Source of the DNA: Actinomycetales bacterium
GTDB lineage: Bacteria; Actinomycetota; Actinomycetes; Mycobacteriales; Micromonosporaceae
Assembly: GCA_002919305.1 (NCBI GenBank)
Contig: PKFB01000041.1
Coordinates: 1-64,000 of the forward strand
DNA: 64,000 nt
Direction of reading: 5' to 3'
The number at the start of each line of letters is the position of its first letter. Position 1 is the first letter of the stretch. This document shows positions 1 to 64,000 of this stretch, one piece after another. The notes beneath the pieces were generated by a model. That model worked only from the letters and a program-made list of their open reading frames with translations. It was not told the origin of the DNA and ran no database searches. A program made the position numbers and the translations under genes.

Positions 1-2
1 AC

Positions 3-989
3 CTATCAGCAGACCTCCTCGGCGTTTCCCCCAACCCCAACAACGCCCACGCCTACGTCTCCAACCCCCTCACCTGGACCGACCCCCTCGGCCTCGCACC
101 GTACCCCAACACAAGGACCAACCGCATTGCGGAGCACCTTACTGGGCGAGACCTCTCAGCAGCCCGGCGAGAATTGGCTGGAGAGGTAGTAGCTCGTAAA
201 CCCGATGGTACACCGTGGAACCATATACATGAGGTGCAGGACGCACAACGTGGGTTGATAAAGAGAATAGGACAGATTCAACGCGAACTTACTAATCCTA
301 GTCTTTCCCTAGCAGACAGAGCCGCCCTTGAAGCCGAATTAAGTCAGGCGAGTCGACTACTCGACTATTCAGAAAGGTATGTTCCTCCGATGACAGATAG
401 GTCATATAACGACAGACTCCTTCTGGAGAAGGCGAAAGACGGTAAGCTCACCTCGCATGAACTCGATCAGGTCTTAACTCGCCTTCAAAGTCAGAACCCA
501 CAGGGAGATCCCTATACCCTTCTGCACATTATCGGACGAGCTGGGGACCTGAGACACGAATCTCTGATTTCTCAATACCTCGACTCCCCAGACGATCCAA
601 TGCTAGCACGCCTTGCCTTGCAGATACTCTGCACCTTCTGGAATCTCACAGAGCGGTATATGCCGCAGGTTCACAAGTTTCTGATAGGGGTCCCTTGGGA
701 TAGGGATGACGATGTCAGACAGATCGCAATCTCTATTTCTGGGGAATATCTTAGAACTCGAGACGACCCAGCTCTGCTCGAAAACCTGATCAATATTGCC
801 GAGAACCCACAAGAGTCCTCTTTGATACGCGAAGATGCAATACGCGCACTTGCTCGAGCACTAGGAAACGATTGGCAGGACCTTCCCGCAGCCACTAAGC
901 GCACTTCTATTGAAGATAAGTGGTCACAGAATATCTTAAGACAAGCATACGAAAAGTTCTTTTCCTCGAAGGACGACCAAGAAGTATGA
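3..989 (+). CDS. RHS polymorphic toxin, C-terminal part, fused in frame to a HEAT-type immunity-like domain (5' partial)
   Basis: The frame is open from the window edge. It begins with the typical end of an RHS core (LLGVSPNPNNAHAYVSNP, then DPLGL at about 95-105), the point where these secreted or contact-delivered proteins switch to a variable toxin tip. The next ~95 residues (about 108-389) contain EVVARKPDGTPW and an amphipathic helical stretch ending SERYVPP; from memory this resembles the 'polymorphic toxin type 28' (Ntox28) domain. From the ATG at 390 the protein changes character: helical repeats such as DPMLARLALQIL and SLIREDAIRALARAL look like HEAT repeats, as seen in immunity proteins of such systems. 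No stop separates the two parts, so toxin and putative antidote form one frame. An ATG with AAAGG 12 bases upstream at 390 could also give a separate immunity protein. AT-rich codons (AGA, ATA) contrast with the neighbours. RHS assignment is sure; the toxin family is likely; the immunity role is inferred. Confidence 0.72.
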   Translation, partial: LSADLLGVSPNPNNAHAYVSNPLTWTDPLGLAPYPNTRTNRIAEHLTGRDLSAARRELAGEVVARKPDGTPWNHIHEVQDAQRGLIKRIGQIQRELTNPSLSLADRAALEAELSQASRLLDYSERYVPPMTDRSYNDRLLLEKAKDGKLTSHELDQVLTRLQSQNPQGDPYTLLHIIGRAGDLRHESLISQYLDSPDDPMLARLALQILCTFWNLTERYMPQVHKFLIGVPWDRDDDVRQIAISISGEYLRTRDDPALLENLINIAENPQESSLIREDAIRALARALGNDWQDLPAATKRTSIEDKWSQNILRQAYEKFFSSKDDQEV

Positions 990-1900
990 GAGAATTAAAA
1001 ATACACCCGATGCAGTCATACTACAACATGATCACTAACCCGCGAGAGAGCACAAAGGGAGCGAAAATTCAATCTTGATGATACATGGGCCAATACTATA
1101 AGACACCTCTCTCCTACAAGAAAATTCTTATGATGGATTATCGCTTCCTAGTATCAGCCGTGCGGCCTATCCGCGCTCTTCTTGCCCGACGACGCTTAGG
1201 TGCCGCAGCGGCACACGTACTACTACTGAGTTAGATTCTATTTCTGATCGACTCGTCTCATGGAGGAAGGTAGCGGTTTGCCTTCCTAATTCGGGGTATA
1301 CCGCAGACGATGTTGCTCTTCCTTTCTCAATCAAAACAGTCTTGGTTATGCCTGTGCATCGTCTACCTAGCTCCTCGAAGGTAAAGTGAGCTACGACAGA
1401 CTTCGACGTTTCCAGGGTTCTTCGCGGCGGCACCTCTCTCCACTACCACTTTCCCAACGCCCGCTGCCATACACAGCAAGGCCCTGTGGCAATCCTTAAC
1501 TAGCAAGGCGTGTGGCTCGGTGAAGCGTAAGAAGGCACGGTACAGACCACGCTCAGTGCTCCGCGGTTGGAGTTCGCCTCACCGGAGCTGGAGGAGCTAT
1601 TCGACGGTGTGTGGTGAGCCACCAGAAGAGGACCTAGCGGACACCGGAGAGGCTCCGACACGCTTGCCCCGCCCGACCCGCTGAGTGGCTCTGTCATCAG
1701 AGCAGCGCCTTCCCAAGGCGGGGCGGGTACTCCGTGCTCTCATCAGAGCTCACACGGCCGCGTCAGCGGCCTTCTGAACCCGCATACAGGACAGCAGACG
1801 AAGACAGCCTGTGGGGCGGATACCGGCCTCAACAGCGGCTCTTTCCACGCCGCAGCTCAGGCCGGTCTATCGCCTACGAGAGTGAAGACCGCGAGCAGGC
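990..1900. other. Gene-poor, AT-richer stretch after the RHS gene
   Basis: No reading frame here has both a plausible start and recognisable protein character. Around 1230-1390 (plus) and 1540-1617 (plus, ending with residues PELEELFDGVW before a TGA) short stretches look faintly protein-like, which would fit decayed gene remnants, but nothing is identifiable. The stretch lies where many actinobacteria carry era after the deaminase-like gene; no era sequence is present. GC content rises toward 1700. Confidence 0.6.
1688..1749. terminator. Cluster of three short hairpins downstream of the minus-strand operon
   Basis: Three perfect small inverted repeats lie in a row: GCTCTG/CAGAGC with loop TCAT (1688-1703), CGCCTT/AAGGCG with loop CCC (1706-1720), and GCTCT/AGAGC with loop CATC (1736-1749). 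The first and third share the core of a repeated unit. They lie about 150 bases beyond the stop of the deaminase-like gene, so they could end that operon. No U-tract is present; the role is inferred. Confidence 0.35.
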
Positions 1901-2242
1901 TCAGCGGGCCGTCACGGTCTTCACAGGGGTGCCGTTGGGGGTCGCCAGGTGAACCGGGATCCCGGGGGTCAGGTCTCGGACCACCGCCAGGCTGGCCTCG
2001 TCCACGGTTGAGCCTTCGGTCACCACTGCGGCCGCCTCCAGCTTCCGGGCGCCGGCGGCGACGGCCTGGGCGACCGCCAGCTGCAGCGCCGTCAGCGACA
2101 GCGAAGGCAGTGACACGTTGGCCGCGGCGTAGGTACGCCCGTCGCCGTCGCGTACCGCCGCGCCTTCAAGTGCCTCGATCCGTGCCCGCGCGGCCCGGGC
2201 CAGGGTGATCAGCTTGCTGTCCTCGGGGTCCAGGTCAGGCAT
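1901..2242 (-). CDS. Cytidine deaminase-like protein lacking zinc ligands
   Basis: A 113-residue protein of the cytidine/blasticidin deaminase fold as found in actinobacteria beside era and the CBS-domain gene. The stretch AVRDGDGRTYAAANVSLPSL followed by LTALQLAVAQAVAAGA matches the deaminase substrate strand and first helix. The protein contains no cysteine and only one histidine, so it cannot bind the catalytic zinc as a true cytidine deaminase does (H/C-A-E plus PCxxC). It is therefore probably not an active deaminase. Its start overlaps the end of the CBS-domain gene by 8 bases, which implies translational coupling. Its cellular role is unknown. Confidence 0.72.
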   Translation of the reverse strand: MPDLDPEDSKLITLARAARARIEALEGAAVRDGDGRTYAAANVSLPSLSLTALQLAVAQAVAAGARKLEAAAVVTEGSTVDEASLAVVRDLTPGIPVHLATPNGTPVKTVTAR

Positions 2243-3542
2243 CCGCGCCTTGCCTCTCTTCCTCCTCGTGGGGCGTCTCCGCCTCCGCCGCCCGCCGTAC
2301 CACGATGGTCTCGATCCGGTTGCGTCGTCCGGTCGGCCCCTCAGCGGTCAATTCCAGGCCATACACGGTAGCCCGTGCCCCGGCGATCGGGACCCGTCCC
2401 AGGGCCTGAGCCAGCAGTCCCGCAACGGTCTCCACTTCCCCGTTGGGGATCTCTATGTCGTACAGCTCGGCCAGGTCCTCCACCGACAGCCGGGCGCTGA
2501 CGCGGTAGACGTCGTCGCCCAGCGACTCCACCGGGGGCCGCTCCACGTCGTACTCGTCGGTGATCTCTCCGACAATCTCTTCGAGGATGTCCTCGATGGT
2601 GATCAGGCCCGCCGTTCCGCCGTATTCGTCGACCACGATGGCGATATGGATCCGCTGGGCCTGCATCTCCCGCAGCAGATCGTCGACGGGTTTGGATTCG
2701 GGCACGAACGTCGCCTCACGCATCACCTCGGCGACGAGCACCGACCTGCCCACGTCCTGACGTCCCTGGGTACGCCGGACGAGGTCCTTCAGGTACACCA
2801 CGCCGAGGATGTCGTCGACGTTCTCACCGATCACCGGGATTCGGGAGAAGCCGGATCGCAGCGCCAGCGCCAACGCCTGTGAGACGGTCTTGGAGGCCTC
2901 GATCCACACCATCTCGGTTCGGGGCACCATGACTTCTCGGGCGATGGTGTCCCCGAGCGCGAAGACGGAGTGGATCATTTCCCGTTCGCCGTGCTCCACG
3001 ACGCCGCGCTGTTCGGCGAGGTCCACCAGCTCCCGCAGTTCGACCTCGGTGGCGAACGGTCCTTCCCGGAATCCGCGTCCGGGTGTCATGGCGTTGCCGA
3101 TCAGGATCAGCAGGGAGGCTAGGGGTCCCAGCGCCCGCCCCAGCCACCGCACGATGCCGGCGGTGGGGAGGGCTACCGCGTACGGGTGCTGACGGCCGAT
3201 GGTGCGTGGCCCAACGCCGACGATGACGTAGCTGACGACGGTCATCGCCCCCGCCGTCACCAGGGCCGCTGTCCATCCTGCGCCCCAGGTGTCCACCGCC
3301 ACCAGGGCGACCAGGGTGGTCGCCACCAGTTCACACAGCAGGCGCAGCAGCAGAAGCAGGTTGATGTAGCGGGGTAGGTCGGAGGCGATAGCGCTCAGTG
3401 CCCGTGCCCCGCGTACCCCTTCCCTGACCATGCCGGCGGCGCGCGCGGGTGAGATCACGGCGAGAGCCGCGTCAACCCCGGCGAAAAACCCGGCCAGGAT
3501 GACCAGGCCAGCCGCGATCATGATCAGCGTCAGATCGGGCAT
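2235..3542 (-). CDS. HlyC/CorC (CNNM-type) membrane protein with CBS pair
   Basis: 435 residues. The N-terminal ~170 residues carry four hydrophobic segments (DUF21/CNNM membrane domain), followed by a CBS-domain pair at about 200-320 ([15 protein letters not shown] and [20 protein letters not shown]) and a C-terminal CorC_HlyC domain (about 335-420) of the kind linked to transporter regulation. Proteins of this family are often called hemolysins but are thought to act in divalent cation (Mg/Co) efflux or homeostasis. The start overlaps the ybeY stop by one base (TGATG), and the end overlaps the deaminase-like gene, so the three genes form one operon with phoH. Confidence 0.9.
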
Positions 3543-4024
3543 CAGTTATCCCGGGATCGCCGGCTCTCCCGCCATGCGTTGAGGAGCCGGTTCTGCAGCG
3601 CGAACATCTCCCGCTCCTCTTCGGGTTCGGCGTGGTCGTAGCCGAGGAGATGCAGCACGCCGTGCACCGTCAGCAGATGCAACTCGTCATCGACCGAGTG
3701 GCCGGCCTGCGCCGCCTGGGCGGCGGCGACGGCGGGGCACAGCACGATGTCGCCGAGGAGTGACGGCTCAGCCGTGTCTGTCCCCCCGCCGCCGGGTCCG
3801 CGGTCCGCGCCGAGCTCGTCCATCGGGAAGGCGAGCACGTCGGTGGGGCCCTCGCTGCCCATCCACCGATGGTTCAGCTCGGCCATGTACTCGGTGTCGA
3901 CGAACAGCACCGACAGCTCGGCGAGCGGGTTGACCCCCATCTCGTCGAGCGTGAATCGTGCGACGTCCAACACCGATTCGGTATCGACTGGGCTACCGGA
4001 TTCGTTGGCGATCTCAATGGACAC
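3542..4024 (-). CDS. ybeY: Endoribonuclease YbeY (rRNA maturation factor)
   Basis: 160 residues, normal for the family. The metal-binding signature [11 protein letters not shown] (H-x3-H-x5-H) lies at about 119-129. YbeY is a zinc-dependent single-strand RNase needed for 16S rRNA 3' processing and 70S quality control in the cytoplasm. It sits in the classic phoH-ybeY-CBS order, 70 bases after phoH and overlapping the CBS gene by one base. An acidic/glycine-rich insertion (about residues 71-85, [12 protein letters not shown]) before the core is longer than in E. coli. Confidence 0.95.
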
Positions 4025-4094
4025 GTTGGCCTGTTCTTCCGCTCACTGGTGGTCGCGTGGCTGGTCAGGACGCCGGCGGACCACCGTCGAACGT

Positions 4095-5174
4095 TCAGCG
4101 TCGCCGACCCGAACGTCGACCGGGGACCGCACGAGGCCCGCGCGTGGAATCCGACTCCGCCTCGTTTGCCTGAGCGGCATCCCAACGCGCGTAGGCGTCC
4201 ACGATATCGGTCACCAACCGGTGCCGGACCACATCCGCACTGGTCAATAACGCGAAGTGCACATCCTCGACACCCGCCAGGATCTCCTGGACCACTCGGA
4301 GCCCGCTCTGGGTACCGCCGGGTAGGTCCACCTGGGTGATGTCACCGGTCACCACGATCTTGGAGCCGAACCCAAGCCGGGTGAGGAACATCCTCATCTG
4401 CTCCAATGTGGTGTTTTGGGCCTCATCGAGGATGATGAACGCGTCATTGAGCGTACGGCCACGCATGTACGCCAATGGAGCGACCTCGATCGTCCCGTTC
4501 TGTATCAGACGTGGGATCGAATCGGGGTCGATCATGTCGTGCAGCGCGTCATACAGCGGCCGCAGGTACGGATCGATCTTGTCGTACAGCGTGCCGGGCA
4601 GGAATCCCAGCCGCTCCCCTGCCTCGACGGCGGGGCGGGTGAGGATGATCCTGGTGACCTGCTTGGCTTGTAACGCCTGCACCGCCTTGGCCATCGCCAG
4701 GTACGTCTTGCCGGTGCCGGCAGGGCCGATACCGAACACGATCGTGTACTTGTCGATCGAGTCGACGTACCGCTTCTGACCCAGGGTCTTCGGCCGGATG
4801 GTGCGTCCTCGCCTGGACAGAATGTTCAGGGTCAGCACCTCGGCGGGACGCTCCTCAACCCCCGCTTCCAGCATCCCGACGGTGCGCCGCACCGCCTCCG
4901 GGGTCAGCGTCTCGCCCCTGTCGATCAGTTCGATCAGCTCCGCGAACAGACGCTCACCGAGGGCGTTGTCACCGGGATCCCCGGTTAACGTGATCTCGTT
5001 GCCCCGTACGTGCACATCGCTGCGGATCGACTGCTCGACGAGTTTCAGGATCTGATCGTTGGAGCCCAACAGGCTCACCATGGTGTCCGGGTTCGGGACC
5101 GTGATCTTTGTCTGCGCCCGAGCCCGGGTGTCCGGGGTGTCGCTCATAGGTCGGCCGGTATGGCCTTGCTCCAC
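4095..5174 (-). CDS. phoH: PhoH family ATPase
   Basis: About 359 residues. Walker A is GPAGTGKT, followed by LTRPAVEAGERLGFLPG; Walker B is FIILDEAQNTT. This is the PhoH/PhoL NTPase family, related to RNA helicases and found next to ybeY, where a link to RNA or ribosome metabolism is suspected. Two starts are possible: GTG at 5174 has GAGAGGGA six bases upstream; ATG at 5147 (MSDTPDTRARAQ) is the more family-like N-terminus but has no good ribosome binding site. I kept the GTG. The C-terminus ends in an arginine-rich tail (GRRSGRRR). Confidence 0.93.
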   Translation of the reverse strand: MEQGHTGRPMSDTPDTRARAQTKITVPNPDTMVSLLGSNDQILKLVEQSIRSDVHVRGNEITLTGDPGDNALGERLFAELIELIDRGETLTPEAVRRTVGMLEAGVEERPAEVLTLNILSRRGRTIRPKTLGQKRYVDSIDKYTIVFGIGPAGTGKTYLAMAKAVQALQAKQVTRIILTRPAVEAGERLGFLPGTLYDKIDPYLRPLYDALHDMIDPDSIPRLIQNGTIEVAPLAYMRGRTLNDAFIILDEAQNTTLEQMRMFLTRLGFGSKIVVTGDITQVDLPGGTQSGLRVVQEILAGVEDVHFALLTSADVVRHRLVTDIVDAYARWDAAQANEAESDSTRGPRAVPGRRSGRRR

Positions 5175-5308
5175 CTGCTTTCCCTCTCATGTCGTGCTGG
5201 TGGGCACGACAGGTACGGAAACCGGCGGACATCATCCGAAACCCGGCGCGACGCGGTGAAAGCGCCGCGCGCGGACTCCGGACGAGGTCCGTTCACCATG
5301 GTATCCGC

Positions 5309-5503
5309 CTATGCCGCAGTCAGCGCATGGAAAAATCTCGGCGTCGTGTCATTTCCCCGGGAGAACTGGGTGTCTATTGACGAAACATCGGGGTAGTTCA
5401 CGGCGCTTCCGGCATCCCACCCACCATTGACCTCCGGATATGCCCGCTCGGCCCGTATTTCGAAGATCATGGGTACGCGCGGGCGCTCGGCGAGGGTGCT
5501 CAC
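5309..5503 (-). CDS. Possible small protein coupled to the serine hydrolase gene
   Basis: A 64-residue frame begins with GTG that overlaps the TGA of the upstream hydrolase gene by four bases (GTGA), an arrangement typical of coupled genes. The product (MSTLAERPRVPMIFEIRAER and onward) has no family I recognise and no membrane segment. Base composition is less GC-biased than the neighbours. It could equally be chance. Nothing else is evident in the ~300 bases between the hydrolase and phoH. Confidence 0.25.
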   Translation of the reverse strand: MSTLAERPRVPMIFEIRAERAYPEVNGGWDAGSAVNYPDVSSIDTQFSRGNDTTPRFFHALTAA

Positions 5504-6876
5504 GGCTCGCTGGCCGGGATCCCGTCGAAGGCTTGCTGCTCCCGGGTGAACCGGTAGGTGGCCCAGTGCATGCGTACCACCCGTCCTTGGGCGTCGCGGC
5601 TCAGACGCAGCAGCTCTCCTTGTTCCCGGCCGGATACGGTCCGCAGCAGGTCGGTGCCTTCCTCGGGGGTGAAGACCGCGGGAGGCGTACCGGGTGGGGC
5701 GTCCGGAGCACTGGCCTCCAGCCGGCCCTTACGCCAACGGAAAACATAGGGGAACCCTTCGCTCCACCAGTACCCCAGAACGCTGCGGTACTCCTCGGGG
5801 GCGGCTTCTCCCGGTACCCACGGCTCGATGTCGGGGGGATCCTCCTTCAGGGCGGTATCGACGAGTCTCTTGCCTAGGCCGAGGGCGTTGCCGGCGGTCC
5901 CTGATGACAGCAGGACGGCTACGCCGGTGGCCGGTGGCGTGGAGCCGCCGGTCCGCCCGAAGACCTCAGCGAGGAATCCCGGCATCGCCCCGCCGTGCCC
6001 CACGTCGACCACCCGCCCCTCCCGAGGGGTGATGATCAGGCCGAGCCCGAACCCGGCGTTCCACTCTTGGGGATCCCGGACCGCCTGAGGCAGTCGCATC
6101 TCGGCGACGGTGTCGGGGGAGAGCACGTTGGGGTTCACCGTCGCGGGGTCGACCAGGAAGGCCGCCCACCGGGCCATGTCGGTGGCGGTCGCCCACAGCT
6201 GGGCGGCGGGGGCGATTCCCCCGAGGTCGATCCGCGGTTCTGGGCGGGCGTGGTCGGAGAAGGCGTCCACCAGGTAGCCGGTCGCCGCGTTCGGCCCAGG
6301 CTGGAGGGTGACGGTGTTCAACTGCAGGGGACGCAGGATGTACTCGTGCAGCACCTCCTCCCAGGTGCCGCCCCGGAGTTTGGCCACCAGATGCCCCAGG
6401 AGCGCGAATCCGAGATTCGAGTAGTGGACGCGCTGCCCCGGTGGGAGGACCCGTTCGGCCCGGGCCAGTTCCGCGATGGTCTGTTCCAGGCTCGGGGTCG
6501 CCAGGGTGTCCCAGATGTCCCCGTACGGTTCCCGTTGCAGGCCGCTGGTGTGGCTCAGCAGCCGTCGGATCGTCAGATCGGTGTGCGCCGGGAGGTCAAG
6601 ATGCGCCCCGATCGGGTCATCCAGGTCAAGCAGGCCAGCGTCGCGACACTGCATGACCAGGACCGCGGTGAAGGTTTTAGTCACCGAGCCGATCCGAAAC
6701 TGGGTGTCGGCGTCGAGCGTCACCCCGCCTCCGGCGGTGCCCACCTGGAATGTCCATAACGGACGGTCACCGCGATGCAGCGCCACAGCGATCGCCGGGA
6801 CGCGGTGTTCGGCTTGAGTGGCCCGGACCAAACGCTCCAGCCGCCGGGTCACCAGGGGAACCTCCGTACTGGCCAT
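5500..6876 (-). CDS. Serine hydrolase, class C beta-lactamase/DD-peptidase family
   Basis: 458 residues. The nucleophile motif SVTK (S-x-x-K) is near residue 64, the YSN (Y-x-N) tyrosine motif near 152, and GHGG (H-x-G type) near 300; these are the three catalytic boxes of the AmpC/D-aminopeptidase-like family. The C-terminal ~110 residues form an extra domain common in such esterases and D-peptidases. There is no signal peptide, so it is probably cytoplasmic; the substrate is unknown and resistance should not be assumed. The gene interrupts the usual HIT-phoH order, so it looks like an insertion into a conserved cluster. The start ATG at 6876 gives MASTEVPL. Confidence 0.85.
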   Translation of the reverse strand: MASTEVPLVTRRLERLVRATQAEHRVPAIAVALHRGDRPLWTFQVGTAGGGVTLDADTQFRIGSVTKTFTAVLVMQCRDAGLLDLDDPIGAHLDLPAHTDLTIRRLLSHTSGLQREPYGDIWDTLATPSLEQTIAELARAERVLPPGQRVHYSNLGFALLGHLVAKLRGGTWEEVLHEYILRPLQLNTVTLQPGPNAATGYLVDAFSDHARPEPRIDLGGIAPAAQLWATATDMARWAAFLVDPATVNPNVLSPDTVAEMRLPQAVRDPQEWNAGFGLGLIITPREGRVVDVGHGGAMPGFLAEVFGRTGGSTPPATGVAVLLSSGTAGNALGLGKRLVDTALKEDPPDIEPWVPGEAAPEEYRSVLGYWWSEGFPYVFRWRKGRLEASAPDAPPGTPPAVFTPEEGTDLLRTVSGREQGELLRLSRDAQGRVVRMHWATYRFTREQQAFDGIPASEP

Positions 6877-7119
6877 CTAGCGCACCTTACACATTTTCCA
6901 GCCCGTTCAGTCCGGTTTCAGCACCCAGCCTTCGCCCGGTGGGCGGGTCGGCGCCGTGAGCAGTGGCCCAGCACCAGCCTGGGCTCAGCCACACCTGACC
7001 TGCACCGGTCAGGCGCACTCACACGCCGGGCAGACGCCCACCGGGACCACTACGGCTGACAACCGTGCAACCGTGCTCAGGTTGCGGTTCTTCTTGAGGT
7101 CCTCTGCCCCCGGGATCGA

Positions 7120-7467
7120 TCACCCTGGAGGCCAGGTCATGGAGCGTCCTCCGATCACGTGGCAGTGCACGTGAAGCACGGTCTGGTTCGCGTCGGGTCC
7201 GGTGTTGAACACCAGACGGTACCCGGATTCGGCGATCCCGTCGGCCTCCGCGACCTGGTGAGCCACCGTGAGTATCTCCCCCACCAACGCCGGATCGGCC
7301 TTCGCCAGATCAGCGGCGGTGGGGTAGTGCTCCTTGGGGATCACCAGGACGTGGCTGGGTGCCACCGGGGAGATGTCCCGGAATGCCAGAACGCGCTCAT
7401 TGGAGATCACCACTGTCGCGGGGATCTCACCGGCCACGATCCGGCAGAACAGGCACTCATCAGTCAT
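7120..7467 (-). CDS. HIT family protein (histidine triad nucleotide-binding)
   Basis: 115 residues, standard HINT size. The N-terminal CLFCRIVAGEIPA matches the family (C-x2-C), and the histidine triad HVHCHVIGG lies near the C-terminus. HINT proteins hydrolyse purine nucleoside phosphoramidates and acyl-adenylates. The gene lies downstream of rsmE in the hrcA-dnaJ-rsmE run, 71 bases after it, and is likely cotranscribed. The C-terminus (RSMTWPPG) is a normal ending. Confidence 0.95.
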   Translation of the reverse strand: MTDECLFCRIVAGEIPATVVISNERVLAFRDISPVAPSHVLVIPKEHYPTAADLAKADPALVGEILTVAHQVAEADGIAESGYRLVFNTGPDANQTVLHVHCHVIGGRSMTWPPG

Positions 7468-7538
7468 GGTGCATCATGCTGCCATCTGTGTGTCCGTCAT
7501 GCCGTCGCACCTCACCGGTGCACCGGTGCCGACTACTG

Positions 7539-8267
7539 TCACCAACGCCCGAGACGAGCCGAGAGCACGGCCAACGCCGCCGCCCCCGCGGTGGAGGTTC
7601 GTAGCACGGTCGGCCCTAGGCGTACCGGTCTGCCCCCTGCCTCCTCCAGGAGCGCCAGCTCCTCGGGAGCGATACCGCCTTCTGGGCCGACCACCACCAC
7701 GATCTCCCCTGCGATGGGCACAGCGACCTGGCTTAAGCGTTCGGTCGCCTCCTCATGAAGCAGGTACGCGGCTGCGGCGGTAGCCAGCCGCCGGCCGATC
7801 TGTGCCGTGGTCTCCATCGGGGTGATCGTCGGCAACCACGATCGACGCGACTGTTTGGTGGCTTCCCGCGCCGTCGACCGCCACCGCTCCAGGGCGCGCT
7901 CTCCCCGTTCCCCTCGCCACTGGGTGATCGATCTGGCCGCTGACCAGGGGACCACCTGGTCCACCCCGACCTCGGTCATCATCTGGACCGCCAGTTCTCC
8001 GCGGTCCCCTTTCGCCAGGGCTTGCACCACCGTCAGGCTGGGCTGGGGCGCTGGCTCTTGACGCCGGGACTCAATCCGCAGGTCCAGTTCGCCTTTGCCG
8101 ACCCGGACCACCACACATTCGGCGAGACCGCCGGAGCCGTCGGACACCAGCAGATGCTCGCCCTCCCGGAGCCGCTGCACCACCGCAGCGTGGTGCCCCT
8201 CGGGGCCGTCGAGCCGAAAGTGTTCCTCGTCGGGCAGTTGAGCGACGAGGAACAAGGGCAGCCCCAC
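7539..8267 (-). CDS. rsmE: 16S rRNA (uracil-1498-N3)-methyltransferase RsmE
   Basis: 242 residues. The SPOUT-fold signatures are present: VVVGPEGGIAPEEL (SAM-binding loop) and RLGPTVLRTSTAGAAAL at the C-terminal knot; the family usually reads LGxxILRxETA, so TST is a small variation. RsmE methylates U1498 of 16S rRNA. The start GTG overlaps the dnaJ stop by one base (TAGTG), the standard actinobacterial dnaJ-rsmE arrangement, so expression is coupled to the heat-shock operon. Confidence 0.95.
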   Translation of the reverse strand: MGLPLFLVAQLPDEEHFRLDGPEGHHAAVVQRLREGEHLLVSDGSGGLAECVVVRVGKGELDLRIESRRQEPAPQPSLTVVQALAKGDRGELAVQMMTEVGVDQVVPWSAARSITQWRGERGERALERWRSTAREATKQSRRSWLPTITPMETTAQIGRRLATAAAAYLLHEEATERLSQVAVPIAGEIVVVVGPEGGIAPEELALLEEAGGRPVRLGPTVLRTSTAGAAALAVLSARLGRW

Positions 8268-9394
8268 TAGGCGTGCCCGTTAAACGCGTCCCGCATCCGC
8301 GCGAAGAAACCGCCCGGATGCCGGGGTGGTTCCACCACGTCTTCCCCACGGAGGCGGGCGAATTCCCGCAGCAGCCGCTCCTGCTCGGCGTCCAGCTTGG
8401 TGGGGGTACGGATATCCAGGTGCACGTACAGGTCGCCCCGCCCGGTGCCACGGAGCTTGGGCACTCCCTTGCCTCGTAGCCGCAGCGTGCTGCCAGGCTG
8501 GGTTCCTGGGCGTACCTCCACGCTCTCCTCGCCGTCGAGGGTCTTGATATTCATCTGGGTACCCAACGCGGCGGCCACCATCGGTAGGACGACACGGCAG
8601 TGCAGGTCGTCGCCTTTACGGCTGAACACATCGTGCTGCCGCTCGTGGATCTCCACGAACAGGTCGCCGGGTGGGCCACCACCAGGGCCGACCTCTCCTT
8701 GCCCCGCCAACCGGATCCGCATGCCGTCCTCGACACCGGCCGGGATCTTCACCGTGATGGTGCGGCGGGAACGGACCCGCCCGTCGCCACCGCACTTGGG
8801 GCAGGGGTGCGGGATGACCGTGCCGTGCCCCTGGCAGGCGGCGCAGGGCCGCGTGGTGACGACCTGCCCGAGGAAGGTGCGCTGGACACTCTGCACCTCG
8901 CCTCGACCACCGCAGGTCTCACAGGTCACCGGATGGGTCCCTGAGGCCGTACCGGCCCCGTCACAAGACGGGCAGACGACGGCGGTGTCGACCGTGATGG
9001 GCGCCTCGACCCCGAAGGCTGTCTCCTCCAGATCCAGTTCCAGCCGCAGAATCGCGTCGGCCCCCGGACGAGTACGGGGACGCGGGCCTCGGGCGGTGGT
9101 GGTCCCGAAGAAGGCGTCCATGATGTCCTGGAAGCCCACAAACGGTCCCCCGGTTGTCGGCCCGGTACCGCCTCCGGGAGCGAGCGGGTCACCGCCAAGA
9201 TCCACGATCTGCCGCTTCTTGGGGTCGGAGAGCACCTCGTACGCGGCGTTGATCTCCTTGAACGTGTCCTGCACGTCAGGATCGGGGTTGACGTCCGGAT
9301 GGTACTTGCGTGCCAACCGGCGGTACGCCCGTTTGATTTCCTCGGGAGACGCGTCGCGTGAAACGCCGAGGATCGCGTAATAGTCCTTGGCCAC
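8267..9394 (-). CDS. dnaJ: Chaperone protein DnaJ
   Basis: The J-domain ([14 protein letters not shown], with HPD) is at the N-terminus, then a short Gly-rich segment, then a zinc-finger region with four CxxCxGxG-type repeats ([32 protein letters not shown]), then the C-terminal substrate-binding domains. It is the second actinobacterial DnaJ type, encoded with hrcA, and works with DnaK/GrpE. The start is uncertain: GTG at 9394 ([10 protein letters not shown]) matches family N-termini; ATG at 9436 would add 14 Ser/Glu/Thr-rich residues and has no better binding site. Expression should follow the CIRCE element upstream of hrcA. Confidence 0.94.
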
Positions 9395-9483
9395 GGTGTG
9401 CTCGGTGTCCTCGCTGGATTGGGTCTGACTTGACATATTCAACAGGTCGGGGAGCTTAACTGTGCGTCACAGCCCATTGAACT

Positions 9484-10506
9484 TTAGCCGTGGGCCAGCA
9501 GGTCACCGACATGCCGCGCCACCGCGCGTACCGCGGCGATCGTACCGGGATAGTCCATCCGGGTAGGTCCGAGAACCCCCAATCCGCCGACAGCGGTACT
9601 TCCCGGTCCGTAACCGGTACTCACCACCGAAGTCGACCGGAGGGGCTCGATCTCGTTCTCATCGCCGATCCGGATCCGCAGCGTGGTCGGGGACTCCACC
9701 CCGCCGATCAGCTTAAGCAGGACCACCTCTTCTTCCAGCGCCTCCAGGATGCGCCGGAAGGAGTCGGTGAAGTCCAGACTGTTGCGAGTCAGGTTCGCGG
9801 TACCGGCCAACGCCACCCGACCTTCGGGGCGCTCGACCAGCATCTCCAGCAGTACGTCGGACAGCGTCGACATTGCGGGACGCAGTTCCTCCCGCAGCTC
9901 CTCCATCAGAGTCGGCAGGAGGGCCGAGGTTTCGACCAGCAGGTGCCCAACCAGCTTCTCGTTGAGCGCGTTACGCAGGGTGGAAACGTCCTCCTCCGTC
10001 AACTCCTCGGCCATCTCCACCACGCGCTGCTCCACCCGCCCGGTGTCCATGATCACCACCAGCAGTATGCGGCGGGTGGCTACTGGCACCAGTTCCAGAT
10101 GCCGAACCGAGCTGCGGGTCAGGCTGGGATACTGCACCACCGCAACCTGCCGGGTGATCTGCGCCAGGAGCCGCACCGTGCGGTGGATGACGTCGTCGAG
10201 GTCCACCGCACCGTCCAGGAAGCGTTGGATGGCGCGTCGCTCAACCCCGGACAGCGGCTTGACCCGGCTCAGCCGGTCGACGAAGAGGCGGTACCCCTTG
10301 TCCGTGGGGACGCGTCCGGCGCTGGTGTGTGGCTGCCGGATGTACCCCTCTTCCTCTAGGACAGCCATGTCGTTACGGACCGTAGCCGGCGACACCCCCA
10401 AGCGATGCCGCTCCACGAGCGCCTTGCTCCCGACCGGCTCATGAGTGGCCACGTAGTCCTCGACTATGGCCCGCAGCACCGCCAGTTTGCGATCGTCGAG
10501 GGGCAT
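9484..10506 (-). CDS. hrcA: Heat-inducible transcription repressor HrcA
   Basis: About 340 residues. The N-terminal winged helix ([19 protein letters not shown] and [17 protein letters not shown]) and the long dimerisation/GAF-like part are intact. HrcA binds CIRCE operators and represses chaperone genes until heat shock. The ATG at 10506 is chosen because GAGGAGG lies eight bases upstream; a GTG nine bases earlier would sit inside that binding site. The operator lies 48 bases upstream, indicating autoregulation. It leads the hrcA-dnaJ-rsmE-HIT run. Confidence 0.95.
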
Positions 10507-10553
10507 CCACCTCACCTCCTCGCCACCGGTCGTCTATGTAGACGCTCGACTAT

Positions 10554-10580
10554 CTGGCACTCAAGTGATCTGAGTGCCAG
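10554..10580. promoter_or_regulatory. CIRCE operator upstream of hrcA
   Basis: A perfect inverted repeat CTGGCACTC-N9-GAGTGCCAG. The consensus is TTAGCACTC-N9-GAGTGCTAA; the GCACTC/GAGTGC cores and the nine-base spacer match exactly. Being upstream of hrcA it mediates autoregulation and, through the operon, HrcA control of dnaJ and rsmE. Confidence 0.93.
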
Positions 10581-10756
10581 TCTACGGCGTTCTGACCGTA
10601 GCTCCGAGAGCTGAATCCACGCTCAGCCCTCTGCCCCGGTAACGAAACTATCGAGGTCCCTGCCCCACTCCTGGACTATCTTCCCTAGTAGGTGTTAATC
10701 AGATACAAAACGCTTATGATACAAAACCCAACAAAACGTGAAATTAGGTACGCGCT

Positions 10757-11977
10757 TTAGGGAAGCAGGGAGCGAACCACCGCGTCGGCCAATAGCCTCC
10801 CGCGGAGGGTGAGCACGGCCCGCCCGGCGCGCCACGCGGTCGCCTCGAGCAGTCCGTCGGCGACGGCGCGTTCTCCCGCGGCTTGCCCTGCTGGATCCAG
10901 GACCGTCACGGGCAGCCCGTCGGCCAGCCGCAGCCGCAGCATCACCTCTTCGGTGCGCCGCTCCGTGTCGGTGAGGATCTCGCGGCCCTGCCCAGGCGAC
11001 CTCCCAGCCGCCAGCCGCCGTCCGTACTCAGCCGGATGTTTGACGTTCCACCACCGCACCCCACCGATATGGCTGTGGGCACCCGGTCCCACTCCCCACC
11101 AGTCGCCTCCGGTCCAGTACAGGAGGTTGTGGCGGCACCTGGCCTCCTGCGACGCGGCCCAGTTAGATACCTCGTACCAGCTCAGCCCGGCCTCGGTGAG
11201 GACACGCTCAGCGAGCAGATACCGATCCGCCGCCACGTCATCGTCGGGCTCCGGCAACTCACCGCGACGAATCCGGGCGGCCAGCCGGGTTCCCTCCTCC
11301 ACGATCAACGCGTACGCCGAGACATGGTCGACCCCCGCCCCGGTGACGACCTCCAAAGTGTGCAGCCAGTCCTCATCTGTCTCCCCTGGCGTGCCGTAGA
11401 TCACATCCAGGTTGACGTGCGCGAAGCCGGCTTCTCGGGCCCACAGCGCGGCCTGTGGGGCGCGCCCCGGCGTGTGGCGCCGATCCAGGACAGCCAGCAC
11501 GTGCGCGGCGGCGGACTGCATGCCCAGGGAGATCCTGGTGAATCCGGCGTTGCGCAACCGGCGTAACGAGTCAGCGTCGACCGATTCCGGATTGGCCTCC
11601 GTGGTGATCTCCGCGTCAGGCTCCAGTCCGAAGGCCGCGTCGATCCCGTCGATGATCCGCGCCAGGTCATCGGTGGCCAGCAGGGTGGGAGTGCCACCCC
11701 CGACGAACACCGTCGCCACTCGGGGCACCGCTCCGTCGAGCACCCGCCGAGCCAAGGCGAGTTCGGCCAACACTAAATCGGTGTAGGAGTCGCGGCTGAC
11801 TCCTCCACCGAGTTCGGTGGCCGTGTAGGTGTTGAAGTCGCAGTAGCCGCACCGCGTCAGGCAAAACGGCACATGGACGTACACCCCGAAACCGCGGGCG
11901 CCCACGCTGGCCCGCGCCGCGGCTGGCAGCGCACCGTCTGGGGGAACCGGCTCACCCACCGGAAGAGCACCAGGCAC
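10757..11977 (-). CDS. hemW: HemW, radical SAM heme chaperone (coproporphyrinogen oxidase-like)
   Basis: 406 residues. The radical-SAM motif CLTRCGYCDF (C-x3-C-x2-C) lies at about 38-47, preceded by VYVHVPF and followed by VFVGGGTPTLL and the HemW C-terminal domain. Formerly annotated HemN, these proteins insert heme rather than decarboxylate coproporphyrinogen. The gene usually stands near lepA and hrcA, as here. The start GTG at 11977 (PGALPVGEPVPPDG) matches relatives from memory. Confidence 0.93.
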   Translation of the reverse strand: MPGALPVGEPVPPDGALPAAARASVGARGFGVYVHVPFCLTRCGYCDFNTYTATELGGGVSRDSYTDLVLAELALARRVLDGAVPRVATVFVGGGTPTLLATDDLARIIDGIDAAFGLEPDAEITTEANPESVDADSLRRLRNAGFTRISLGMQSAAAHVLAVLDRRHTPGRAPQAALWAREAGFAHVNLDVIYGTPGETDEDWLHTLEVVTGAGVDHVSAYALIVEEGTRLAARIRRGELPEPDDDVAADRYLLAERVLTEAGLSWYEVSNWAASQEARCRHNLLYWTGGDWWGVGPGAHSHIGGVRWWNVKHPAEYGRRLAAGRSPGQGREILTDTERRTEEVMLRLRLADGLPVTVLDPAGQAAGERAVADGLLEATAWRAGRAVLTLRGRLLADAVVRSLLP

Positions 11978-12046
11978 ATCGCCAAGTGAACCTCACCCGC
12001 CCACGGGGTTGGCCTGCATCCCGCCGTCGGCGCGCCCTCGTTCCCT

Positions 12047-12074
12047 ATTCCCCGTTCGACATTCCCCGTTCGAC
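12047..12074. repeat. 14-bp perfect tandem duplication
   Basis: ATTCCCCGTTCGAC occurs twice, head to tail, in the intergenic space between hemW and the enoyl-CoA hydratase gene. It is one of several 10-15 bp perfect tandem duplications in non-coding parts of this window. Confidence 0.85.
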
Positions 12075-12201
12075 CCCGAGGCGTCTTTGACACTCCCAGG
12101 CGGTCAGGTCCACCTCATAGGCTTGCAGACCCGCGAAGCTTTAGTGTTCCTGATCACAGATCACGATTCACAATGGCGTACCTGACCTGAAGGAGTACGC
12201 G

Positions 12202-12987
12202 GTGACGGATCGGTCCCGGTTGGTACGGTATGAGACCCGACGGGGTGTGGCGACACTGACGTTCGACAGTCCGCACAACCGCAACGCCCTGTCGACTCCC
12301 CTCATGGACGAGGCGCTAGCCGGGCTGGAACGCGCGCTCAGCGATCCGACGGTGCGGGCCGTGGTGTTGACCCATACCGGGTCGGTGTTCTGCTCGGGGA
12401 TCGATCTGGCGGAGACTGAGGCGGCCCGAGCGGCCGGTCAGGTACCCGCGGTCCGGCTCGGTGATCTGCTGGTGGCTCTGTGGGAGTCCCCCAAACCGGT
12501 GGTGGCGCGGATCGCCGGAGCCGCGCGGGGTGGTGGCCTGGGCGTGATCGCGGCCTGTGATATCGCGGTCTGCACCGAGCAGGCGACCTTCGCCTTCAGC
12601 GAGGTGCGGCTCGGGGTTATCCCGGCCGTGATCTCGGCCACTGTGCTGCGGCGCCTGGCGCCTCGGGCCGCCGCCGAGCTGTACCTGACCGGCGACGTCT
12701 TCGACGGCGCAACCGCGGCGCGGATTGGGCTGGTGACCTGCGCTGTGCCGGACAGCGAGTTAGAGACCACCCTCACCCGTCTCACCGATTCCCTGCTTCG
12801 GGGAGCCCCGGAGGCCCTCGCGGGCGCTAAACAGTTGCTGCAGCGTCCTCTCAGCGCCTCCGTGCAGGATGATGTGGCCGCTCTCACCGCGTTGTCGGCC
12901 CGTTACTTCTTGTCAGAGGAGGGGCGAGAGGGCATCGCCGCTTTCCGCGAAAAGCGCCTCCCACGGTGGGTGCCCACCGATCCGTAA
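12202..12987 (+). CDS. Enoyl-CoA hydratase/isomerase family protein
   Basis: 261 residues of the crotonase fold. The oxyanion-hole segments are visible (VFCSGIDLAETE and ARGGGLGVIAACDIAV), and the conserved tail region AALTALSARYFLSEEGREGI is present. Crotonases act on acyl-CoA thioesters in fatty acid or amino acid breakdown. GTG at 12202 is supported by AGGAG seven bases upstream. It stands alone on the plus strand, with ~220 bases of promoter space. The exact substrate cannot be told from sequence. Confidence 0.9.
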   Translation: MTDRSRLVRYETRRGVATLTFDSPHNRNALSTPLMDEALAGLERALSDPTVRAVVLTHTGSVFCSGIDLAETEAARAAGQVPAVRLGDLLVALWESPKPVVARIAGAARGGGLGVIAACDIAVCTEQATFAFSEVRLGVIPAVISATVLRRLAPRAAAELYLTGDVFDGATAARIGLVTCAVPDSELETTLTRLTDSLLRGAPEALAGAKQLLQRPLSASVQDDVAALTALSARYFLSEEGREGIAAFREKRLPRWVPTDP

Positions 12988-13114
12988 GGCACCCCATTTC
13001 ACAGGTTCGTGGCACGGATGGCCACGAACCACCTACGAACGCGATGGAACGTACGGCCTACTCTCGACAGACACGCCATATCCCGCATCGGAGAATTTTG
13101 ATCTGGAGGTGCGA

Positions 13115-13954
13115 GTGCGGAGTCGGATCATCGCCATCACCGTCGTCGCCATGAGCCTTGTGGTTGTCGCGGGCTATCTCGTGGCGCGGGTGTTGGATAT
13201 CCCATTCCGCGCTTTGATCACCTCCTGTGAGGTGGCAGGCGAGAGCACCGTCAGACTGGATCCCGAGCAGCTGGCCAACGCTGCCACCATCACGGCGGTG
13301 GGGGTACGGCGTGGGCTTCCCGCACGCGCGGTGGTGGTGGCCCTGGCCACCGCGATGCAGGAGTCTGAACTGCGTAACCTGGCGGGTGGGGACCGGGACT
13401 CCATTGGACTGTTCCAGCAGCGCCCCAGCCAGGGGTGGGGCGAGCCGGAACAGATTCGGGACCCTCGGTACGCCGCCGGCATGTTCTACGACCATCTTGT
13501 CCAGGTCGAGGGCTGGGAGCAGATGCGGGTGACCGACGCTGCCCAGGCCGTACAGCGCAGCGCCTTCCCCGAGGCGTACCAGCAGTGGGCCGACGATGCG
13601 GAGATCCTGGCGACCGCCCTGATTGGTCAGCGCCCCGGTGCGGTGTCCTGCACCCTGACCGATCCCCACACCAACAGCGGTGACGCCACCAATGGCCTGA
13701 TGGAGGCCCTCCGCCTGGACTGGGGTGAGATCACCGTGGAACCCACCTCGGACGCCGCCGGGGTCGTGATTCCAGCCGATGACAACCAGTCTGGTTGGCG
13801 ATACGCGCACTGGCTGGTCTCCCACGCCGAGGAACAGGGGGTTGTCGCGGTCCGGTTTGACGGCCAAGAATGGCGCGCCGATGAAGGAAATTGGCAACCG
13901 GTTGACGACGCCACTACTGACTCGGTTCTGGCAGAAGTCTTCACTTCCGATTGA
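13115..13954 (+). CDS. Membrane-anchored lysozyme/transglycosylase-like protein
   Basis: 279 residues. An N-terminal membrane segment (IIAITVVAMSLVVVAGYLVA) is followed by a lysozyme-like helical region: LANAATITAVGVRRGLP, ATAMQESELRNL (Glu in the usual catalytic position), DSIGLFQQRPSQGWG and YAAGMFYDHL. This type is common in actinobacteria as a hypothetical 'transglycosylase-like' cell-wall protein outside the membrane. The GTG at 13115 was chosen because GGAGG lies five bases upstream; upstream in-frame codons overlap the enoyl-CoA hydratase gene. Enzymatic activity is unproven. Confidence 0.8.
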   Translation: MRSRIIAITVVAMSLVVVAGYLVARVLDIPFRALITSCEVAGESTVRLDPEQLANAATITAVGVRRGLPARAVVVALATAMQESELRNLAGGDRDSIGLFQQRPSQGWGEPEQIRDPRYAAGMFYDHLVQVEGWEQMRVTDAAQAVQRSAFPEAYQQWADDAEILATALIGQRPGAVSCTLTDPHTNSGDATNGLMEALRLDWGEITVEPTSDAAGVVIPADDNQSGWRYAHWLVSHAEEQGVVAVRFDGQEWRADEGNWQPVDDATTDSVLAEVFTSD

Positions 13955-14318
13955 TGCCAACCGCTCAGGAGTTGTATTGCTTCGCCCACGGTCTGCATAA
14001 GGCGGGCCTGGCGACACAACGGCGACGCGCCATGTGATGCTTCGCCCACTCAACCGGCATCGCCTTAACGGGTGGCCTCGCTTAATCCCATTAAGTGTTA
14101 CCCACTCTTTCCCACATACTGGCCGCCGCTGTTCTGTCACGCATCCACCGCTCACCACCAGGCCAAACATTCAATGTAATCAATCAAGAACGGTTACCGG
14201 AAAATAGGAGTTTTCCACCCGCACGGCATAACGGGACCACCGGATCGTCCAGACCGGTGGCCACCGTACAAATTCGTGCCGGTATTCGCGCTGATATCAG
14301 AATCTGGTATTGGAATGT
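13955..14318. other. Intergenic region between convergent genes
   Basis: No gene is supported. It lies between the lysozyme-like gene (plus) and the GlsB/YeaQ gene (minus). A modest hairpin, CCACCGG/CCGGTGG with a ten-base loop (14237-14260), could act as a bidirectional stop. Confidence 0.5.
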
Positions 14319-14612
14319 TCAGACTGTGGTGCGGCCTGTACTACGACGTCGCCCGCGGCCGTAGAATGCGTCGACCAGCGCAACCCCCACAGCAGCAAAC
14401 CCTACCTGGAGTATCAGCTCAATCCAGTCGATGCCTCTTGTTTCAGCCACATTGAAGGCCTGCGCGACAAGAGTCCCGATAAACGCGGCCACAATACCGA
14501 CGATAATTGTAAGCCAAATCGGGATATTTTGCCGTCCCGGCACCACCAGTCTGCCTAGTACGCCAATGATGAGACCGACGATCAGAGCGGTGATGATACC
14601 CGTAATGCTCAC
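14319..14612 (-). CDS. GlsB/YeaQ/YmgE family stress-associated membrane protein
   Basis: 97 residues, with three hydrophobic segments (ITGIITALIVGLIIGVLG; IPIWLTIIVGIVAAFIG; ELILQVGFAAVGVALV), typical of the transglycosylase-associated/GlsB family of small stress-induced membrane proteins. The start is GTG at 14612, with GGAAAGGGAG six bases upstream; a longer frame reaching 14837 would run into the aldo/keto reductase gene and is discarded. Function is unknown beyond stress association in the family. Confidence 0.85.
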   Translation of the reverse strand: MSITGIITALIVGLIIGVLGRLVVPGRQNIPIWLTIIVGIVAAFIGTLVAQAFNVAETRGIDWIELILQVGFAAVGVALVDAFYGRGRRRSTGRTTV

Positions 14613-14710
14613 GGCTCGCTCCCTTTCCAAGAAGGTCATGCACAGGTACTGATTGACTCTCCTGCGCCGTCGCGGCCGTGATGCCCGGCTGTCACGCTCT
14701 TCAAACCTGT

Positions 14711-15577
14711 TTAGCCCAAGCGAGCCAGCTCCTCGTCGGTCAACTCCAGTTCCACTGCCCGCACCGAGTCCAGGATGCTCTCGGGACGACTGGCCCCCGG
14801 GATAGGGATCATCACAGGGCTGCGCGCCAACTCCCACGCCAGGCAGACCTGTTGAGGGGACACCCCGCGCTCAGCCGCGATCTCAGCGAACGCCGCGTAC
14901 CGGCTCCCTAGCTCACGGGCCTGACTCATTCCCCCCAGAGGCGACCAAGGCAGGAAAGCTACCCCCAGCTCCTCACACAGGTCCACCTCTGGCTCGCTCG
15001 TCCGGAAGCGTGGTGAGTACTCGTTTTGGACGCTGGCCAGTCGACCGCCCAGGATGTCGTACGCCAGGCGGATCTGGTCACAGTTGGCGTTGGAGATCCC
15101 TACCATCGCGACCTTGCCCTCGTCGAGCAGGTCCCGTAGCGCCCCGATGGTCTCTTCGTAGGGAACCGCCGGATCGGGACGGTGGTGCTGGTACAGGCCG
15201 ATGACATCGACGCCCAAGGCCACCAAAGAGCGTTCACAGGCCTGCCGCAAATACTCAGGCCTGCCGTTCAGTCCCCACGAGCCGTCCGCGGCGCGGGTGT
15301 GACCCCCCTTGGTGGCCACCAACACCTCAGAGGTATCACCCCCGTACGTGGCCAAGGCCTTGGCCACCAACCGCTCGTTGTGGCCGTAGCCACCCCCTGT
15401 GGGGGTGTACGCGTCGGCGGTATCGATGAGCGTGACCCCCGCATCCAGCGCCGCATGGATCGTCCGGATGGCCTGTGCCTCGTCCGGCATATGGCCAGAG
15501 ACCGACATTGGCATAGCACCAAGGCCGATCGCGCTGACCATCACCTGCCCGATCCGGCGTTGCCGCATCATCCACAC
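14711..15577 (-). CDS. Aldo/keto reductase
   Basis: 288 residues of the AKR TIM barrel. The catalytic tetrad can be placed: Asp in TLIDTADAYTP, the Tyr of the same segment, Lys in VLVATKGG, His in GLYQHHRPDP. C-terminal SRPESILDSVRAVELELTDEEL is the NADPH-binding end. The substrate is not predictable. The gene ends a two-gene minus unit five bases downstream of lepA, so it is probably cotranscribed with lepA. Confidence 0.92.
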   Translation of the reverse strand: MWMMRQRRIGQVMVSAIGLGAMPMSVSGHMPDEAQAIRTIHAALDAGVTLIDTADAYTPTGGGYGHNERLVAKALATYGGDTSEVLVATKGGHTRAADGSWGLNGRPEYLRQACERSLVALGVDVIGLYQHHRPDPAVPYEETIGALRDLLDEGKVAMVGISNANCDQIRLAYDILGGRLASVQNEYSPRFRTSEPEVDLCEELGVAFLPWSPLGGMSQARELGSRYAAFAEIAAERGVSPQQVCLAWELARSPVMIPIPGASRPESILDSVRAVELELTDEELARLG

Positions 15578-15582
15578 ACCTT

Positions 15583-17442
15583 CTATCGCTTCTTGTTCTT
15601 GGTGTCCGTCTCTGAGGTCGCCAGGGCGGCGATGAACGCCTCCTGCGGCACTTCGACACGGCCCACCATCTTCATCCGTTTCTTGCCTTCCTTCTGCTTC
15701 TCCAGCAGCTTCCGCTTACGGGTGATGTCACCGCCGTAGCACTTGGCGAGGACGTCCTTACGCATGGCGCGGATGTTCTCCCGGGCGATGACTCGGGAGC
15801 CGATGGCGGCCTGAATCGGCACCTCGAACTGCTGTCGAGGGATGAGCGTCTTCAGCCGCTGCGCCATCTGGACCCCGTAGTTGTAGGCCTTGTCCTTGTG
15901 GACGATCGCGCTGAACGCGTCGACCGGCTCACCGTTAAGCAGGATGTCCACCTTGACCAAGTCGGCAGGCTGCTGCCCGGTGGGCTCGTAGTCCAGCGAC
16001 GCGTACCCCTTGGTCCGGCTCTTAAGCTGGTCAAAGAAATCGAAAATGATCTCGGCCAGCGGCAGGACGTACCGCAGCTCCACCCGCTCCGGTGACAGGT
16101 AATCCATCCCTTTGAGCTGCCCCCGGCGCGCCTGACACAGCTCCATCACCGCCCCGACGTAGTCACTCGGGGTCAGGACCGTGGCCCGGACCACCGGCTC
16201 ATAAATCGTGCTGATCTTGCCGCTGGGGAACTCGCTGGGGTTGGTCACCACATGCTCGGTGCCATCCTCCATCTGGACCCGGTAGACCACGTTGGGGGCG
16301 GTAGAGATCAGGTCGAGGTTGAACTCCCGTTCCAACCGCTCCCGGATGATCTCCAGATGCAGCAGCCCGAGGAAGCCGCACCGGAACCCGAAACCGAGCG
16401 CGGCTGAGGTCTCCGGCTCATAACTGAGCGCCGCGTCGTTCAACTTGAGCTTGTCCAAGGCGTCCCGCAGCGCCGGATAATCCGACCCGTCGATGGGATA
16501 CAGGCCGGAGTAGACCATCGGCTTGGGATCCCGGTAGCCACCCAACGGTTCCTTGGCCGGCTGGTCGTGGATCGTGACGGTGTCACCGACCTTGGACTGT
16601 CGCACGTCCTTGACCCCGGTCATCAGGTAACCGACTTCACCCACCCCCAGCGCGCCGGCTTTCACCGGCTCCGGGGAGATGACGCCCAACTCCAACAGTT
16701 CGTGAGCCGCGCCGGTGGACATCATCCGGATCCGGTTCCGCGCTTCGATCCGACCGTCCACCACCCGCACGTAGGTGACCACACCTCGGTACACGTCGTA
16801 GACCGAGTCGAAGATGAGGGCACGGGCCGGCGCGTCGGCGTCACCCACCGGCGCTGGGACCTGCCGCACGATCTCGTCAAGCAGGTGCGCCACTCCCTCG
16901 CCGGTCTTCCCAGAGACCCTCAGGCAGTCGGACGGTTCACAGCCGATGAGGTGGGCCAGCTCCTCGGCGTACTTATCCGGTTGGGCCGCCGGCAGGTCGA
17001 TCTTGTTGAGCACCGGGATGATGTGCAGATCGTTCTCCAGCGCCAGGTACAGGTTCGCCAACGTCTGCGCTTCGATGCCCTGGGCGGCATCTACCAGCAG
17101 GATGGCCCCCTCACAGGCGGCGAGGCTGCGGCTGACCTCGTAGGTGAAGTCCACGTGCCCCGGAGTGTCGATCATGTTGAGCACAAACGACTCACCGGCG
17201 TGCTCGCCCTGCTGCACGGTCCACGGCATCCGCACCGCCTGGCTTTTGATGGTGATGCCGCGTTCCCGCTCGATGTCCATCCGGTCGAGGTACTGGTCGC
17301 GCATTTCACGCTCGGAGACCACTCCGGTCAGCTGCAGCATCCGGTCAGCGAGCGTCGACTTGCCGTGATCGATATGCGCGATGATGCAGAAGTTCCTGAT
17401 ACGCGCCGGGTCAGTCGCACCTGGGTCGAGCATCGGAGGCAC
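15583..17442 (-). CDS. lepA: Elongation factor 4 (LepA), back-translocating GTPase
   Basis: 619 residues, normal. The G-domain shows [10 protein letters not shown] (G1), DTPGHVDF (G3) and NKIDLP (G4), with domain II, EF-G-like domains III and V, and the LepA-specific C-terminal domain ([20 protein letters not shown]). EF4 binds translating ribosomes and aids recovery of stalled or mis-translocated complexes. Start GTG at 17442 or ATG at 17433; neither has a strong binding site. Divergent from the AAC(3) gene with ~210 bases between. Confidence 0.97.
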
Positions 17443-17654
17443 GGTCGTCCGTTCTCTTGAAAGAGGGTGGTGTGATCAGTGATTCCTCTCCATGCTCGCA
17501 TGTGCCCAACGCCATCCCTGGATCACCGGCTCCCATAGCCAGCTTCGGCCCTCCTGGCACGTCGTTCATGAGGGATCGCCGCCCCTCGTGGCAGGCTTGA
17601 ACCCATGCGTCTGTTTTTCACAGCCCGACCGGCACAACCCTGGTGAGTCCAAGG

Positions 17655-18509
17655 ATGTCTGCGGACACCATGGGTACCCGCGCCAGCATCGCGGCTGACC
17701 TGCGTCGATTGGGGGTACGCCGAGGCGGCGTACTCCTGGTGCATTCCGCGTTGAGTGCGCTCGGCTGGGTCTGCGGAGGCCCGGTCGCCGTGGTTCAGGC
17801 GTTACTGGATGTCCTGGGGCCGGAGGGGACCTTGGTCGTCCCCACCCACACCCCGGCAAACTCTGACCCGGCCAACTGGACCAACCCGCCGGTGCCACAG
17901 GAGTGGTGGCCGGTGATCCGTGACGAGATGCCCGCCTTCGATCCTGCCGTCACCCCCAGTCAGGAGATGGGGATCATCGCCGAGACGGTACGGACCTGGC
18001 CGGGGGCGCAGCGCAGTGATCATCCCCATGTGTCGTTTGCGGCGTTAGGGCCGGCCGCTGAGAAGATCGTCGCCGCGCACCCCTTGGCGGGGATGTTGGG
18101 CGAGAACTCTCCTTTGGGCAGGGTGTACGCCTTGGACGGGCAGGTGCTGCTGCTCGGCGTGGGGTATGAGGCGAACACCTCGTTTCACCTCGCTGAGTAC
18201 CGGCTCCCTGATCCACCCCGCCAGACCATGGGCGCGGCGGTCCGCACCGCCGACGGGGGCCAACAGTGGGTCACCTGGACCGACATCGCGGTAGATTCCT
18301 CTGATTTCGCCGCTTTAGGCCAGGACTTTGACCGCACCGGCCGAGTCCGGACCGGTCAGGTGGCCGCCGCCTCCTGCCGACTGATGCGGCAGCGGGACGC
18401 GGTGGATTTCGCGCTCCCGTGGCTGCTGGCTCACCGCCGCCCGGCCGGCTCCCCTCCTCACCCGCGCTTCGATCACGAGGACCGTTCAGGCTCCCTCACG
18501 TCCACCTGA
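17655..18509 (+). CDS. AAC(3) family aminoglycoside N-acetyltransferase-like protein
   Basis: About 284 residues. The family's conserved parts are present: [46 protein letters not shown] and the late [20 protein letters not shown](3) enzymes acetylate the 3-amino group of aminoglycosides using acetyl-CoA; similar chromosomal genes of actinomycetes may have other amine substrates, and there is no resistance or biosynthetic context here. Start choice is weak: ATG at 17655 follows GGTGAG by nine bases; GTG 17643 and ATG 17670 are alternatives. It sits between lepA and rpsT, an accessory position. Confidence 0.85.
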
Positions 18510-18697
18510 CGGCTCCCTCGAAGCCGGTCAGCCCGGTTTTACCGGGAGGGTTTGTACGCGAACGGCCCGTACCGGAGGTGGTTTGGCCCTCCAGAACCGC
18601 ACCTGGTAGTCTCGCATGTCGCGTCTACGGGTGCGCTGTAGTGTGCGCACCATCTAGCCCTTTTGAAGGTCCAACTAACACACACCGAGGCTGTCGC

Positions 18698-18985
18698 GTG
18701 GCGAACATCAAGTCCCAAATCAAGCGCAATCGCCAGAATGAGAAGCGCCGCCTGCGCAACAAGGCGGTGAAGTCGTCGCTGAAGACCGCTATTCGCAAGT
18801 TCCGCGAGGCGGCTGAGGCCGGCGACGTGGAACTGGCCGGCGTGCTGCTTCGGGATGCCTCCAAGAGGCTTGACAAGGCGTCCAGCAAGGGCGTCATCCA
18901 CAAGAACCAGGCCGCCAACCGCAAGTCGGCGATTGCCAAGCGTTACCATGCGCTGGTCGAGTCGTCCGCTTCATCCGCTTCCTGA
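18698..18985 (+). CDS. rpsT: Small ribosomal subunit protein bS20
   Basis: 95 residues. [20 protein letters not shown] and the [10 protein letters not shown] ending are the S20 signatures; the protein binds 16S rRNA early in 30S assembly. GTG at 18698 begins the conserved VANIKSQIK; a longer in-frame extension upstream overlaps the AAC(3) gene and has no homology. GAGG lies seven bases upstream. Monocistronic, closed by the hairpin at 19077. Confidence 0.97.
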
Positions 18986-19076
18986 CTCATTTGTCGGCGT
19001 CCTGATCATTCTGGATACGCCCCGCGATACAGCCGCGCGGTTGACGGCGTGTCGTCGCTGACGTCCACGTGGCCTT

Positions 19077-19117
19077 GGGCCCAGATCTCGGTCCGAATGG
19101 GACGAGGATCTGGGCCC
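19077..19117 (+). terminator. Strong hairpin after rpsT
   Basis: GGGCCCAGATC and GATCTGGGCCC form a perfect 11-bp stem; inside the 19-base loop GTCC/GGAC can pair further. It lies 92 bases after the rpsT stop. There is no U-run, as is common in GC-rich actinobacteria. Confidence 0.7.
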
Positions 19118-19144
19118 ATAAGCATTTGGTCATAAGCATTTGGT
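19117..19144. repeat. 14-bp perfect tandem duplication
   Basis: CATAAGCATTTGGT is present twice in direct tandem, starting within the last base of the rpsT hairpin. Confidence 0.85.
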
Positions 19145-19332
19145 GCTGTCGTGGGTGGGCAGCCTCGCACGCAGCCCGCCCACACGCTCAAGACCGCCCT
19201 CCCCGCCGTCCCCTTAAAGCCTGCGACGACCTAGGGCAGAACAGAGCCTGAAACAGAAGAACCCGAACCAGAAACGACGTCGTGCCGGATGGAGGGGACG
19301 GCCCCAACGGTGCGCCATGCGAGGATGACCGG

Positions 19333-20307
19333 GTGAGTTCCGGCCTTCCGCCTATCAGGCTCGTCATTGGTGACGAGGAGCTGCTCGTCAACCGTGCCGT
19401 GAGTGAGGTCGTCACGGCTGCACGAAACGCGGACCCCGGGGCGGATATTCGGGAATTCGAGGCGTCTCAGCTCAGTGCTGGAGAGCTAGCCGAGACGGTC
19501 AGCCCGTCCCTGTTCGGTGGTCGGCGCGTCACGGTGATCCGCAACGGCCAAGACGCGAAAAAGGACCTGATCACGGCGCTGTTGTCGTACGCCAAAAACC
19601 CCGCCGACGATGTGACGTTGGTGATCACGCACGCCGGTGGCGCCAGGGGTAAGGCCCTCACTGACGGCCTGCGCGCCGCCAAGGTCGACATCGTCACCGC
19701 CGCGAAGATCACCAAGCCGCGTGAGCGGGTCGCCTTCGTTCAGAACGAGATCCGTCGGTTGGGTGGACAGTGCTCCGAGGACGCGGCTGAAGCGCTCATC
19801 GCGGCCGTGGGCAGCGATCTTCGGGAATTGGCGTCAGCCTGCTCCCAGCTGGTAGCCGACACCGATGGCCGCATCAGCGTCGATACCGTGACCCGCTACT
19901 ACCGAGGTCGAGCCGAGGTCAGCGGTTTCACCGTCGCCGACGCGGCCATGGTGGGCGATGTCCCCGGCGCATTGGAGGCGCTCCGGTGGGCGCTTGCAAT
20001 CGGGGTCGACCCGGTTCCCATCGCCGACGCGCTCGCCGATGGGGTACGGACGGTGGCCCGCGTTATCGGGAACCCCGGTAACCCGTACCGGCTGGCCAGC
20101 ACGCTGGGCATGCCCCCTTGGAAGATCGAACGCGCGCAGCGGCAGGCGCGAGGGTGGGATCCGGCCGGCCTGGTCGAGGCCATGCGGGTCGCGGCGGAGG
20201 TGAACGCCGCCGTCAAAGGAGGCGCTGAGGACCGGGCGTACGCGTTGGAACGGGCCGTACTGGCCGTGGCCCGCGCACGCAGCGGCGGCGCCCGGGGACG
20301 CGCCTGA
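19333..20307 (+). CDS. holA: DNA polymerase III subunit delta
   Basis: About 324 residues. LVIGDEELLVNRAV at the N-terminus, the clamp-loader AAA+-like middle and the helical C-terminal collar domain (EALRWALAIGVDPVPIADALADGVR) fit HolA, the wrench subunit that opens the sliding clamp. The GTG at 19333 is chosen because GAGG lies about nine bases upstream; an earlier in-frame codon would add a non-conserved Gly/Asp-rich stretch. It is convergent with comEC, as in many actinobacteria where holA follows the com genes. Confidence 0.92.
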   Translation: MSSGLPPIRLVIGDEELLVNRAVSEVVTAARNADPGADIREFEASQLSAGELAETVSPSLFGGRRVTVIRNGQDAKKDLITALLSYAKNPADDVTLVITHAGGARGKALTDGLRAAKVDIVTAAKITKPRERVAFVQNEIRRLGGQCSEDAAEALIAAVGSDLRELASACSQLVADTDGRISVDTVTRYYRGRAEVSGFTVADAAMVGDVPGALEALRWALAIGVDPVPIADALADGVRTVARVIGNPGNPYRLASTLGMPPWKIERAQRQARGWDPAGLVEAMRVAAEVNAAVKGGAEDRAYALERAVLAVARARSGGARGRA

Positions 20308-20444
20308 CCTCAGCCGTCGCCGCAGGCGCGCTCCCCGGCGGGATGCGTAACCGGGCCCGGTACGGTGCCGTCAGGGCGTCAACACGGCGCTGAGGCGACC
20401 AACACCGGCCAAAGCCCTTGACCGAAGCCCGGAGGCCCTAAGCG

Positions 20445-22940
20445 CTATCTGAGGCGCCTCACCCGATGGGTGACCACCCGTATCTCACCCTCGTCGACCA
20501 CGATCGCGATGTCGCCATGTAGGTCGGTACGCCACACCCGGGTACCGCTGGCGCGCAACTGGGCCAGCAGGGTCGGCGACGGGTGCCCGTAGTCGTTATC
20601 GGCGCCGACCAGCACCACCGCCACCGCCGGATCGACGGCTGCCAGAAACTCCCTGTCCTGGTATGCCGAGCCGTGGTGAGGGACCTTCAGGATGTCCGCG
20701 CGTACCGGGGTCCCGGCTTCCAGCAGCGCCCGCTGCTGCTCAGTCTCGGCATCACCGGGCAGCAACAGGCGCACTCCAGCGATGGTGGCCCGCAGGATGA
20801 GGGAGTTGTTGTTCGGGTCCGACCTGGTTCCCCGCAAGGGTGTGATCGGCCCGAGTACCTCCAGTTGAAGCGGACCGACGCGTCCCCGCCATCCAGCGTG
20901 GATCCGGCGTACCGGGACACCGTGACGCGCCGCCAGGGTCGCTACAGACCGGTGGCTTTCCTCCGGTTCGAGGTACGCGCCGGTGAGCACCGTACCCACC
21001 CGCCCGTACCGGAACACCCCGGGTGCTCCCGCGACGTGATCGGCGTGGTAATGGCTGATGATCCACCACGGCACGTCACGGATCCCCAACCGGGTCAGGC
21101 ATCGGTCAGCAAGGACCGGGTCCGGTCCGGCATCGATGACCACGCCTTGCCCAGGCCCGGCCGCAAGGACCACGGTGTCGCCTTGGCCTACGTCGCAGGC
21201 GACCGCGACCCAGTGGGGTGGCGGCCACCGCCCGACCCCACAGCGGATCACCGTCTCCCCTACCAGTGCGGCGAGTATCAGGAGCGCCAGCATCCGCCGT
21301 CCTCCCGGCCGACGCATGAGGAGGCACAGCGCTGTGAGGAGCACGCACAGCAGCGTCGCGCCCGCTATTCCCGCCGGCCAAGGCAGGACGCCGCCCGGCA
21401 CGGCGGCCGCCTCCCGCGCCACGATCACCAGCCACCAGGCCGGCCAGGCCGCCAGCCAGGCGATCGCTTCGGCGCCGGTGGGCCAGACCGGGGAGAGCGC
21501 TGCGGCGGCCACGCCCAGCAGGGTGGCGGGCGCGACCGCGGGGGCGGTGAGCATGTTGGCGGGCACCGCCACCAGGCTGACCGTTCCCGCCATGCCCGCG
21601 ATCAGCGGCGCGCAAGCGACTTGGGCCGCGGCGGGTACCGCCACCGCGTCGGCGAGCCGGTGCCGGACCCCGTACCGCTGCAGTCGGTCCCGCCACCATG
21701 GCGCGATCACCAGGAGGGCGGCGGTCGCCAACACCGACAACGCGAATCCCGGGTCAGCCGCCAGTCCAGGGTCGATGACCACCAGCAGGAAGACCGCCGT
21801 GGCCAGGGCGGGCATCGCGGCCCTGGGCCGCCCGAAGGCCAGCGCCAGCAGCGCGATACCGGCCATCACGGCCGCGCGGAGCACGCTCGGCGAGGGCCTG
21901 GCCAGGATCACAAATCCCACCACCGCCAGGAGCGCCAACCCTGCCGCCCAGCGAGGACCAGCCCGGCACCACCGGGCCAGAAACAGCACGAAACCCGAGA
22001 CCAGGGCCAGATTGGCTCCCGACACCGCAGTCAAGTGGGTCAGGCCGGCATCGTAAAAGTCAGCGGCCACCATGGGGTCCAGGCGGCTGGTGTCCCCAAC
22101 CACGAGCCCGGGGAGCAACCCACCTACCTCGTTCGGCAGCGGCATGCAGGCGGCACGCAACCCCGCACGCAGGCGTCCAGCGACCTGTTGAATGACTGGG
22201 GGATCCTCAACTCGCTCCGGCGGTCCACGCACCATGAGCACCGCCGCGGTCAGATCGCCGCGTCGGCTCGGTGACAGCCACCCCTCGGCCTGGACTCGTT
22301 GTCCAGGGAGGAGCCCGTGCCACTGCTGTGCCGTCGTCAACACCACCACCCGGACGTTCAGCCGGGTCACCGTGGCTCCTGGAGCCGCTGCCTCAGCTGT
22401 CCCCGGCCGTAGCCACCGCAGCGTCGCGACCACCACCCACAGGCGTGCCCCGGCTCTGGAGGTACGCGCCTGCCTGGGGTCCTCCTTGATCACCAGCCCG
22501 GCGGTGACGACGGCTCGCTCCCGGGCCAGGTCCGCGACCGGTGCGGCGTCCCTGTGAACGGTGCGGGCCGCGGTGGCGGCTGCCCCCACCACACCCCCCA
22601 GCAGGACCGCGACGACAACTGGCATGAGAATGACTGCGCCTTGTCGGACTGTGTACCGGTGGTCCTGTACCCGTCCGATCTGCCGGTGACGTGGGCGCCT
22701 CCGCCACGCCCACAGGGCATAGGTCACCGCCAGCACGGCGGTGCCCGCGGCCACTCCGATCGCGGTAACCGGGGCCAGGTAAAGCGCCGCCAACGCAGAC
22801 AACCAGGTCCCCGCCGCCAGCCCGACCAGGCGCATGTCCCGGCGGGGCCCTCCAGCCTCCCGGGAGGCCCCGTCGTCCGACGGGGAGGACCCATCGGGAG
22901 TCGACCACGCCGTCACAGACCGCAACCCTGGAGCGGTCAC
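20445..22940 (-). CDS. comEC: ComEC/Rec2 family DNA-uptake membrane protein
   Basis: 831 residues. N-terminal membrane segments and an OB-like DUF4131 region are followed by the competence core with LTHLTAVSGANLALV and multiple helices, then a C-terminal metallo-beta-lactamase domain: VACDVGQGDTVVL, ISHYHADHVAG (HxHxDH), LLLPGDAE and KVPHHGSAYQD. ComEC forms the inner-membrane channel for incoming single-stranded DNA; the MBL part probably degrades the other strand. The start overlaps the comEA stop by four bases (ATGA). Natural competence in this organism is not shown by the genes alone. Confidence 0.93.
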   Translation of the reverse strand: MTAPGLRSVTAWSTPDGSSPSDDGASREAGGPRRDMRLVGLAAGTWLSALAALYLAPVTAIGVAAGTAVLAVTYALWAWRRRPRHRQIGRVQDHRYTVRQGAVILMPVVVAVLLGGVVGAAATAARTVHRDAAPVADLARERAVVTAGLVIKEDPRQARTSRAGARLWVVVATLRWLRPGTAEAAAPGATVTRLNVRVVVLTTAQQWHGLLPGQRVQAEGWLSPSRRGDLTAAVLMVRGPPERVEDPPVIQQVAGRLRAGLRAACMPLPNEVGGLLPGLVVGDTSRLDPMVAADFYDAGLTHLTAVSGANLALVSGFVLFLARWCRAGPRWAAGLALLAVVGFVILARPSPSVLRAAVMAGIALLALAFGRPRAAMPALATAVFLLVVIDPGLAADPGFALSVLATAALLVIAPWWRDRLQRYGVRHRLADAVAVPAAAQVACAPLIAGMAGTVSLVAVPANMLTAPAVAPATLLGVAAAALSPVWPTGAEAIAWLAAWPAWWLVIVAREAAAVPGGVLPWPAGIAGATLLCVLLTALCLLMRRPGGRRMLALLILAALVGETVIRCGVGRWPPPHWVAVACDVGQGDTVVLAAGPGQGVVIDAGPDPVLADRCLTRLGIRDVPWWIISHYHADHVAGAPGVFRYGRVGTVLTGAYLEPEESHRSVATLAARHGVPVRRIHAGWRGRVGPLQLEVLGPITPLRGTRSDPNNNSLILRATIAGVRLLLPGDAETEQQRALLEAGTPVRADILKVPHHGSAYQDREFLAAVDPAVAVVLVGADNDYGHPSPTLLAQLRASGTRVWRTDLHGDIAIVVDEGEIRVVTHRVRRLR

Positions 22941-23764
22941 ACCGTCACCAGTTCCCGAAGCTGCTCGTACCGGGCGTCCCCGATACCGCTGACCTCCCGC
23001 AGCTGCTCAACCGAACGGAAACCCCCATGCCGCTCGCGATAGTCCAGGATCCGAGCGGCGAGCACCGGCCCTACCCCTGGCAGCGTGTCCAGCTGCTCCA
23101 GGGTGGCGGTGTTGAGATTGACCGGACCGCCCACCGGTGCCGCTCCTCCCCCGCCGGCTGGCATGGGGAGAGCTCCCTGGGCGAGCGCCTCTGGCGGTGG
23201 CGTGACGCCCACCAGGACCAGCTCACCGTCGGTCAGCCGTCGCGCCAAGTTCAGGTAACCGATGTCGGTGTCCGGGAGGACTCCACCGGCTCCCTCAATC
23301 GCGTCAGCGACCCGCGCCCCGGCAGGCAGCTCCACCAACCCGGGCCGATGGACCCGCCCGGCCACTGCGACCACGATCGAGGCCGACGCTGTCGGAGCAC
23401 CGGTCCGCAACGCTTCCTCGTTCGGCTGCTCATTGTTCGACGTGGCTTCCGCCGCTATAGGAGCCGTAGGAGCCTCAACGGGTACGGCCTCCACATGGGG
23501 CCGTCCGCGCCACGCTATCCAGCCGACCGTAAGCAGGATCACCAGGGCCACGGCCGCGACGGCAGCCACTCCACGACGCCCCGGACTGAACAACGCAACG
23601 ACTCGCTCCAAACCCGACTCCGGCTCAGCAACGGCGGATTCGCCGGATGACCGCGGGATGCGAGGGGAGCGCTCCTCACAGACCGGACGCTCCTCACAGG
23701 CCCGCTCGCTGACAGGCAGGCCTTCGTAATCGACGGAGAGGGCATCTGAACGCTGGGCGACCAT
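22937..23764 (-). CDS. comEA: ComEA-type helix-hairpin-helix DNA-binding protein
   Basis: 275 residues. A cytoplasmic N-terminus, one membrane segment (GVAAVAAVALVILLTVGWIA, ~63-82), a SLBB domain (AGRVHRPGLVELPAGARV to LVLVG) and a C-terminal pair of HhH motifs (NLNTATLEQLDTLPGVGPVL; LREVSGIGDARYEQL) make it a ComEA, the membrane-anchored DNA receptor for transformation. Overlaps comEC by four bases. Two DnaA-box sequences lie ~50-80 bases upstream of its start. Confidence 0.93.
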   Translation of the reverse strand: MVAQRSDALSVDYEGLPVSERACEERPVCEERSPRIPRSSGESAVAEPESGLERVVALFSPGRRGVAAVAAVALVILLTVGWIAWRGRPHVEAVPVEAPTAPIAAEATSNNEQPNEEALRTGAPTASASIVVAVAGRVHRPGLVELPAGARVADAIEGAGGVLPDTDIGYLNLARRLTDGELVLVGVTPPPEALAQGALPMPAGGGGAAPVGGPVNLNTATLEQLDTLPGVGPVLAARILDYRERHGGFRSVEQLREVSGIGDARYEQLRELVTV

Positions 23765-23816
23765 GCGAGGACTTTAAGCAACCGCCCAGTCCGCAAGAAA
23801 CGACGAATATCTATGT

Positions 23817-23844
23817 TGTGGACAACAAGGACGGTTGTGGATAA
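23817..23844 (-). promoter_or_regulatory. Pair of DnaA-box sequences upstream of comEA
   Basis: On the minus strand TTATCCACA (23844-23836) and TTGTCCACA (23825-23817) occur in the same orientation, 19 bp centre to centre. The first is the E. coli strong box; the second is the preferred Streptomyces form. They lie in the upstream region of comEA, in a locally AT-richer patch. No further clustered boxes are seen, so this is not an oriC; regulation by DnaA or a titration site is inference. Confidence 0.55.
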
Positions 23845-23957
23845 GTAATGGCGAACACGGAGAATCTGCTAACAGAACATCAGGAATGACGACTGCGCGA
23901 CCTGCGCCACACTCACCGGCGCTCAGCGGCCCACCGACGCGGCAGCGGGCCGCACGT

Positions 23958-24836
23958 TCACACGCGGGAGACGACAACCCCCAGCAGGCCCGGCCCAACA
24001 TGCGCGGCCACGGCGGCACCGACTTCGCAGGTGTACAGGTGACGCACCTTAGACAGTCGCGCGGTCAATCGCTCGCCGAAGGCCGCTGCCCGCTCCGGGT
24101 TTTGCAGGTAGTGGACCGCGATGTCCACCTCGTCGCCTCCCGCCGCGTGAACCGCGAGCTCTTCCAACCGCGCCAACGCGCGGCTCGTGGTCCGTACCCG
24201 CTCCTTGACCACGACCCTGCCATCCGCCACATGCAGAATCGGTTTCACCGACAACGCCGTGCCGACCAACGCTTCGGCGGCGCTGATCCGACCGCCTCGA
24301 CGCAGGTACTCCAGGCTGTCCACATAGAACAGGGCGGTGGTGCGGGCAGCGGCTTGCTCCGCCGCGCGGCGTACCTGATCCAAGTCGCCGCCTTCCTGGG
24401 CGGCCTGGGCCGCCGCCAAGACGGGGAACCCCAGCCCCATGCCGGTAGAGCGCGCGTCCACTACAGCCACTTGATCCCCGAACCCGACGGCCGCGGTCAC
24501 CGCCGAGTCGTAGGTGCTTGACAGGTGGGCAGAGAGGTGGATGGACACCACGCCGCTGACACCGGCATCGAGCAGCTCCGCGTACACCTCCGCGAACTCC
24601 ATTGGGCTCGGGCGGGAGGTGGTGACGCGAAGATGCCGATACTGCAATGCCCGCGCCACATCGGCCGGCGTCACCTCGATCCCTTCCCGCCCCGAAACCC
24701 CTGACACGACGACATGGAGCGGAATAACGCGTATGCCGTATTTGTCGGTGACCGTCTCGGGCAGGTAGGCGGTGGAATCGGTCACCACGGCAACCGAGGA
24801 GGATGCGACCACGACAGGGATCACATCACATTCCAC
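23958..24836 (-). CDS. DegV family fatty-acid-binding protein
   Basis: 292 residues. SVAVVTDSTAYLP at the start, RVTTSRPSP (the T-S-x-P lipid-headgroup loop), IHLSAHLSSTYDSA and SLEYLRRGGRIS are DegV landmarks. DegV/FakB proteins hold a fatty acid for phosphorylation by FakA or related uses. It lies between comEA and the gpgP-rsfS-nadD run, the same context as in mycobacteria. The start could lie a few codons later than 24836. Confidence 0.92.
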   Translation of the reverse strand: MECDVIPVVVASSSVAVVTDSTAYLPETVTDKYGIRVIPLHVVVSGVSGREGIEVTPADVARALQYRHLRVTTSRPSPMEFAEVYAELLDAGVSGVVSIHLSAHLSSTYDSAVTAAVGFGDQVAVVDARSTGMGLGFPVLAAAQAAQEGGDLDQVRRAAEQAAARTTALFYVDSLEYLRRGGRISAAEALVGTALSVKPILHVADGRVVVKERVRTTSRALARLEELAVHAAGGDEVDIAVHYLQNPERAAAFGERLTARLSKVRHLYTCEVGAAVAAHVGPGLLGVVVSRV

Positions 24837-24915
24837 GCCACGCCACCCGTGGGTCGTACCCCACGCGCCGCCGCGTCGTCCCTCACCGGGTGAGCCCGCT
24901 GAGGCATAAGCCCGT

Positions 24916-25416
24916 CTAGGCGGGCCGCACCTGCAGCACCCAGAAGGGGACGCCCTGTTGACAGAAGGACATCACATCCGGCGCCTCGTAGCCGGTGACC
25001 GTGACCGTGGCGCCGGGCCGCAACTGCTGCAGCACATGTGGGCTGTCGCCGAGCAGCAGATAACTGTCTTGTGCCGTCTGCAGGATCAGGCACCCCGACT
25101 CCACCCCCTCCTCGACAGTGCCGGTGAGCTGCTGGGTTTCAACGTCCCCGCCCCCGGGCAGCGGGGTGTACGGCGTACCTGACGTCGGCCCACCCACGGA
25201 GCCCGACGTGGCGGGGGAGCTGGGTACGCTCGAGGGCCCGACAGCACCGGCAGAGGTGGTGACCGCTGGAGAGGCGGTGCGAGAGCCGCCGGCACGGTTG
25301 ATCGGGCCTCCACATCCGGTCAGGGCACCGAGCAGCACCAAGCCGACCAGAAACCACCCCACCGGCCCCACCACAGGGCGATGCTCCCTCTCAGGCATGA
25401 GACGTCTGTTAACCAT
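24916..25416 (-). CDS. Secreted lipoprotein of unknown function
   Basis: 166 residues. The signal sequence GWFLVGLVLLGALTGC ends in the lipobox LTGC, so the mature protein starts at the Cys and is anchored outside the membrane. A Ser/Thr/Pro/Gly-rich linker (~45-90) is followed by a compact C-terminal domain with two Cys residues (ESGCLILQ; SFCQQG) that may form a disulfide. VTVTGYEAPDVMSF resembles small beta-barrel folds, but I recognise no family. Confidence 0.75.
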   Translation of the reverse strand: MVNRRLMPEREHRPVVGPVGWFLVGLVLLGALTGCGGPINRAGGSRTASPAVTTSAGAVGPSSVPSSPATSGSVGGPTSGTPYTPLPGGGDVETQQLTGTVEEGVESGCLILQTAQDSYLLLGDSPHVLQQLRPGATVTVTGYEAPDVMSFCQQGVPFWVLQVRPA

Positions 25417-25491
25417 GGGGTTCTCATACCAGTGCGACGGGGAAGGAAAAGCAGCGGTTCCCAGCGCTGTGTGACCAGGCAGCGGCCCCGG

Positions 25492-26097
25492 TCACAGCTG
25501 AGGACCGACGTTGTACGTCTCCATCCGCCACGCTCCCCCACGGCCCTGCCGCAGCTCAATCCAGTGGCAGTTAGCCAGTGGCCCTAAGGTGTGCGGCACG
25601 GTGTTGGCCCATCCCAGGAAAGCACCGACTCCGTGGCGAGCGGCGCCCCCGTGGGTCACCACCACCGCCGTGCCTCCCTGTGCCCGCTCGGCGATGTCGG
25701 CCAACGCTGCGCTTACCCGCTTGCCCACATCGTCGTAGCTTTCAATACCGACGTCGGTCACGGGCTCACCGCGCCGCCACTGCTGAAACTTCTCAGGCCA
25801 CCGCGCCTCGATCTCCGGGTGGGTCAGCCCTTCCCACAGCCCGTAGACCCGTTCCCGCAGCCGGCTGTCGGTGTCCACCGGCAGCCCGGTCAGCGTGGCC
25901 AGCGCCTGGGCTGTGTCCTGGGCCCGCCGCAGATCGCTGGAGACGATCAGATCAGGGTTTTTAGCGACCAGCAGCTGTGCGGCGGCCGCCGCCTGCTGCC
26001 GACCGACGTCATCGAGGTCAACGTCGGTCTGTCCCTGGATGCGTTGCTGCTGATTCCAGACCGTCTGTCCGTGGCGCCATACGATGAGTCGGGTCAC
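25492..26097 (-). CDS. Histidine phosphatase, probable glucosyl-3-phosphoglycerate phosphatase (GpgP-like)
   Basis: 201 residues. RHGQTVWN near the start is the phosphohistidine loop, with RERVYGLWEGLT and the second histidine in VVVTHGGAARHG. The position directly after rsfS and nadD matches Mycobacterium gpgP, which dephosphorylates glucosyl-3-phosphoglycerate in methylglucose-lipopolysaccharide synthesis; the specific substrate here is inferred from context. Its ATG overlaps the rsfS stop by four bases. Confidence 0.82.
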   Translation of the reverse strand: MTRLIVWRHGQTVWNQQQRIQGQTDVDLDDVGRQQAAAAAQLLVAKNPDLIVSSDLRRAQDTAQALATLTGLPVDTDSRLRERVYGLWEGLTHPEIEARWPEKFQQWRRGEPVTDVGIESYDDVGKRVSAALADIAERAQGGTAVVVTHGGAARHGVGAFLGWANTVPHTLGPLANCHWIELRQGRGGAWRMETYNVGPQL

Positions 26098-26501
26098 TCC
26101 CGCCCCTCCGCAGCACCGGACACCGCCCCCTCGGTAACCAGGTCACGGTCGACGAACGGGATGACGGGGCAGTCCTTCCACAGTCGATCCAGCTCGTAGA
26201 AACGGCGCTCGTCGGTGTGCTGGACGTGGATCACCAGATCGACGTAGTCCAAAAGCACCCAGCGTCCTTCCCGCTCGCCCTCCCGGCGGACGGGCTTGGC
26301 TTTCAGCGCCAGCAGCCGTTCCTCGATGGCCTCCACGATCGCTCCCACCTGCCGCTCGTTGGGGGCCGATGTCAGGAGGAACACATCAGTGATCGACAGA
26401 CGCTCGCTCACATCCAGGATCAGGATCTCCTGGGCTTTCTTGTCCGCGGCGGCCTGCGCGGCGGCCAGCGCCAGCTCGCGGGCGTACTCCGATGCGGGCA
26501 C
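26094..26501 (-). CDS. rsfS: Ribosomal silencing factor RsfS
   Basis: About 135 residues. ILILDVSERLSITDVFLLTSAPNERQVGAI and the ending YELDRLWKDCPVIPF are typical of the RsfS/Iojap family, which binds uL14 and blocks 50S-30S joining in starvation. GTG at 26501 is chosen: GGAAGGAG lies four bases upstream. A longer frame to 26555 has no homology. It lies 126 bases after nadD and overlaps the phosphatase gene by four. Confidence 0.95.
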   Translation of the reverse strand: MPASEYARELALAAAQAAADKKAQEILILDVSERLSITDVFLLTSAPNERQVGAIVEAIEERLLALKAKPVRREGEREGRWVLLDYVDLVIHVQHTDERRFYELDRLWKDCPVIPFVDRDLVTEGAVSGAAEGRE

Positions 26502-26627
26502 CGATCTCCTTCCGGTTCGGACGATGGGCTGGCCGCCGGTGGCGGCCGGGTTCACGGTCCAAGCCTCTCACGATCGGACGCGACCACCCGAGTACCGTAG
26601 GTGTTTCGTCCTCGTAATACCCAAAAT

Positions 26628-27233
26628 TCAGTGGGGTGGTTCTGGAGGACCGTTGCGGTACAGCTTCCGTTTGGCGATGTACTGCACCACGCCGTCGGGA
26701 ACCAGGTACCACACTGGCTTGCCCTCACTGACCCGGCGGCGGCAGTCGCTGGACGAGATCGCCATCGCCGGCACCTCAACCAGGCTGACCGCGTCCTGTG
26801 GCAGATGCGCCGCGGAGAGCTTGTACCCCGGCCGGGTGACTCCGACGAAGTGAGCCAGCCCGAACATGGTTTCGGGATCTTTCCAGGACAGGATGGCCTC
26901 GAGCGCATCCGCGCCGGTGATGAAGTACAGCTCCACGTCGGGCCCGTATATGGCCCGCAGATCCCGCAGTGTGTCGACGGTATAGGTGGGCCCACCCCGG
27001 TCGATATCAACCCGGCTGACGTGGAAGCGAGGATTGGAGGCGGTGGCCACCACCGTCATCAGATAACGGTCTTCTGCGGAACTGACGTAGGTGCCATCCT
27101 TCTGCCACGGTTGCCCCGTGGGTACAAACACCACCTCATCCAGGTTGAAAAGGTGCGCCACTTCACTGGCTGCCACCAAGTGTCCGTGGTGGATGGGATC
27201 GAACGTCCCACCCATGACTCCGACTCGTCGCAC
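26628..27233 (-). CDS. nadD: Nicotinate-nucleotide adenylyltransferase
   Basis: 201 residues. [15 protein letters not shown] holds the nucleotidyltransferase GxFxPxHxGH signature; [21 protein letters not shown] is the ISSxxRR ATP-binding motif. NadD makes deamido-NAD from nicotinate mononucleotide and ATP. It leads nadD-rsfS-gpgP as in other actinobacteria. Confidence 0.96.
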
Positions 27234-27394
27234 CGCCGCATCGTAAGCCGACGTTCAGCAGTCGCGCTCACTTGCATCGAGTGAGGTGATCCACACAGTG
27301 GTCTGACCGGACAGTGCCTCCCAGAGGGCGCAGCCTTCGGCTACGACAAATCAATAGACAAGCTGGTAGATATCGACAGATACCGCCGGATCGG

Positions 27395-29941
27395 TCACAG
27401 AGATCTCGTCGATCTCGTCACCGCTCGTCTGGCCTGCAATGCGCGACGCAGGTCATCGGTTTGGTCGGCGAGGGAACGTCGGACGCTGGGCGGTAGATCC
27501 TCCCGTTCCAGCACCCCGTACGCGCGATCCAGCGTCGCCTGCTCCACGGCGATCCACGGGAACCCGCGCTGACCGATCAGGTACTGAATCGTGTGGGTAC
27601 GCCGCTGCAGCCGCACCACCTCATCGAAGTAACGCTCCACGTAGTCGGTGAGCAGGTCGGCTTGCTCCGGCTGCCAGAACCCCTCCAAGGTCGCCATGAG
27701 CAGGTGGTTAGACGGTTCCTGAGGCCCGAAGGTCATATCCCAGGCCTGTTGTTTGGCGTCAGGATCCGGACGCGCGGCGCGAGCCCGGGCCGCCCCGCGC
27801 TGCCCCATCGCGCTGGGATCACGCGTCAGCTCCTGCTCAATCTCCGACTCATTGATCAGTCCGAGCACCGCCAGCCGGTACAGGATCATCCAGCGCAGCT
27901 CGGTGTCCACGGTGATCCCCGCTGGCACCTCGTCCCCGACCAGCCAACGCCGCACCACGGCGATGTCCTGGTCGTCGACCGCGCACGCGGCCAGCCCACG
28001 GGCCGCGGCGAGCCGGCGCCCGTCGGCGGTGTCCGTGTCGGCCAGGACCCGCCGGCATACAGCGGCCAAGGCGGCGAGGGCCTCTGGGCGCCGCTCCACC
28101 GGCAGATACCGGTCGACCGCCTGATTTCGGGCGAGGGTGAAGCTGGCCTCCCACAGGCTGACCTCTGTCTCATGAGGCAGGTGCGCCACGACCAGGTCGA
28201 TGAACTGGTCGGCCGGCAGATCAGCGTCTCGGGTCGCGTCCCATGCCGCTCCCCACAACAAGGCTCGCGTGAGTGGATCGGCTACTCGACTCAGCGCGCG
28301 GTACGTGGTCTGCCAGGAGCGGTCATCCAGACGGATCTTCGCGAAGGTCAGGTCGCCGTCGTTGAGGACCGTCAGTTCCGGCGCGGGTACGCCGATCAGC
28401 TCCGATACCGGGGTACGGCCACCGCCGACATCCGGATCAAGAGCGACCAGCGTGTGGAGGCGACGGACCAAAGAGCCGTTCTCCTGCGCGTACCCGCCGA
28501 TCGCGATTCGGTGGGGGCGCAAGGTGGGGTGTTCCGGCGGCGCGGTCTGGACCACCGCGAAGGTGGCGAACCGGCCGTCGTCGTCCAATGTGTACTCCGG
28601 GCGGAGGGTGTTCACCTGGCAGGTACGCAGCCAGCGTTTGGCCCAGTCGGTCAGGTCCCGTCCGCTGGCCTGCGACAACGCGTCGAGCAGGTCATTGAGG
28701 GTGGCGTTGCTGAAGCGGTGCCGGGTGAAGTAGTCCCGGATGCCGCGGAGGAAGGTCTCCTCCCCCAGCCAGGCGACCAGTTGACGCAGGATGGAGGCGC
28801 CTTTGGCGTAGGAGATGCCGTCGAAGTTGAGCAGAGCGTGCGCCGCGTCGGACACATCGCCGGCAACCGGGTGGGTGGAGGGTCGCTGATCGGCGGCGTA
28901 GCCCCAGTACTTGCGCAGGACCGCGAAGGTGGTCCAGCTCCCGGTGAAACGAGTCACCCGCTCGGTCACCTCGTGCCCCATGTACTCGGCGAATGACTCG
29001 TTGAGCCATAGGTCGTCCCACCACCGCATGGTGACCAGGTCGCCGAACCACATGTGGGCCATCTCGTGCGCGATCACCTCAGCGCGTTCCTGGCGCTGGG
29101 TGTTGGTGACCGCGGACTGAAACACGTACTCGTCCCGGATCGTGACGCAGCCGGGATTCTCCATGGCGCCGGCGTTGAACTCCGGCACGAACACCTGGTC
29201 GTACTTGCCGAAGGGGTACCGGATCTGGAACATCCGGTGGTACTCGTCCAGACAAGCGCGGGTGATCTCAAACAGCTCGTCGACGTCCGCGTCAAGGTAC
29301 GGGGCCAGGGAGCGGCGACAGTACAGGCCCAACGGGATCCCGTCATGTTCACTGTGGACGCTATGGAAGGGCCCGGCCGCTACGGCCAGGAAGTATGTGG
29401 ACAGCGGCGGAGTGGTCGCCAGGCGCCAGCGCCCAGGGGCGACCTGGGTGGCCGCGCCGTTACCCACCACCGTCCACTGTGACGGGACCGTCAGGGAGAC
29501 GGTGAACGGCGCCTTCAGGTCGGGCTGGTCGAAGCTGGCGAAGACGCGTCGTGTGTCGTCCAGGAAGCACTGGGTGTAGGTGTAGACCTCGCCGTCGACG
29601 GGATCGACATACCGGTGCATCCCTTCACCGGTGTGGGAGTAGGCCATCTCGGCGACAACGGTCAGTTCGTTCTCAGCGGCCAGATCCCACAGCGGAAGCC
29701 GGTTGTTCTCCAGAGCCTTCAAATCCAGAGGCCGACCGTTCAACACGGCACGGTGGAGCACGGCGGGCTCCACCTCCACGAAACTGGACGCGCCGGGTTG
29801 CGTGCATCCGAATCGGATCGTGACGGTGGAACCGAAAAACCGCTCACCGCGGGTGAGGTCAAGGTCGAGTGTGTAGTCGCGAACCTGGATCAGCTGGGCG
29901 CGTGTCTCGGCCTCATCACGGGTCAGGCTGGCCACCCGCAC
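27395..29941 (-). CDS. pepN: Aminopeptidase N (M1 zinc metallopeptidase)
   Basis: 848 residues. The exopeptidase motif GAMENPG and the zinc motif HEMAHMWFGDLV...NESFAEY (HExxH-x18-E) are intact; the N-terminal beta-saddle and C-terminal ERAP1-like helical domain are full length. It removes N-terminal residues from peptides in the cytoplasm (no signal peptide). Monocistronic on the minus strand. Confidence 0.96.
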   Translation of the reverse strand: MRVASLTRDEAETRAQLIQVRDYTLDLDLTRGERFFGSTVTIRFGCTQPGASSFVEVEPAVLHRAVLNGRPLDLKALENNRLPLWDLAAENELTVVAEMAYSHTGEGMHRYVDPVDGEVYTYTQCFLDDTRRVFASFDQPDLKAPFTVSLTVPSQWTVVGNGAATQVAPGRWRLATTPPLSTYFLAVAAGPFHSVHSEHDGIPLGLYCRRSLAPYLDADVDELFEITRACLDEYHRMFQIRYPFGKYDQVFVPEFNAGAMENPGCVTIRDEYVFQSAVTNTQRQERAEVIAHEMAHMWFGDLVTMRWWDDLWLNESFAEYMGHEVTERVTRFTGSWTTFAVLRKYWGYAADQRPSTHPVAGDVSDAAHALLNFDGISYAKGASILRQLVAWLGEETFLRGIRDYFTRHRFSNATLNDLLDALSQASGRDLTDWAKRWLRTCQVNTLRPEYTLDDDGRFATFAVVQTAPPEHPTLRPHRIAIGGYAQENGSLVRRLHTLVALDPDVGGGRTPVSELIGVPAPELTVLNDGDLTFAKIRLDDRSWQTTYRALSRVADPLTRALLWGAAWDATRDADLPADQFIDLVVAHLPHETEVSLWEASFTLARNQAVDRYLPVERRPEALAALAAVCRRVLADTDTADGRRLAAARGLAACAVDDQDIAVVRRWLVGDEVPAGITVDTELRWMILYRLAVLGLINESEIEQELTRDPSAMGQRGAARARAARPDPDAKQQAWDMTFGPQEPSNHLLMATLEGFWQPEQADLLTDYVERYFDEVVRLQRRTHTIQYLIGQRGFPWIAVEQATLDRAYGVLEREDLPPSVRRSLADQTDDLRRALQARRAVTRSTRSL

Positions 29942-30037
29942 ACTCTAGAGCGCATTACTGACATCCTCGACCCTTCTCCCCCCTATCGCAGGTAGTGCCT
30001 CCAACGACTGAACACCGATCGTTGTTACGGTGCTACT

Positions 30038-30799
30038 GTGCGTATCGCTGATCTACCTCCTGAGCGACGTCCCCGGGAGCGGCTGGCCGAGTTGGGCGCG
30101 GAGGCGCTCGGCGACCATGAGCTGCTGGCGGTGGTCCTCGGTAGCGGCGGGGTCCGGGGAGCGGGAGCCCATGTCCTGGCCGAGACGCTGCTGGACAGGT
30201 TCGGGTCGCTGGAGCAGCTCGCGCAAGCCAGCCCCGAGGAGCTAGAGGCGGTCCCAGGGGTAGGGCCGGTCAAGGCCGCCAACATCGTGGCTACGTTCGC
30301 ACTCGGTCGGCGGTGCGTGTCGTCCTCACCGCCACCCGCCTCCCCCTCCACGGGGACCACCATCCCACCGCTGCCTACGCCCCGCTCCGGAGACACCGCG
30401 CCGTCCCCGTCACAGGATCGCGACCTCCAGGCCACTGACCTCCCGGACCCCACCTGCGCTCTCCGCCGCAAGGCCCCGCACGACGTCGTGGCCGCCAGTG
30501 CCGACTCTCCCGGCTCCGACGCCGTCACGTCGGGCACCCCCCAACCCCAGGGTCTTTCCTCCAGAAGGGGTACGCCCGGGCCAGGCGCACCCGTCAGCGC
30601 CGCAGCCGGGCAGGACGCCGCTTCCCATGGCGATGACGAGCAGTCCGACCTGGCGATCCTGGTCTGCCTGGTTCCCGGCTCCCGGTCTGCCGCGTTGTTT
30701 GAGGAGTTCGCGGACCTCGCCGAGGCCACCGGCCTGCGCCTCATCGGACACCTGGTCCTCCCCGCCCGCACCTGGCGTTCAGACCGAACAGACGCGTAG
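30038..30799 (+). CDS. RadC-like protein without the JAMM/MPN metalloprotease domain
   Basis: 253 residues. The first ~90 residues are the N-terminal UPF0758/RadC region (MRIADLPPERRPRERLAELG, ALGDHELLAVVLGSGGVRG) with an HhH motif, EAVPGVGPVKAANI. The MPN domain that should follow, with HxHPSG and Ser/Asp ligands, is absent: residues ~93-205 are a Pro/Ser/Gly/Ala-rich linker. The last ~45 residues (LFEEFADLAEATGLRLIGHLVLP) resemble the final helix and strand of RadC. So the protein keeps its DNA-binding-like half and loses the putative protease. It is followed by the trpS leader ten bases after the stop. Confidence 0.72.
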   Translation: MRIADLPPERRPRERLAELGAEALGDHELLAVVLGSGGVRGAGAHVLAETLLDRFGSLEQLAQASPEELEAVPGVGPVKAANIVATFALGRRCVSSSPPPASPSTGTTIPPLPTPRSGDTAPSPSQDRDLQATDLPDPTCALRRKAPHDVVAASADSPGSDAVTSGTPQPQGLSSRRGTPGPGAPVSAAAGQDAASHGDDEQSDLAILVCLVPGSRSAALFEEFADLAEATGLRLIGHLVLPARTWRSDRTDA

Positions 30800-30814
30800 C
30801 ATCGGGGCGTGCGG

Positions 30815-30850
30815 ATGTCACCGATCTTCCTCGGCTGGTGGTCGCCCTAA
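30815..30850 (+). CDS. trpS leader peptide with tandem Trp codons
   Basis: A short frame, ATG to TAA, encodes MSPIFLGWWSP; two consecutive TGG codons (30836-30841) stand just before the stop. GTG at 30809 in the same frame is an alternative start. GGGG at 30804-30807 is a possible ribosome binding site. Two adjacent Trp codons in an 11-residue peptide upstream of a Trp-tRNA synthetase gene, overlapping the first of four pairing segments, mark an attenuation leader. It senses charged tRNA-Trp by ribosome stalling. Confidence 0.85.
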   Translation: MSPIFLGWWSP

Positions 30851-30912
30851 GGGCGGCTACCTCATCCGCGTACCCAAAGACCGACATGCGGCCGCCCTAC
30901 TCCGGGCGGCCG
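30841..30912 (+). promoter_or_regulatory. Ribosome-mediated attenuator of trpS (segments 1-4)
   Basis: Segment 1 (GTCGCCC, 30841-30847, overlapping the second Trp codon) pairs with segment 2 (GGGCGGC, 30851-30857) around the leader stop codon. Segment 2 can instead pair with segment 3 (GCCGCCC, 30891-30897). Segment 3 within CGGCCGCCC (30889-30897) pairs with segment 4 GGGCGGCCG (30904-30912), a perfect 9-bp stem with a six-base loop. Stalling at the Trp codons would mask segment 1 and favour 2:3 (expression on); completing the leader would cover 1 and 2 and favour 3:4 (off). The 3:4 stem lacks a U-tract, so the termination efficiency is uncertain. Confidence 0.8.
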
Positions 30913-30923
30913 TCGCGCGTGCT

Positions 30924-30968
30924 GAGGGCCTCCGGGTAGGCGGTCGCCTCAAGCCTCAAGGAGCCCTC
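30924..30968 (+). promoter_or_regulatory. Hairpin that can hide the trpS ribosome binding site
   Basis: GAGGGC(C)TCC (30924-30933, one bulge) pairs with GGAGCCCTC (30960-30968), burying the AAGGAG that lies seven bases before the trpS ATG. A small inner stem AGGC/GCCT (30938-30949) fits within it. This would allow translational control downstream of the attenuator; the effect is inferred. Confidence 0.5.
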
Positions 30969-30970
30969 TT

Positions 30971-32161
30971 ATGTCTCGTCGCCTTTCTGGCTTCAAACCG
31001 ACCGGCTACCTGCATCTGGGCAACTACCTAGGCGCGATCCGCCCGATGGTGCGTGCCCAGGATTCACCCGACAGCCACAGAGATCTCCTGTCTGACGCGG
31101 ATATCCCTGGCACAGATATCTTTGCCGCCTCTGGCACGAATACCCCTGATACGGCTGCCCCTAATGCTGCCCCTAATACGGATATCCCTGGTGCGGATAT
31201 CACCCCGCAGGACCCTGTCACGTCACAAGGCCAAGATCATCTGTTTCCTGCCCGACACCGGTCGGAGATCAACAACATCGTGATGGTGGCCGATCTCCAC
31301 GCTTTGACCGTCACACACGATCCAGCCACCATTCAGACTTTCACCCGGCACGTGGCGACCGCACTCCTGGCGGCCGGCGTAGATCCTGACCGGAGTCTGT
31401 TCTTCGTCCAGTCCCACGTCCCGGAACACACCGAACTGCACTATCTGCTGGAGGCCACCACCGGATACGGCGAGGCCCACCGGATGATCCAGTTCAAGGA
31501 AAGGTCCGCTCGAGAAGGCAAAGAGAACATCCGGCTCGCCCTGCTCACCTACCCGGTCCTGATGGCCTCCGACATCCTGCTCTACGACGTTGACGAGGTG
31601 CCGGTCGGCGAAGACCAACGCCAGCACGTGGAGCTCACCCGCACCGTGGCCAGACGGTTCAACCAACGCTACGGCCCTACTTTCGTGGTTCCCCGAGTCA
31701 CATACCCCGTCCACGCCGCCCGGGTGAAGAACCTGTCTGACCCGCGCATCAAGATGGAGAAGAGCAGACCACCCCACACCGGTGTGATCTTCCTGTTGGA
31801 CCCGCCCGACGTGCTGCGTCACAAGATCATGCGGGCAGTCACCGACCAGGAGGCCCAGATCCGCTACGACCCACAGGCGCAACCTGGTATCGCCAATCTG
31901 TTGGAGATCCTCGGGGCCTGTCTCGATCTCCCGCCCGCCACGCTCGCCCACCAATACGGCGGGCAGGGGTATCGCCGCCTGAAGGAGACCGTCGCGGACG
32001 TGGTCATCGAGACCCTCCGGCCGATTCAGCGGCGATACGCCGAATTGGAGCAGGACCCCGCGTACCTGTCCGATGTGTTGAAGGTGTGTGCCGGACGGGC
32101 CCGGGAGTACGCCGCCCAGACCGTGGACAGGGCACGCCGCGCCATGGGGCTACTCCCCTAG
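30971..32161 (+). CDS. trpS: Tryptophanyl-tRNA synthetase with an unusual N-terminal insertion
   Basis: 396 residues versus about 330-340 usual. The HIGH-equivalent is TGYLHLGNYLG (11-21), and KMEKS (about 261-265) stands where KMSKS is expected. Between them residues ~30-98 are a low-complexity Asp/Pro/Thr/Ala insertion that contains a repeated DIPG-x-DI unit (44-50, 71-77) and precedes the Rossmann strand NNIVMVADLHALT. The rest of the catalytic and anticodon domains follows the family (LTYPVLMASDILLYD, GEDQRQHVELTR). AAGGAG lies seven bases before the ATG. Control by the leader-peptide attenuator suggests an inducible, perhaps auxiliary enzyme like the attenuated TrpRS of Streptomyces coelicolor; whether a second trpS exists is not visible here. 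Confidence 0.95.
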   Translation: MSRRLSGFKPTGYLHLGNYLGAIRPMVRAQDSPDSHRDLLSDADIPGTDIFAASGTNTPDTAAPNAAPNTDIPGADITPQDPVTSQGQDHLFPARHRSEINNIVMVADLHALTVTHDPATIQTFTRHVATALLAAGVDPDRSLFFVQSHVPEHTELHYLLEATTGYGEAHRMIQFKERSAREGKENIRLALLTYPVLMASDILLYDVDEVPVGEDQRQHVELTRTVARRFNQRYGPTFVVPRVTYPVHAARVKNLSDPRIKMEKSRPPHTGVIFLLDPPDVLRHKIMRAVTDQEAQIRYDPQAQPGIANLLEILGACLDLPPATLAHQYGGQGYRRLKETVADVVIETLRPIQRRYAELEQDPAYLSDVLKVCAGRAREYAAQTVDRARRAMGLLP

Positions 32162-32189
32162 ACAGCAGCCCCAGGCCGCGTCGACGCGG

Positions 32190-33635
32190 TTAGTAGTCGT
32201 CCGTGTCTTCCTCCTCGGAGTGCGGCGGCTCGTCGGGCGATGGGCGCCGCCGGGCCTGCCTGGCCGCCAGTCGAGCCGCCGCACTCACCCGCTCGTTGCG
32301 TTCCAACCGGTAGTCGGTGCCACGCGCCCCGGGGATGTAGTCGTTACCGGTGGGCAGCATCGGCTGCCATTCGAACTCCATATCGCCGATCCGGACCGAG
32401 CAGCCGGGTTCGGCGCCCAACCGGGCCAGCTCAGTCTCCACCCCCAGGCGGGCGAGCCGGTCGGCCAGGTATCCGATGGCCTCATCGTTGTTGAAGTCGG
32501 TCTGGCGAACCCACCGTTCGGGTTTGGGGCCGCGGACCACGAACGTGTCCCCGTCCCGCTCGATGGTGAAGGTGTTCTCATCCACCGCGGGCGGACGGAG
32601 CACGATCCGGGTCGGCTCGAGCTCGGGCTGCCGCGCCCGGTACTCCTCAACCCGTTCGGCCAGCGCGAAGGTGAACGGTCGCAGCCCTTCACGGCTGACT
32701 GCGCTGATTTCGAACACCGGCAGCCCACGCGCCTCCAATTCAGGCCGGACCAGCTCAGCCAGCTCACGGGCGTCAGGGACGTCGATCTTGTTCAGCGCCA
32801 CCAGCCGTGGCCGGTCCTCCAAGCCGCCGTAGGCCCGCAGCTCCTGCTCGATGACGTCGATGTCGCTGATCGGATCCCGTCCCGGCTCCAGGGTGGCACA
32901 GTCGACGACGTGCACCAGCACCGCGCAGCGCTCAATATGCCGTAGGAAGTCCAGCCCCAGTCCTTTACCCTGCGCGGCTCCGGGGATCAGACCTGGCACG
33001 TCGGCGATGGTGAACGTGCTGTCCCCCGCTCGAACCACGCCCAGGTTGGGCACCAGGGTGGTGAAGGGATAGTCAGCGATCTTGGGGCGTGCGGCGGAGA
33101 GCACGGAGATCAGTGAGGATTTACCCGCGCTGGGATACCCCACCAGACCGACGTCGGCGACGCTCTTAAGCTCCAGGACGATATCCAGTTCCTCTCCCGG
33201 TTCGCCCAATTCCGCGAATCCCGGAGCCTTGCGACGGTGGTTAGCCAGCGCTGCGTTCCCCCGGCCGCCCCGACCACCGGTGGCCACCACGAACGAGGTG
33301 CCCGCCCCCACCAGATCGGCGAGCACCTCGCCGTCTGGGGTGCTGACCACGGTGCCGTTAGGCACTTTGAGAATCAGGTCCTCGCCGTTGGCGCCGTGGC
33401 GGTTTGATCCCTGCCCTTGCGCCCCGTTGGGGGCCTTGACCGTTGGACGGAAATGGAAGTCGAGCAAGGTGTGGACGCTCGGGTCGACGACGAGCACCAC
33501 GTTGCCGCCCCGTCCACCGTTGCCCCCGTCCGGCCCACCGAAGGGTTTGAACTTCTCACGATGGATGGAGGCGCAGCCGTGGCCACCGTCACCGGCCTTG
33601 ACGTGCAGCACCACCCGGTCCACGAAGGTGGTCAT
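32190..33635 (-). CDS. obgE: GTPase ObgE/CgtA
   Basis: 481 residues. The Gly-rich Obg fold is at the start ([27 protein letters not shown]), the G-domain shows [19 protein letters not shown] and NKID, and the C-terminal OCT domain ([20 protein letters not shown]) is followed by a charged tail. ObgE links ribosome 50S assembly, (p)ppGpp and growth control. Standard position after rplU-rpmA, but with a strong terminator between, so it probably also has its own promoter. Confidence 0.97.
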
Positions 33636-33915
33636 GGCCTCCTCCTCACTGCTGTCCTTGCGGCCCTGCCCGGGTCTGGTCAGGATCGGTCGGGCCGGTC
33701 ACATTCGGTCGGCTCCCCGTGATTCCCATCATGATCACCGGTTTTGCGGGCCCCTACTCCAGTCGCGGGCGGTGAACTGATCCGCCCGACCGGCCGCTTG
33801 GTGAAAAGGGATCGAGGAACACCTGTGTGCATGAACGATACGAACGAACATCGACGCCGACGTGCGCAGGGCAAGGGAATCGGCAGGGAAATCGCAGGGC
33901 ATGCGGGACAAAGGA
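33636..33915. other. Intergenic region between obgE start and the rpmA terminator
   Basis: About 280 bases without a supportable gene; it must hold the obgE promoter (minus). GAGGAGGCC lies directly before the obgE start (rc of 33636-33650) as its ribosome binding site. Confidence 0.5.
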
Positions 33916-33943
33916 AAAGGCGGGCCGGCAACGGCCCGCCTTT
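33916..33943 (-). terminator. Rho-independent terminator after rpmA
   Basis: AAAGGCGGGCC and GGCCCGCCTTT form a perfect 11-bp stem with a six-base loop, followed on the minus strand by TTTTCC. It lies 19 bases after the rpmA stop. Confidence 0.85.
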
Positions 33944-33961
33944 ACTCACGATCTGTGGAAC

Positions 33962-34219
33962 TCAGTTGTTCACTGGAACCACACTGACGATCCTGCGGCC
34001 CCGCCGGGTCCCGAACTTGACCGTACCGGTCGCCAGCGCGAACAGCGTGTCGTCGCCACCCCGTCCAACCAGATCACCGGGGTGGAACTTGGTTCCCCGC
34101 TGCCGGACGAGGATCTCTCCGGCGTTGACCAACTGACCGCCGAAACGCTTAACGCCGAGTCGCTTCGCGGCAGAGTCGCGTCCATTCCGCGAGCTCGACG
34201 CACCCTTCTTGTGTGCCAT
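33962..34219 (-). CDS. rpmA: Large ribosomal subunit protein bL27
   Basis: 85 residues. [15 protein letters not shown] at the start and [10 protein letters not shown] are diagnostic; the N-terminal tail reaches the peptidyl transferase centre. It lies eight bases after rplU, with which it is cotranscribed. Confidence 0.98.
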
Positions 34220-34227
34220 TTGGGCGC

Positions 34228-34554
34228 CTACTTCCCGCTCTCGATGCCGGTGACCCGCACCTTGGTGAGCCGCTGCCGGTGGCCCTGGCGCTTGTGGTAA
34301 CCGGTCTTGTTCTTGAACTTGTGGATCCGGATCTTCGGCCCCTTCTCGTGGGACACGATCTCTCCGGTGACGGTAACTCCGGCCAGCGCGTCAGCGTCGG
34401 TGACCAGCTGGGGGGTGTCACCGTCGTTGTCGACGAGCATGACCGCGGGCAGCGTCACGGTGTCTCCCGGCTCGACCGGGAGCCGCTCGACTGTGATCAC
34501 ATCGCCTTCGGCGACCTTGTACTGCTTGCCGCCGGTTTTGACGATCGCGTACAT
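34228..34554 (-). CDS. rplU: Large ribosomal subunit protein bL21
   Basis: 108 residues. [18 protein letters not shown] at the start and [15 protein letters not shown] near the end are the L21 signatures. The ATG at 34554 is chosen (GAGGAGAG about 12 bases upstream); the frame extends to 34707 without homology and would run into rne. First gene of rplU-rpmA. Confidence 0.97.
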
Positions 34555-34672
34555 CGGGACGCAGCTCTCCTCGGTTGCTCGTTGCTTCTGGTTGGTGAGG
34601 GCCTCACGACCATTGGGGTACGCCCGGGACAGGCACACGGAGGTCCGCAGGCAAGGGTACGGCATGGTTGTC

Positions 34673-34695
34673 GCCCGCCCCAAACCGGGGCGGGC
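34673..34695 (-). terminator. Hairpin after the RNase E/G gene
   Basis: GCCCGCCCC and GGGGCGGGC form a perfect 9-bp stem with a five-base loop, starting eight bases past the rne stop on the minus strand. No long U-tract. Confidence 0.65.
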
Positions 34696-34703
34696 ATTAA
34701 GCC

Positions 34704-37700
34704 TCATGAGGCGGCACGACGCCGTCCCCCACGGCGGACCCGCCGAGCGCTCTCAGCCACCGCCTCGTCCTGCTCTCCTCCAACCCGGTCCGTGGTGTCG
34801 TTCGCCTCCTCATCCGTGGCGGACACGGCTGTCTCGTCGCCGTGGACAGCGGCACCACCTCCGGAGGACACGATCCCTTCGGGAACCCCGCTAACAAGAA
34901 CTGACTCATCCTGTGCAGCGGCGACGGTCAACCGCCCGTTGGCTCCCTGGGTAACGGACGCCTGCTCGGCCCCCGCCTCCCCGGTCTGGGTGGGAACGTG
35001 CCCGTTCGTGCCGGCCACGCCAGCGGTCTGAGCGCTCGTGGCCTGACCATTGGCTTGGGCACCGTTGGCCTGAGGTTGAGTCGTCGACTTCTGCACTGAG
35101 GCAGCAGTCGCTTCGTTGGACTGGGACGACCGGCGCCGGCTGGACCGGGATCCGTCCAGCAGCATGTCCGTGTGGATGATCACACCACGGCCCTTGCAGT
35201 GTTCGCAGGTCTCGCTGAACGCCTCCAGCAGGCCCTGCCCCATCCGCTTCCGGGTCATCTGGACCAGCCCAAGCGATGTGATCTCTGTGACCTGGTGCTT
35301 GGTTCGATCCCGCCCTAGGCACTCGGTGAGGCGTCGCAGCACCAACTCCCGGTTGGACTCCAGCACCATGTCGATGAAGTCGATGACGATGATGCCGCCG
35401 ATGTCGCGCAACCGGAGCTGGTGGACGATCTCCTCAGCCGCCTCCAGGTTGTTGCGGGTGACCGTCTCCTCCAGGTTTCCGCCCTGTCCGGTGAACTTTC
35501 CGGTGTTGACGTCCACCACGGTCATCGCCTCGGTGCGGTCGATCACCAGGTGACCGCCGGAAGGCAGGTAGACCTTGCGGTCCAGGGCTTTAAGCAGCTG
35601 CTCGTCGATACGCAGCTCGGTAAACAGATCCGTCGGGCCGGTGTGACGCCGCAGCCGCCCCACCAAATCCGGGGAGACGTGAGCCAGGTAGGGCTCCACC
35701 ATGTTCCAGGCCTCATCGCCCTGGATCACCATCTCCCGGAAGTCCTCATTGAACAGGTCCCGGACCACCTTGATGACCAGGTCGGGCTCCTCGTACAGCA
35801 GCGCCGGAGCTCCACCCTTGGCGGCCTTCTGCTGGATGCTCTCCCACAGCGCCTGCAGCCGGACCACATCCCGGGACAGCTCCTCCTCGGTGGCCCCTTC
35901 GGCGGCGGTCCGCACAATCACACCGGCGTTCTCGGGCACGAGCTTCTTCAGGACCTCGCGCAGCCGCTTCCGTTCGGTGTCGGACAGCTTCCGGCTGATG
36001 CCGGACGTATTGCCGTTGGGCACATAGACCAGATGGCGCCCTGACAGCGCGATGTGGCTGGTCAGCCGCGCACCTTTGTGGCCCACCGGGTCCTTGGTGA
36101 CCTGCACCAACACCGAGTCCCCGGGCTTGAGCGCCTGCTCGATCGCGCGGCCTCGGCCCTCCAGACCCGTCAGGTCCCAGTTGACCTCACCGGCGTAGAG
36201 CACCGCGTTACGCCCGCGCCCGATATCGATGAAGGCCGCCTCCATGCTGGGCAGGACGTTTTGGACCTTGCCCAGGTAGACGTTCCCGATCAGGGACGGG
36301 TTGCTCCGCTTGGCCACGTAGTGCTCGACCAGCACCCCGTCCTCAAGCACGGCGATCTGGGCACGTTCACCGTTGTGCCGGATCGCCATGACCCGGTCAA
36401 CGGCCTCACGGCGGGCCAGGAACTCCGCCTCGGACAGGATCGGTGGCCGGGTACGCCGCTGCTCACGGCCGTCCCGGCGGCGTTGCCGCTTGGCCTCCAA
36501 CCGGGTGGAGCCGGCCAGTCCCTGGACCTCATCCATCCCGGTACCGCGAGGCTCCCGAACCCGGACAACTGTGTTGGGAGGATCATCCGGCGCCGGTTCG
36601 GTGTCAATGGCCGTGCCCCGGCGGCGACGACGACGGCGACGACGAACGCTGCTGATCTCCTCCACGCCTTCAACACCGGACAGGAGCTGCTCCCCGTGAG
36701 ACTCGGTGTCCGGGTCGGTGTGAGAGGTGTCAGAGCCCATGCTGGGTTCGGAGATCTCCACCGCTTCCTGAGGAGCGGTCTCCTCGGTGACCTCCTCTTC
36801 GACGCTTTCGCCGCCCCTGCCGCGTCCGCGACCCCGGCGGCCCCGGCGGCGACGTCGACGCGTCACCGTGATGTCCGCACTGTCGGTGTCGTCGACGCCG
36901 TCGAGCCCTTCCTCGCTGTCGGACGGCTCGGATGTGTCCTCCAGCTCCTCCGGCGTTTCAAGCTCTTCGCGGCCGGTCCGGTTCTTGGCGCCTCGTTCCG
37001 CCCGTGTGTCCCCCACCGAGCTGGTCTGATCGGACTCCGCCGTTACCTCGTCATCGGCCGACGATTCGTCAACGGGTGCCACCGACGCTGCGCGCCGAGA
37101 ACGGGAACGTCGACTCGTACTGGTGGGCGTCGGCTCCTCGAAGTCCTCCGACGGTTCAGGAGGCGAGAGCGGTTCAGGCGCCATGAACAGCGCCGGGACC
37201 GGGGCGGGTCGACGTCGAGTCGGCGGCGTTGGAGGTTCAGGTTCGGGGGTCGGTACCGGCGGAATCGTCACCACCGGGGGTGGTGGCGCGTTGAAGACCG
37301 GTGTCGTTGGTGTTTTGGGAACCTGAGGCGCCTCAAAGACTGGCGTACCCTCATCCTCGCTCTGCCTGCGCCGACGTCGAGTACGAGCGGTTGGGGATGT
37401 CGTTGGCTGCTCCGAAGCCGACGTCTCCCCCTCAACCCGGGAAGGTGAGGATTCGGCCTGTGTTTCTGATTCGGACCCTTGAGCAGACAGGTTAGGTTCG
37501 TTCGTCGGAGACGACTCCATCTGTCCGGTCGACTCCGAAGTGGCAGCAGTACTGCGACGACGGCTCGTACGAGTGCGACGCGCGGGCTTCTGATTGGTGG
37601 ATCCCGCGGTGTCGATATTCGCGTTATCCGTGTGAGTATCTGCTGTTTTATCTGTAGACCCGTTGGCGGTCTCGGTCACCGGCACCACGCCGGCGTCCGC

Positions 37701-37727
37701 GCCGCCCGTGGGCTCGTTGTCGAGCAT
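34704..37727 (-). CDS. rne: Ribonuclease E/G family endoribonuclease
   Basis: About 1007 residues. A long disordered N-terminal half (~1-450) is rich in Pro, Glu, Ser and Arg, with runs such as [18 protein letters not shown]; this placement of the disordered part before the catalytic core is usual in actinobacteria. The core holds an S1-like region ([25 protein letters not shown]), the DNase I-like catalytic part with [12 protein letters not shown] and IVIDFIDM, and the zinc-link CEHCKGRG, then another disordered tail. It processes rRNA and tRNA and starts mRNA decay. ATG at 37727 (MLDNEPTGG) has GGAG ten bases upstream. Confidence 0.95.
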
Positions 37728-37867
37728 ACGGACGTTCTCCAGTTCCGCCGTCCCCGGGCGCGGTGACGCTGCCACGCAGGGACGGTCGCGTTATCAGGCG
37801 ATCCATGTGGACCGCATAAAGTCGTCCTTCCCCGGAGCGGGGTCCCCCTGACCCCACCGCCGGACCG

Positions 37868-38686
37868 TCAGGCTGACGGCGTGCCGGTGAGGGCCCCGTC
37901 GCGATCCGCCTGAAGCGGGTCGATAATCGCCCCCTGCTCGGTGAGCGCCCCTTGGGCGATCCGCGCCACACGGGGCGGCACCGGCGGCTCCAGGTCGGCC
38001 ACCACGCGCAGTCCGGCCAGGACCTCATCGGGTCGTACGGACGGTGTGACGTGCCGTACGACAAGCTCGAGTATCGCACATGTGGTGTCGGATTCCCCGG
38101 AGGGCGCCACGTCGGAGGCCGCCGCGCCGGTCATATCTGACATGATATCCGACTTACCTACCACCGTCGCTCTCACGACTGGGGCCCGGGCGTCCAAGGA
38201 GCGTCGCCCCTGCTTGGTCAGTCGTTCAACCGGCACTTCAGAAGCGGCGAGGAACGCGTCAACCGCCTGGCGGAGCCGCTCCGGCTCCACGCCCGACAAT
38301 TCCACCCGCCAGTGGGAAACCTGGATTCGATCGGCGAGGCTGGCTGTCTGCGCCTCAACCGCCTCTATGACGTCCAAGCCGGGTGGAAGCACGTGATCCA
38401 GCGCGGTACGCAGCTCCTCCGGTTCCATTCGGGCCTGCAGGGCAAGCTCCGCGTACTCGGCCTCGCTGGCCACTCCGGTTGGAGCCGCACCGACGTAGGA
38501 GATCCGGGGATGCGGACTGAAACCCGACGAGTAGGCGATCGGGATCTGAGCCCGACGAACCGCGCGTTCCAGAGCGCGTGCGAAGTCTCGATGGGAAAGG
38601 AACCGAAGCCGGCCCCGCTTGGCGTACCGGATCCGGATCCGCTGTACCACCGGTGCCGCCGGTTCCCGGTCAGGACGCGGGGTCAT
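37868..38686 (-). CDS. TIGR03936 family (DUF2344) radical-SAM-associated protein
   Basis: About 272 residues. RIRIRYAKRGRLRFLSHRDF and ALERAVRRAQIPIAYSSGFSPHPRISY are the family signature. It accompanies the TIGR03960 radical SAM protein; in some bacteria the two are one polypeptide. The ATG at 38686 overlaps the upstream stop by four bases (ATGA); a longer frame to 38767 is discarded. The C-terminal ~90 residues are variable. The biochemical role is unknown; the fixed place before rne/rplU suggests an RNA- or ribosome-related modification (inference). Confidence 0.9.
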   Translation of the reverse strand: MTPRPDREPAAPVVQRIRIRYAKRGRLRFLSHRDFARALERAVRRAQIPIAYSSGFSPHPRISYVGAAPTGVASEAEYAELALQARMEPEELRTALDHVLPPGLDVIEAVEAQTASLADRIQVSHWRVELSGVEPERLRQAVDAFLAASEVPVERLTKQGRRSLDARAPVVRATVVGKSDIMSDMTGAAASDVAPSGESDTTCAILELVVRHVTPSVRPDEVLAGLRVVADLEPPVPPRVARIAQGALTEQGAIIDPLQADRDGALTGTPSA

Positions 38687-40617
38687 GCGCCGCTCCGCAC
38701 AGAGATCAAAGGAAGCAGCTTGGCACCGGTGGGGCCGACCTGAATCTCGGTACCCATCGAGGGGCACACGCCGCAGTCGAAGCAGGGGGTCCAGCGGCAG
38801 TCGTCCTGTTCCACCTCAGCCAAGGCGTTCTGCCAGTCCTCCCACAGCCATTCCCGGTCCAGCCCGGAGTCCAAGTGATCCCACGGTAGAACCTCGTGCT
38901 GATCACGTTCCCGCATGGTGTACCACTCCAGTGACACACCCAGCGGTGTCAGCTCGGCCTCGCAGGCGTCCACCCAACGCTGGAACGAGAAGTGTTCGCT
39001 CCAGCCGTCGAATCGGCCACCCTCGGCCCACACGCGCCGGATCACTCGTCCTACTCGACGGTCACCCCGGGACAGCAGGCCCTCAATCAGCGACGGTTCG
39101 CCATCGTGGTAGCGGAATCCGATGGCGCGCCCCAGCGAACGATCCGCGTTGATCGCCTGCTTGAGCAGCTTCAGTCGCCGATCAATGGTCTGCGGGTCAG
39201 TCTGCGCCGCCCACTGGAACGGAGTGTGCGGTTTGGGCACGAACCCACCGATCGACACCGTGCAACGGATGTCCTTGGAACCGGTCGCCGCCCGCCCCGC
39301 CTTGATGACCTCGTGGGCGAGCCGGGCGATCTGCACCACGTCTTCATCGGTCTCGGTGGGCAGACCACACATGAAGTACAGCTTCACCTGCCGCCATCCC
39401 CGCGTGTAAGCGGTGACCACCGTGCGGATCAGGTCCTCCTCGGTGACCATCTTGTTGATCACCCGTCGGATCCGCTCGGAGCCGCCCTCCGGCGCGAAGG
39501 TCAAGCCGCTCCGCCGGCCGTTGCGGGACAGTTCCTCGGCCAAGGTCACGTTGAACGCGTCCACTCGGGTAGAGGGCAGCGACAGGGACACGTTCTCCCC
39601 GTCGTACCGATCAGCCAACCCGGAGCAGATGTCAGCGATTTCGGAATGGTCGGCTGACGACAGCGACAACAGACCGACTTCGCTGAAACCGGACTCCCGC
39701 AGCCCGTTGTCGACCATCTCACCAATCGTGGTGATCGAACGCTCCCGCACCGGACGGGTGATCATCCCGGCCTGACAGAACCGGCAGCCCCGGGTGCAGC
39801 CTCGGAAGATCTCCACCGCGTACCGCTCGTGCACCGTCTCCGCCAGCGGCACCAGCGGCTTCTTCGGGTACGGCCAGGAGTCCAGGTCCATGGTGGTGCG
39901 CTTGTGCACCCGGAACGGAACGTCCGGGCGAGTGGGGACCACCCGTTGAATCCGACCGTCGGGGAGGTAGTCGACCCGATAGAACCGGGGCACGTAGATG
40001 GCTTCGGTACGCGCGAGCCGCAGCAGCAGCTCCTCACGCCCGCCGGGGCGTCCCTCTGCCTTCCACTCCCGGACGATGTCGGTGATCTCTAGAACGGCTT
40101 CCTCGCCATCGCCGAGGACAGCGGCGTCGATGAAGTCAGCGATCGGCTCGGGGTTGAACGCGGCGTGGCCACCGGCGATGACGATCGGGTGGGTCTCGTC
40201 CCGTTCAATCGCGTCGAGCGGGATACCAGCGAGGTCCAGCGCGGTGAGCAAGTTGGTGTAGCCCATCTCGGTGGCGAACGACACCCCGAGAATGTCGAAG
40301 TCACCCACCGGCCGGTGCGCGTCGACCGTGAACTGCGGGACACCGTGCTGGCGCATCAGCGCTTCGAGATCCGGCCAGACCGCGTAGGTGCGCTCGGCGA
40401 GTACATCTGGCTGCTCGTTGAGGATCTCGTAGAGGATCTGGATCCCCTGGTTGGGGAGTCCTACTTCGTACGCATCGGGGTACATCAAACACCAGCGGAC
40501 TGTGGTGGAATCCCAGTCCTTGGTCACGGCACCCAGCTCGCCGCCGACGTACTGTATCGGCTTTTGCACCTGATACAGCAGCGGCTCTAGCCGGTGGAAG
40601 ATGCTCCCCTTGCTCAT
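38683..40617 (-). CDS. TIGR03960 family B12-binding-type radical SAM protein
   Basis: About 644 residues. An N-terminal B12-binding-like fold (CLMYPDAYEVGLPNQGIQILYE, DILGVSFATEMGYTNLL) precedes a radical-SAM core with EIFRGCTRGCRFCQAG (C-x3-C-x2-C) and the MiaB-like ending. A C-terminal Cys cluster (CRWTPCFDCGVCPSMG) could bind another Fe-S cluster. Start MSKGSIFHRLEPLL at 40617 is conserved; 84 extra in-frame codons upstream are not. Coupled to the TIGR03936 partner by ATGA overlap. Function unknown. Confidence 0.9.
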   Translation of the reverse strand: MSKGSIFHRLEPLLYQVQKPIQYVGGELGAVTKDWDSTTVRWCLMYPDAYEVGLPNQGIQILYEILNEQPDVLAERTYAVWPDLEALMRQHGVPQFTVDAHRPVGDFDILGVSFATEMGYTNLLTALDLAGIPLDAIERDETHPIVIAGGHAAFNPEPIADFIDAAVLGDGEEAVLEITDIVREWKAEGRPGGREELLLRLARTEAIYVPRFYRVDYLPDGRIQRVVPTRPDVPFRVHKRTTMDLDSWPYPKKPLVPLAETVHERYAVEIFRGCTRGCRFCQAGMITRPVRERSITTIGEMVDNGLRESGFSEVGLLSLSSADHSEIADICSGLADRYDGENVSLSLPSTRVDAFNVTLAEELSRNGRRSGLTFAPEGGSERIRRVINKMVTEEDLIRTVVTAYTRGWRQVKLYFMCGLPTETDEDVVQIARLAHEVIKAGRAATGSKDIRCTVSIGGFVPKPHTPFQWAAQTDPQTIDRRLKLLKQAINADRSLGRAIGFRYHDGEPSLIEGLLSRGDRRVGRVIRRVWAEGGRFDGWSEHFSFQRWVDACEAELTPLGVSLEWYTMRERDQHEVLPWDHLDSGLDREWLWEDWQNALAEVEQDDCRWTPCFDCGVCPSMGTEIQVGPTGAKLLPLISVRSGA

Positions 40618-40875
40618 AACCGTCCAGCCTACGCGGCTCGTGCGGCGGCCTTCCCACCGCGCCGGCATCTGCACATCCCGCCTCGACGTCGTCGGATCCA
40701 GACGCGCGGCGGTCCCTGACGTTACACCAGCACGGATACCGGCCGCTTCGGTGGTCAAACTGTGATGTATCGATTCGTACATCGATATGGCGGCCACGTG
40801 TTGATGCACCCACCTCAATTCACGGTACGCCCGCGCGCGTCTCGACGCCCGCCTCAAGGGTGCTGCCACGCGCCT

Positions 40876-40908
40876 GCTTGGGGCGTCCCGTGGCGGGACG
40901 CCCCAAGC
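40876..40908 (-). terminator. Long hairpin after ileS
   Basis: GCTTGGGGCGTCCCG and its exact complement form a 15-bp perfect stem with a TGG loop. It lies 45 bases beyond the ileS stop on the minus strand, before the TIGR03960 gene. Confidence 0.75.
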
Positions 40909-40929
40909 GGTTACCTCTCCTGTCAGACA

Positions 40930-40959
40930 CGTCCTGCTCAGACGCGTCCTGCTCAGACG
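40930..40959. repeat. 15-bp perfect tandem duplication at the ileS 3' end
   Basis: CGTCCTGCTCAGACG occurs twice head to tail; the second copy contains the ileS stop codon, so the duplication added sequence just beyond the gene. A partial third copy precedes it. Confidence 0.85.
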
Positions 40960-43900
40960 CGGTTTACCTGGACGCGGATCTCCTCCCCGTCACCGACCTC
41001 ACCGGCGTACCCATCGTCACTGGTCGCCCCGAACACCACCGAGGTCGCCAGAGTCTCCCGCGCGATGAAGTCCTGGTGCGTCTGCGCCGCCGCCGTCACC
41101 TGCTCGGAGGCCTGGAGGGTGAGGGTGATCCGGTCGGTGACGTCCAGCCCAGCCTCTCGACGGGCCAGTTGCACCACCCGGATCACGTCACGGGCCAGTC
41201 CTTCAGCCGTCAGCTCGGGGGTGACCGTGGTGTCCAGCACCACGGCGCCTTCACCACCGGGCAGTGGCGCCGACCGCAGCGCCCCCTCCTGCTCGGTGAC
41301 CACGAACTTCAGCTCGTACTCGCCCTCGACCAGCTCGATGCCACCGGCGGTGACGACTCCGTCGGTCACCGACCACTCGCCCCGCTTGACGGCGCCGATC
41401 ACCTTCTGGGTGTCCTTGCCCAGACGTGGCCCAAGCGCCCGCGGCACCACGGTGAGCACCCGCTGGCAGTAAGAGCCGACGTCTGGGGTGAAGGTCACCT
41501 GCTTGACGTTCACCTCGTCGGCGACGATCCCAGCGAAGGGTTCCAGCGCCGCCGCGTCAGCGGTGGCGACGGTCAGTGACGGCAGGGGCAGGCGTACCCG
41601 CAGCCCGTTCGCCTTACGCAGCGACAGCGCCGCCGAGCACACCTCGCGCACCGCGTCCATCGCCGCCACCAGGTCGTGGTCGCTGGGGAACGCGGACGCG
41701 TCCGGCCAGTCGGTCAGGTGCACCGAACGCTCCCCGGTCAGGCCACGCCAGATCTCCTCCGTGACCAGCGGGGCCAGCGGCGCCGCCACCCGGCACAGGG
41801 TCTCCAGCACCGTGTACAGCGTGTCGAAGGCGTCCCGGTCCCCCGTCCAGAACCGGTCCCGGGAGCGACGCACGTACCAGTTGGTCAGGGCATCCAGGTA
41901 CGTGCGGATGGAGCCGCAGGCGCCGGAGATGTCGTAGGTGTCCAACTGCTCGGTGACCCTGCTGACCAATTCCCCGGTCTTGGCCAGCACGTACCGGTCC
42001 AGCAGGTGCTCAGAGTCGGTCCGCCACCGCGCCTGGTAGCCCTCCGCGTTGGCGTACAGCGCGAAGAAGTACCAGACGTTCCACAGTGGCAGTAGCACCT
42101 GCCGCACCGCGTCCCGGATCCCGTTCTCGGTCACCGACATGTCGCCGCCGCGCAACACCGGTGCGCTCATCAGGAACCAGCGCATCGCGTCCGACCCGTA
42201 CAGGTCGAACATCTGGTAGACGTCCGGGTAGTTGCGCAGGCTCTTGGACATCTTGCGGCCGTCGTCGCCGAGCAGGATGCCGTGGCTGACGCAGTTGCGG
42301 AACGCCGGACGGTCAAACAGCGCCGTGGCCAGCACGTGCATGGTGTAGAACCAGCCCCGGGTCTGGCCGATGTACTCCACGATGAAGTCGCCCGGGTAGT
42401 GGTTCTCGAACCATTCGCGGTTCTCGAATGGGTAGTGCACCTGGGCGAACGGCATCGACCCGGACTCGAACCAGCAGTCGAGCACCTCGGGCACCCGCCG
42501 CATCATGGAGCGCCCCGTGGGGTCGTCTGGGTTGGGACGGGTCAGCTCGTCGATGGCGGGCCGGTGCAGGTCGGTCGGGCGTACCCCGAAGTCCCGTTCC
42601 AACTCGTCGAGGGAGCCGTACACGTCGACCCGGGGGTACTCGGGGTTGTCTGACACCCACACCGGGATCGGTGAACCCCAGAACCGGTTACGGCTGATCG
42701 ACCAGTCGCGCGCGTTCGCCAGCCACTTGCCGAACGAGCCGTCCTTGACGTGGCCGGGGATCCAGTTGATCTGCTGGTTGAGCTCGACCATCCGGTCGCG
42801 GAACTTGGTGACCGCCACGAACCAGCTCGACACCGCCTTGTAGATCAGCGGGCTGTCGCAGCGCCAGCAGTGCGGGTAGCTGTGGTTGTAGGTGTCGTGG
42901 CGGATGACGACGCCCCGCTCCTTGAGGTCCCGGATGATCACCCGGTTGGCCTCGAAGACCTGCATGCCCTGGTATGGGGGCACCTGCGCGGTGAAGCGGG
43001 CGTGGTCGTCGACCGTCACCACTGTGGGGATGCCCACGGCGTTGCAGGCGTTCTGGTCGTCCTCACCGAACGCCGGCGCCATGTGCACCGCCCCGGTTCC
43101 GTCCTCGGTGCTGACGAAGTCCGCCGCGATGACCTGGAAGGCGTTGGGGGTGTCGGCCAGGAAGTCGAACAGCGGTGTGTATCGCCGCCCCACCAGCTCG
43201 CTGCCTTTGAGGGTGCCGACTCGGACCGCGTCGCCGAACTCCTTGGCGTACGCGCCCAGCCGTGCCTCCCCCAGGATGTAGCGCTCACCGTCGCGCTCCA
43301 GCACCGCGTAGTCGATGTCGGGGCCGACTGCGACGGCGAGGTTGGACGGCAAGGTCCACGGCGTGGTGGTCCACACCAGCAGGTTCTCCCCGGTCTCCAG
43401 ACGCAGCGCCACGGTCAACGCGGGGTCCTGCCGCTCCCGGTACACGTCGTCCATCCGGGTTTCGGTGTTAGACAGCGGAGTCTCACACCGCCAGCAGTAC
43501 GCCAAGACCCGGAAGCCCTGGTAGATCAGACCCTTGTCGTACAGGGTCTTGAACGCCCACATGACGCTCTCCATGTAATTCAGGTCGAGCGTCTTGTAGT
43601 CGTTGGTGAAATCCACCCACCGGGCCTGGCGGGTGACATAGCGCTCCCATTCCTGGGTGTAGCGCAGGACGGAGGTCCGGCAAGCCTCGTTGAACTTCTC
43701 AATGCCTAGTTGCAGGACCTCGCTCTTGGTGGAGATACCGAGCTGTTTCTCCGCCTCCACCTCGGCTGGCAAGCCGTGACAGTCCCATCCGAACCGGCGT
43801 TCCACACGTCGACCGCGCATCGTCCGATAGCGCGGTACCACGTCCTTGACATAGCCGGTGAACAGGTGCCCGTAGTGGGGCAGGCCATTGGCGAACGGAG

Positions 43901-44072
43901 GGCCGTCGTAGAAAACGTACTCATTGGAACCGTTTTCGCCGGCGGGATGCCGCTCAACCGAGGCAGCGAAAGTGCCGTCGTCGGACCAGTACTGGAGTAC
44001 GCGCTCTTCGATCGCCGGGAAAGATGGATTGGCCGGCACACCACGTTCGGGGGCGTCCTTGGGGTACGCCAT
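40953..44072 (-). CDS. ileS: Isoleucyl-tRNA synthetase, eukaryote-like type 2
   Basis: 1039 residues. The HIGH-equivalent is [14 protein letters not shown] is intact in [13 protein letters not shown]; the editing domain follows the CWRCETPLS region. Features such as [20 protein letters not shown] and the LRNYPD ending of the KMSKS loop are those of the type 2 (eukaryote-like, usually pseudomonic-acid-tolerant) IleRS common in actinobacteria. The ATG at 44072 has GAGGAG about 11 bases upstream; an in-frame extension to 44192 lies in the T-box leader and is rejected. Confidence 0.96.
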
Positions 44073-44079
44073 TGTTGGG

Positions 44080-44335
44080 TTGCTCCTCGTCGACACACGC
44101 TGTGGTGGTTCTCTGGCGTGCGAGGACGAGCCGATAGGGCCCGCGGTACCACCCCGCTTGACGGTCACGTGGTGAGGTGACCGCCCACTCATTGACCGGC
44201 TGTGACGGGCCGGACCCGTCCGGTTCTACTCAGGCTGACGCCTTTTCTTCCGGAGGCTCACCGGTGATGGCCGGGTCATCGCCTGTGCCCCCAAGGGTAG
44301 CCGAGCCGTCTGCACGCCTCACACTCAGTTCCGGT
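44080..44335 (-). promoter_or_regulatory. T-box riboswitch of ileS
   Basis: The invariant T-box sequence GGTGGTACCGCGG lies at 44153-44141 on the minus strand. Stem I upstream contains GGCCATCACCGGTGAGCC, where ATC (44268-44266) is the likely isoleucine specifier, followed by CCGGAAGAAAAGG as in actinobacterial ileS leaders. After the T-box, GTCCTCG (44133 downward) can pair with CGAGGA of the ribosome binding site (about 44090), so control is probably translational: uncharged tRNA-Ile frees the site. The outer limits are approximate. Confidence 0.88.
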
Positions 44336-44685
44336 GTCCTCGGGCCCGCCTGACCGGCGACACCGCATCTGCCGGAATAGTGCTCCACCGGCGATACCCT
44401 GGGGTGCCCCACGGCCCTGACGTCCGCCCCTGTCGGCCTTCCCTCTCCGACCCAGAGGTACGCGCGCCCGCCCGCCGTGGCGGCCGTGGCGATAGCGGAG
44501 GCGACCATGACGTCGTTGAGGCGTTCTGCGTGATCAGCGTCGAGATACGGGACAAGAACAGGACGATAAAAACGGAACAGAGCGAGACGCAAGACGCGAT
44601 TTTTAACTTTCCGCGATCACATAAAAGCGAAAGCGTTATATCCCTATTCGGTCAAATCACGCGCCCTGCCGGACCGCCGCTTCGG
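44336..44685. other. Region upstream of the T-box and the toxin-antitoxin remnant
   Basis: No gene is supported. A 120-codon minus frame runs across it into the T-box and is considered spurious. An AT-rich patch at ~44575-44650 sits between divergent units and probably holds promoters for both ileS (minus) and the antitoxin (plus). Confidence 0.4.
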
Positions 44686-44702
44686 CATACCATTCTGGTA
44701 TG
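44686..44702. promoter_or_regulatory. Operator overlapping the antitoxin start codon
   Basis: CATACCA-TTC-TGGTATG is a perfect 7+7 inverted repeat whose right arm contains the ATG at 44700. Position and shape suit autoregulation by a ribbon-helix-helix antitoxin. Confidence 0.6.
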
Positions 44703-44907
44703 GCCATGACCTTGCGTCTCCCTGGAGAGCTGGACCGGGCCGCCCGCGAGCTCGCCGACCGGCGAGCACCGCAGCCTGCACAGCTTCATTGTCAACGCGG
44801 TGGATGAATACGTCCGCCGTCATGGCATGGACGTGGTCGTCCGCCAAGTCGGCATGAGCCTCGCGGAACGGTATACGGAAGCGCTGGACCGGCTCGGGAA
44901 GTCGTGA
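44700..44907 (+). pseudogene. Ribbon-helix-helix antitoxin, frameshifted
   Basis: From the ATG at 44700 the frame reads MAMTLRLPGELDRAARELAD, an RHH (CopG/MetJ-type) antitoxin beginning. One extra base between 44757 and 44766 puts the rest in the next frame: EHRSLHSFIVNAVDEYVRRH...YTEALDRLGKS, ending at TGA 44905. Joined, this is a normal ~68-residue Doc-partner antitoxin. As it stands the original frame stops early. It overlaps the toxin start by GTGA. Confidence 0.78.
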
Positions 44908-45345
44908 GCGTGGTCTATTACCTCACGGATCATCACCTTCTTGAAATCGCCCGACTCGCGACCGGTGCCCAACCATTGGGCGTGACCTCGGTCTGCTGGA
45001 GTCCGCCGCTCAACGTCCGGCGTCTTTCATGTTTGGGCAGGAGCAGTACTCATCACTGCCAATGAGGCGGCGGCCCTCATGCACTCGATCGCGCGATTCC
45101 ATCCGCTGGTCGACGGCAACACGCGGCTCGCGTGGTTGGCCACGGCGACATTCTGTGAAATCAACGGCGCGTCCGTGATCACCAGCAATGACCAGGCATA
45201 CGAGTTGATCATGGCGGTGGCGGAGGGAGAACTGTCCGAGGTACACGACATCGCCAAAGCCTTGAAAGCCGCTGATCCGACTTCAGGAGCCACCGGCCTC
45301 CAAGATCAGCCTCCAAGGCGCGTGATCAGGCGTAATCGCGCGTAA
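44904..45345 (+). pseudogene. Doc/Fic family death-on-curing toxin, with two frameshifts
   Basis: The GTG at 44904 starts VYYLTDHHLLEIARLATGAQPLG. A shift near 44975-44983 is needed to read RDLGLLESAAQRPASFMFGQ, and another near 45049-45058 to read ANEAAALMHSIARFHPLVDGN and onward. The Fic signature HPLVDGN (45100-45120; Doc proteins have HPFxDGN-like) and the helix after it are intact. Doc proteins phosphorylate EF-Tu. With at least two frameshifts in the toxin and one in the antitoxin the module looks dead, unless the shifts are assembly errors. Confidence 0.8.
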
Positions 45346-45509
45346 TCACCAGCCACCGCGGTAGGTTCTTCCCGTCCCCGAAGGGCTTCCTCGTCTCCCC
45401 GGTGTCCGCCGCTTCAACGCCCATCGGTCCGGCCAACGCCTGCTCCATGAAGTACTGGGTTACTGGGTTCCCGTTTCGGCTCACCGCAGTGCCAAAGAGA
45501 CGTCAAAGA

Positions 45510-45541
45510 TTTCCGCCGGCGACTCTTGTCGCCGGCGGAAA
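45510..45541. terminator. Bidirectional terminator between doc remnant and phoD
   Basis: TTTCCGCCGGCGAC and GTCGCCGGCGGAAA form a perfect 14-bp stem around a TCTT loop. It separates convergent units and would serve both. Confidence 0.8.
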
Positions 45542-45614
45542 CCCAGTCAGCTGGGCGCATCCCCGAGGCCACGGCCAAGCCCGCAGCCGGGCCTGGGGCA
45601 GAAGAAGGGTTCGC

Positions 45615-47135
45615 TCAGGACGTTGGCGGTTCCAGCTCGATGGACCACAGGGGTACGCCGTCGGCGTCCCGCAGCCGAACCGTCAGATATCCATCACGGT
45701 CGATGGAAACTTCTCCGAAGTGCTGGTAGCCGTCGGCCGGTGAAGTGTTCGCCGCCGGCGGCGCGTGCATGAACACCGCCTCCGGCCCGAATGTGCCGTC
45801 CAACTGGTTCGGTCCGAACGCCCCAGCGTGCAGCGGGCCGGTGACGAACTCCCAGAACGGCGTGAAGTCTCTGATCGCGGCCCGGGCCGGGTCGTAGTAG
45901 TGGGCGGCGGTGTAGTGCACGTCAGCAGTCAGGAACGCGATCCCGGTGACGTTGTGACGGTGCGCGGCCCGCAGCACCTCGGCGAACTCCAACTCCCGCC
46001 CCAACGGCGCCCCGTGGTCACCTTGGGCGACGCCTTCCTGTGCGGTCGCTCCGTCCGGCACGATCAGACCCAGCGGCAGATCAATAGCGATGAGCTTCCA
46101 GGTGGCCCGAGAGGCGCGCAGCTCCCGGATCAGCCACTCTCGCTGCCGCCGTCCTAACAGGCCGCGCCGAGAATCGGCGTACACGTTGTCGCTGTTGGGA
46201 TCCTTGTAGGTCCGCATATCCAGCACGAACAGATCCAGGTGCCGTCCGTAGGACAACTTCCGGTAGATGCGCCCCTCAGGATCAGCGGGCGACACCGGTG
46301 TCGGCAGCCATTCGTGGAACGCGCGCTTAGCGCGTGCCGCAAGCACGTCGACCCGCCGCTCGGTGTACCGCGAATCGTCGAGGATCTCACCCGGGTACCA
46401 GTTGTTGACCACCTCGTGGTCGTCCCACTGGTTGATCTGCGGTACCTCGGCGACGAACGCCCGCAGGTGCTCATCCAACAGGTTGTAGGCGAACTGTCCC
46501 CGGTACTCGTCCAGGGTCTCGGCCACCTTGCTCTTCGCCGGCGTCACCAGGTTCCGCCAGACTCGCCCGTCCGGCAACGTGACCGTCTCGGTCAACGGAT
46601 TGTCGGCGTAGACGGTGTCCCCACTGCAGAGGAAGAAGTCGGGGCGCAGGGCACGCATCGCGTTGAAGATCCGCATGCCGCCGAAGTTCGGGGAAATGCC
46701 CCACCCTTGACCAGCGATGTCCCCGGACCACACGAATCGGACCGCGTCATCGCCCGCGGTCCGTAGCGTCCCCACCAACGGCTCGCTCATTAAGCGACGC
46801 TCGCCCTCCACCCAGACCCGGTAGTGGAGGCGTTCCGCCCGGGGCAAGCCAGTCAGGCGTACCTTGCCGGTGAAGTCGGTGTTCGGGGTCAACATCGGCC
46901 CCTGGAAGCGACGGACTCGCCGGAATGATGGGTCTCGACTGACCTCAACGATCATCCGGCCCGTCCGGTCGGCCCTGGTCCACACCAAAGCGGAGTGGGT
47001 GGTGACATCACCGCTTTGCACTCCGTGGGTGAGCACAGGACGGCCGGAGCGCGCCAGCGCCGGGGCGCCGGTGAAGGCACCGACAGCCAAGCCGGCGCCG
47101 GCCGCGAGTAGGGTGCGACGGTTCAGTTCGGGCAT
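45615..47135 (-). CDS. phoD: PhoD family alkaline phosphatase/phosphodiesterase
   Basis: 506 residues. The N-terminus NRRTLLAAGAGLAVGAFTGAPALA is a Tat-type signal (RR then hydrophobic run, ALA cleavage), so the enzyme is exported folded. An N-terminal Ig-like domain (~35-130) precedes the metallophosphatase core: VWSGDIAGQGWG, FFLCSGDTVYADN, INQWDDHEVVNNW, FLTADVHYTAAHYY. PhoD is a Ca/Fe-dependent phosphate-scavenging enzyme. GGGAGG lies five bases before the ATG. A PHO box was not identified. Confidence 0.93.
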   Translation of the reverse strand: MPELNRRTLLAAGAGLAVGAFTGAPALARSGRPVLTHGVQSGDVTTHSALVWTRADRTGRMIVEVSRDPSFRRVRRFQGPMLTPNTDFTGKVRLTGLPRAERLHYRVWVEGERRLMSEPLVGTLRTAGDDAVRFVWSGDIAGQGWGISPNFGGMRIFNAMRALRPDFFLCSGDTVYADNPLTETVTLPDGRVWRNLVTPAKSKVAETLDEYRGQFAYNLLDEHLRAFVAEVPQINQWDDHEVVNNWYPGEILDDSRYTERRVDVLAARAKRAFHEWLPTPVSPADPEGRIYRKLSYGRHLDLFVLDMRTYKDPNSDNVYADSRRGLLGRRQREWLIRELRASRATWKLIAIDLPLGLIVPDGATAQEGVAQGDHGAPLGRELEFAEVLRAAHRHNVTGIAFLTADVHYTAAHYYDPARAAIRDFTPFWEFVTGPLHAGAFGPNQLDGTFGPEAVFMHAPPAANTSPADGYQHFGEVSIDRDGYLTVRLRDADGVPLWSIELEPPTS

Positions 47136-47334
47136 GTGTGCCTCCCGCGTTGGTCATCGCCCCAGGTCTAGCGGGCGTGGATGGCGGGAAGGCGAACGAC
47201 TGTCGTCGGATCGACCCGAGCTAACCGAAGTTTTCCCACGTCGGGACGGGGCACGGTACGCAAACGCCCGGCCAGGCAACGTCATGCGGGCGCCCCGTCA
47301 CGCAGCGCACCACGACAAGCGCGATGCCGACTTA

Positions 47335-47748
47335 TCACAGCGTGTGGTTAGGGAACCAGAGCGCAATCTCCCGCTTGGCGCTGTCGGGTGAGTCCGAAGC
47401 GTGCAGGATGTTCTCCTGGTTGGACAACGCGAAGTCACCCCGGATCGTGCCGGGTGCGGCCTGACGGCCATCGGTCGCGCCGGTGAGGGTACGCACCACG
47501 CTGATCGCCTGGTCCCCCGCCACAATCAAGGCGACGAGGGGGCCGGAGGTCATGAATTCCTTCAACGACGGATAGAAGGAACGACCGATGTGCTCGGCGT
47601 AATGCTGGTCGGCCAATTCTTCAGACATGGTGCGCATTTCCATCGCCTCGATGGTGAGACCTTTGCGCTCAAAACGACTGATCACCTCACCGATGAGGCC
47701 ACGACGGACAGCGTCAGGCTTGATCAGAACGAGCGTGCGCTCGGACAC
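47335..47748 (-). CDS. ndk: Nucleoside diphosphate kinase
   Basis: 137 residues. [18 protein letters not shown] and the active-site histidine in [16 protein letters not shown] are diagnostic. It balances NTP pools. Normally it lies directly after DUF4233-folC; here three unrelated genes separate them. Confidence 0.97.
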
Positions 47749-47995
47749 GGGGCGCTCCTCAAGGTCATGGAGAGAGTTTTTGAAGGCTCATGAGGAACGG
47801 AAGGAAATTCCGCGATAGCAGGGTATCCACCCGTCGCGGAGGGTTGCCGGCCGACCCCAGGACGTTGCGTTTGACCCCGTTGTGTTTAACTCCCGTCACT
47901 ATGCGACATCCCGGCACGACATTCCATACTCTGGTACTTCCCTCTACCCGTTAAGCGGCCTAGCCTCACGCTTGGACACGATGGGAGGTCCGGCC

Positions 47996-49051
47996 GTGCC
48001 GAACGCCAGCGGATCACCACATTCCGACAGCCGTGCCCTGCTTGGAACCATGGTTTTGATGGTTGCCGGGTTCCTGATCGCCGCGGGGACGGGCGGTGGT
48101 AACACCACCGTCGCCATGATCGGGGGCGGCTTGGCCATCAGCACGGTGGTGTACCTGACTTTCCGTAGTAGCAGCGCTCGCTCTGGCCGGCTCGTCGACG
48201 GGACCGCCCATGTGGTGTCGGTCAACGACCCACCCACGGCCGCCACTCACGGTCGGTGTGAACTCAACTTGGTCGTGCAGGCGCCCCGTCTGACCGCGAC
48301 CGTGGTGCGGATGCGTGACAACGCGGTTCCGGTCACCAAATGGCCGACTCCCGGTGCCAGCTTGCCGGTGCTGGTTGACCCGAAGGAGCCGCGCGACATT
48401 CGGGTGTGCTGGGACAAGGTCGCCGCCCGGCAGCCTTCCAGCTTCCGCCAGTCACCGGTGAGTACCGTGTCACGCCCCAGGCAGACCCCGCTCAGCGATG
48501 CCACGCCGGCTGGCACGGTCATCGACATCGAACCATCCGGCGGATCCGCCCCGACCCTGGTCGAGGCGGACGACTCCATCGACCTGGGATACCTCGGGCC
48601 GGATCCAGAATCGTCCCGTCTGTCCGAGGCTGATCTGGACTCCCTGCTGGCGGATTACGGCTCCCCCATCCGGGAGGTCGGTGTCACGCTGGTGGTCTCT
48701 AACCTCAACAGATCACTGGCCTTCTATCGCGACACGCTCGGCTTTTTCCAAGTCGAGAGCGGCCCCAACATGGTCCTGTTGGAGGCCCGCACCGGGCGGT
48801 TACTGCTGCGGCAACGCGACGATGCCCAGCCCAGGCCTCCTCGCCTGATGCATCTGACCCTGGAGGTCTCCGATATCGAGACCGCGTACCGGTCACTGTC
48901 TGAGCGAGGTGTGGAGTTCCTGCACGCCCCGCGTCCTGTGCTACGTGGGGAACTGTTGGAGCTGTGGGCGGTGTCTTTCTCCGACCCCGACGGTCACGGT
49001 GTGGCCCTCACCAGCTGGCGCCCACGCGAGGACGTCTCCTCCTCCGCTTAG
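47996..49051 (+). CDS. Membrane-anchored VOC/glyoxalase-domain protein
   Basis: About 351 residues. Two N-terminal hydrophobic segments (LLGTMVLMVAGFLIAAG; VAMIGGGLAISTVVYL) are followed by a small beta-rich region (~65-140, ARSGRLVDGTAHVVSV...LPVLVDPKEPRDIRV), an acidic linker, and a C-terminal VOC domain (GVTLVVSNLNRSLAFYRDTLGFF...LMHLTLEVSDIETAYRSL). GTG at 47996 is chosen because GGGAGG lies seven bases upstream. The VOC domain might bind a metal and small substrate at the membrane; function unknown. Divergent from ndk. Confidence 0.75.
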   Translation: MPNASGSPHSDSRALLGTMVLMVAGFLIAAGTGGGNTTVAMIGGGLAISTVVYLTFRSSSARSGRLVDGTAHVVSVNDPPTAATHGRCELNLVVQAPRLTATVVRMRDNAVPVTKWPTPGASLPVLVDPKEPRDIRVCWDKVAARQPSSFRQSPVSTVSRPRQTPLSDATPAGTVIDIEPSGGSAPTLVEADDSIDLGYLGPDPESSRLSEADLDSLLADYGSPIREVGVTLVVSNLNRSLAFYRDTLGFFQVESGPNMVLLEARTGRLLLRQRDDAQPRPPRLMHLTLEVSDIETAYRSLSERGVEFLHAPRPVLRGELLELWAVSFSDPDGHGVALTSWRPREDVSSSA

Positions 49052-49077
49052 GCTCTCGCCTTACCTGGTGCGAGCGG

Positions 49078-50049
49078 TCAGGGGATGAGCAGGGTCTTCC
49101 CCACGGTCGCACGGGCTTCGATGGCGGCGTGCGCCTCAGCGGCGGCCCGAAGAGGGAAAGTTTGCCCAATGACGGGACGCAACCGGCCGGCCGCCGCCTC
49201 CTGTAGAGCGGTACGGGCCGCCTGGCGGAGCTCCTCCGGTGACGGCCGTGCGCTCGGCCCGACGATGGTCAGCCCGCGACGCTGGATCTCCTCCTCGTCC
49301 AGTGTGGTCATGGCGCCGCTGGCCATACCGTAGGGAGCGAAGCGGCCTCCTTCACGCACCAACCCGAAAGCGGCTTGCCCGATCGCGCCACCGACGCCGT
49401 CGAACACCAGGTCAACTCCGCGCCCACCGATGATGGCCCGAACCTGGTCAGTCCAGTCCGCCGTGGTGTAGTCGACGCTGTCCTCCACTCCCCACTGCGT
49501 GACCAGTCGCCGTTTCCGCTCACCCCCCACAGCGGCGATCGGCCGAGCCCCGCGGGCGCGGACCAGCTGTGTCAGGAGGCTCCCCACGCCTCCGGCGGCG
49601 GCCTCAATCAGAACCCACTCACCGGCTTGCGGCTCTGCGAGCTGGGTCAGCCATATCGCGGTACGCCCGTCCGCCAGCAGGGCTGTCGCCTCCTGCAGCC
49701 CCAGTCCCTCAGGCACTTCCAACAGGTCCGTGGCGTTGACCACTGCTCGCTCGGCGTACCCGCCGGTTCCCCCGGTGGTGCTGATCACCCGGGTGCCGAT
49801 CAGCGCCTGGTCAACCCCGTCGCCTACGGCGATCACTTCGCCCCCGACCCCGTTACCCAGGATGGCTGGCAGGGTCGGTGCGAGAGCGGGGTTCGGTGCC
49901 GCGCCGGCTCGAACCTGGGTCTCGACGAAGGTGACGTTCACGACGGCCACGTCGATCAGCGCCTGCCCGGGGCCGGGAACCGGATCCGGAACCTCGCGCA
50001 GTTTCAGGACATCGGGAGGTCCAAACGTCTCCAAGACCACAGCCCACAT
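49078..50049 (-). CDS. Zinc-independent quinone oxidoreductase-like MDR protein
   Basis: 323 residues of the medium-chain dehydrogenase/reductase family. NADPH-binding GGVGSLLTQLV is visible after VLIEAAA; the zinc ligands of alcohol dehydrogenases are missing, as in quinone/enone reductases (QOR type). GGGGGAG lies directly before the ATG. Divergent from a TetR regulator, with a palindrome 12 bases before the start, so it is probably that regulator's target. Confidence 0.88.
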   Translation of the reverse strand: MWAVVLETFGPPDVLKLREVPDPVPGPGQALIDVAVVNVTFVETQVRAGAAPNPALAPTLPAILGNGVGGEVIAVGDGVDQALIGTRVISTTGGTGGYAERAVVNATDLLEVPEGLGLQEATALLADGRTAIWLTQLAEPQAGEWVLIEAAAGGVGSLLTQLVRARGARPIAAVGGERKRRLVTQWGVEDSVDYTTADWTDQVRAIIGGRGVDLVFDGVGGAIGQAAFGLVREGGRFAPYGMASGAMTTLDEEEIQRRGLTIVGPSARPSPEELRQAARTALQEAAAGRLRPVIGQTFPLRAAAEAHAAIEARATVGKTLLIP

Positions 50050-50060
50050 GGCTCCCCCGT

Positions 50061-50087
50061 TTTTTCGGAGTCATTCACTCCGAAAAA
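50061..50087. promoter_or_regulatory. Palindromic operator between QOR and TetR genes
   Basis: TTTTTCGGAGT and ACTCCGAAAAA, perfect complements, flank a five-base spacer. Located in the divergent intergenic region next to the QOR start; most likely the TetR binding site. A partial CGGAGAG half-site follows at 50094. Confidence 0.65.
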
Positions 50088-50151
50088 CTATATCGGAGAG
50101 ATCCATTCCGCAATGGCGACTATGCTGTGGCGATAACCACGACAGAACCCC

Positions 50152-50868
50152 ATGACGATGCCCCGGAACGTAACGCAACGCTCAACCCCCGCCCCAAACC
50201 GGCGGTCGGAGCCTGAGAACCCAGCAACGACGCGATCCTCGAAGCGCGGTCGGTACGCCGAGGGGATCCGCAATGACCGTCTGCTGCTCGACGCGGCCCG
50301 AGAAGTGTTCGCCACGCAAGGCGCGGACGCTCCAGTCTCGGCCGTCGCCGAGCGGGCAGGGGTAGGGATCGCCAGCCTTTACCGCCGGTACAGCGGCAAG
50401 GAGGAGCTGCTACAGCGGCTGTGCGTGCTCGCCATGGAGCAGACCATCGAGGCGGCGCAGGAGGCGCTAGAGCAGCAGGACCCCTGGCTCGGCCTCACGC
50501 ACTACATCCAGCGCTGTATCGCGCACCGCGCCGGAGCGCTGGCACCGGTGGCCGGCACCATCGAGGTCGATGAGGAGATGCGGCGTACCAGCCAGAAAGC
50601 GATGGCGCTGGCCGACGCCGTGATCGCGCGGGCCCATGCCGCGGGGATGCTCCGGCGTGATGTCACCACGCTGGACATCTCACTCCTGATCGAACACTTC
50701 AGCCGACGTCCCTCCATGGGGGCACCGGACGAGGACACCAACATTCAGCAACGCTTGCTGGCCATCGCGCTGGCCGGACTGCGGCCACCCGCCGGCGACA
50801 CGCTCGAGCCACTTCCGGGGCACCCACCGGACCGGGAACGGTACGCCGCGCGCTGGCAGAAGTCCTAA
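50152..50868 (+). CDS. TetR/AcrR family transcriptional regulator
   Basis: 238 residues. The helix-turn-helix is at about 40-85 (NDRLLLDAAREVFATQG, SAVAERAGVGIASLYRRYSGKEELL). The C-terminal ligand domain is generic. The long basic N-terminal arm (PAPNRRSEPENPATTRSSKRGR) is unusual but common in actinobacteria. It probably represses the divergent oxidoreductase gene and itself through the palindrome. Confidence 0.9.
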   Translation: MTMPRNVTQRSTPAPNRRSEPENPATTRSSKRGRYAEGIRNDRLLLDAAREVFATQGADAPVSAVAERAGVGIASLYRRYSGKEELLQRLCVLAMEQTIEAAQEALEQQDPWLGLTHYIQRCIAHRAGALAPVAGTIEVDEEMRRTSQKAMALADAVIARAHAAGMLRRDVTTLDISLLIEHFSRRPSMGAPDEDTNIQQRLLAIALAGLRPPAGDTLEPLPGHPPDRERYAARWQKS

Positions 50869-50898
50869 AGGCAGAAGTTTGAAAGGCCGAAACGCCGG

Positions 50899-51273
50899 TC
50901 AAGTGTTGAGGATGGTACGTCGCACGTGGAGCACGTACAGCCACACTCCACCGAACGCCAGGCCCAGCAGCGCCAAAGCCCACTGGAACAACCCTGACAA
51001 CAGGACCAGCGCCTGGAGCACCAGCCCCACCCGCCAGGCGAACGGGTGACGCAGGAAGCCACACAGCAGCAGGCACAGCAGGGCCAAGCCGACCATCACC
51101 GCGATCCCCAGCCCGCTCAGGTCACCACCGACCACCCGAATCGGCTGGATCGCCAGCAGAAGCACCACCGCTTCCAGCGTCAAAGCGGCGATACCAAGTC
51201 CACGGACGGCCGCGGCTGGATTCCGCAACCCGGAACGCGGCGGCTGCTCAGGCGGTTGCTCATCAGTACTCAT
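50899..51273 (-). CDS. DUF4233 small membrane protein
   Basis: 124 residues with four hydrophobic helices (LGIAALTLEAVVLLLAIQPI; GIAVMVGLALLCLLLCGFL; WRVGLVLQALVLLSGLFQW; LLGLAFGGVWLYVLHVRR). This family always follows folC in actinobacteria; function unknown. Its start overlaps the folC stop by four bases (ATGA). Confidence 0.88.
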   Translation of the reverse strand: MSTDEQPPEQPPRSGLRNPAAAVRGLGIAALTLEAVVLLLAIQPIRVVGGDLSGLGIAVMVGLALLCLLLCGFLRHPFAWRVGLVLQALVLLSGLFQWALALLGLAFGGVWLYVLHVRRTILNT

Positions 51274-52595
51274 CGGACGAACATCTTCCGGGCATCGGCG
51301 ACGGTCACCACGGAGCCGGTTACCAGGACACCGACTCCTCCCAACGCCGCGTCGGCGTCCGACTCCGCTATACCGATCGCGGTGTCGATGGCTTCCAGCA
51401 GATTCGGCACCACCGTGACCCGGTCGACGCCCATCACCTCCCGGGCGACCTTCCCCAACGCCTCGGCGGACATCGCGCGGGGAGAGCTGTTGCGGGTGAC
51501 GACGACCGCGTCGACCACCGGCTCCAGCTCCTCACACATACCGTGGGCGTCCTTGTCGTCCAAGATGGACAGCACCGCCACGAGCTTGGTGAAGTGGAAT
51601 TCCGTCTCCAACGTCGAGACCGTCGCCTGCATGCCGGCCCGGTTGTGTGCCGCGTCAAGCAGGACCGTCGGCGAGGTGCGTACCCGCTCCAGGCGCCCAG
51701 GCGAGGTGACGTTCGCGAACCCTTCCCTGATCAGGTCCTCGTCCAGCTGCCGTTCGGCGCCGGCCCCCAGGAAAGCCTCCACCGCGGCCAACGCCAAGGC
51801 GGCGTTCTGTGCCTGGTGCGCGCCGTGGAGCGGGAGGAACACGTCGCTGTACACCCCGCCCAGGCCCTGCAGCGTCAGCAGTTGACCGCCCACCGCCACC
51901 TGACGCCGCAGCACCCCGAACTCCACGCCTTCCCGGGCGACGGTGGCACCCACCTGGACGCAGCGTTCCAGAATCGGACGCACCGCCTCCTCCGGCTGGG
52001 CGGCCGATATCAACGTCGCCCCCTCGTGGATGATCCCGACCTTCTCGGCGGCGATGTCGGCTACGGTGGGCCCCAGTAACTCGACGTGGTCCAGTCCGAT
52101 GGGGGTCAGGACGCACACCGGGGCGGCGATGACGTTCGTGGCGTCCCACTCCCCGCCCAGGCCCACCTCGACAACAGCCACATCCACGGGCGCGTCGGCG
52201 AACGCCGCGAAGGCCATGGCGGTGGTCATCTCGAAGTAGGTGAGCGTGTCCGGCGCGTTTTTCGCGTCGATCAGCCCCGCCAGCGGAGCCACGTCGGCAT
52301 AGGTCGCGGCGAATCGCTCCTCGTCGACGGGTTCACCGTCCAGCGAGATCCGTTCCCGGACCGACTCCAGGTGCGGACTGGTGTAACGCCCGGTCCGCAA
52401 CCCGTGGGCCCGCAGCAAGGCGTCACACATCCGCGCGGTGCTGGTCTTGCCGTTGGTGCCCGACAGGTGGATCGAGGGGTAGGCCCGCTGCGGGTTACCC
52501 ATCAGGTCCAGTAACGCCTCGATCCGGCTCCGGTCGGGCACCATGCGTCCGGGACCGCGCGCAAGCAGCTCCCGTTCCGCTTCCTGGAAGTTCAC
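51270..52595 (-). CDS. folC: Bifunctional folylpolyglutamate/dihydrofolate synthase
   Basis: 441 residues. SIHLSGTNGKTSTARM is the Mur-ligase-type P-loop; VVEVGLGGEWDATN and DAAHNRAGMQA (family D-x-A-H-N) are the other landmarks. FolC adds glutamates to folates. It follows valS by 63 bases and overlaps DUF4233. Confidence 0.95.
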   Translation of the reverse strand: MNFQEAERELLARGPGRMVPDRSRIEALLDLMGNPQRAYPSIHLSGTNGKTSTARMCDALLRAHGLRTGRYTSPHLESVRERISLDGEPVDEERFAATYADVAPLAGLIDAKNAPDTLTYFEMTTAMAFAAFADAPVDVAVVEVGLGGEWDATNVIAAPVCVLTPIGLDHVELLGPTVADIAAEKVGIIHEGATLISAAQPEEAVRPILERCVQVGATVAREGVEFGVLRRQVAVGGQLLTLQGLGGVYSDVFLPLHGAHQAQNAALALAAVEAFLGAGAERQLDEDLIREGFANVTSPGRLERVRTSPTVLLDAAHNRAGMQATVSTLETEFHFTKLVAVLSILDDKDAHGMCEELEPVVDAVVVTRNSSPRAMSAEALGKVAREVMGVDRVTVVPNLLEAIDTAIGIAESDADAALGGVGVLVTGSVVTVADARKMFVR

Positions 52596-52658
52596 CTTCG
52601 TCCCCCGCTGTTCGTATCCCCCCGTACCCGTGCTGTCCCGGGTAGATCAGCCAGGCGC

Positions 52659-55307
52659 TCAGCCGTCGCGTCCTGTCGTGGGCAGCGCCGCCAGCTGCGC
52701 CTCCAGGCGTGCGATCTCGGCTTCGGCCGTCGCCAGGCGTTCACGCACCTTGGCCACCACGGCCTCGGGCGCCTTGGCGAGGAACGACTCGTTCTCGAGC
52801 TTCCGCCGGTTCTGCTGTTCCTCTTTACGCGCGGCCGCGAGGTCCTTCTCCAGCCGGGCCCGCTCCGCCGCCACATCGATAGCCCCGCGGGTGTCCAGCT
52901 CGACGACTACGCCGCCGGACACCGCCAGCTTCGCCGTCGGGCTGAAGTCCGGGCCGGGCTGGTCCAGCCGGGCCAGCGCACGGATCAGGGTCTCGTGCTT
53001 CTCCAGCGCCCCCAGCCCGTCCAGCCGCGCGGCCACCCGCTGGCTAATCCGCAGACCCTGGTCGGAGCGGAATCGGCGTACCTCTGTCACCACCCGCCGC
53101 AACGCGGCGATTTCCTCCTCGGCGGCCGGGTTCGCCAGGGCGCGGTCAACGGTTGGCCAGGCCGACACCATGATGCTGTCGTTCCCATCGCCCACCTGGT
53201 GCAGCGCCCGCCACAGCTCATCGGTGACGAACGGGATGACGGGGTGGAGCAGGCGCAGCAGGGCGTCCAGCACGTAACCGAGCACCCGACGGGTGACATC
53301 GGCGGCGGGGCCACCCGCGTTGAGCACCGGCTTGGACAGCTCCAGGTACCAGTCGCACACGTCATCCCACGCGAAGTGGTACAGCGTGTCACAGACCTTG
53401 GCCAGTTCGAACTCTTCGAACTGCTTGTCCACCTCGGCGATGACGTCCTGCAGCCGCGACAGGATCCAGCGGTCCACCGTGGACAACTTGTCCGTCGGGA
53501 GTGGACCGTCCACTGTGGCGCCTGACAGCAGCGCGAACCGGGTCGCGTTCCACAGCTTGTTGCAGAAGTTCCGGGAACCGGCGCACCACTCCTCGCTTAC
53601 CGGCACATCCGCGCCGGGATTGGCGCCCCGCATCAGCGTGAACCGGGTGGCGTCGGCCCCGTACCGGTCCATCCATTCCAGCGGGTCGACCACGTTCCCG
53701 AAGAACTTGGACATCTTCTTGCCGTACTGGTCGCGCACCATCCCGTGCAGCAAGACCACGTCGAACGGCTGACGTCCATTCATCGCGTACAGCCCGAACA
53801 TCATCATTCGGGCGACCCAGAAGAAGAGAATGTCGTACCCGGTCACCAGCACGCTGGTCGGGTAGAACCGCCGCAGGTCCTCAGTGTCGTCCGGCCACCC
53901 GAGTGTGGAGAACGGCCACAGCGCCGAGGAGAACCAGGTGTCCAGCACGTCCGGGTCCTGGACCCACCCCTCCCCGGCGGGCGGCTCTTCGTCCGGCCCC
54001 ACACACACCGTCTGACCGTCCGGGCCGTACCAGACCGGAATCCGGTGCCCCCACCACAGCTGGCGAGAGATGCACCAGTCATACATGTTGTCGACCCAGT
54101 CGAAATACCGCTTGGCCATCTCCGGCGGGTGGATACGCACCCGGCCGTCCCGGACCGCGTCAGCGGCCGCCTTCGCCAACGGACCGACCTTGACGAACCA
54201 CTGCAGGGACAGCCGCGGCTCCACCACCGTCTTGCAGCGGGAGCAGTGACCGACCGCGTGCTTGTAGGGGCGGATCTCATTGACGATCCGACCTTCGGCG
54301 CGCAACGCCGCCACAATCGCCGGGCGCGCCTCGAACCGGTCCAAGCCTTGGAACGGACCGTGCGCGGTGATCACCCCGTGCTCATCCATCACGGTCAGCG
54401 ACGGCAGACCGTGCCGCTGCCCGATCTCGAAGTCATTCGGGTCATGCGCGGGCGTCACCTTCACCGCACCGGTTCCGAATTCCGGATCGACGTGGGGGTC
54501 AGCCACGATCGGGATCCGCCGACCGGTCAGCGGTAGCTCGACCTCCTTACCGACCAAGTGCCGGTACCGGTCGTCGTCCGGATGCACCGCCACCGCGGTG
54601 TCTCCCAGCATGGTCTCGGCCCGGGTAGTGGCCACGACGATCTGAACGTCCCCGTCGCCGTAGCGAATCGAGACCAGCTCGCCCTCGTCCTCGCTGTGCT
54701 CCACCTCGATGTCCGACAGCGCGGTCAGACACCGCGGGCACCAGTTGATGATGCGCTCGGCCCGGTAGATCAGGCCGTCGTCGTAGAGGCGCTTAAAGAT
54801 CGTCAGGACGGCCCGCGACAGGCCCTCATCCATGGTGAACCGCTCACGGCTCCAGTCCACCGAGTCCCCCAGCCGGCGCATCTGACCCAGGATCGCGCCG
54901 CCTGACTCGGCCTTCCATTCCCAGACCCGCTCCACGAACTTCTCCCGCCCCAGGTCGTGACGGGACAGCCCCTTGGCAGCGAGCTGGCGTTCAACCACGT
55001 TCTGGGTGGCGATACCCGCGTGGTCCATACCTGGCAGCCACAGCGCCGCGTACCCCTGCATCCGACGCCGCCGGATCAACGCGTCCTGGATCGTGTGGTC
55101 CAGCGCGTGGCCGATATGCAGCGAACCGGTGACGTTAGGTGGGGGAATGACGATGCAGTACGCGGGCCGCGGTGTCCCATCCTCCCGCGGGGATACGTCA
55201 GGGGCGAAGTAACCGGCATCCATCCACCGCTGATAGAGGCGTTCCTCCACAGCGGCAGGGACGTACTGAGCGGGCAACGCGATGGTCGGCTGCGGTGTTG
55301 CGGTCAC
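52659..55307 (-). CDS. valS: Valyl-tRNA synthetase with altered KMSKS motif
   Basis: 882 residues. HIGH is in [17 protein letters not shown]; the editing domain and the C-terminal coiled coil ([25 protein letters not shown]) are complete. The KMSKS signature reads KMSKF followed by [10 protein letters not shown] (Phe at residue ~535, codon TTC at 53705-53703): the last Ser is replaced. Relatives have KMSKSFGN, so a single change is the simplest view. First gene of valS-folC-DUF4233. Confidence 0.96.
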
Positions 55308-55366
55308 TCAAGCGAGTCTACGGATTTACGTGACCTGGAAGCACGCCGGGTGAGCGCCTCTCGAGG

Positions 55367-55909
55367 TCACGGGCGATTCGGGGCCCAAACCGCGTTATAC
55401 GGCTGTATGCCCCGCGTGGGCACCGTAACCGAGTCAGGCGCGACGGCCGCGACCGTTCTCAGTAATACCTCAGGGGTCACGGCCAGTCGACGCAGCGGCA
55501 TCTTCACGGCCGATCGATGGTTCACCTGCACGTTCAACCAGTACTGAGGAGACCGACGGCGGAAGAAGCTCGTCTCTGAGTGGATGTAGATCGTGCGCAC
55601 CTCTTCCCAGTCAAAGCGCTGGGTGACCCCGTCGTAGGTCACCTCGAGGTAGTGAGGGTCAACAACGATCCAATCCTTGCCGAATCTAGGCAAAACACGA
55701 CAACTTGCCCAACCAAATAATAAAGCTATCGTTGTGTTAAACACTATAGATATCGCTCCAAGCGTTAAAACTTCGCCAAATATTGGAAAAATATGAATAC
55801 TGCGCAACACCATCGAAAGAAAAGCCAGCATTGCCAGAAACAGCGTCGCTGACGCCATGATCCGAAAGATGCCATCGTGCCGTAACTGTGACTGTACAAC
55901 CAGTTTCAT
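55367..55909 (-). CDS. Membrane protein of unknown function with PH-like C-terminal region
   Basis: 180 residues. Two hydrophobic segments at ~17-75 (ASATLFLAMLAFLSMVL; LTLGAISIVFNTTIALLFGWA) and a soluble C-terminal part (~80-180) with alternating strands, DPHYLEVTYDGVTQRFDWEEVRTIYIH, resemble bacterial PH-domain membrane proteins. No family was recognised with certainty. Its N-terminal half is AT-rich compared with valS, suggesting transfer. ATG at 55909 has no clear binding site. Confidence 0.6.
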   Translation of the reverse strand: MKLVVQSQLRHDGIFRIMASATLFLAMLAFLSMVLRSIHIFPIFGEVLTLGAISIVFNTTIALLFGWASCRVLPRFGKDWIVVDPHYLEVTYDGVTQRFDWEEVRTIYIHSETSFFRRRSPQYWLNVQVNHRSAVKMPLRRLAVTPEVLLRTVAAVAPDSVTVPTRGIQPYNAVWAPNRP

Positions 55910-56160
55910 GGCGGTCGATCGTACGCAACCAGAACACCTTAATAGGCATCGAAAGCCCTAAAACTTGCCTTGAGCTTGATCAGCTTCGGCATACCCCAAC
56001 TTCAGTTATACCTGATTTAACCACTTATCAAGGCATAAGCTGGAAGTTATCCATAGGGGCGGAACTGACCTTCCCATTCTCCCGACGCAGACACTACTGT
56101 CATACAGCGCATTCCCTGACTTCCTCTCTTTTCTGAGCATTTCTACAGGAGCATCGCGAG

Positions 56161-56860
56161 ATGACCACCCTCGCCACACGCCAGATAGTCGGGTTCGGCT
56201 TTCTCGTTCTCCTTCCCGTCATCGCACTCCTTATCGCAGCGACTCTTCTGTATACGCACATCAAAGAATCCACGTCAGACGGATCAGAAGCCACATACCG
56301 CCCGCCACTTATCCCACCGAACCCTGAATCTTCATCATCACGATTCACCTTCGAAACATTGCCTTCCTGCGAACAACTCACCCCACTCGTAGCGCACCCG
56401 CACTTCACCGATTGGGAGATCACTCGAGAAGAAGGCACACCTAGTCCGACTATCCAAAGTCAATACGAAATCAAAATTCATTGCAACACCGAAGTAACAC
56501 TGACCAACCCTGGATCCCCTATCAGGATTCCCTATTGATTAACGTTTACCGCTTTAACGAAGTGGAATGCTCGACACTAACGGCAGCCGAAAGCGCCCTA
56601 AGTCTTACAATGGGTTTAGTAGATTCCGGATGCAGAACTAGAGAACTCCCCCTCTTGAACTTGATGGCGATTATCAGTATGCAGCACCATGTCGGAATAC
56701 TAATCATCCTTACGAAAGTAGCGTCGTACTAACCATTGACCATACAGTTATTGCAACCTGGATAGCATTTACACGAGGCGATGAGCCAACTAGAGAAATA
56801 GCAGACCTAAGTTACGAATATAACATTCAGGTCGCCCAGGACATATCCAGAGTCCTCTAA
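56161..56860 (+). pseudogene. Membrane-anchored hypothetical protein, broken by two frameshifts
   Basis: ATG 56161 has AGGAG ten bases upstream and starts a protein with one membrane helix (IVGFGFLVLLPVIALLIAAT) then an extracellular part. The frame stops at 56538. Protein-like sequence continues in a second frame (SLLINVYRFNEVECSTLTAAESAL...GLVDSGCRTRELPLL, shift near 56505-56520) and then a third (LDGDYQYAAPCRNTNHPYESSVVLTIDHTV...YNIQVAQDISRVL, shift near 56655-56665) to TAA at 56858. Joined, it has paired Cys residues, as in secreted or lipoprotein-like domains. No family recognised. AT-rich codons suggest foreign origin. The first 125 residues alone could still be made. Confidence 0.55.
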
Positions 56861-56870
56861 TAAGAGACTG

Positions 56871-57154
56871 AATATATTCAGACACGCCGCGGAAGCTACT
56901 TATGCCATACCATTTATCGACCCTCAAGACGCTCTAAGCATCGCCGGGGGTCTTATAACGACTGTCGGTAGGTTATAGACCTCATACTCAGCGAGATCAG
57001 TCGACAACAAGAGCTCGCCGCAAGCCTTTTACAACTCCAGGATCCGACTATAGGTAACCAAAACCTGGCACCCCAAGATCATGCGCCAGTTGGATTTCCT
57101 GAGGATGAGTTGGCATACCCGAACAGTGGCAGGACCCATCACAGTGGTAAGTAG
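56871..57154 (+). pseudogene. Decayed gene fragment of unknown function
   Basis: Two protein-like pieces in adjacent frames: FRHAAEATYAIPFIDPQDAL, SIAGGLITTVGR, then, after a shift near 56960-56975, IDLILSEISRQQELAASLL and QLQDPTIGNQNLAPQDHAPV to a TAG at 57152. No start codon or binding site is evident. Low GC like the preceding pseudogene, so both probably came in together. A 10-bp tandem repeat (AGTGGTAAGT twice, 57143-57162) overlaps the end. Confidence 0.4.
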
Positions 57155-57206
57155 TGGTAAGTACAAGCAAGGCATAGATAGCATGCCCTGGTTCTGTCAC
57201 CTCGGC

Positions 57207-58046
57207 CTACGCTGAGAGCTCCATAAAAAAGTGGCGTAGGGCGCCGGCGATCAGGTCAGGCGCCGTCATTGTGACGAAGTGCGACTGGCCTTGCCAAATC
57301 ACGTGACGTGCTTGAGGCATTGCTTTCGCAAGAGCGTCCATCGTGCTCGGCATCGGCTCCCATGTGTCGGCACCCCGCATCAGCAAAGTCGGCACGCTGA
57401 TTGAAGACCAGCGCGTGATATCGGTGCTGTCCTGGGTGAGTGCCTCCAGGTCATGGAGCCAGCCGATTGCTGACCGTCGTGCCTCGACCGGATCTGGTGT
57501 CTGGTTCTCTGCCGCCGCGGCCAATACGGCAACGATCTCGGCCGGCGCCCGCGCTACTTCATTCAACACCGTGGTCATTTCCCGATGATCGTTCCGTTCA
57601 AAGGCGGCGCGGTACCGGTCAAGCAGCGGCACGATCGTCGGCCCGGCCGCAAAGAGCGGCGCCTCGAAAATGGCGAGCGAACGCAAAGTACGCGGATGCG
57701 TGGCCGCGGTATGCAACGCCAGCGTCGCACCGTAGGAAGCACCGACGAGGTGAACAGGCGTGCCGGACGCCTCGCTCGCGGCTTCCATAACGGCGAGCAT
57801 GTCCTGAACCTCGTCGTCAAATGACTTGCGCCCAGAGAGAACCTCACTGGGTCCATACCCGCGTCTGGCCGGCATCCACAGCTCGTAATCGTCAGCGAGC
57901 AGGGCAGCGACACCGGCCCAGGAATGCAGTCCGCCTCCGGATCCATGGATGAGAACGACAGGATCGCCGGAACCCACACGTCGCACCACCAGACGGGTGC
58001 CGTCCGCGGAGACGACGTGCTGGTCACGGCTACGGTGTCTGTTCAC
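57207..58046 (-). CDS. Alpha/beta hydrolase
   Basis: 279 residues. The oxyanion-hole HGSGGG after VVLIH, the nucleophile elbow GASYGAT (G-x-S-x-G), a late Asp in MRGADTWEP and His in WQGQSHFVT give a complete triad. Substrate unknown. GTG at 58046 overlaps the TetR gene end by 17 bases, so the two are one unit controlled by that TetR. Confidence 0.9.
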   Translation of the reverse strand: MNRHRSRDQHVVSADGTRLVVRRVGSGDPVVLIHGSGGGLHSWAGVAALLADDYELWMPARRGYGPSEVLSGRKSFDDEVQDMLAVMEAASEASGTPVHLVGASYGATLALHTAATHPRTLRSLAIFEAPLFAAGPTIVPLLDRYRAAFERNDHREMTTVLNEVARAPAEIVAVLAAAAENQTPDPVEARRSAIGWLHDLEALTQDSTDITRWSSISVPTLLMRGADTWEPMPSTMDALAKAMPQARHVIWQGQSHFVTMTAPDLIAGALRHFFMELSA

Positions 58047-58626
58047 TGGTGGTCTCTTTCCGGGTTGGCCAGTTACTCAAGGTGGCGTGTAGTGCGTCGA
58101 GGATGCTGGCCCACGACGCGTCGATGTCGCGGGGATGCCCGAATCCGGCGTTGGCTTCTAGGCTCGTGAAACCATGCAGAGTGCTGCGGACGAACCGGAT
58201 TGCGTCGGTGAGGTCCGGCTCATCGAGTCCGTAGCCGCGGAGCATCGCATAGCTCAGCTCAATCAAACGCTGATGCCCTACGGAATTCATGCCGATATCG
58301 GGCGGCAGTTGCAGTTGTGTCGCGGCGTACTGCCCCGGATGCGCTGTCGCGAACGCGCGCCAGGCGTCCGCAAACCCGATCAGGGCCTGCCTACCGGCTC
58401 GACCGGCCACCGCGAGCGCGAGCTTGTCGGCGAATACCGCAGCCGCTCGAACCGCCACTTGCTCGATCAGCGCCTCACGGTTACGCACATGGGCGTACAA
58501 GGCGGCATCCGAGACTCCGAAGTGCCGGGCGACCGCTGCGACGGTCAAGCGGGACAGCCCGACCGTGTCCGCCAGCTCAGCTGCGGCGGCTGCGACACGC
58601 TCCCTTGTCAGCCCTTGCCGTGGCAT
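58030..58626 (-). CDS. TetR/AcrR family regulator
   Basis: 198 residues. HTH at about 8-55 (LTRERVAAAAAELADTVG, LTVAAVARHFGVSDAALYAHV). The C-terminal part contains WRAFATAHPGQYA and RSTLHGFTSLEANAGFG, as in WHG-type TetR proteins. It sits 26 bases downstream of a perfect palindrome, so autoregulation of the TetR-hydrolase unit is likely. The effector is probably the hydrolase substrate (inference). Confidence 0.9.
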   Translation of the reverse strand: MPRQGLTRERVAAAAAELADTVGLSRLTVAAVARHFGVSDAALYAHVRNREALIEQVAVRAAAVFADKLALAVAGRAGRQALIGFADAWRAFATAHPGQYAATQLQLPPDIGMNSVGHQRLIELSYAMLRGYGLDEPDLTDAIRFVRSTLHGFTSLEANAGFGHPRDIDASWASILDALHATLSNWPTRKETTSEQTP

Positions 58627-58651
58627 CCCAGATCTTCCGCCTGCCAGGAAA

Positions 58652-58672
58652 TAACTTAGGGTTCCTAAGTTA
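58652..58672. promoter_or_regulatory. Palindromic operator upstream of the TetR-hydrolase unit
   Basis: TAACTTAGG-GTT-CCTAAGTTA is a perfect 9+9 inverted repeat; a further half-site CTTAG follows at 58676. It lies 26 bases before the tetR start. Confidence 0.7.
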
Positions 58673-59126
58673 CTACTTAGAACCCTTGATCTATCAGCCA
58701 GAGGCAGGGCGTACTCTCATCCGCTCCGTCTGGGCCCGCCGCCCGCACCGAAGCCGCCCGCACCGAAGGCGGCGTCCCCGGGGGTCGACGCTCATCCCCA
58801 CCTCGCCCTCGCTGCTCTCCGGTCTTCTGCCCCTGCCCCGCTCCAGCCGCCTCCTCGGGGCTGTCACCGCATGCATATGCGGCCTCCCCTGCCGCGGGTG
58901 TCACCGCTCCGCTGCCCCATTGGTGCCGGCATCGCCGCCATCGTGCCCGTCGGCGCCCGCCCCGGCCTCGTCGGCGCACGTCGCCGACGGACAGGGCTGA
59001 TAACCAGACTGTGATAAGCACAGTCATGCCCCGAATCGGTGCTCCCGGACGTTCTCCCACACGCACCGTGAACCGGTGAGCGGCTCGACTATGACACCGA
59101 AACCGTGAGGGCGTGGCAGAGTGGGG
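58673..59126. other. Intergenic region with a 15-bp tandem duplication
   Basis: CCGCCCGCACCGAAG occurs twice head to tail (58739-58768). Frames on both strands are open only because of GC content; their Pro/Arg/Ala-rich translations look non-coding. No gene is supported. Confidence 0.5.
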
Positions 59127-59336
59127 ATGGTGGACGGTGGACTCCTGGCACTGCTCAATCCGCTCTGGCAGGCGGTGCTCGGCGTATGCGTAGCGTTGGC
59201 CGTCATCGTCGCCAGCTGGCGGCTGTTCGGCCGTGGCCCCTCCCGGATGAGCCGCGGACTCGTCACCGCAGCGGTCGCCCTGCTGTTAGTCCTTATGGTC
59301 TCCCTGGTGATCGCTTCGTGGTCCGCTCCCCGCTAG
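59127..59336 (+). CDS. Small membrane protein
   Basis: 69 residues with two membrane helices (PLWQAVLGVCVALAVIVAS; GLVTAAVALLLVLMVSLVIA) joined by a basic loop (WRLFGRGPSRMSRG). ATG at 59127 is the simplest start; GTG at 59121 is in the same frame. No recognised family. It precedes the GNAT gene on the same strand. Confidence 0.55.
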   Translation: MVDGGLLALLNPLWQAVLGVCVALAVIVASWRLFGRGPSRMSRGLVTAAVALLLVLMVSLVIASWSAPR

Positions 59337-59415
59337 GGGAGGTTCACACACTTGTTGTACGACACGCGAAAACCGAGGGGTGCGAAAGATCGTTGAGCCA
59401 GTCAGACTGAACATC

Positions 59416-60336
59416 ATGCGCTGGCAGGCGGATTCAGATCTAGAAACATACGCAGAACGCGTGTTGCCTTGGCTTCAGCGGGACCCGATCGGCAACAACG
59501 TCCTGTGCACGATCCTGCAGCTCCGGTTAGACGGCACCATGGACCCCGAGCCGGATGCGCTCTGGCTGCGGACCGAGGGGGAGCTGGAGGGCGTAGCGGT
59601 ACGGACGCCGCCGCATGGTCTGCTGCTTTCCGACATGTCCACGGAGGTGGCGGAGGCGCTCGGTACTCAACTCGCCGAACGCCACCTCGCGCTGCCGTAT
59701 GTGGACGGTCCCGCGAAGGCCACGGCCGCTTTCGCGCGGGCGTACTCCCAAGTGTTGGGTGGTGAGCCCAAGCCGGGCCGCAGCCAGCGGATCTTCCAGC
59801 TGGACCGGGTCAACCCGCAGCCGGAGGTGCCGGGTCGGCTGCGAGAGGCCACCATGGAGGATTTCGATCTGCTGGCGACCTGGACCCGCTGGTACCTGGA
59901 GGACAGCGGGATCCCGGACATCGTCCGGGGCATCGACCGCCGGCTACGCCGAGGCGGCGGGGCCTGGTTGTGGGAGGTCTCGGCTCGACCGGTGTCGATG
60001 GCCTTGCTGTCCCCGCCGGTGGAGGGCGTGATGCGGCTGAGCGCGGTGTACACGCCGCCGCAGTTCCGGCGTCGGGGTTACGCCACCGCCTGTGTGGCGG
60101 CGTTAAGCCAGCACGCCCTGGATACAGGGGCGACCAGATGCATGCTGTACGCGGATCTGGCCAACCCTGCCAGTAACGGGATCTACCCGCGGATCGGATA
60201 CCAGCCGGTGAGCGACGTGCAGGTGTGGCACCTGCCGCAGGACACTAGTCGAGTCGCCGGTTGGCGAAACTTGGCAGCTCGGCACGTATCCGTTCCAATC
60301 GATCCAGGTCGATTTCGGCCACGGTCACCCCGATGA
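59416..60336 (+). CDS. GNAT family N-acetyltransferase
   Basis: About 306 residues. The acetyl-CoA-binding segment VYTPPQFRRRGYATACVAAL (R-x-x-G-x-A) is at ~215-235, followed by CMLYADLANPASNGIYPRIGYQP, typical of GNATs; an N-terminal half (~1-150) of the same fold type is common in actinobacterial members. ATG 59416 (MRWQADSDLETY) is family-like; GTG 59380 would add 12 residues. Its last ~30 codons lie antisense to the end of the nitrilase-family gene. Substrate unknown. Confidence 0.85.
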   Translation: MRWQADSDLETYAERVLPWLQRDPIGNNVLCTILQLRLDGTMDPEPDALWLRTEGELEGVAVRTPPHGLLLSDMSTEVAEALGTQLAERHLALPYVDGPAKATAAFARAYSQVLGGEPKPGRSQRIFQLDRVNPQPEVPGRLREATMEDFDLLATWTRWYLEDSGIPDIVRGIDRRLRRGGGAWLWEVSARPVSMALLSPPVEGVMRLSAVYTPPQFRRRGYATACVAALSQHALDTGATRCMLYADLANPASNGIYPRIGYQPVSDVQVWHLPQDTSRVAGWRNLAARHVSVPIDPGRFRPRSPR

Positions 60337-61042
60337 CATCGGGGGCCTGCGCCAGGACGGTTCCCCAAGGATCGATGACCATGCTGCGTCCGTAGCAGGT
60401 ACGGCCCGGTTTGTGATCCCCAATCTGGCCTACCGCGACCACGTAGCACTGGTTCTCAATGGCTCGTGCCCGCAGTAGCACCTCCCAGTGATCACGGCCG
60501 GTGTGAAGCATGAAGGCCGCTGGGACGAGGAGCACCTGCGCGCCAGCCGCAGTCAGTCGCCGGTACAGCTCGGGGAACCTCAGGTCATAACAGATGGACA
60601 GGCCCAGTCGTACTCCTTCGAAGTCGGCCGTCACCACCTGGTCGCCGGGCGCGATGCGTTGGGACTCCTGAAAGGAGACCCGTCCGGGGATCTCCACGTC
60701 GTACAGGTGGATCTTCCGGTACGCGGCCACGAGGCGTCCGTCACGGTCGAACAGCGGGGAGGTGTTGTAGGAGTGCTCGGGGTCGGGCCCCGTCTCACGG
60801 AACGATCCCGCCAGGACGCCGATACGCAACTCCCGGGCGGCGGCGGCGAAGTACTGGGCGAACGCGCCATCGATGGGCTCTGGGGCCGGCTCGGAGGCGG
60901 TCGGCCCCAGGTAGTCCACGTACTCCGGTAAAACAGCCAGGTCGGCTCCGGCTTCGGCGGCCCGTTCCAGCAGTTGGCGGGCCTGCTTAAGGTTGGCGTT
61001 CCGGTCCTCGGTGGAGTTGAGCTGACACAACGCGACGCGCAT
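60245..61042 (-). CDS. Carbon-nitrogen hydrolase (nitrilase superfamily amidase)
   Basis: 265 residues. Catalytic Glu in AVLPEYV, Lys in YRKIHLYDVEIP, Cys in LSICYDLRFPELYR. The pattern resembles the Nit1/Nit2-type omega-amidase and deaminated-glutathione amidase branch. Cytoplasmic. Its 3' end overlaps the convergent GNAT gene by 92 bases. Confidence 0.92.
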   Translation of the reverse strand: MRVALCQLNSTEDRNANLKQARQLLERAAEAGADLAVLPEYVDYLGPTASEPAPEPIDGAFAQYFAAAARELRIGVLAGSFRETGPDPEHSYNTSPLFDRDGRLVAAYRKIHLYDVEIPGRVSFQESQRIAPGDQVVTADFEGVRLGLSICYDLRFPELYRRLTAAGAQVLLVPAAFMLHTGRDHWEVLLRARAIENQCYVVAVGQIGDHKPGRTCYGRSMVIDPWGTVLAQAPDVIGVTVAEIDLDRLERIRAELPSFANRRLD

Positions 61043-61154
61043 ATCGCGACCTTAGCGCCGTTTCCGCGTGCTGCTGGGGAACCGCCGCGGCGGCGCGGTT
61101 GTGTTGCCTCACGGTGGACAGTCCGCGCCGCCGAGAGCATGCTCCTGGCAGTGC

Positions 61155-62213
61155 TTAAGCGGCGCCGGCGACCAGAAGCAAGGCCAGAGCCGCGAAGCCC
61201 AGACCGGCTATCTGGACCGGCCGTAACCGTTCAGCGTCTACCAGCAGGGCCAGGATGACGGTGCCGGCGGGGTACAGCGTGGTGATCGGTGCGACCACGC
61301 TGAGCATTCCCCGCTGGGTCGCAAGCAGGTAGAGGGCGTTGGCGGCCATGTCGAGCAGACCCGCGGTGATGGTCCAGGTAAGGACAGCGCGGCTCATCCG
61401 AAACCTGGTCCGGGTGCGGATGCCGGCCCCGTGGAGTGGTTCCGCTTCAGTCGTCGCCACAGCTGCTTGTGTCGCCGGGGCCGCCCGTGTCGTCGAGGCT
61501 GCCGCCGCTACCAGGACCGGGTTCTCCACCGGCACGCGCCGGAGAGACACCTGGCTGTCCCATCTGGGGTGTATCCACAGGTACCACGTCACCGCCGCCA
61601 CCACCCCGAGCCCGAGGGAGGCTCCCCGCGCGGTCGCCAGGGGCCACAAGCCAGCCTGTGGGCTCGCCAGGTCCAGCATGGCGAAAAACAGCCCGAAAGC
61701 GGCTCCCGCCACCAGCGCCATGATCACAGGGCCGACGGTGGCCGCGCCGCCGGTGCGACCGGCGCTCTCAGCGCCGGAGGCGGTGTCCTCGGCGTGCGCA
61801 GGGGCGGGGGCGAGGCTGACCAGGCCGATCGCCAGGATGGCGCATCCAGCCCCGATCAGGGCGGAAGGGCGTGGCCGCTCTCCCGTGGCCAGCCCTAACA
61901 TCATAGGAACTAAGGCGGCGGTGACAGCGGTGACCGGTGCCACGACCGTCATCGCGCCGCTCGCCAGACCGCGGTAGAGCAGGACCAGACCGCTTAACCC
62001 GGCGATCCCGGCGGCGGCTCCCCAGGCCAGGTCGGTGCCGTCGGGCGTGCCGGGCGCCACGGCCCCGGCGAGGATGAGCAGCAGGGGTACGCCCGCCAGC
62101 TGCGAGATCAGCGTGACGGCCAGAACCGGGGCTCGCCGCGTCGCTACTCCGCCGCAGTAGTCGGCGGCGCCGTACACGGCCGCGGAGGCGGCGGCCAGCA
62201 GGATGGCGATCAT
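61155..62213 (-). CDS. EamA family (DMT superfamily) transporter
   Basis: 352 residues, about ten hydrophobic helices in two EamA repeats, separated by a loop of ~60 residues with Ala/Thr-rich low complexity (around 225-265). The ATG at 62213 overlaps the preceding stop by four bases (ATGA); a longer frame upstream is an artefact. DMT exporters move amino acids, metabolites or drugs. Coupled to the B3/4 protein and probably controlled by the divergent XRE-cupin regulator. Confidence 0.88.
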   Translation of the reverse strand: MIAILLAAASAAVYGAADYCGGVATRRAPVLAVTLISQLAGVPLLLILAGAVAPGTPDGTDLAWGAAAGIAGLSGLVLLYRGLASGAMTVVAPVTAVTAALVPMMLGLATGERPRPSALIGAGCAILAIGLVSLAPAPAHAEDTASGAESAGRTGGAATVGPVIMALVAGAAFGLFFAMLDLASPQAGLWPLATARGASLGLGVVAAVTWYLWIHPRWDSQVSLRRVPVENPVLVAAAASTTRAAPATQAAVATTEAEPLHGAGIRTRTRFRMSRAVLTWTITAGLLDMAANALYLLATQRGMLSVVAPITTLYPAGTVILALLVDAERLRPVQIAGLGFAALALLLVAGAA

Positions 62214-62983
62214 TCCGACACGGACGCCGTGGCGCCCACCGTGATCGTCTCCTCTGGGGTGTCGGCGCTCAGCGTCGCCGTCGCGATCACCGTGTCCGGG
62301 GACCAGCGGCGTAGGAGGGTGACCAGGTCCTCGGTGGCGGCCTCCAGCGGATCCCCGACGGCCGGCGCCAGCGCCTCCAGCAGGAAGTACGCGTCCCGTG
62401 TCGTCTCCGTCAGCCAGGTGCGGGTGCCCTGACGCCAGTTCCAGCGGCGGCAGGTGACACCGACGTCGTCCCGCCACACCACCTCACCCGGTTCCGGCGA
62501 TTCGATCACGGGCTCGCCGTTGGCGGTGGTGTCGAAGCGTTCATCGCCCTGCGCCCGCACCAGGCGGCTGGTGCCGCGTACTGTCTGGATGTCCTCACCG
62601 CCCACCGGGATCGCGTGCCGGAGGCTCACCGCGTTGTACAGATCGACCAGGACCGAGATGGGTGGTACCCCGCCGCGGCCGGCGCGGCGGATCAGCGCCT
62701 CAGCTGAGTTAGGGGTCCGTCGCGGCTTGGCGCCGAAGGCTTGGAACGTCTCCCGCCAGGCGGCCAGGTGGGGGTGGGATGCGGGGTCGGCGGCCAGCCC
62801 AGAGGTCACGACGGCCCGCTGCGCCTGCTCCAGCTCGGCCACGCTGGCGGCGTCGCTGGGTCCATTGCCGACGCCGAGGGCCACCACCACGCGTACGGTG
62901 ACGTCTGGCCGTAGCGCGGTGACATCGTCACCGATCCACAGGCTGAGGATGGGTCGTTCACTGGGGTCCAGGAAAGTGATCAC
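62210..62983 (-). CDS. B3/4 domain-containing protein
   Basis: 257 residues. SAEALIRRAGRGGVPPISVLVDLYNAVSLRHAIPVGGEDI is the B3/4 fold also found in the beta subunit of phenylalanyl-tRNA synthetase, where it clears misacylated tRNA; stand-alone copies are suspected D-amino acid- or tRNA-editing proteins, unproven. It lies first in a two-gene unit with an EamA exporter. Confidence 0.85.
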   Translation of the reverse strand: MITFLDPSERPILSLWIGDDVTALRPDVTVRVVVALGVGNGPSDAASVAELEQAQRAVVTSGLAADPASHPHLAAWRETFQAFGAKPRRTPNSAEALIRRAGRGGVPPISVLVDLYNAVSLRHAIPVGGEDIQTVRGTSRLVRAQGDERFDTTANGEPVIESPEPGEVVWRDDVGVTCRRWNWRQGTRTWLTETTRDAYFLLEALAPAVGDPLEAATEDLVTLLRRWSPDTVIATATLSADTPEETITVGATASVSE

Positions 62984-63024
62984 CCATCATTGATACCAAA
63001 ATATTGACCGGAGAGGTTAGTGAA

Positions 63025-63699
63025 TTGACCGAGGGTCCACGGGAGCCATCGAAGCCGCCGACCACCGAAGCCGCGTCCCGCGGGCAACGCACCGGCCACT
63101 CCACCGGCGACCGCACCGTGGAGACCATCGCCGCCGCCGTGGCACGGCATGTGCGTCGACTCCGCTCCGCACGGAACTGGTCACTGGATGAACTCGCCGG
63201 TCGCTCTGGGGTCAGCAAGGGCATGGTGGTGCAGATCGAAGCCGCCCGTACCAACCCCAGTGTCGGCACCCTGAGCCGCATCGCGGAGGCGTTCGGGGTC
63301 TCCATCACCGATCTGCTGGAGGCGCCCCCCGCCCCCGAGATAACCGTGTTCCCCACCGATCGGCAACCGGTGCTGTGGGCCGGTGAGCACGGCGGCTCGG
63401 GCCGTCTCCTCGGCGGGGTCAGCAGGCCAGGCAATGTGGAGCTCTGGGATTGGATCTTGGAACCGGGTGAGGGGCACACCTCAACCGGCCACGCCCCGCA
63501 CACCCGGGAGATCCTGCACATCGTCAGCGGTGTGGTCACGGTGACCATGGACGGGACCGACCACCAGGTACGCCGCGGGGAGACCGTGACGTTCCTCGCT
63601 GACCGGCCGCACGGCTACCGCAACGACGGCCCTGACTCGGCGCGGATCACCATGGTGGTCGTCATGCCCCTGGAAGAACACGACCGGCGCCGCAGCTGA
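63025..63699 (+). CDS. XRE family regulator with C-terminal cupin domain
   Basis: About 224 residues. The HTH is at ~40-95 (RRLRSARNWSLDELAGRSG, VSKGMVVQIEAARTNPSVGTL) and the cupin at ~120-215 (GHTSTGHAPHTREILHIVSG, LADRPHGYRND). This architecture senses small ligands and often regulates an adjacent transporter. TTG at 63025 is chosen because GGAGAGG lies eight bases upstream; TTG at 63004 is an alternative. Divergent from the B3/4-EamA unit with only ~40 bases between, which must carry both promoters and the operator. Confidence 0.9.
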   Translation: MTEGPREPSKPPTTEAASRGQRTGHSTGDRTVETIAAAVARHVRRLRSARNWSLDELAGRSGVSKGMVVQIEAARTNPSVGTLSRIAEAFGVSITDLLEAPPAPEITVFPTDRQPVLWAGEHGGSGRLLGGVSRPGNVELWDWILEPGEGHTSTGHAPHTREILHIVSGVVTVTMDGTDHQVRRGETVTFLADRPHGYRNDGPDSARITMVVVMPLEEHDRRRS

Positions 63700-63796
63700 C
63701 CGGCCTCGCTGCCCGCCCGCTCACCGCCCCGCGTCGCCTCCTCCTGCTGCTGAGCGGTCTTCCCCGCACGGTGGGATGGGTTCCCGGCAGCAGGTA

Positions 63797-63837
63797 AGAA
63801 GAAAGCCCGTCGCACAGATGCGTGGCGGGCTTCTTCT
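63797..63837. terminator. Bidirectional terminator between XRE-cupin gene and clpX
   Basis: A long stem AGAAG(A)AAGCCCG/CGGGCTTCTTCT with one bulged A and an inner CGC/GCG stem; A-rich on one side and T-rich on the other, so it works for both the plus-strand regulator and clpX (minus). Confidence 0.8.
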
Positions 63838-63857
63838 ATGACGCGGCACGGACGCGG

Positions 63858-64000
63858 CTACGCGGTTTTCTCACGCCGCTCGCGTTCGCGTTTGACCGGT
63901 ACCTCACGTCGGACGATCGTCGGATTGACGTTCTCCAGGACCACTTCCCGTGTGATCACTACACGGGCGACATCCGGCCGGCTGGGCACCTCGTACATTA
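63858..64000 (-). CDS. clpX: ATP-dependent Clp protease ATP-binding subunit ClpX, C-terminal end (partial)
   Basis: The last ~47 residues, [27 protein letters not shown] then a charged Arg/Glu tail, match the end of actinobacterial ClpX. The gene runs out of the window. ClpX unfolds substrates for ClpP. In related genomes clpX precedes valS; here ~8.5 kb of accessory genes separate them. Confidence 0.85.

Follow-up and report, generated by a model that had tools for sequence, protein, structure and literature searches.

The window, that is, the whole 64,000-nt stretch of DNA analysed here, carries a tryptophanyl-tRNA synthetase gene (trpS) preceded by a short open reading frame with adjacent Trp codons, and this raises the question of how the expression of this gene is controlled. 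A preliminary description of the locus had read it as a ribosome-mediated attenuator, possibly of a second, inducible TrpRS. The sequence comparisons reported below support this interpretation, but add three elements that it had missed: the leaderless start of the leader peptide, a helix at the 5′ end of the RNA (P0), and a helix covering the Shine-Dalgarno (SD) sequence of trpS. As judged from these comparisons, it is highly probable that a ribosome-mediated transcription attenuator controls the auxiliary TrpRS gene. The features of the locus are collected in Table 1.

Table 1. Features of the trpS control region in the window (positions are those of the window)
Feature	Position	Strand	Evidence
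-10 promoter element TAGCAT	30797..30802	+	places transcription start at 30809; TANNNT spacing in relatives
Leaderless leader-peptide ORF GTG...TAA, VRMSPIFLGWWSP	30809..30850	+	sequence; homologous leaders at 20/20 auxiliary trpS loci
P0 5′ strand, GCGGAUG, first leader codons	30811..30817	+	MFE; own-vs-swapped z -7.5; pair counts
Tandem Trp control codons TGG TGG	30836..30841	+	kept as WW or WR
Segment 1, overlapping Trp codons and leader end	30837..30847	+	11-bp stem with segment 2; covariation z -4.3
Segment 2	30851..30861	+	alternative partners: segments 1 and 3
P0 3′ strand, CAUCCGC, in the 2/3 spacer	30863..30869	+	MFE; covariation
Segment 3	30888..30897	+	antiterminator with 2, terminator with 4
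Segment 4, 3′ arm of terminator hairpin, weak U-run here	30904..30913	+	10-bp stem; covariation z -11.5
Anti-Shine-Dalgarno arm of hairpin before trpS	30924..30933	+	pairs with 30960-30968; covariation z -5.4
3′ arm of SD hairpin, with the trpS SD GGAG (30960-30963) and flanking bases	30960..30968	+	sequence, pairing
Auxiliary trpS (tryptophan--tRNA ligase, 396 aa)	30971..32161	+	TIGR00233, second genomic copy, tree

The product of the window gene matched the TIGR00233 model with 286.8 bits (cut-off 176.75). The gene had been proposed to encode a second TrpRS, and the genome indeed contains two trpS genes: the housekeeping copy is located on a separate contig (C13), scores above the window copy with the same model (358 bits) and has no Trp leader in front, the window copy being the auxiliary one. 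Maximum-likelihood phylogeny placed the window enzyme among auxiliary TrpRS (100/98) belonging nearly all to one family, with a named Kutzneria MAG inside, and this clade was sister to the auxiliary TrpRS of Streptomyces (98/98) and separate from the housekeeping enzymes. Judging from this placement, the host probably belongs to Pseudonocardiaceae. The window TrpRS shows a Lys residue (SGFKPTG) at the position equivalent to Gln9 of the Bacillus enzyme, as do most auxiliary enzymes; among 45 class-1 enzymes, this residue is K in 30, T in 11, Q in three and A in one. The site presumably matters for indolmycin resistance, a role reportedly described by Kitabatake in 2002, and the spare TrpRS behind the attenuator is possibly antibiotic-tolerant.

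Comparison of 61 related genomes, with 20 auxiliary trpS genes as first collection, revealed leaders of the consensus [MV]R...W(W/R).P at all 20 loci, that at locus L018 being longer. In four of these leaders (L008, L010, L011, L016) Trp-Trp is replaced by Trp-Arg (TGG CGG), and these, together with the published S. lividans TrpL2 leader with its one Trp codon, indicate that two Trp codons are not strictly required. The -10 box of the window lies six bases before GTG 30809. A TANNNT box was present 6-7 nt upstream (starting at -12/-13) of the first leader codon at 17 of the 20 related loci, compared with a mean of ~0.02 loci per offset at other offsets from the leader start, and no SD-like motif preceded the leader at any of the 20. 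Because of this promoter spacing and the lack of a preceding SD-like motif, GTG 30809 is the most likely first codon of the leader, with the transcript beginning at or next to it, which gives a leader of 13 codons up to the TAA stop at 30848-30850. The preliminary description was right about the two adjacent Trp codons, but its 11-residue leader, read from ATG 30815, most likely has to be replaced: promoter spacing and the position of P0 speak against this start, and ATG 30815 would then be an internal codon.

The arrangement proposed downstream of the leader start, with segment 1 overlapping the leader and mutually exclusive pairs 1:2, 2:3 and 3:4, was present in the window and conserved in the relatives, and the full layout of leader and pairs characteristic of trp-type attenuators was found upstream of 20/20 first-collected auxiliary trpS genes. 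Pairing energies in the window were -20.8 kcal/mol for 1:2 (11 bp; z -4.8 vs shuffles), -17.9 kcal/mol for 2:3 (30851-30857 with 30891-30897, a 7-bp helix with 5 further bp inside; z -1.9), and -23.3 kcal/mol for 3:4 (10 bp; z -4.8), and the fold of RNA 30809-30925 beat all 200 shuffles (z -4.1). A point against attenuation is that the 3:4 hairpin was still preferred in the full-length fold when segment 1 was removed, and therefore antitermination needs co-transcriptional order. Conserved sequence blocks correspond to segment 2 (GGGCGGCC), a spacer such as CATCCGCGTACCC, segment 3 (GCGGCCGCCC) and segment 4 (CGGGCGGCCG), the last often followed by TTTCGC. The lack of a U-run after the 3:4 stem, pointed out previously, holds for the window, where the run is almost absent and the weakest among 47, but it is a local trait, since many relatives keep a short T-run after segment 4, from TTTCGC up to TTTTTCG. 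Also against attenuation, no terminator-like site was found at the window 3:4 stem, although S. lividans trpL2 is likewise reported to lack a U-run; given that the window U-run is the weakest of the 47, termination at this point may be leaky or factor-dependent.

Covariation was assessed in 50 non-redundant elements by comparing the pairing energy of each segment with its own partner and with partners swapped from other genomes. The resulting z values were -11.5 for 3:4, -7.5 for P0, -5.4 for the SD hairpin, -4.3 for 1:2 and -3.2 for 2:3, with control segment pairs within +/-1.7; the shuffles ignore kinship, so that these values are comparative and are not to be read as probabilities. Pair 2:3 is nearly invariant and showed no covariation within trpS class 1, covarying only across classes. 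In a block-by-block pair screen, 3:4, P0 and 1:2 were the top three; z values of the opposite sign, as high as +5.9, were also obtained for some block pairs. Among 82 trpS loci, mainly housekeeping ones, a leader-like ORF turned up once, in a planctomycete, and this single match was taken as chance. Alignment of the upstream regions of relatives, the test set beforehand, thus showed conservation of the Trp codons (WW or WR) and conservation and covariation of the segments; the element is real and far above chance.

P0 joins the first leader codons to the spacer between segments 2 and 3, and it encloses 1:2 in the MFE fold of the window. Its pairing energy in the 50 non-redundant elements was -11.19 kcal/mol with the own partner vs -8.86 kcal/mol with swapped partners (0/5000 permutations; four control pairs quoted beside P0 gave z values of -1.1 to +1.0), and a z value of -5.4 was obtained within trpS class 1 alone. 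Both strands change together, as in GCGAATG/CATTCGC and GCGCGT/ACGCGC, with unrelated sequences in trpE-type leaders. In an alignment of 58 sequences, which was fitted to the structure and leans towards P0, 17 both-sided changes were counted vs 4.9 in shuffles, and 84.7% of the cells were paired vs at most 56% when the strands were slid. P0 was also present in trpE-type leaders and in a second TrpRS class, and in Streptomyces-type leaders it gave a p value of 0.02 (n=7).

The SD hairpin in front of trpS is made up of different pairs elsewhere (GATCTCC/GGAGATC, GTGCTCC/GGAGCAC). Its own-vs-swapped z value, -5.4 overall, was -3.2 in class 1, compared with +0.7 for the housekeeping trpS control, and covariation in seven Streptomyces-type loci was not significant. 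Between segment 4 and the SD sequence, a GCGGYC motif was enriched (20/50 vs 5.5 expected), located at ~30939-30947 in the window; no role was found for this motif before the SD.

With the leader, the segments, P0, the SD hairpin and the promoter position established by sequence comparison, we infer the switching and its signal as follows. The transcript would start at the leader GTG 30809, and a ribosome would load at the extreme 5′ end. When charged tRNA-Trp is plentiful, this ribosome would pass the Trp codons up to the stop codon and cover segment 2, 3:4 would form, and transcription would stop. When charged tRNA-Trp is scarce, through Trp starvation or through inhibition of the housekeeping TrpRS, the ribosome would stall on the Trp codons and cover segment 1, leading to 2:3 instead of 3:4 and to transcription of trpS. 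Established ribosome footprints fit this geometry: with the A site at 30836, the ribosome would extend to ~30849, immediately before segment 2, and at the leader stop codon it would cover segment 2. It is very likely that the switch turns on the spare trpS when charged tRNA-Trp is short. For P0, we infer a function in the absence of a ribosome: it would close over the leader start and, with 1:2, occupy segment 2, so that 3:4 forms by default. P0 would then combine two roles, as an anti-antiterminator and as a cover for the leaderless start codon, which would otherwise be unprotected, and the SD hairpin would probably set a translational threshold for trpS.

Other explanations were weighed against this one. 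The same leader and segments could have a mainly translational outcome, in which access to the trpS SD is switched by alternative pairing through the conserved hairpin at 30924-30968 and 3:4 is no real terminator. The covariation of the SD hairpin, together with the lack of such a signal in housekeeping trpS, and the missing U-run in the window would fit this scheme, and leaderless Cys-codon ORFs in mycobacteria are reported in PMC9031893 to regulate downstream translation by attenuation. Against it, a search for a partner able to open the SD hairpin gave nothing significant once 15 tests were corrected for (z -2.2 and p 0.017 for pairing between segment 4 and the anti-SD arm), 3:4 shows the strongest covariation of all pairs, and T-runs are kept after it in many relatives, which makes a mainly translational switch unlikely compared with transcription attenuation. 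The P0 inverted repeat could also be a DNA-binding site, or reflect a codon constraint at the leader start, rather than an RNA helix, in agreement with the high conservation of the start motif RTGCGGATG among class 1 leaders and with the result of RNAalifold, which left P0 out when run on the alignment of 58 sequences and favoured instead a pairing of the Trp codons with the spacer. However, the two strands covary across genomes, pairing is weakened by swapping and the spacer between them varies in length, so this reading of the repeat appears very improbable.

A T-box, or another tRNA-binding or riboswitch element, upstream of trpS has a precedent in that T-boxes are possible on actinobacterial aminoacyl-tRNA synthetase genes (ileS, PMC1262725). 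However, a scan of the window element against Rfam gave no family of any kind at the gathering threshold, and the conservation observed is explained by a Trp-codon leader with a leaderless promoter and trp-type segments, leaving the probability of such an element negligible.

Regarding distribution of the attenuator, a covariance model built from the 20 auxiliary trpS elements found it throughout the family genomes searched, and nearly all further loci showed the full layout. All but one (orphan L180) of the fetched matches above 56 bits had an auxiliary trpS downstream. Considering matches of 31-45 bits as noise was rejected, those fetched being mostly trpE-type attenuators. The window genome itself (G000) has a leaderless Trp attenuator of this kind on another contig (C26:27033-27151; L143:334-452), with leader VHARLISSWWWPAG, P0 and a 9-bp SD hairpin (GTTCCTTCC/GGAAGGAAC), before a TrpE-like gene that falls below the curated TrpE cut-offs. 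In addition, two of the weaker matches (L153, L154) lie before genes of a second, more distant TrpRS class (30-35% identical), each a leaderless Trp attenuator with P0, the leaders being MRLRANLAWWPS and MHLRANLAWWPS. As a tentative generalisation, and one that we regard as possible rather than probable, actinobacterial Trp attenuators (trpE-type and the two TrpRS classes) might share the P0 lock, hiding the start codon and acting as anti-antiterminator, and the SD-covering hairpin, so that one leader would gate leader translation, termination and gene translation together.

The window element shares its four-segment logic and tandem Trp codons with the E. coli trp attenuator, whose leader has a 5′ UTR with an SD sequence and a U-rich terminator and is not known to have a 5′-end lock. 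Attenuation of an auxiliary trpS is known in Streptomyces from the work of Vecchione and Sello 2010 on S. coelicolor, as cited in PMC4787780, and was predicted in S. avermitilis (PMC1262725). Like the attenuator of the indolmycin-resistant Streptomyces trpRS1, the window element precedes a second trpS and has two hairpins, a poor or absent U-run and a short leaderless leader that carries one or two Trp codons close to its end, and the enzymes belong to sister clades; unlike it, the window leader reads VRMSPIFLGWWSP, compared with MMTRTCTQLWRAA in S. lividans, and belongs to a different actinobacterial family. The leaderless start, here deduced from promoter position only, agrees with the starts measured for S. 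lividans trpL2-trpS, which has one Trp codon and no U-run, and trpL1-trpE (PMC8079986). Trp codons, segments 1-4 and a leaderless start are also found in C. glutamicum trp and Streptomyces trpL1-trpE, and a P0-type helix is shared with the trpE-type leaders examined, that of the window genome included, but actinobacterial trp-operon attenuators control a TrpE or TrpE-like gene and contain up to three Trp codons. In C. glutamicum ilvBNC, the H1 hairpin likewise shields the start region of a leaderless leader and was proposed to be an anti-antiterminator (PMC11857589); that leader contains branched-chain amino acid codons, and H1 is a near-start hairpin, whereas P0 is a long-range helix enclosing 1:2. 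No description of P0 or of the SD hairpin was met in the parts of the Streptomyces trpS attenuator literature compared, Vecchione and Sello 2010 itself lying outside this comparison, and the novelty of both elements is uncertain.

According to these comparisons, attenuator control of a spare TrpRS is found not only in Streptomyces but also, and widely, in a second family of actinobacteria (probably Pseudonocardiaceae). They also show that base pairing constrains the opening codons of these leaderless leaders, which could explain, in a way open to testing, how a transcript lacking a 5′ UTR keeps its leader from being translated when it should not be and how its default state is set.

Several minor observations were made at these loci. 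Orphan L180 (G067:C153:4488-4593) is a degenerate attenuator with no trpS found behind. At L155 (G080) the attenuator is intact, but the reading frame of the auxiliary trpS that follows spans no more than 142 aa from the start codon; the same locus also contains a match to the C-terminal part, pointing to a frameshifted, decayed or misassembled gene. An insertion of ~70 residues (31066-31270) with GATATCCCTGG-like repeats follows residue 30 of the window TrpRS, which is 396 aa long vs mostly 320-357 aa in relatives. Directly upstream of the control region lies a radC-like gene (30038-30799), in which RadC models match the N-terminal UPF0758 and HHH parts only, and whose middle part, where the catalytic motif would be expected, seems to have given way to low-complexity sequence.
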